This document shows, piece after piece, positions 1-20,617 of a stretch of 20,617 nucleotides of DNA (positions within the stretch are counted from its first letter, which is position 1; the number at the start of each line of letters is the position of its first letter). The notes under the pieces were generated by a model. The model was not told the origin of the DNA, ran no database searches, and saw only the letters and a program-made list of their open reading frames with translations. The position numbers and the translations under genes were made by a program. The stretch is from Desulfobacterales bacterium (GTDB lineage Bacteria; Desulfobacterota; Desulfobacteria; Desulfobacterales; JAFDCJ01), in contig CP070771.1 in the NCBI GenBank assembly GCA_020345785.1, positions 4,276,027 through 4,296,643 on the forward strand. Direction: 5' to 3'.

Positions 1-1593
1 GAAGTCGCCGAACCCATCGTTTGGCGTATTTCTCAGATGATCCATGATGTGGCCGATCTGTTCCATACCTTTGGCACCCAAGAGCCGGATTTCGGTCAGA
101 TAATTGTGACAGTAGCCGTATTTGGCGTATATGTCGTTAAGATCATCCAGCAGGGTTTTGTGCTGCTTTTTTAACTCAGCGGCATGTTCAGCCAGCCAGA
201 CAGCAGCAGGTGCTGCATCCTTGTCCCTGGCGTAATTGCCGGTTAGATACCCATGGCTTTCTTCGGTACCAAGTATAAAATCGTCGATTCGGCCTTCTTC
301 TTCAATTTTATTCATCACATCGGCAATGTATTTGAAGCCCACTAATAAATCGCCGATGCATTGAACGCCATTTTCCCGGGCGATTTTCTCGATCAGGGAG
401 GTAGTGACCTCTGTTTTAATGATCACACTGTTTTGGTTTAAACGGCCTTTGGACGCGTATTTTGAAATGGCATAGTTCGCCAGAATGATCCCGATTTCGT
501 TGCCGGTCAGAAACTGCCACGAGCTCTTATGCTTTAACATGACACCGATTCTGTCGGCGTCCGGATCCGTGCTGATTAAAATGTCCGCATCAACTTCTTT
601 CGCATAAGGCAGCGACTTATCAAACGATTCAATCACCTCGGGGTTCGGAATGTTAAAGGTTACGTTTTCAAAGGCGCCGCTCAAACTGGAAGTTTTTGGA
701 TCGAGGGTAACATCGAAACCTAATTTCTTTAAAACCGGATACACCGATGTAAGGCCGGTTCCGTGTAATGGCGAATAGACAATTTTCAGATCGCGAGCTT
801 CCGACAGAGATGCGGGACAAACCGCCTCGAAATAAGCGTTGTCGAGCGCTTCACCGATAAGTTTCAGCAATCCTCGATTCCCGGCCTCATCGATGGAAAT
901 GGTTTTAATTTCTGCAACATTTTGCGTAACCTCATCAACCAGAATCTGGTCGTCAGGCGGGATCAGCTGTCCGCCGAAGCGATCATACACTTTTTTGCCG
1001 TTATCCGTCGGCAAATTGTGACTGGCACTGAACATATCACCGGAGATGGCATTGAGATGACGAATGGCAAAGGAAAGCTCGGGCGTAGTGCGGACGCTCT
1101 CGAACATGTAAACCCTGATGTCGTTTGCGGCATATACGGCTGCTGCGGCTTCAGCCAGTTGGAGACCGTCAAGATTCATGACGGGATTCGGCCGGGTGTC
1201 ATCGTATATGCCTTGCTGGGTGTATTTACGCACGTCAAAGGCCAATACGACGCCTCTTTTTTGGGCTTCCTCGCCGAATTGCTTGATTAAATACTGGGAA
1301 TGACCCTGGGCCGATGCCTGGATGGTCCAGGGATTGACGCGGTTGGGCCCGATACCGACCAACCCGCGGCGGCCGCCGGTGCCGAAGGGAATGACCTGAT
1401 AGAAGGAATCCAATAAAATATCCCATTTTTCGGATTCTACCAGATATTTTATCTGTGGAAAGTAGTCTTCAAATATCCGATTCGTCAGCCAGATCTCCAG
1501 CCAGTCTAAAGCTGATTTAATGTATTTCTCTGAAATATTTAAGTTTGCAAATCCATCTTCGGTTTTCCTCAGCAATGCATCAGAATCATTCAT
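1..1593 (-). CDS. Phosphoglucomutase / phosphohexomutase (C-terminus cut by window edge)
   Basis: An open frame of 531 codons runs from ATG at 1593 to the window edge with no stop, so the C-terminus is missing. The protein belongs to the alpha-D-phosphohexomutase superfamily, which interconverts hexose 1- and 6-phosphates in the cytoplasm. Visible motifs are FGTGGRRG (about residues 70-77), the phosphoserine loop SASHN with the catalytic Ser near 191, the metal-binding loop STDPDADR (341-348) and the sugar-binding loop GTEESHGY (442-449). The DPDADR loop is the form found in PgcA-like phosphoglucomutases, so glucose phosphate is the likely substrate; phosphomannomutase activity cannot be excluded. 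The start is supported by a GAGGG..GAG purine tract just upstream. It lies 119 bp downstream of the sugar phosphorylase on the same strand, which fits conversion of released glucose-1-phosphate to glucose-6-phosphate. Family assignment is secure; exact substrate is inferred. Confidence 0.93.
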   Translation of the reverse strand, partial: MNDSDALLRKTEDGFANLNISEKYIKSALDWLEIWLTNRIFEDYFPQIKYLVESEKWDILLDSFYQVIPFGTGGRRGLVGIGPNRVNPWTIQASAQGHSQYLIKQFGEEAQKRGVVLAFDVRKYTQQGIYDDTRPNPVMNLDGLQLAEAAAAVYAANDIRVYMFESVRTTPELSFAIRHLNAISGDMFSASHNLPTDNGKKVYDRFGGQLIPPDDQILVDEVTQNVAEIKTISIDEAGNRGLLKLIGEALDNAYFEAVCPASLSEARDLKIVYSPLHGTGLTSVYPVLKKLGFDVTLDPKTSSLSGAFENVTFNIPNPEVIESFDKSLPYAKEVDADILISTDPDADRIGVMLKHKSSWQFLTGNEIGIILANYAISKYASKGRLNQNSVIIKTEVTTSLIEKIARENGVQCIGDLLVGFKYIADVMNKIEEEGRIDDFILGTEESHGYLTGNYARDKDAAPAAVWLAEHAAELKKQHKTLLDDLNDIYAKYGYCHNYLTEIRLLGAKGMEQIGHIMDHLRNTPNDGFGDF

Positions 1594-1668
1594 CTCTTCC
1601 CTCTTTTTAATGAAATCAATCCATCGTGTTATTTCAAAATAAAAACTCTTTAAATTACCCACAATGAT

Positions 1669-1703
1669 ATCGTGATGCAATCCATGTCGATGAATTGCAC
1701 GAT
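1669..1703 (-). other. Imperfect hairpin between phosphorylase and phosphoglucomutase genes
   Basis: ATCGTG..CAAT pairs with ATTGCACGAT across the 119-bp gap, with a 3-nt bulge and one mismatch near the loop. There is no T-run after it on the minus strand, so it is not a standard intrinsic terminator. It might attenuate or process the transcript. The fold was judged by eye only. Confidence 0.25.
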
Positions 1704-1712
1704 AACAATATA

Positions 1713-3410
1713 TTATGATGTTTGCGGCGTCAACCAAACATACTGGTAGGGTTTCAGTGACAATGAAGCCGGTCTGAACGTTTGGCCGGAAATGAGGTCC
1801 GTCGCCGTATCGGCTCCGTTTTCCGGCGGTAGTGAGACCGACGCCTCGGCAGAAGATATATTGGTTACGGCGTGAATCGTTTGGCCCCCTGATGAACGCC
1901 GGATGGCAAATACCCGGCGATCGAGGTTTAGTATTTCAAACGCCGCATTCGGGTGAAAGGCCGGTTGCGCTTTGCGGGTTTTTATCAAATTGATATACGG
2001 AAAAAAGACTTGCGACCTGAAGGACTGCGGATCGCCAAGCGCTTTCATGATCTTTTCGACCTCAAGTTTTTCCCGGTTGATGGTTCGGGCGCGGCCGGTC
2101 TGCTTAACGCCTGCAGTCCAGTTGCGGGACCCCAGTAAACTGTGAATATAGGTGGCCGGCACACCGGGCAGGGCATACTGAATGGCCTGGGATGCCAGAA
2201 ACTTTTCCGCCCGGGCGGATTGCCGGTCGGCTAAAATTGCATCCACATAGGTGATGTTCAGCTCGTAGGGGCTGTCGCTGCCGTCCGGATTTCTCTTATA
2301 GGAAACTTGTCCGCCATTGGTTTCAACGACCTCTATCAGCGCTTTCAGTTCCGGCGGCGGCAAAATCCCCTCCAGGGGGCGAACGCCGATGCCGTCGTGG
2401 GATGCGGTGAAGTTAAAAAAAGTGTTACCGGCAGATTCCAGGTGCAGCCCCTTGGCCCAATCGGACAGCACCGTTGCGTCTTCTTTTGCAAAAGAGTAAA
2501 AAAGCAGCGGCGGCAGCGTAAAATTGTAAACCATCTGGGCTTCATCCCGACCGTTGCCGAAATAGCTGATATTCTCTGCATGGGGCACGTTGGTTTCCGT
2601 GAGGATCATCACATCCGGCGCAACGATATCCAGGATGGCGCGGAATAATTTGACCATGGCATGGGTCTGCGGCAGATGGATACAAGTGGTGCCGATCTCC
2701 TTCCAAAGATAGGCAATGGCGTCCTGCCTGAGGATCGTGGCGCCCTGCCGGACGTAAAAGAGCAGCACTTCTATCATTTTTGCCAGCACATCCAGGCTCT
2801 TAAAATTAAAATCGATCTGATCTGCACTGAATGTGGTCCATAGATGAACCCGGCGTCCGTCGTGTTTGGTGTATTCCGACAACAGCGGCAAAGAGCGGGG
2901 GCGGGTCACCTTGGACAAATCGATCAACGGATCAACTTCAATCGCAAATTTTTCAAATCCACTTTTGTCCGCCAGGTAGTTTTCAAACCATTGACTCTTT
3001 GCAGAGAAGTGGTTGACGACATAATCAAACATGAGCTGAAAATCGCGGCCAATCTCCCGGACGTTTTCCCAGGAACCCAATTCCGGGTCAATGGCGTAGA
3101 AATCCATCACCGAGAAGCCGTCATCCGAAGAATAAGGGAAAAACGGCAAAAAGTGGATGGCGGATACGGCCTCCTTCAGGTAACGGCCGGCAAATTCGTG
3201 CAGGACAGCCAGCGGCGCCTGCCCGGCTTTTTGCAGAGAGTCGCCATAGGTGATCAGAACGATGTCTTCCTGCGAGAAGAACTCCGGCTTTTTTCTTTGT
3301 TGGACCGGAAATTTTTCTATTAACGGCTGAATCCGCTCAAAAGCCGCTTGACCTGTTTGCGGGCCGTATATCCCGGTGAGCAACTCTTTTACTTTTTGCA
3401 TACCCTCCAT
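1713..3410 (-). CDS. GH13_18 sugar phosphorylase, glucosylglycerate phosphorylase-like
   Basis: This 565-residue cytoplasmic enzyme is a member of the sucrose-phosphorylase subfamily GH13_18, which cleaves an alpha-glucoside with phosphate to give glucose-1-phosphate and the free acceptor. Catalytic residues are visible: nucleophile Asp230 in RQDAIAYLWKE, acid/base Glu272 in LTETNVPH, and the transition-state Asp339 in FTASHDGIG; the region-I motif DYVVNH is at 129-134. The stretches IGTTCIHLPQTH and TETNVPHAENISYFG resemble glucosylglycerate phosphorylases (E. coli YcjM type) more than classical sucrose phosphorylases, from memory of the families. Glucosylglycerol or sucrose remain possible substrates. 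The start at 3410 has GGAG about 7 nt upstream; the next Met (codon 4) has poor spacing. It follows the GT4 gene by 26 bp and precedes the phosphoglucomutase, suggesting one transcript. Family is secure; the glucosylglycerate assignment is moderate. Confidence 0.9.
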   Translation of the reverse strand: MEGMQKVKELLTGIYGPQTGQAAFERIQPLIEKFPVQQRKKPEFFSQEDIVLITYGDSLQKAGQAPLAVLHEFAGRYLKEAVSAIHFLPFFPYSSDDGFSVMDFYAIDPELGSWENVREIGRDFQLMFDYVVNHFSAKSQWFENYLADKSGFEKFAIEVDPLIDLSKVTRPRSLPLLSEYTKHDGRRVHLWTTFSADQIDFNFKSLDVLAKMIEVLLFYVRQGATILRQDAIAYLWKEIGTTCIHLPQTHAMVKLFRAILDIVAPDVMILTETNVPHAENISYFGNGRDEAQMVYNFTLPPLLFYSFAKEDATVLSDWAKGLHLESAGNTFFNFTASHDGIGVRPLEGILPPPELKALIEVVETNGGQVSYKRNPDGSDSPYELNITYVDAILADRQSARAEKFLASQAIQYALPGVPATYIHSLLGSRNWTAGVKQTGRARTINREKLEVEKIMKALGDPQSFRSQVFFPYINLIKTRKAQPAFHPNAAFEILNLDRRVFAIRRSSGGQTIHAVTNISSAEASVSLPPENGADTATDLISGQTFRPASLSLKPYQYVWLTPQTS

Positions 3411-3436
3411 TGGTTTTCTCCGTTTACCTAAAATTG

Positions 3437-4726
3437 TCAGCGTCCGGGAGTGACCAAACCTTTTGAAATCAGAAACCCCCGCAGTCCCCGGTGAAGGACT
3501 GAATATGAAAAGTACTTCAACCCCAAATCATAATTAAGATCGACCATCTCCCGGCGCAGCTGCGGATTATCCAATATCTGTTTGGTCTTTTCGACCGCAT
3601 CGGATGTCACAAATCCGTCGATTTCAATGACGGAAAAGCCTTTGGGTTTGATGTCTTTGGTGTAGATGGAATAGGCATTGACCACGATGGGTTTGCGAAA
3701 ATATACCGCTTCCAGAAAAGCATTGCCGAAACCTTCAAAAGTTGAAGGATACGTAACTAAATCGGCATAAGGATATATGTCTTCCAGGGTATAGATCTTG
3801 CGGCCGTCACCGGTTCGCCCTCTCTGCTCATTGATGATATCTGACACAAAAACGGTGTTTACGTCCATGAGTTTGGAATATTCTTTCAGCCGCTGCTCAT
3901 AGTCATAGCCTTCATCACCGGAGGCATGGGAAATTACCAGTTTTGCTTTTCTCCCCATCCGGTGAACCAGTTCAATCGCATGCTCGATGCCTTTGCGCTG
4001 CACCACCCGGGTCGGCTGGAGCACGAAAAGCTCATCATCCCGGATACCGAGTGCCTCGCGGACATCCAGGGTGTAGTCATCGGGCGGCGGCGGCGGGTTT
4101 GCGAAATCCATCACATTGGGTGCGACGTGCGAGGAGACTCCCGTCCGAAGACCGAGTTGGGCATCCGCCACTGAATTGATGACGACGTGGTGAATGGAGG
4201 GTAAGTCCGGTGGAAATGCCATATTCAGATAATCCTGCACGGCATTGACCATGAAACGGTCCCTCTCCCAGTAAAAATCATGATGGTGCGCGATGGTTTG
4301 GATATTGGTTTCAGCAATAAATTCAGTGAGCGCAATCCCCAAGGGAATATTCAGCGGAATGGTCAGGGCATTCTCAGGCACGATGAGATGGATATCATAT
4401 TTTTCGACGAATTCGTACAGGTGGTCTTTCAGTTCGATGGCCAGATGATAGATCTTTTTCGAAACCGCACGGTCTCTTTTGGTAAAACCAAAGGACTTCA
4501 GGTAAACATCTTTGATTTCGGGATGACTGAAATGGGCTTTGGGAACTATATAGCATCTTTCGGGCGGCCGATCCAATTCACCGGCAAAGTAAAAGCACGT
4601 GAATGCCTCCTGCTGGAAAACGCTGGCCCATTTTTCGATTTCCAGTGAGACACCGTCCGTCCCGGCAATCCGGGTGGAGATAAAGGCAACATTTTTGAAT
4701 TCCGTAATCGACTTGAAATCTCTCAT
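3437..4726 (-). CDS. GT4-family glycosyltransferase (GT-B fold)
   Basis: This 429-residue soluble glycosyltransferase transfers a sugar from a nucleotide donor. GT4 signs in the C-terminal half are PTRVVQRKG (238-246), with the conserved Arg and Lys that bind the donor phosphates, and the E-X7-E motif EGFGNAFLE (Glu331 and Glu339). The N-terminal half carries an AHHHDFYWERDRF stretch (146-158), as expected for an acceptor-side domain. No membrane segment or signal peptide is seen. The start at 4726 has AAGGGAG about 7 nt upstream. It is the first gene of a tight unit with a glucoside phosphorylase 26 bp downstream and a phosphoglucomutase after that. This suggests that it makes, or further glycosylates, a small soluble glucoside that the phosphorylase can break down, such as a glucosylglycerate-type compatible solute. 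Donor and acceptor cannot be read from the sequence. Confidence 0.87.
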   Translation of the reverse strand: MRDFKSITEFKNVAFISTRIAGTDGVSLEIEKWASVFQQEAFTCFYFAGELDRPPERCYIVPKAHFSHPEIKDVYLKSFGFTKRDRAVSKKIYHLAIELKDHLYEFVEKYDIHLIVPENALTIPLNIPLGIALTEFIAETNIQTIAHHHDFYWERDRFMVNAVQDYLNMAFPPDLPSIHHVVINSVADAQLGLRTGVSSHVAPNVMDFANPPPPPDDYTLDVREALGIRDDELFVLQPTRVVQRKGIEHAIELVHRMGRKAKLVISHASGDEGYDYEQRLKEYSKLMDVNTVFVSDIINEQRGRTGDGRKIYTLEDIYPYADLVTYPSTFEGFGNAFLEAVYFRKPIVVNAYSIYTKDIKPKGFSVIEIDGFVTSDAVEKTKQILDNPQLRREMVDLNYDLGLKYFSYSVLHRGLRGFLISKGLVTPGR

Positions 4727-5058
4727 ATTCAGCTCCCTTGATGGCAGAAGGTTTAGATATGGTGGTCAAGTTTGAGCTATCAGTTAAATTTTCATTGTTG
4801 TCTATCTCGTCAGAGGGGTATTGTAGTAGGGGAGTACCGCAGTAATGAAATCGCCAAAATCCTAACCCGGATAAGCCGGTACCCAAAAGAAATTAATCAC
4901 GAAAGCACGAAAGGATTAAAGCACGAAAAGGTGAAATTAAAAGTTTCGCGTTTTCTAAATTTCGTGTTTTCGTGATGAAAAAGATTTTTCGTAGAAGAAA
5001 AAAAATAACAATTAAGACTCAGTTTGTCCACTACTTCAATACTCCAACCCTTCATCCA
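4727..5058. other. Intergenic region upstream of the GT4 operon
   Basis: No convincing gene is present. The stretch nearest the GT4 start should hold the promoter of the minus-strand operon, but no clear -35/-10 pair was found. It also holds the CACGAAA inverted repeat listed separately. The far side runs into the two-part structured repeat starting at 5059. Confidence 0.5.
4897..4975. repeat. CACGAAA inverted repeat
   Basis: TCACGAAAGCACGAAA (4897-4912) is matched by its inverse at 4960-4975 with one mismatch in 16. A further GCACGAAAAG lies between the arms and TTTCGCG before the right arm. The whole 79-bp block is AT-rich and could fold as one long hairpin. It sits about 170 bp upstream of the GT4 start codon. 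It looks like a small palindromic intergenic element rather than a gene. Confidence 0.7.
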
Positions 5059-5167
5059 ATCAGCGACCACCAGCAGAGCTGAGGGTATGAGGAAGGCCCC
5101 TGGAAGGGGCCGGAACCAAGATCTGTCACTGGTCGCTGATGTATGTAAAGAATTTTGATGATATCAT
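5059..5167 (+). repeat. Structured repeat, module A, copy 1
   Basis: This 109-bp block recurs at 16663-16771 at the same length and with about 90% identity by eye. Its ends form a perfect 11-bp stem, ATCAGCGACCA (5059-5069) with TGGTCGCTGAT (5130-5140). Inside is a GC-rich hairpin, GGCCCC (5095-5100), loop TGGAA, GGGGCC (5106-5111). The structure suggests a transcribed RNA element or the end of a mobile element; it matches no RNA family I recognise. An open frame on the minus strand here (5052-5273) is not supported as a gene. Confidence 0.8.
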
Positions 5168-5362
5168 TCGTGTATCCAACGAAAGCTCGCGCTTGTAAAT
5201 TTTTATAAAATATTTTGATCACCCTTGGCACTGATCTGTCTGGTTTGACCAGCGATTCATTATTCACGGGCATTTTGTGTTGCTCAGCCCGATGCGGTGA
5301 TCGTTGCTAGGCCAGCTGACATAACGAGATCATAAAAAATAAGCCAAAATTGTTTTGTCTAT

Positions 5363-5480
5363 CTCCATTCATATGCCAGCGGCATTGTTTAAGTTTGGAC
5401 AACCAAAAAATACGCTCGCTGTAGCGGTAAACCCTTTTCAATTCTCACCGGCATAGCCGGTGGCTTATGAATGGAGTTAT
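5363..5480 (+). repeat. Structured repeat, module B, copy 1, with long inverted repeat
   Basis: Positions 5392-5480 (89 bp) recur at 16775-16863 with few changes. In this copy the right end, GCCGGTGGCTTATGAATGGAG (5456-5476), is matched by an inverted arm at 5363-5383 with two mismatches in 21, giving a stem of 21 bp around a 72-nt loop. A small hairpin, CACCGGC-ATA-GCCGGTG, lies inside the right part. Modules A and B are separated here by 224 bp (5168-5391) of AT-rich DNA, but by only 3 bp in copy 2, which lacks the left arm. It lies just downstream of the ldh stop codon. Confidence 0.78.
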
Positions 5481-5519
5481 GCTTTGGCTGCGCTGCCCAG
5501 CACCTTCTCATTTTTAGGC

Positions 5520-6991
<1,472 letters not shown>

Positions 6992-8200
6992 TCAAGACGC
7001 GGCTTTTATACATTGCACTGTCTGCTCGGCGATTTCAAGCTCCTCATCCGTCGGAACAACAAGTATGGTGACCTCACTTTTCGGGCTTTGGATCTCAAAT
7101 ATTCCACTTCCTCTGACACTGTTGTTCTGTTCATCTACATCAATGCCCAGCCGCGCCAGACCCTCGCATGAGCGCAAGCGGATATCTCCGGCGTTCTCTC
7201 CAATGCCGCCGGTAAATACCAGCACATCGACCCGGCCCAGGGCAGCATAATAGGCGCCGATGTATTTTTTAATTCGATAGCAGAACATATCGATGGCCAG
7301 CCTGGCCCTCTTATCCCCTTTTGCAGCAAGCCTCGCAATGTCACGCATGTCGTTGACCCCGCAAATCCCCTTAAGGCCGCTTTGCCTGTTTAGCATGGAT
7401 TCAATTTTCTGCGGTGCATACCCGACTTGACGGCCGAGAAAGAAAATTATGGCCGGATCTATGTCGCCCGACCGGGTTCCCATAATCAGCCCTTCCAACG
7501 GTGTCATGCCCATGGAGGTGTCGACACTTTTGCCGTTTTTTATCGCGGTGACGCTGGCGCCGTTTCCCAGGTGAAGCGTGATGAGGTTCAAGGATTCCAG
7601 GGGTCTGTTCAGATGCAAGGCGGCCTGTTTGGCAACATAGTAATGGGAGGTGCCGTGAAAACCATAGCGGCGCACCTGATGATTTGCATACAGATCCTGC
7701 GGGAGCGCGTAGTGAAATGCCGGGGGAGGTATACTGTGATGAAAGGCCGTATCGAATACGGCCACCTGGGGTACTTGCGGGGCAGCCTCCCTAGCGACTT
7801 CGATGCCGAGAAGGTTCGGAGGGTTGTGCAGGGGAGCCAGGGGGATTAGCCGGCGAATGGTTTCGATCACCTCCGGATTAATGATCGTCGCTGCGCGGAA
7901 TTTTTCACCCCCATGAACCACGCGGTGGCCGATACCGAACAACTCGCCCGTGTCACCGACAGCACCGGTTTCATTCAAGACGCCTCCAATGAGCTGAAAG
8001 CCCGCCTGATGATTTTCAACCGGCTGGGTTCGGACGATTTCTTCCATACCGCCCTGCACGCTGCGGGATCGATGCGTCAAACGGCTTTCCGTCTCACCGA
8101 TCTGCTCCAGCAGACCGGCGGCCAGAACTGTCCGATCCCGCATGTCGAAGAGCTGGTATTTGATTGATGAACTGCCGCTGTTTATGACTAATACCTTCAT
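6992..8200 (-). CDS. ackA: Acetate kinase
   Basis: This 402-residue cytoplasmic kinase interconverts acetyl phosphate + ADP and acetate + ATP, and has the usual length for AckA. Both family signatures are present: MKVLVINSGSSSIKYQLF at the N-terminus with the Asn7 region, and the central HLGNGASVTAIKNGKSVDTSMG. Also seen are HRVVHGG, AVFDTAFHHSIPP, RYGFHGTSHYYV, MGTRSGDIDP and the C-terminal nucleotide motif VFTGGIGENAG. The start at 8200 has a strong GGAGG six bases upstream. The gene lies downstream of pta on the same strand, separated by 469 bp that include repeats, so co-transcription is plausible but not shown. The pair would make ATP from acetyl-CoA in a fermenting or acetate-producing organism, or activate acetate when run in reverse. 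Confidence 0.97.
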   Translation of the reverse strand: MKVLVINSGSSSIKYQLFDMRDRTVLAAGLLEQIGETESRLTHRSRSVQGGMEEIVRTQPVENHQAGFQLIGGVLNETGAVGDTGELFGIGHRVVHGGEKFRAATIINPEVIETIRRLIPLAPLHNPPNLLGIEVAREAAPQVPQVAVFDTAFHHSIPPPAFHYALPQDLYANHQVRRYGFHGTSHYYVAKQAALHLNRPLESLNLITLHLGNGASVTAIKNGKSVDTSMGMTPLEGLIMGTRSGDIDPAIIFFLGRQVGYAPQKIESMLNRQSGLKGICGVNDMRDIARLAAKGDKRARLAIDMFCYRIKKYIGAYYAALGRVDVLVFTGGIGENAGDIRLRSCEGLARLGIDVDEQNNSVRGSGIFEIQSPKSEVTILVVPTDEELEIAEQTVQCIKAAS

Positions 8201-8669
8201 GTTTAACCTCCGAGATGACAGAGAACAGATGACAGATGACAGAGTACAGTTGAAAAACTTAAGGTTTCAGGTTTCGGGTGTCAGGTGTCAGCACTGCCGC
8301 TGGAAGCCGAAGTTTACCCGCCTTTGTAGGGTATTCCGTTTGATGGACAAAGAAACTTCTTTGGCCCTAGAAATTTTCAAAGATATTAACTTAGGCAATT
8401 TTGAGTGTGGGAGCGTTTTGCAACCGCGATCACCTCGGTTTGGCTGACTCCACGATCGTGGTTGCCCCGCTTGAAAAACAGCGGGATGCAGGCAGAAACC
8501 ACTACCACCCGCCATTAACTTCGGCCTGAACATTATACCCTGCACCTACTTATCCCTCCAGCGTTTAAACCTGACATCTCAATAGCTCAGTCCTCAGTCC
8601 TTTCCGCTATGCACTATGCTCTCTGCCCTATGCCATTGCAATCCCCAATCCGCAATCCGCATTCCGCAA
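8201..8669. repeat. pta-ackA gap with degenerate repeats and an inverted repeat
   Basis: No gene is supported. Near ackA are GATGACAGA units (about 8214-8246) and GGTTTCAGGTTTCGGGTGTC-type units (about 8262-8290). In the middle, GCAACCGCGATC (8420-8431) pairs with its inverse at 8454-8465 with one mismatch, followed by CCCGC (8466-8470) and GCGGG (8481-8485). Next to pta are CTATGCACTATG and CAATCCGCAATCCGCATTCC units (about 8604-8670) that run up to the pta stop codon. The paired hairpins may act on the pta-ackA transcript. Confidence 0.6.
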
Positions 8670-10763
8670 TCAAAAGGCGCTTGCCTGTGCCTGAATCGCC
8701 GTGATGGCCACCGTGTTGACGATGTCAGGGATGGTGCAGCCGCGGCTCAAATCGTTGACCGGTTTTTTTAAGCCTTGCAGGACCGGTCCGATGGCCACGG
8801 CATTGGCGGATCGCTGGACGGCCTTGTAAAGATTATTGCCGGTGTTCAGATCGGGGAATATGAATACCGTGGCATGACCGGCCACCTCACTTGCAGGCAA
8901 TTTGGTTTTTGCAACTCCGGCATCCACGGCGGCATCATACTGGATGGGGCCTTCGATTTTCAAATCCGGGCGGCGCTTCCTGGCGCGACGGGTGGCTTCA
9001 CGCACCTTGTCGACATCCTTTCCTTTACCGGATTGGCCGGTGGAATATGAGCACATGGCAATGCGGGGCTCGATGCCGTACATTTCGGCGGTTTCAGCCG
9101 AACTAATGGCAATGTCGGCCAGTTGTTCGGCGTCCGGGTCCGGATTTACCGCACAGTCGCCGTAAACCAGAACGCGGTCTGCCAGGCACATGAGAAACAC
9201 ACTGGAAACGATGGAGACTCCGGGTCGGGTGCGAATAATCTGAAGGGCCGGCCGGATGGTGTCCCCGGTGGTGTGGATGGCTCCCGACACCATGCCGTCA
9301 GCGGCGCCTTTGTGAACCATCATGGTCCCGTAATAGCTGACATCCGTCATGGTGTCTTTCGCCATTTCGCGGGATATTCCCTTATGCTTGCGCAACTCGA
9401 AGTAGGTTTCCGCGTAATCGTTGAGCTGTTCCGACAACTGGGGGTCAATGATGTGCGCTCCCGCAAGATTGAGCCCCAACAAACTGATTTTATGATTAAT
9501 TTCTTCCGGATTGCCCAGGAGGGTAATCTCTGCTACCTGGCGCTGCAGAAGTATTTCGACCGCTCGCAGAATTCTTTCTTCATGGCCTTCGGGCAGCACG
9601 ATGTGCTGACGGTCGACCTTGGCCCGTTCAATGAGTTCGTATTCGAACATGATCGGGGTCACTCGTTTGGAACGGACCACCGCGATCCGATCTTCGAGCT
9701 CTGGAATGTCTACATGGGATTCGAAAACTCCCAGAGCTGCCGCAATCTTGCGGTCGTTTTGCGGGGTGAGAGCGGCTCTCACCGAACCGGCGTTCATCGC
9801 CGTGGTGTAGGTGTCGGTGCCGACACTGAAGATAGGTATCGGCGACGATTTTTTGAAACCTTCCATCAGTTTTTGAACCGGTGGCTCGGGCGTCAACCCC
9901 CCGGATAGAAGCAGACCGGAAATATTCGGATAGGTTTCCGAGGCTGCGGCCGCTAAGCTGCCCAGAATGACATCGGAGCGATCGCCGGGCGCAATGACAA
10001 GGGTGCCTTCCGTGATATAATCCAGAAAATGCGGCAGGGTCATAGCGGCTATTTTTATATCCAGCACCTCGCGGTTCATGCGATCCGGATCACCCTGGAG
10101 GATTCGTCCGTCAAGGGCGGCGGCGATTTCGCCGACCGATGGCTTGCCGAGCAAAGGCACTTCGGGCAGAACGTATACCGGCACCCCGGCCTCGGCTTCT
10201 TGCGCAAGATGCGCCTTGATGACTTCAAGGCTTTGCGGCGCTATGCGATTGACAATCGTCGCCAGGATCGTGCATCCGCGGCTTTCAAAAAATTCATGGG
10301 CAAAACTTATCCCTTCGATGATTTCTTGCGGTGATTTTTCGCGTCCGTTAAGCACCGTGAGAATGGGGCATCCCAGATTGTTGGCGACGTCTGCATTGAA
10401 GTCGAACTCGAAAGCCGAGGAGACTCCGGTGTAATCCGTGCCTTCGCATAAAACGAAATCACATTGACTCTCCAGCGCCTTATACTTGCTGAGAATATTT
10501 TTCAAAAGCGCATCGTACTGCCCGACGGCCACCATATGCTGGGCATCCTCGTGCTGGTAGGCGTACATTTTTTCGTACGATAATTCCAAGTTATACCTGC
10601 TCAGAATCAACTGAATGTTATTGTCCCGCTCAACATCGGGAATAACCGGACGAAAGAATCCGATTTTATTCAAACGCCGCGACAGTAATTCCATGATGCC
10701 GAGGGCTACTACCGATTTACCGCCTCTCGGTTCCATGGTTGCAATGTATAGATTTTTGGACAT
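8670..10763 (-). CDS. pta: Phosphate acetyltransferase, long three-domain form
   Basis: This is a 697-residue enzyme that converts acetyl-CoA and phosphate to acetyl phosphate, feeding acetate kinase. Its length and order match the long Pta class: an N-terminal P-loop domain related to dethiobiotin synthetase (about 1-220, with EPRGGKS at 11-17), a DRTGG-like regulatory domain (about 230-345), and the catalytic PTA_PTB domain (about 375-695). The catalytic part shows HIVLPEGHEERILRA, KGAADGMVSGAIHTTGDT, YGDCAVNPDPDAEQLA, CSYSTGQSGKG, EGPIQYDAA and FPDLNTGNNLYKAVQRS. Start at 10763 has GGAAGG about nine bases upstream. It is the first gene of the leftward group, with a 95-bp inverted-repeat element starting 16 bp upstream of its start codon. 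Confidence 0.96.
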   Translation of the reverse strand: MSKNLYIATMEPRGGKSVVALGIMELLSRRLNKIGFFRPVIPDVERDNNIQLILSRYNLELSYEKMYAYQHEDAQHMVAVGQYDALLKNILSKYKALESQCDFVLCEGTDYTGVSSAFEFDFNADVANNLGCPILTVLNGREKSPQEIIEGISFAHEFFESRGCTILATIVNRIAPQSLEVIKAHLAQEAEAGVPVYVLPEVPLLGKPSVGEIAAALDGRILQGDPDRMNREVLDIKIAAMTLPHFLDYITEGTLVIAPGDRSDVILGSLAAAASETYPNISGLLLSGGLTPEPPVQKLMEGFKKSSPIPIFSVGTDTYTTAMNAGSVRAALTPQNDRKIAAALGVFESHVDIPELEDRIAVVRSKRVTPIMFEYELIERAKVDRQHIVLPEGHEERILRAVEILLQRQVAEITLLGNPEEINHKISLLGLNLAGAHIIDPQLSEQLNDYAETYFELRKHKGISREMAKDTMTDVSYYGTMMVHKGAADGMVSGAIHTTGDTIRPALQIIRTRPGVSIVSSVFLMCLADRVLVYGDCAVNPDPDAEQLADIAISSAETAEMYGIEPRIAMCSYSTGQSGKGKDVDKVREATRRARKRRPDLKIEGPIQYDAAVDAGVAKTKLPASEVAGHATVFIFPDLNTGNNLYKAVQRSANAVAIGPVLQGLKKPVNDLSRGCTIPDIVNTVAITAIQAQASAF

Positions 10764-10778
10764 TTTGAATGCCTTCCC

Positions 10779-10873
10779 AATTAATCCGCCCTGAAAAATA
10801 TGCCATTCAGGGTGTGGAATGGTTCTTTAAAAATTGAATAAAGTTTTTAGATCGAAGGTCCGGCGGATTAATT
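10779..10873. repeat. 95-bp inverted-repeat element in the pta leader
   Basis: AATTAATCCGCC (10779-10790) is matched by its perfect inverse GGCGGATTAATT (10862-10873). Inside the left part, CCCTGAA (10789-10795) pairs with TTCAGGG (10806-10812). The block starts 16 bp from the pta start codon. It could be a small palindromic mobile element or a folded leader that controls pta. Confidence 0.65.
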
Positions 10874-11296
10874 ACTGAATGCTGCGCAATTTTTGTTTTT
10901 ATATGTCATATCAGCCACGTGAAAATAAAGAGACATGGCCGGTATTCCGGTATTAAGAAACTTGAATATCGTACTATATCAAAAAATTTCTTGAGATTCG
11001 CGTATAATATGATATATATCCCTGGTAGAATAACTTTCGGGTAATTTTAATTTAATTACCGAAGCATTCTTATCAAGTCGTGCCATGCATCCAAAACAAA
11101 AGTGCAAGCCGAACCGCTTAGAAAACCTGCAAACTTGATAAAGAAAAATGTCTCTGAACGCTTGATCCCCTTGCATTTTTGTGCCACCATACATAAATTA
11201 TCTTATTTTTTGCAATATAGAAATCCTAATCGCCTCAGGTTAACTTCTTGATCGCATTTTGGCGATGCCGTTGTTCGAGGGAGGGAAAATCACAAT
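10874..11296. promoter_or_regulatory. Divergent intergenic region between pta and mlaE
   Basis: Both the pta-ackA group and the mla operon must be expressed from this AT-rich region. A plus-strand TATAAT at 11003-11008 is a possible -10 box, but no good -35 stands 16-18 bp before it. GGTAATT..AATTACC around 11040-11060 and TTATCAAGT/ACTTGATAA (11070-11078 and 11133-11141) are short inverted repeats that could bind regulators. A 71-codon minus-strand frame (10979-11194) lacks a ribosome binding site and is not called. Near mlaE the GAGGG before 11297 is the ribosome binding site. Confidence 0.4.
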
Positions 11297-12145
11297 ATGG
11301 CAGACAATTCTACGGTTGAACCTACCGCAGGAGACGCAGCACTGAGCTCAAAAAAAGGATTGCTGAGATCGTTTTTCGATTTTTTCGGCGGCAAAACCCT
11401 TAGGCTGAACAACGATCTGGGAGCCATGGCCATCTTTTTCTTTCGTTCCTTTTTCATGATCTTTCGGGTCAAGGCCATCCCGGACATTATACAGCAGGTC
11501 TATTTTATCGGGGCCAAATCGGCCCAGATCGTGATGCTGGTGGGTTTTTTCACCGGCATGGTCCTGGGGCTGCAGCTGTATTTCGTGCTGGTGAAGTTCG
11601 GCTCGGTGGGTGTGCTGGGCACCGCCATCGCTCTGACGCTGATTCGCGAGATGGGACCGGTGCTGGCCGCCATTATGATAACGGCCCGGGCGGGCTCGGC
11701 CATGACGGCGGAGATCGGCATCCAGCGCATCAGCGAGCAGATCGACGCGCTGTCCACCATGCGCATTGATCCGCTGGGCTATCTGATCAGCCCGCGCATT
11801 GCGGCGGCGATTATCAGTTTTCCGATTTTAACCGCCTTTTTTGACCTGATCGGCATCATCGGCGCCTGGGTCAGCGGCTGCCTGCTGCTGGGGGTTAATT
11901 CGGGCACCTACTTTTACCGAGTGTTGTCCAGCACCGAGTTGGACGACATCACGGGCGGCTTTACCAAATCCATCGTCTTTGGGCTGCTGGTGGTGACCAT
12001 CTGCTGTTTTCAGGGCTTCTTTACGCACATGCGCACCGACAGCTACGGCGCCAAGAGCGTCAGCCTGTCCACCACCTCGGCGGTAGTGATTTCGTGTGTG
12101 ATGATCCTGATTGCAGACTACGTGGTAACCTCGTTTATCGTTTAA
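11297..12145 (+). CDS. mlaE: MlaE, permease of the phospholipid ABC transporter
   Basis: This 282-residue inner-membrane protein of the MlaE/YrbE permease family forms the membrane part of the Mla complex, which moves phospholipids between inner and outer membranes. The N-terminal ~45 residues are soluble, followed by an amphipathic interface helix and several hydrophobic segments. The family core is clear: VGFFTGMVLGLQLYFVL, then IALTLIREMGPVLAAIMITARAGSA and EIGIQRISEQIDALSTM, the coupling region that contacts the ATPase, and a hydrophobic C-terminal third. The start at 11297 has GAGGG about ten bases upstream. It is the first mla gene here, in contrast to the E. coli order mlaFEDCB, and it is separated from mlaF by a 556-bp gap holding an inserted repeat element that begins one base after its stop codon. 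Confidence 0.94.
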   Translation: MADNSTVEPTAGDAALSSKKGLLRSFFDFFGGKTLRLNNDLGAMAIFFFRSFFMIFRVKAIPDIIQQVYFIGAKSAQIVMLVGFFTGMVLGLQLYFVLVKFGSVGVLGTAIALTLIREMGPVLAAIMITARAGSAMTAEIGIQRISEQIDALSTMRIDPLGYLISPRIAAAIISFPILTAFFDLIGIIGAWVSGCLLLGVNSGTYFYRVLSSTELDDITGGFTKSIVFGLLVVTICCFQGFFTHMRTDSYGAKSVSLSTTSAVVISCVMILIADYVVTSFIV

Positions 12146-12239
12146 TACCTGAATTTTGCACGTAAATCTCAATTACTGCGTTCGAAGCCACATTATCAGG
12201 ATTAACTTTGAGCGATGTTTGGTTTTAAAAATTCAGGTA
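12146..12239 (+). repeat. Left palindromic unit of the mla insertion
   Basis: TACCTGAATTTT (12146-12157) and its inverse AAAATTCAGGTA (12228-12239) bound a 94-bp unit. Its sequence outside the ends is only weakly like the inverted right unit. Confidence 0.7.
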
Positions 12240-12568
12240 ATAGTTATTTTTAAATGATTTTGCTCAGATTCTATAAAATACTATCTGATTTAAATTTCAT
12301 AAATTCAACTCATTGGCGACGTGCAAGAAGTTTCTTGCACAACCTATTGGCAAACCAAATTTATACGGCCAACGGTTATTGGCTGTGGAGTTTTAATCAA
12401 TTGGTATCAAAAAAAATCGAAAAATACCGTTGAAATATTGACTATTCAAGCCTTGGTGCTAAATCGGGCAAACCCGTAACCAGAGGGCTTTTTCGGACTT
12501 TTGCTTTTCAGTGTTGTTACCATCAGGGTAATTTTTGTTTTTGCAAAATAAACATAAAAAATAACAGA

Positions 12569-12661
12569 TACCTGAATTTTTTCCAGCAAACTTAGCTACG
12601 GAGCACCTAATAGAAACGCGCCTTTTTCATTGTTGTTAAGAATACGTGCAAAATTCAGGTA
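12569..12661 (-). repeat. Right palindromic unit of the mla insertion
   Basis: TACCTGAATTTT (12569-12580) and AAAATTCAGGTA (12650-12661) bound a 93-bp unit. Read in inverse it starts with the same 19 bases as the left unit, so the two units are in opposite orientation around 329 bp of central DNA. Confidence 0.7.
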
Positions 12662-12701
12662 ATAACAAATAACCAATAACTCTTATCTTCCGGGAGTCGC
12701 C

Positions 12702-13964
12702 ATGGATGCGCAAAGAGAACCTCTAATCGAATTTAAAGGCGTCAGCAAAACTTTCGGCACCCGCAACATTTTAAACCGCATCGATTTTTCCATTTATGAA
12801 GGCGAGGTGACGACGCTGATCGGCCTTTCCGGGACAGGCAAAAGCGTGACGCTCAAGCACATCATCGGGATGCTCAAACCCGATGAAGGGCAGATTCTGT
12901 ACCGGGGCAAGCCCATTGATAAGATGACCCGGAAGGAATGGAACGACTACATCGGTCAGATCAGCTACATGTTTCAGAACAATGCCCTGTTTGATTCGAT
13001 GACGGTTTTTGAAAACGTGGCCATGCCGCTGAAGTACACGACTAAATTAAAAAAGAAGGAAATCGAGAAAAAGGCCATGGCCCGCATCGAGCAGACCGAG
13101 CTGACCGAGGTGGCCGACAAATACCCGTCGGAGATCTCCGGCGGCATGCAGAAGCGGGCGGCCCTGGCGCGCGCCCTGGTCACCGATCCGAACATCGTGC
13201 TCTTTGACGAGCCCACCACCGGCCAGGACCCCATCCGCAAAAATGCTATCCTGGGAATGGTGGCCGAATATCAGAAGCGTTTCGGTTTCACGGCCCTTTT
13301 GATCAGCCACGAAATTCCGGATGTCTATTTCATCTCCAACCGCATCCTGGCGCTGTACGACCGCAAAATCGTATTCCAGGGGGACCCGGAGGCTTTTGAA
13401 GCACTGGACCATCCCTTCCGTCAGGAGCTGATCAGCAGCCTGGAGAGCCTGGGAGAAGAGCTGACGGGGCTTTATTCCAAGCGGCATTTCAAGGTTCGCT
13501 ATCAAACGGATTTGAGCCAGCGACAGCCGGATGCCACCTACGCGGCGGCCGTCTTCACGCTGGATGACATTGATGCCATTACCGAGCATCTGGGGCATGA
13601 ATCGGCCCAGCAAATCATTCGCTCTTTAGGTTCCTATATCAACAAACATTTCGGTGCGGTGGGCGGATTCTCGTCACGCCAGACAATTAACGAATATGCC
13701 ACCGTGCTGCCCTATTCGGATCTCGAAGAGGCCAATCGCATCATGGAGGATTTTACCCGGGATTTTCAAGCACACGGAATCCGCGGTATCGAGTTGCAGC
13801 AAGGCGAGGCGGGGTCGGATGAGGAGTGTACCGAATTCTCAGTCCTTGCCGGACTGGCCCAGGGTAAGCCTCAGATTGAGATCGAGTCCGTGATGGAGTT
13901 TGCACGGTTTAATCAAAAAGAGATTGCTAAATTCAAGTGTGGACCCGGAGGAAAATCAGCATGA
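12702..13964 (+). CDS. mlaF: MlaF ATPase with C-terminal degenerate GGDEF-like domain
   Basis: This 420-residue protein powers Mla phospholipid transport. Residues 1-250 are a complete ABC ATPase: Walker A GLSGTGKS (41-48), signature ISGGMQKRAALARAL (145-159), Walker B NIVLFDE (164-170), and H-loop His203 in LLISHE. MlaF proteins are usually about 265-270 residues, so there is an extra C-terminal region of about 150 residues. Its part 280-365 aligns by eye with GGDEF domains: FTLDDIDAITEHLGH matches the DxDxFKxxNDxxGH region, INEYATVLP falls where GGDEFailLP is expected, and DLEEANRIMEDF matches the following helix. The catalytic Gly-Gly-Asp is replaced, so cyclase activity is not expected. 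The start ATG at 12702 has CGGGAG about six bases upstream. The stop overlaps the mlaD start by ATGA. No mlaB gene is present in the window, so this domain might act as a regulatory partner; that is inference. Confidence 0.93.
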   Translation: MDAQREPLIEFKGVSKTFGTRNILNRIDFSIYEGEVTTLIGLSGTGKSVTLKHIIGMLKPDEGQILYRGKPIDKMTRKEWNDYIGQISYMFQNNALFDSMTVFENVAMPLKYTTKLKKKEIEKKAMARIEQTELTEVADKYPSEISGGMQKRAALARALVTDPNIVLFDEPTTGQDPIRKNAILGMVAEYQKRFGFTALLISHEIPDVYFISNRILALYDRKIVFQGDPEAFEALDHPFRQELISSLESLGEELTGLYSKRHFKVRYQTDLSQRQPDATYAAAVFTLDDIDAITEHLGHESAQQIIRSLGSYINKHFGAVGGFSSRQTINEYATVLPYSDLEEANRIMEDFTRDFQAHGIRGIELQQGEAGSDEECTEFSVLAGLAQGKPQIEIESVMEFARFNQKEIAKFKCGPGGKSA

Positions 13965-14443
13965 AAAAATATTCCAAGGAAACCGTCGTAGGCATTTTTG
14001 TGGTGATCGGCTTAGTTTGCATTGGTTATATGACTGTAAAACTCGGCAATGTAGGGTTTTTAGGCGACAACAGCTATACCCTGAATGCCAATTTCACCGC
14101 GGTAACCGGCCTGCGGGTCGGAAACCCGGTGAACATGCTCGGCCTGGAAATCGGTAGGGTAGAGAGCTTTAAAATGGACCAGGAGAATCAGGTGGTCAAG
14201 GTGCAGTTTAGAATCAACAAGGGCATCGAGATATTTGACGATGCGATTGCATCGATTAAAACCGAGGGGTTGATCGGGGATAAATACGTCTCGATCGATC
14301 CGGGCGGCGGCGGGGATCTGCTGGCCGACGGCGACTCCATCACCGATACCAACTCCCCCACCGACATCATGGATCTGGTCAGCAAGTATGCGTTTGGTGA
14401 CGTGGGCGGTGGAGGCGGAGGAGGAGGAGAGAAGGAAGAATAA
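13961..14443 (+). CDS. mlaD: MlaD, MCE-domain lipid-binding protein
   Basis: This 160-residue protein is anchored in the inner membrane by one N-terminal segment (about residues 8-28, GIFVVIGLVCIGYMTV core) with a periplasmic MCE domain at about 36-114 (YTLNANFTAVTGLRVGNPVNMLGLEIGRV.. onward). MCE proteins form hexameric rings that carry lipids between the MlaE permease and the periplasmic carrier MlaC. I chose ATG 13961 because GGAGG lies nine bases upstream and ATGA overlaps the mlaF stop; the frame is open to 13937, but that start lies inside mlaF without a ribosome binding site. The tail ends in eight glycines and EKEE, coded by a GGN-rich tract that may be length-variable. The C-terminal helix after the MCE domain is short compared with E. 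coli MlaD. Confidence 0.94.
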   Translation: MKKYSKETVVGIFVVIGLVCIGYMTVKLGNVGFLGDNSYTLNANFTAVTGLRVGNPVNMLGLEIGRVESFKMDQENQVVKVQFRINKGIEIFDDAIASIKTEGLIGDKYVSIDPGGGGDLLADGDSITDTNSPTDIMDLVSKYAFGDVGGGGGGGGEKEE

Positions 14444-14779
14444 AGATGAAGTCGGAATTATGCGCGTGACGCGTGACGCGTTACGGGTTGCAAGGTGGAG
14501 GGATAGGCATAGCGCATAGGGCATAGCGTTAAAAGCGGAGATCGGGTTGCGGGATGGCGCTCTGGCGCACCGGCTCATAGCTGATAGCAATAAGGGGTTG
14601 ATTAAGTTCATTGAGTTGATTGAGTTTATAAGTTGAATGGATTGATTGAATTGTAAAATCAGAATGAGTCCTTATTCCCCAATCAACTTAATCAACTAAT
14701 CAACCAAGAAGACGATCCAAACGATCGTAACGGACATAACGAACATAACAATCAAGACGAATCCCAAAGGGAGGAAAAT
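14444..14779. repeat. Gap between mlaD and mlaC with degenerate repeats
   Basis: No gene is supported. It holds GCGTGAC-type tandem units (about 14464-14485), GGCATAGCGCATAGGGCATAGCG-type units (about 14507-14528), TTGATTGAGTT-type units (about 14597-14652) and the inverse kind, AATCAACTTAATCAAC (about 14681-14703). The TTGATT and AATCAA blocks could pair as a long weak stem. The last bases supply the mlaC ribosome binding site. Confidence 0.65.
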
Positions 14780-15379
14780 ATGACTAGAAAATTTACCGCA
14801 TTTATATTGATATTTGCAGTGGTGTTGATGATTCCGCTGCATGGATTTGCGGCAGGCCCTAAAGAAACCGTGGAAGCCGGCGTCAACAAGGTTCTTGCAA
14901 CGCTGACCGATTCGGCATTCAAGGCCAAATCCAAAGATGAGCAACTCGCCCAACTAACTGAGGTGATCAGTACGATTTTCGACTTTGACGAACTGTCAAA
15001 AAGAACCCTGGGCCGGGAATGGAAAAAAATGAAGGACGCGCAGCAAAAAGAATTTGTCGAGTTGTTCAGGGAACTGCTCCAGGGGGTTTATGCGGACAGG
15101 CTGCTGGCTTACTCGGATCAGAAAGTTATTTTTGATAAGGAAAGCATGCTTAAAAAGGGAACAGCCGAGGTTCAGAGTTATCTGCAGACGTCGGACGGCA
15201 AAAAAATCCCGCTTTTTTACCGGCTCACCGACAAAAGCGGCTCCTGGAAGGTTTACGACGTCATCATCGAAGGGGTCAGCATGGTGAAAAACTACCGTAC
15301 CCAGTTCAGGGAAATACTCGCCAAAGAGTCTCCCGAAAAATTGCTGGAAATATTGCGCAATAAAGTGGGTAAAGGCTAG
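14780..15379 (+). CDS. mlaC: MlaC, periplasmic phospholipid carrier
   Basis: This 199-residue protein has a cleavable signal peptide (MTRK, then a hydrophobic run to about residue 20, with a likely cut after HGFAA at about 25). The mature part matches the MlaC/Ttg2D family: a helical N-terminus, FDFDELSKRTLGREWKKM, EFVELFRELLQGVYADRLLAYSD and KVYDVIIEGVSMVKNYRTQF are typical. MlaC shuttles single phospholipids between the outer-membrane MlaA complex and the inner-membrane MlaFED complex. The start at 14780 has GGGAGG six bases upstream. It is separated from mlaD by 336 bp of repeat-rich DNA and is followed by mlaA, so the operon is looser than in enterobacteria. Confidence 0.94.
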   Translation: MTRKFTAFILIFAVVLMIPLHGFAAGPKETVEAGVNKVLATLTDSAFKAKSKDEQLAQLTEVISTIFDFDELSKRTLGREWKKMKDAQQKEFVELFRELLQGVYADRLLAYSDQKVIFDKESMLKKGTAEVQSYLQTSDGKKIPLFYRLTDKSGSWKVYDVIIEGVSMVKNYRTQFREILAKESPEKLLEILRNKVGKG

Positions 15380-15408
15380 ACGTCATGCAAGACCGCGCTC
15401 GGCGGAAA

Positions 15409-15425
15409 TGGCGCTGTCGGCGCCA
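15409..15425 (+). other. Small hairpin between mlaC and mlaA
   Basis: TGGCGC, loop TGTCG, GCGCCA form a perfect 6-bp stem 29 bases after the mlaC stop. It has no T-run after it, so it is a weak candidate for a terminator; it may instead stabilise the upstream message. Confidence 0.35.
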
Positions 15426-15526
15426 CAAATTTACAGATAGGTCATTTGTTTGGGTTTCAGGTATCAGAATCAGGATAAATTGGGATCAATAAGCTCGTTT
15501 CAGGCGCAGAAAGGAGAGTTAAGTCC

Positions 15527-16366
15527 GTGAAAAAGTTATGGCCGGTCGCCGCAGCAATATTCTTCTTTATTTTACTTTTCAGCAATAATCCCGCAGGGGC
15601 TTTCAATGATGAAGCCACGCTTTATCTGGCCCAGGCAGCGCCGGAGGCTTCCGATACTGCCGGGGATCAAACCCAGGAGCAAGCCGCCGAAGATGAGGAA
15701 GACGAGTACGACGATGAATACGACGACGAGGATGAATACGCCGAGGCCGAAGATGTGATCCTGATCCCGGATCCCTGGGTGGAGATGAACCGGGGGCTGT
15801 ATACCTTCAACGACAAGATGTATTTCTGGGTGCTCAAGCCGGTCGCCCGAGGATACGGCTTTATTATCCCGGAAGAGCTGCGCCAGGCCATTCGCAATGC
15901 CTTTTACAACATCCGCTTTCCGGTGCGTTTTATCAACTGCCTGCTGCAGGGCAAATTCCGCAAGTCGGGCTATGAATTCGGCCAGTTTTTCATCAATACC
16001 ACCGCCGGTTGCGTGGGGCTGTTGAATCCGGCGGCCAACTACCCCGAGTTGCAGCCCAGCAAGGAAGATCTGGGCCAGACCTTTGCCGTCTGGGGATTTG
16101 ACAACGGCGCCTATCTGATGCTGCCGTTTTTCGGACCTTCCAGCCTGCGTGATGGTCTGGGCAGACTGGGCGACACCTTCCTGGACCCTATCTGGTGGCT
16201 GTTTGACGAGCTCTGGGTATCATTGGCCATTCGTGCCGGCGAGACCGTCAACGACACATCGCTGCGAATCGGGGAGTACGAGGCCCTGAAAGAAGCCGCC
16301 CTGGATCCCTACGTCATGATTCGCAACGCTTACGTTCAGAACCGCAACAAGCTGATCGCGGAGTAG
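15527..16366 (+). CDS. mlaA: MlaA (VacJ-family) outer-membrane lipid transport protein
   Basis: This 279-residue protein belongs to the MlaA/VacJ family, the outer-membrane part of the Mla system, which removes phospholipids from the outer leaflet. The family domain runs from about residue 82 (DPWVEMNRGLYTFND) to 265, with RFINCLLQGKFRKSGYEFGQFFINTT, GLLNPA, DLGQTFAVWGFDNGAYLMLPFFGPSSLRDGLG and DPIWWLF. The start is GTG at 15527, with AAGGAGA about 11 bases upstream. The N-terminus is a signal peptide (KKLWPVAAAIFFFILLF..AGA), but there is no lipobox cysteine, unlike E. coli MlaA, which is a lipoprotein. Between signal and domain is an acidic linker (about 55-76) rich in Asp, Glu and Tyr. It is the last mla gene; its stop is followed by a long non-coding region. 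Confidence 0.93.
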   Translation: MKKLWPVAAAIFFFILLFSNNPAGAFNDEATLYLAQAAPEASDTAGDQTQEQAAEDEEDEYDDEYDDEDEYAEAEDVILIPDPWVEMNRGLYTFNDKMYFWVLKPVARGYGFIIPEELRQAIRNAFYNIRFPVRFINCLLQGKFRKSGYEFGQFFINTTAGCVGLLNPAANYPELQPSKEDLGQTFAVWGFDNGAYLMLPFFGPSSLRDGLGRLGDTFLDPIWWLFDELWVSLAIRAGETVNDTSLRIGEYEALKEAALDPYVMIRNAYVQNRNKLIAE

Positions 16367-17130
16367 CAAAATAAAAAAAGGACAGGGAACGGAAGACATA
16401 AGTCAAAGGACAGCAGGGGAAGGTCTCGATTAGCGCTGCGCTTGAGGTGAACCCTTTCAGGGCTTGAAGTGAAAAGCGCCGATTACCCAGTTTCGGTGAT
16501 ATAGAGGCTCCTTAGCCGTCAGCTTTTGACACAAGCGAAGCGCTCCTTCGGCGCCTCCTACGCGCCGTGCACCTCTATCTGTGTCCAGCAGCCATTAACC
16601 ATCCATCAGCTAGCCGATCGAAACCTGTTAGAGATATCCCGGATCGAATCAGAAAGTGCAGCATCAGCGACCACCAGCAGAGCTGGAGGTATGAGGAAGG
16701 CCCCTGGAAGGGGCCGGAACCAAGACCTGTCATGTGTCGCTGATGTATATAAAGAATTTTGACGGCATCATGTCAGTTTGGACAACCAAAAAATGCTCTC
16801 GCTGTAACGGTAAATTCTTTTCAATTCTCACCAACATAGCCGGTGGCTTATGAATGGAGTTATAGCAGTCTTCTTTTTAGTTAAACCTTATATCATCGCG
16901 CAGGGTGCAGCTACCATAACTTGGCCCGGGACATGATGATCTTTTACCCTTCTTTTTGCATCGTTGACAAGCATGGAATCGTAATTAATTAAGAATTAGA
17001 CCCACCTATAGAGGAGTTATAAATTGCGCCCAATTTATGAACACTCACCGTAAAATCATAAAGTTAAAAAACTATCCTATTTTGTTTACGATCATTTAGG
17101 GTTAAACAACGCTTAACAAGGAGGTGTCGC
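16367..17130. other. Intergenic region between mlaA and the GAPDH pair
   Basis: No convincing gene is present in these 764 bp. The first part has GGACAG-type degenerate units (about 16378-16420) and a CCCTTTCAGGG hairpin (about 16452-16462). The middle holds copy 2 of the structured repeat. The last 250 bp are AT-rich and should hold the promoter for the GAPDH genes; TTGACA at 16964-16969 is a good -35, but the best -10 after it is poor. A GAGGAG before TTG at 17023 opens only nine codons and is probably chance. Confidence 0.5.
16663..16863 (+). repeat. Structured repeat, modules A and B, copy 2
   Basis: Module A (16663-16771, 109 bp) and module B (16775-16863, 89 bp) match 5059-5167 and 5392-5480 at identical lengths and in the same orientation. 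Here they are joined by only 3 bp. The GGCCCC-TGGAA-GGGGCC hairpin is unchanged, while the outer stem of module A shrinks from 11 to 9 bp (ATCAGCGAC with GTCGCTGAT). Module B lacks the left inverted arm seen in copy 1, and its small hairpin is degraded (CACCAACATAGCCGGTG). Confidence 0.8.
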
Positions 17131-18153
17131 ATGTCAACTGTCGGTTTAGGCTTAATGGGTTTTGGCAGGATCGGAAGAAACCTCTTCCGCATTCTTTACC
17201 AGAGCCGGGATATCCGTTTGCGGGCGATCAGCGATATTGCCGATCACAAAGCGCTCGAGTATTTGTTGCGTTTCGATACGATTTTGGGCCCCTTTCCGGA
17301 TGAAGTCAGCGTCAAGGAAGGGCACCTTTACGTGGCCGGGCGCCAGGTTCCCATGCTTTCGGAAAAAGAGCCCGGTGACGTGCCGTGGGGAGACCTTGGG
17401 GTCGATGTGGTGATTGAGGCCACCGCCCGCAGATGGTCGCGCGGGAAGCTCGAAAGGCATCTCGAACGGGGAGCCAAACGGGTTATTCTATGCGCTCCGC
17501 CCCAGGACCCACCGGATATTACGGTGGTGATGGGCGTCAACGACGATCAGCTGAAACCGGAGCACCGCATTGTCTCCAACGGTTCGTGCACGGCCCACTG
17601 CGCAGCGCCGATCGTCAAAGTACTGCATGAAGCTTTCGGAATTCAGCGGGCGTTTCTGAGCACCGTTCATGCATATACCAACCAGCAGCGCCTGGCGGAT
17701 GTTCCCTCCGAAGATAAACGCCGCGGCCGGGCGGCCGCCGAAAACATTATTCCCCAGACAACCGATGCCGCTCTGATGGTTTCCAGCTTGATACCCGAAA
17801 TGGAAGGGCGCATCAGCGGCGGATCCATGAATGTTCCCGTGCCCAACGGCTCGGTGGTGGATCTGGTTTGCTGGCATGAAAAACCGGTGACGACCACCGC
17901 AATCAACGAGGTGGTGCGGACAGCCGCCTCTACTGTTAAATGGCGTGAAATCATCGAGTATGAGGACGATCCCATCGTATCCAGCGACATCATTCGCAGT
18001 CCCTACTCGACCACCTTCGATTCCCTGGCCACCATGGTGATGGGAGATCGCGTCTCTAAAACGCTTTCCTGGTACGACAATGGCTGGGGTTATGCACACC
18101 GAGTGGTAGATCTCATCAATACCTTCTCTGAAATAGAAAAGGAGGCAGCATAA
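17131..18153 (+). CDS. Divergent GAPDH-family dehydrogenase
   Basis: This 340-residue protein has the full glyceraldehyde-3-phosphate dehydrogenase fold: the NAD-binding GFGRIGRNLFR at the N-terminus, catalytic Cys153 in SNGSCTAHC, and catalytic His180 in STVHAYTNQQRLADVP. However, several positions normally invariant are changed. Asn234 stands where GAPDH has the substrate-phosphate arginine (SMNVPVP against AMRVPVP in the next gene), TTDAAL replaces TTGAAR, EATARRW replaces ESTGVF, and WYDNGWGYAHR replaces WYDNEWGYSNR. It is therefore probably an NAD(P)-dependent aldehyde dehydrogenase of altered substrate or a regulatory paralogue; erythrose-4-phosphate dehydrogenase would be expected to keep the arginine. 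A strong AAGGAGGTG precedes ATG 17131. Its stop overlaps the next gene's ATG by one base (TAATG), so the two are translated as a pair. Confidence 0.9.
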   Translation: MSTVGLGLMGFGRIGRNLFRILYQSRDIRLRAISDIADHKALEYLLRFDTILGPFPDEVSVKEGHLYVAGRQVPMLSEKEPGDVPWGDLGVDVVIEATARRWSRGKLERHLERGAKRVILCAPPQDPPDITVVMGVNDDQLKPEHRIVSNGSCTAHCAAPIVKVLHEAFGIQRAFLSTVHAYTNQQRLADVPSEDKRRGRAAAENIIPQTTDAALMVSSLIPEMEGRISGGSMNVPVPNGSVVDLVCWHEKPVTTTAINEVVRTAASTVKWREIIEYEDDPIVSSDIIRSPYSTTFDSLATMVMGDRVSKTLSWYDNGWGYAHRVVDLINTFSEIEKEAA

Positions 18154-19154
18154 TGGCTATAAACATCGGAATAAACGGCTTCGGCCGCATCGGCCGCAGC
18201 GTCTTTCGAATTTTAAGTGATCGCAATGATGTTAACGTCGTATGCATCAACGACCTGTTTGACAACGAACAGCTTGCCTACCTTCTGAAATACGATACGG
18301 TGATGGGTATCTTCCCAAAGGAGGTGCGGGCAACTGCGGATGCTATGTATGTGGGCGATCAGAAAGTTGTGATGACCGATCAGCGGGACCCGGCTGAAAT
18401 TCCCTGGAAAGATTTGGGGGTTGATTTTGTCATTGAATCAACCGGCGTGTTTCGCGAGAGAAAAGGTCTGGAAAAGCATTTAGCGGCGGGAGCGGGCAAA
18501 GTGATTCTCACGGTGCCGGCCAAGGATGAAATCGATGCCACTATCGTACTCGGCGTCAACGACGATCAACTCAAGGCGGATCACCGCATCGTCTCCAATG
18601 CATCCTGCACCACCAATTGCCTGGCACCCATTGCCAAAATTCTCGATGAATCTTTCGGCATCGAAGAAGGGTTTATCACCACGGTCCACGCCTATACCAA
18701 CGACCAGCGTCTGGCCGATGTGCCTCACAAAGACTTTCGACGCAGTCGTGCTGCAGGCGAAAATATTATTCCCACAACCACCGGTGCGGCCCGGGCGGTC
18801 GGCAAGGTGCTGCCGCAATTGAAGGGCAAACTGGATGGGCTGGCCATGCGTGTTCCGGTGCCGGACGGCTCCATCGTGGACCTGGTGGCCCGCCTGGGGC
18901 GCAACGCATCCGTGGAAGAAGTCAATGCCGCGGCGCGGGAAGCAGCCGAGGGGCCGATGCGAAAGGTCGTCGAATACAGCGACGCACCGCTGGTCTCGAG
19001 CGACATCATCGGCAATCCCCATTCAAGTATTTTTGACGCGCTGTCCACCATATCATTGCAGGACGGCTTTGTCAGGATTGTTTCATGGTACGACAACGAG
19101 TGGGGCTACTCCAATCGAGTAGTGGATCTGATTGATAAGATGGCAACCCTGTGA
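18153..19154 (+). CDS. gap: Glyceraldehyde-3-phosphate dehydrogenase, type I
   Basis: This 333-residue enzyme oxidises glyceraldehyde-3-phosphate to 1,3-bisphosphoglycerate with NAD, in glycolysis, or the reverse in gluconeogenesis. All key motifs are standard: INGFGRIGRSVFR, the Asp of CINDLFDNEQLAYLLKYD that favours NAD, catalytic Cys152 in SNASCTTNCLAP, His179 in TTVHAYTNDQRLADVP, TTTGAARAVGKVLP, phosphate-binding Arg233 in AMRVPVPDGS, and WYDNEWGYSNRVVDL. The ATG at 18153 overlaps the stop of the divergent paralogue, and its ribosome binding site AAGGAGG lies in the end of that gene. The stop is followed directly by degenerate repeats and then the glycerate kinase. Confidence 0.97.
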   Translation: MAINIGINGFGRIGRSVFRILSDRNDVNVVCINDLFDNEQLAYLLKYDTVMGIFPKEVRATADAMYVGDQKVVMTDQRDPAEIPWKDLGVDFVIESTGVFRERKGLEKHLAAGAGKVILTVPAKDEIDATIVLGVNDDQLKADHRIVSNASCTTNCLAPIAKILDESFGIEEGFITTVHAYTNDQRLADVPHKDFRRSRAAGENIIPTTTGAARAVGKVLPQLKGKLDGLAMRVPVPDGSIVDLVARLGRNASVEEVNAAAREAAEGPMRKVVEYSDAPLVSSDIIGNPHSSIFDALSTISLQDGFVRIVSWYDNEWGYSNRVVDLIDKMATL

Positions 19155-19286
19155 TATGGGATTTGCGATATCGGATTGCGGATTGAATTGGCATAGTGCC
19201 GGCGGCAAAGCACATAGCGTGGAGGACTGGAGACTGAAACCTTTTTTCTGTCCTCTGAAATCTGAACCGAACACGAAAGGAAAGGC
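19155..19286. repeat. Short repeat-rich spacer between gap and glycerate kinase
   Basis: It starts right after the gap stop with units of the type GATTGCGGATTG (about 19173-19186) and GGCATAGTGCC..GCACATAGCG (about 19190-19219), similar to those in the pta-ackA and mlaD-mlaC gaps. The ribosome binding site AAAGGAAAGG of the kinase is at its end. Confidence 0.6.
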
Positions 19287-20617
19287 ATGTCGACACACTC
19301 TGATGAGCTTCAAAAAATGCGGCAACACGCCATGGCGATTTTCAAGGCAGCTTTGAAAGCGGTCGATCCGGTGGAGGCGATTCTCCGCTATGTCAAACTG
19401 GTAGATGATGGCTTACAAATTGGAGAGCAGCGCTTTAAATTTGAAGATTATGATCGTATTTTGGTGACAGGAGCCGGCAAAGCCGGAGCCCCCATGGCAA
19501 AAGCCCTGGAGGACCTGCTGGGGGATCGGATTTCAGATGGTGTGATCGTGGTCAAAGAAGGCCACGGTTTGCCATTACAGCACATGCGTATTCATGAGGC
19601 AGGACACCCGGTCCCCGATAAACGCGGAATTCGGGGTGCCGAGGATATTCTATCGTTGGTAGAGGCGGCCGGGGAGCGGGATTTGGTGATATGCGTCATT
19701 TCCGGGGGCGGATCCGCCCTGCTGGTGGCTCCGGCCGAAGGGGTTACCCTTGAGAACAAACAGGAGGTGACACGTTTGCTTTTGGCCTGCGGTGCGGATA
19801 TTCACGAAATCAACACCGTCAGAAAGCATCTCTCCCGGGCTAAAGGAGGAGGTTTGGCCCGTCTGGCCTATCCGGCTACGGTGATAAGCCTGATCCTCTC
19901 GGATGTTATCGGAGATGATCTGAATGTGATTGCATCCGGACCCGCGGTACCGGATACCAGCACATTTGCCGATGCCCGGGGCGTGTTTAAGAAGTATGAC
20001 ATCTGGAACAAGCTTCCAGAATCTGTCCAAACACGCATTCAGCAAGGCCTGGCAGGAGATATCGAGGATACCCCTAAAGCGGGTGATGATGTCTTCAAAA
20101 GATGCTATTCCGAGCTGGTGGGGACCAACATCCAGGCCTTGATCGCCGCGAGCCGGGAGGCCCAGCGGAAGGGTTATCGGTCTTTGATTCTTTCTTCCAC
20201 TGTGGAGGGAGAAGCAAGGGAAGTGGTTAAAATGTTTGCGGCTTTTGCGAAAGAAGTTCGCAATTCAGCCAACCCGATTCCAGCACCCGCCTGTATTTTG
20301 TGCGGCGGAGAAACCACGGTAACGATTCAGGGCGAAGGCAAAGGAGGCCGCAACCAGGAATTTGCATTGGCATCTGCCATGATCATCGACGGCATGGAAA
20401 ACATCGTTGTTTTAAGCGGAGGCACCGACGGTACGGATGGACCCACCGATGCCGCGGGGGCCATCGCCGACGGCAAAACGATTACCAGAGCCCGGTCCAT
20501 CAATCTCGATCCATTGGACTTTCTCAAACGCAACGACTCATATCATTTCTTCAAGCCGCTGGATGATTTGATAATCACCGGACCCACCCGGACGAATGTT
20601 TCGGATGTGTATATGGT
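19287..20617 (+). CDS. Glycerate 2-kinase, MOFRL (GckA/TtuD) family, last residues cut off
   Basis: The frame opens at ATG 19287, with GAAAGGAAAGG just upstream, and is still open at the window edge after 443 codons; family members are usually about 420-450 residues, so only a few residues should be missing. Members phosphorylate D-glycerate to 2-phosphoglycerate with ATP, in the cytoplasm. The N-terminal DUF4147 domain shows VTGAGKAGAPMAKALE, GHPVPDKRG, CVISGGGSALLVAP, INTVRKHLSRAKGGGLA and LSDVIGDDLNVIASGP. The C-terminal MOFRL domain shows CGGETTVTI, GKGGRNQEFALA, LSGGTDGTDGPTDAAGA and TGPTRTNVSDVY. With GAPDH upstream it feeds lower glycolysis. It could also use glycerate set free by the phosphorylase at the other end of the window, if that enzyme acts on glucosylglycerate; that link is inference. 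Confidence 0.95.
   Translation, partial: MSTHSDELQKMRQHAMAIFKAALKAVDPVEAILRYVKLVDDGLQIGEQRFKFEDYDRILVTGAGKAGAPMAKALEDLLGDRISDGVIVVKEGHGLPLQHMRIHEAGHPVPDKRGIRGAEDILSLVEAAGERDLVICVISGGGSALLVAPAEGVTLENKQEVTRLLLACGADIHEINTVRKHLSRAKGGGLARLAYPATVISLILSDVIGDDLNVIASGPAVPDTSTFADARGVFKKYDIWNKLPESVQTRIQQGLAGDIEDTPKAGDDVFKRCYSELVGTNIQALIAASREAQRKGYRSLILSSTVEGEAREVVKMFAAFAKEVRNSANPIPAPACILCGGETTVTIQGEGKGGRNQEFALASAMIIDGMENIVVLSGGTDGTDGPTDAAGAIADGKTITRARSINLDPLDFLKRNDSYHFFKPLDDLIITGPTRTNVSDVYM

Follow-up and report, generated by a model that had tools for sequence, protein, structure and literature searches.

An Mla-type ABC transporter ATPase carrying a degenerate GGDEF domain in Desulfobacterales and related bacteria

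What is a GGDEF-like domain doing at the end of a lipid transporter's motor protein; is it an enzyme, a sensor or a structural part? The question is raised by an operon in the window, by which we mean the whole 20,617-nucleotide stretch of Desulfobacterales DNA analyzed here. On its + strand lie mlaE (11297..12145; a permease of 282 aa, PF02405 7.8e-70), an mlaF-type ABC ATPase gene (12702..13964; 420 aa in one open reading frame), mlaD (13961..14443; 160 aa with an MCE domain, PF02470 4.7e-21 and TIGR04430 above cut-off), mlaC (14780..15379; PF05494 3.5e-48) and mlaA (15527..16366; PF04333 1.1e-66), and the start ATG of mlaD overlaps the stop TGA of mlaF (ATGA, 13961-13964). The mlaF product opens with an ABC nucleotide-binding domain (residues 1-240, 12702..13421, + strand; PF00005 3.5e-35), in whose sequence Walker A, the SGGM signature and Walker B are all present, and continues with a degenerate GGDEF-fold domain at residues ~250-412 (13449..13937, + strand). 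Its score against the MlaF equivalog NF008809, 193 bits, lies below the cut-off of 441; mlaE and mlaD, the neighbors by which we recognize an MlaF-type ATPase, are both in the operon. Among 70 family members, some of them partial proteins, the ABC motif strings were found in 68 (Walker A), 70 (SGG[MQE]), 66 (LFDEPT) and 69 (H-loop). Between mlaE and mlaF, which in most related operons lie within ~20 nt of each other, the window holds a 514-bp AT-rich element (12147-12660; 34-38% GC) bounded by perfect inverted repeats of 18 nt and resembling a MITE-type insertion; the 18-mer was absent from all 188 loci searched. In the gap between mlaD and mlaC, GTTGATTAAG-type sequence forms short inverted repeats (14597-14697), and two neighboring genes that by eye are glyceraldehyde-3-phosphate-dehydrogenase-like (17131-18153 and 18153-19154) overlap by 1 base.

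That the C-terminal domain of the window MlaF is a GGDEF domain, as a matter of identity alone, is nearly certain. It scores 30.1 bits against PF00990, whose curated cut-off is 23.8 (a distant member, L085, falls slightly under it at 22.6 bits), and both the predicted models and their fold matches, LapD among them, place it in the GGDEF fold. The first-pass annotation had proposed, by eye, a fusion of an MlaF ATPase to a degenerate GGDEF-like domain, and this proposal is borne out by the family profile, the fold prediction and the homologues; the structure prediction that it suggested for the extension did return a GGDEF fold, and the INEY stretch that it had put in the place of the GGDEF motif belongs there, R326-QTINEY-332 (13677..13697, + strand) aligning with R-x-GGDEF in the alignment to DgcR. 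Upstream, EELTGLY (residues 252-258; 13455..13475, + strand) is the counterpart of DxLTGL, which we take to be the N-terminal motif of the GGDEF family. Chance similarity is ruled out by the profile, sequence and fold matches, and a frame or assembly error by a size and layout that homologues from many contigs have in common, the extension thus not being confined to one sequence. The full-length monomer model reached a pTM of 0.56, so that the placement of the GGDEF-like domain relative to the ATPase is not fixed by the model.

How widespread is this protein, and how has it been inherited? With residues 245-420 as the query, 1097 proteins matched at E 1e-3 or better, and 110 of 121 (the best 120 of these matches plus the window protein) are 390-445 aa long, most with both Pfam domains; hosts named among the matches are Desulfobacterales, Desulfosarcina, Syntrophorhabdales and Thermodesulfatator. 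In the phylum to which one relative belongs, a hand count of the best 60 rows of a broad-profile search, down to 5.8e-32 and representing 56 genomes, verified the fusion in at least 56 of 395 genomes; within the hand count both parts share one open reading frame, in some cases cut by a contig end, in 55 of the 56 genomes, G356 has the GGDEF part alone, and G293, below the 5.8e-32 line, adds one fusion. At 1e-8 the profile matched 54 of the 395 genomes, with seven matches being separate GGDEF proteins without an ATPase (four of them Pfam-checked), and at 1e-10 the broad profile matched at least 369, fusions included, mostly through ordinary GGDEF proteins. An ATPase-domain tree, unrooted and from a quick search without bootstrap, with some non-fused rows on long branches, separates 69 fused from 57 non-fused proteins at one branch (SH-aLRT 100). 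Pairwise distances of the two domains correlate across the 70 members (r = 0.87; 0 of 1000 permutations as high), and the GGDEF-like domain evolves faster, its mean pairwise identity being 31% against 63% for the ATPase. The simplest way to read these comparisons is that the two domains fused once and were inherited together from then on. In the ATPase tree the window protein sits closest to Olavius symbiont Delta 1 and to Desulfobacterales MAGs. Non-fused MlaF proteins among the rows listed end 9-37 aa past the ATPase domain. One short MlaF of 277 aa (L151, 2269-3102) sits on a very long branch within an otherwise typical mlaEFDCA operon and is possibly a case of secondary domain loss. The NCBI record of another member, P0125, reads 'diguanylate cyclase [Thermodesulfatator sp.]'; the protein has no GG[DE]EF-like string, and the name is likely a misannotation.

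Could the domain still be catalytic? We counted residues in an alignment of the 70 members, window included, with positions set by domain alignment to DgcR and with the roles of the canonical GGDEF residues (metal, guanine site, I-site) presumed to hold at the aligned positions. In the EELTGLY motif, T255 occurs in 65 members and G256 in 69. The position of T286 (13557..13559, + strand), presumably that of the first metal-binding Asp of canonical GGDEF enzymes, is Asp in 0 of 70, with a single Glu and mostly Thr (35) or Ser (17); the guanine-site Asp is likewise found in 0 of 70, with Gln in its place in 54, and the guanine-site Asn in nine, where 14 other residues also occur. No member has the GG pair (21 have its first Gly, none its second), which extends to the family the loss of catalytic glycines noticed at first pass. 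A GGDEF or GGEEF motif occurs in 0 of 70, the window having TINEY; the motif Glu is retained in 42 and the preceding Arg (R326) in all 70. The I-site RxxD upstream of this position is also found in 0 of 70, with a gap at the Arg position in 24, and no GG[DE]EF-like string occurs past residue 200 in any of 256 proteins examined. Judged by its residues, the domain, though complete, is apparently catalytically dead. Between the window and five relatives, dN/dS (NG86) is 0.043-0.105 in the GGDEF-like domain and 0.017-0.091 in the ATPase, rough values given that dS exceeds 1 in 9 of 10 comparisons, and GGFSSRQTINEYATVLP inside the domain is 90-100% conserved in 110 sequences. By these substitution ratios, purifying selection has kept the domain.

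What surrounds the fusion bears on its partner proteins. We used those fusion open reading frames, 61 of 73, that have flanks of 1.5 kb on the upstream side and 2.5 kb on the downstream side, a span in which the full 3 kb is not always covered; the flanks of the other 12 were too short, and the count does not include L016-L045, which are short duplicates, or L098-L177, apart from L141. Beside these 61 fusions lie mlaE in 56 cases, mlaD in 58, mlaC in 53 and mlaA in 41 (at L006, mlaD, mlaC and mlaA adjoin the fusion and mlaE was not found). A STAS profile, seeded partly from long MlaE proteins carrying STAS, matched beside 0 of the 61, window included, and beside 0 of 59 in a separate count; it gave no match in the window's 282-aa MlaE, and 0 of the 56 loci with MlaE have one of 340 aa or more beside the fusion. 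The first-pass annotation had seen no mlaB gene, and for the fused operons this observation stands. Genome-wide, PF13466 (STAS_2) matches somewhere in at least 51 of 57 fused genomes, in at least 43 over the cut-off; many of the matches listed fall in 110-150 aa frames and others within the long MlaE, in part that of a second Mla-type system, so that MlaB could be supplied in trans.

For comparison, 77 MlaE genes of non-fused systems in the same phylum have STAS within MlaE in 19 cases, within 3 kb in three and in neither place in 55. These come from the 83 of 94 MlaE rows that were counted, in which one gene adjoins a fusion, five lack an ATPase within 800 nt and the remaining 77 adjoin a non-fused one; several of the rows outside the 83 adjoin fusions. 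In a smaller earlier control, with long-frame MlaE left out, 3 of 41 loci had STAS no more than 3 kb away, and 11 of the 41 had 2.5 kb on both sides. The loci are related, some near-identical or from the same genome, so these counts are not counts of independent events. No locus examined combines STAS with the GGDEF-fold domain, and having no local STAS is the commoner state in non-fused systems; the phylum thus holds three or more layouts, namely STAS with MlaE, a short MlaF without local STAS, and an MlaF extended by the GGDEF-fold domain. The missing local STAS fits a replacement of MlaB; as proof of replacement it is insufficient, since those 55 non-fused systems share it. Second Mla-type systems also occur in fused genomes (L098-L117), with an MlaE of ~370-420 aa that carries an N-terminal STAS domain in 20 of 20 fetched; these 20 were chosen for STAS, and 16 of them seeded the profile. 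At L098 the long MlaE is followed by a short MlaF (268 aa) and then by what by eye is an MCE-like protein (344 aa). Extra fused MlaF genes without adjoining Mla genes were seen at L092 (5835-7076), L093 (6608-7900) and L179 (4089-5300), among unrelated neighbors (UvdE, histone-deacetylase-like, chaperonin and others).

The natural reference is the E. coli Mla motor, whose MlaF is the best Foldseek match of the full window model (6xgy) and is accompanied by partner genes of the same kinds (mlaE, D, C and A). Residues 7-243 of E. coli MlaF align without a gap with the window ATPase domain, and the extra domain starts right after. According to PMC7367683, the ~25-aa C-terminal tail of E. coli MlaF embraces the neighboring MlaF and touches MlaB; cells with a tail-less MlaF fail to grow on SDS/EDTA, and growth is substantially restored, below the wild-type level, when a GCN4 dimerization domain replaces the tail. 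The same paper describes MlaB as required for MlaF stability and complex assembly, and the assembly and regulation of the motor, with the purpose of MlaB and of the tail, as unsettled even in E. coli. Where the E. coli protein has a ~25-aa handshake tail and bound MlaB, the window has no handshake tail of the MlaFEDB kind, and no mlaB was found in the operon; instead, a GGDEF-fold domain of ~165 residues begins at about residue 250.

We propose that a GGDEF domain joined the C-terminus of the MlaF-type ATPase in an mlaEFDC(A) transporter, most simply once and early in the phylum, and that its cyclase chemistry may have been lost, or the domain may already have been dead, before the family radiated. 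The GGDEF-like domains of an MlaF pair, with each other or each with the neighboring ATPase, would then bind the motor dimer together and keep it on MlaE, standing in for both the handshake tail and MlaB and making MlaB dispensable. Taken whole, from early fusion and lost chemistry to a dimerization or assembly module, this statement is tentative and falls a little short of probable. The assembly role is the part that we infer, and a folded handshake appears the likeliest form of it because of the E. coli tail, the GCN4 rescue, the role of MlaB and the dimerization of GGDEF domains. Active GGDEF enzymes require dimers, and in two-hybrid assays of isolated E. coli GGDEF domains 2 of 7 degenerate ones (strongly) and 2 of 12 active ones homodimerized (PMC5635695), so dimerization is not automatic for such domains. 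Against the assembly role, the 55 non-fused systems manage with neither a local STAS nor a GGDEF-like domain, and MlaB in trans is possible there too. The faster evolution of the GGDEF-like domain, its unfixed placement in the monomer model and the possible MlaB in trans of the fused genomes also weigh against this role.

In the main rival to the assembly module, the GGDEF-like domain has a remodeled pocket for a nucleotide or some other small ligand and tunes the rate or coupling of the ATPase. The ACT-like domain of MetN and the CBS domains of ProV/OpuA adjust their ABC ATPases, and the full-length Foldseek search lists MetN, in which a regulatory domain forms the C-terminus of an ABC ATPase, at ranks 6 and 9; these matches, however, cover the tail only at 7-8 Å rmsd, indicating a shared layout at most. 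Strong conservation among close members (GGFSSRQTINEYATVLP), the Gln that consistently replaces the guanine-site Asp, and an Arg or Lys at residue 402 in 51 of 70, assigned by eye to the phosphate-binding Lys, would suit a ligand site, whereas the metal Asp, guanine-site Asp, GG pair and RxxD are absent throughout and the Asn position is variable. The loss of these contacts speaks against GTP or c-di-GMP being bound in the classical way, and leaves room for a different ligand. Of the first-pass idea of a nucleotide- or signal-sensing domain fused to the motor, then, the fusion is supported and the sensing, in its classical form, is not, most of the contacts being lost; another ligand is compatible with the residues. 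We consider this rival unlikely, if worth keeping in sight. A combined reading, in which a dead cyclase domain replaced the STAS regulator and handshake tail in one large clade of the phylum, kept or gained a ligand site and lets an intracellular signal gate outer-membrane lipid traffic through the ATPase, strikes us as improbable.

Docking is a further alternative, in which the domain would recruit a GGDEF/EAL signaling protein, a regulator or MlaE to the motor and dimerization would be incidental. Some degenerate E. coli GGDEF domains do contact other GGDEF domains specifically (PMC5635695), and most genomes of the phylum offer further GGDEF proteins, as the broad-profile matches indicate. 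Only Mla genes recur beside the fusions, a weak point against docking given that STAS and Mla genes alone were tested for; we hold it to be decidedly improbable. A functionless remnant of an old fusion, as the lost catalytic residues might suggest, is very hard to reconcile with the low dN/dS in all five comparisons and with retention across a deep clade. An active diguanylate cyclase that the transporter controls, acting as sensor, for which profile similarity and the name of P0125 speak, is rejected on residues as next to impossible, the motif and metal Asp being missing from all 70 members and a GG[DE]EF-like string from all 256 proteins.

We see several reasons to care about the assembly-module reading and the family behind it. 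A fusion inherited in many sulfate-reducing and related bacteria probably replaces the small helper parts that keep the E. coli motor together, and a clade with a folded, apparently dead signaling domain at the tail position and no adjoining STAS found amounts to a natural experiment on the function of MlaB and the tail. Degenerate GGDEF domains gain a place beyond GGDEF/EAL signaling proteins, and the public record that names a family member a diguanylate cyclase needs correction. No publication on this fusion was found among open PMC papers; precomputed Pfam annotations do already list the pair of ATPase and GGDEF domain.

How does the window family compare with other known systems? The diguanylate cyclases SadC, PleD, DgcB and DgcR differ from it in that all 70 members are without the GGDEF motif, metal Asp and I-site, and in that the GGDEF-type domain here sits behind an ABC ATPase. 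The Amt ammonium transporter of PDB 8qj3, which we take to be a sensor with an active cyclase, has a GGDEF-like stretch at residues 469-578, a weak sequence match (E 0.019); being named an ammonium transporter, it is not an ABC motor, unlike the window MlaF. LapD has a degenerate GGDEF domain. The E. coli proteins CdgI, CsrD, PdeK and PdeR also have degenerate GGDEF domains, several of which contact GGDEF domains specifically, and CdgI retains an I-site where none of the 70 window-family members does (PMC5635695 for the E. coli proteins). The degenerate domains of E. coli and LapD belong to GGDEF/EAL signaling proteins, whereas that of the window belongs to a transporter motor. MetN, MalK and ProV/OpuA have, as the window MlaF does, an extra domain straight after the ATPase, and theirs is ACT-like, TOBE-type or CBS rather than GGDEF-type. 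Both parts of the window protein are thus of known kinds, and what sets it apart is their combination, an Mla-type ABC motor with an apparently dead GGDEF domain at the position of the handshake tail.
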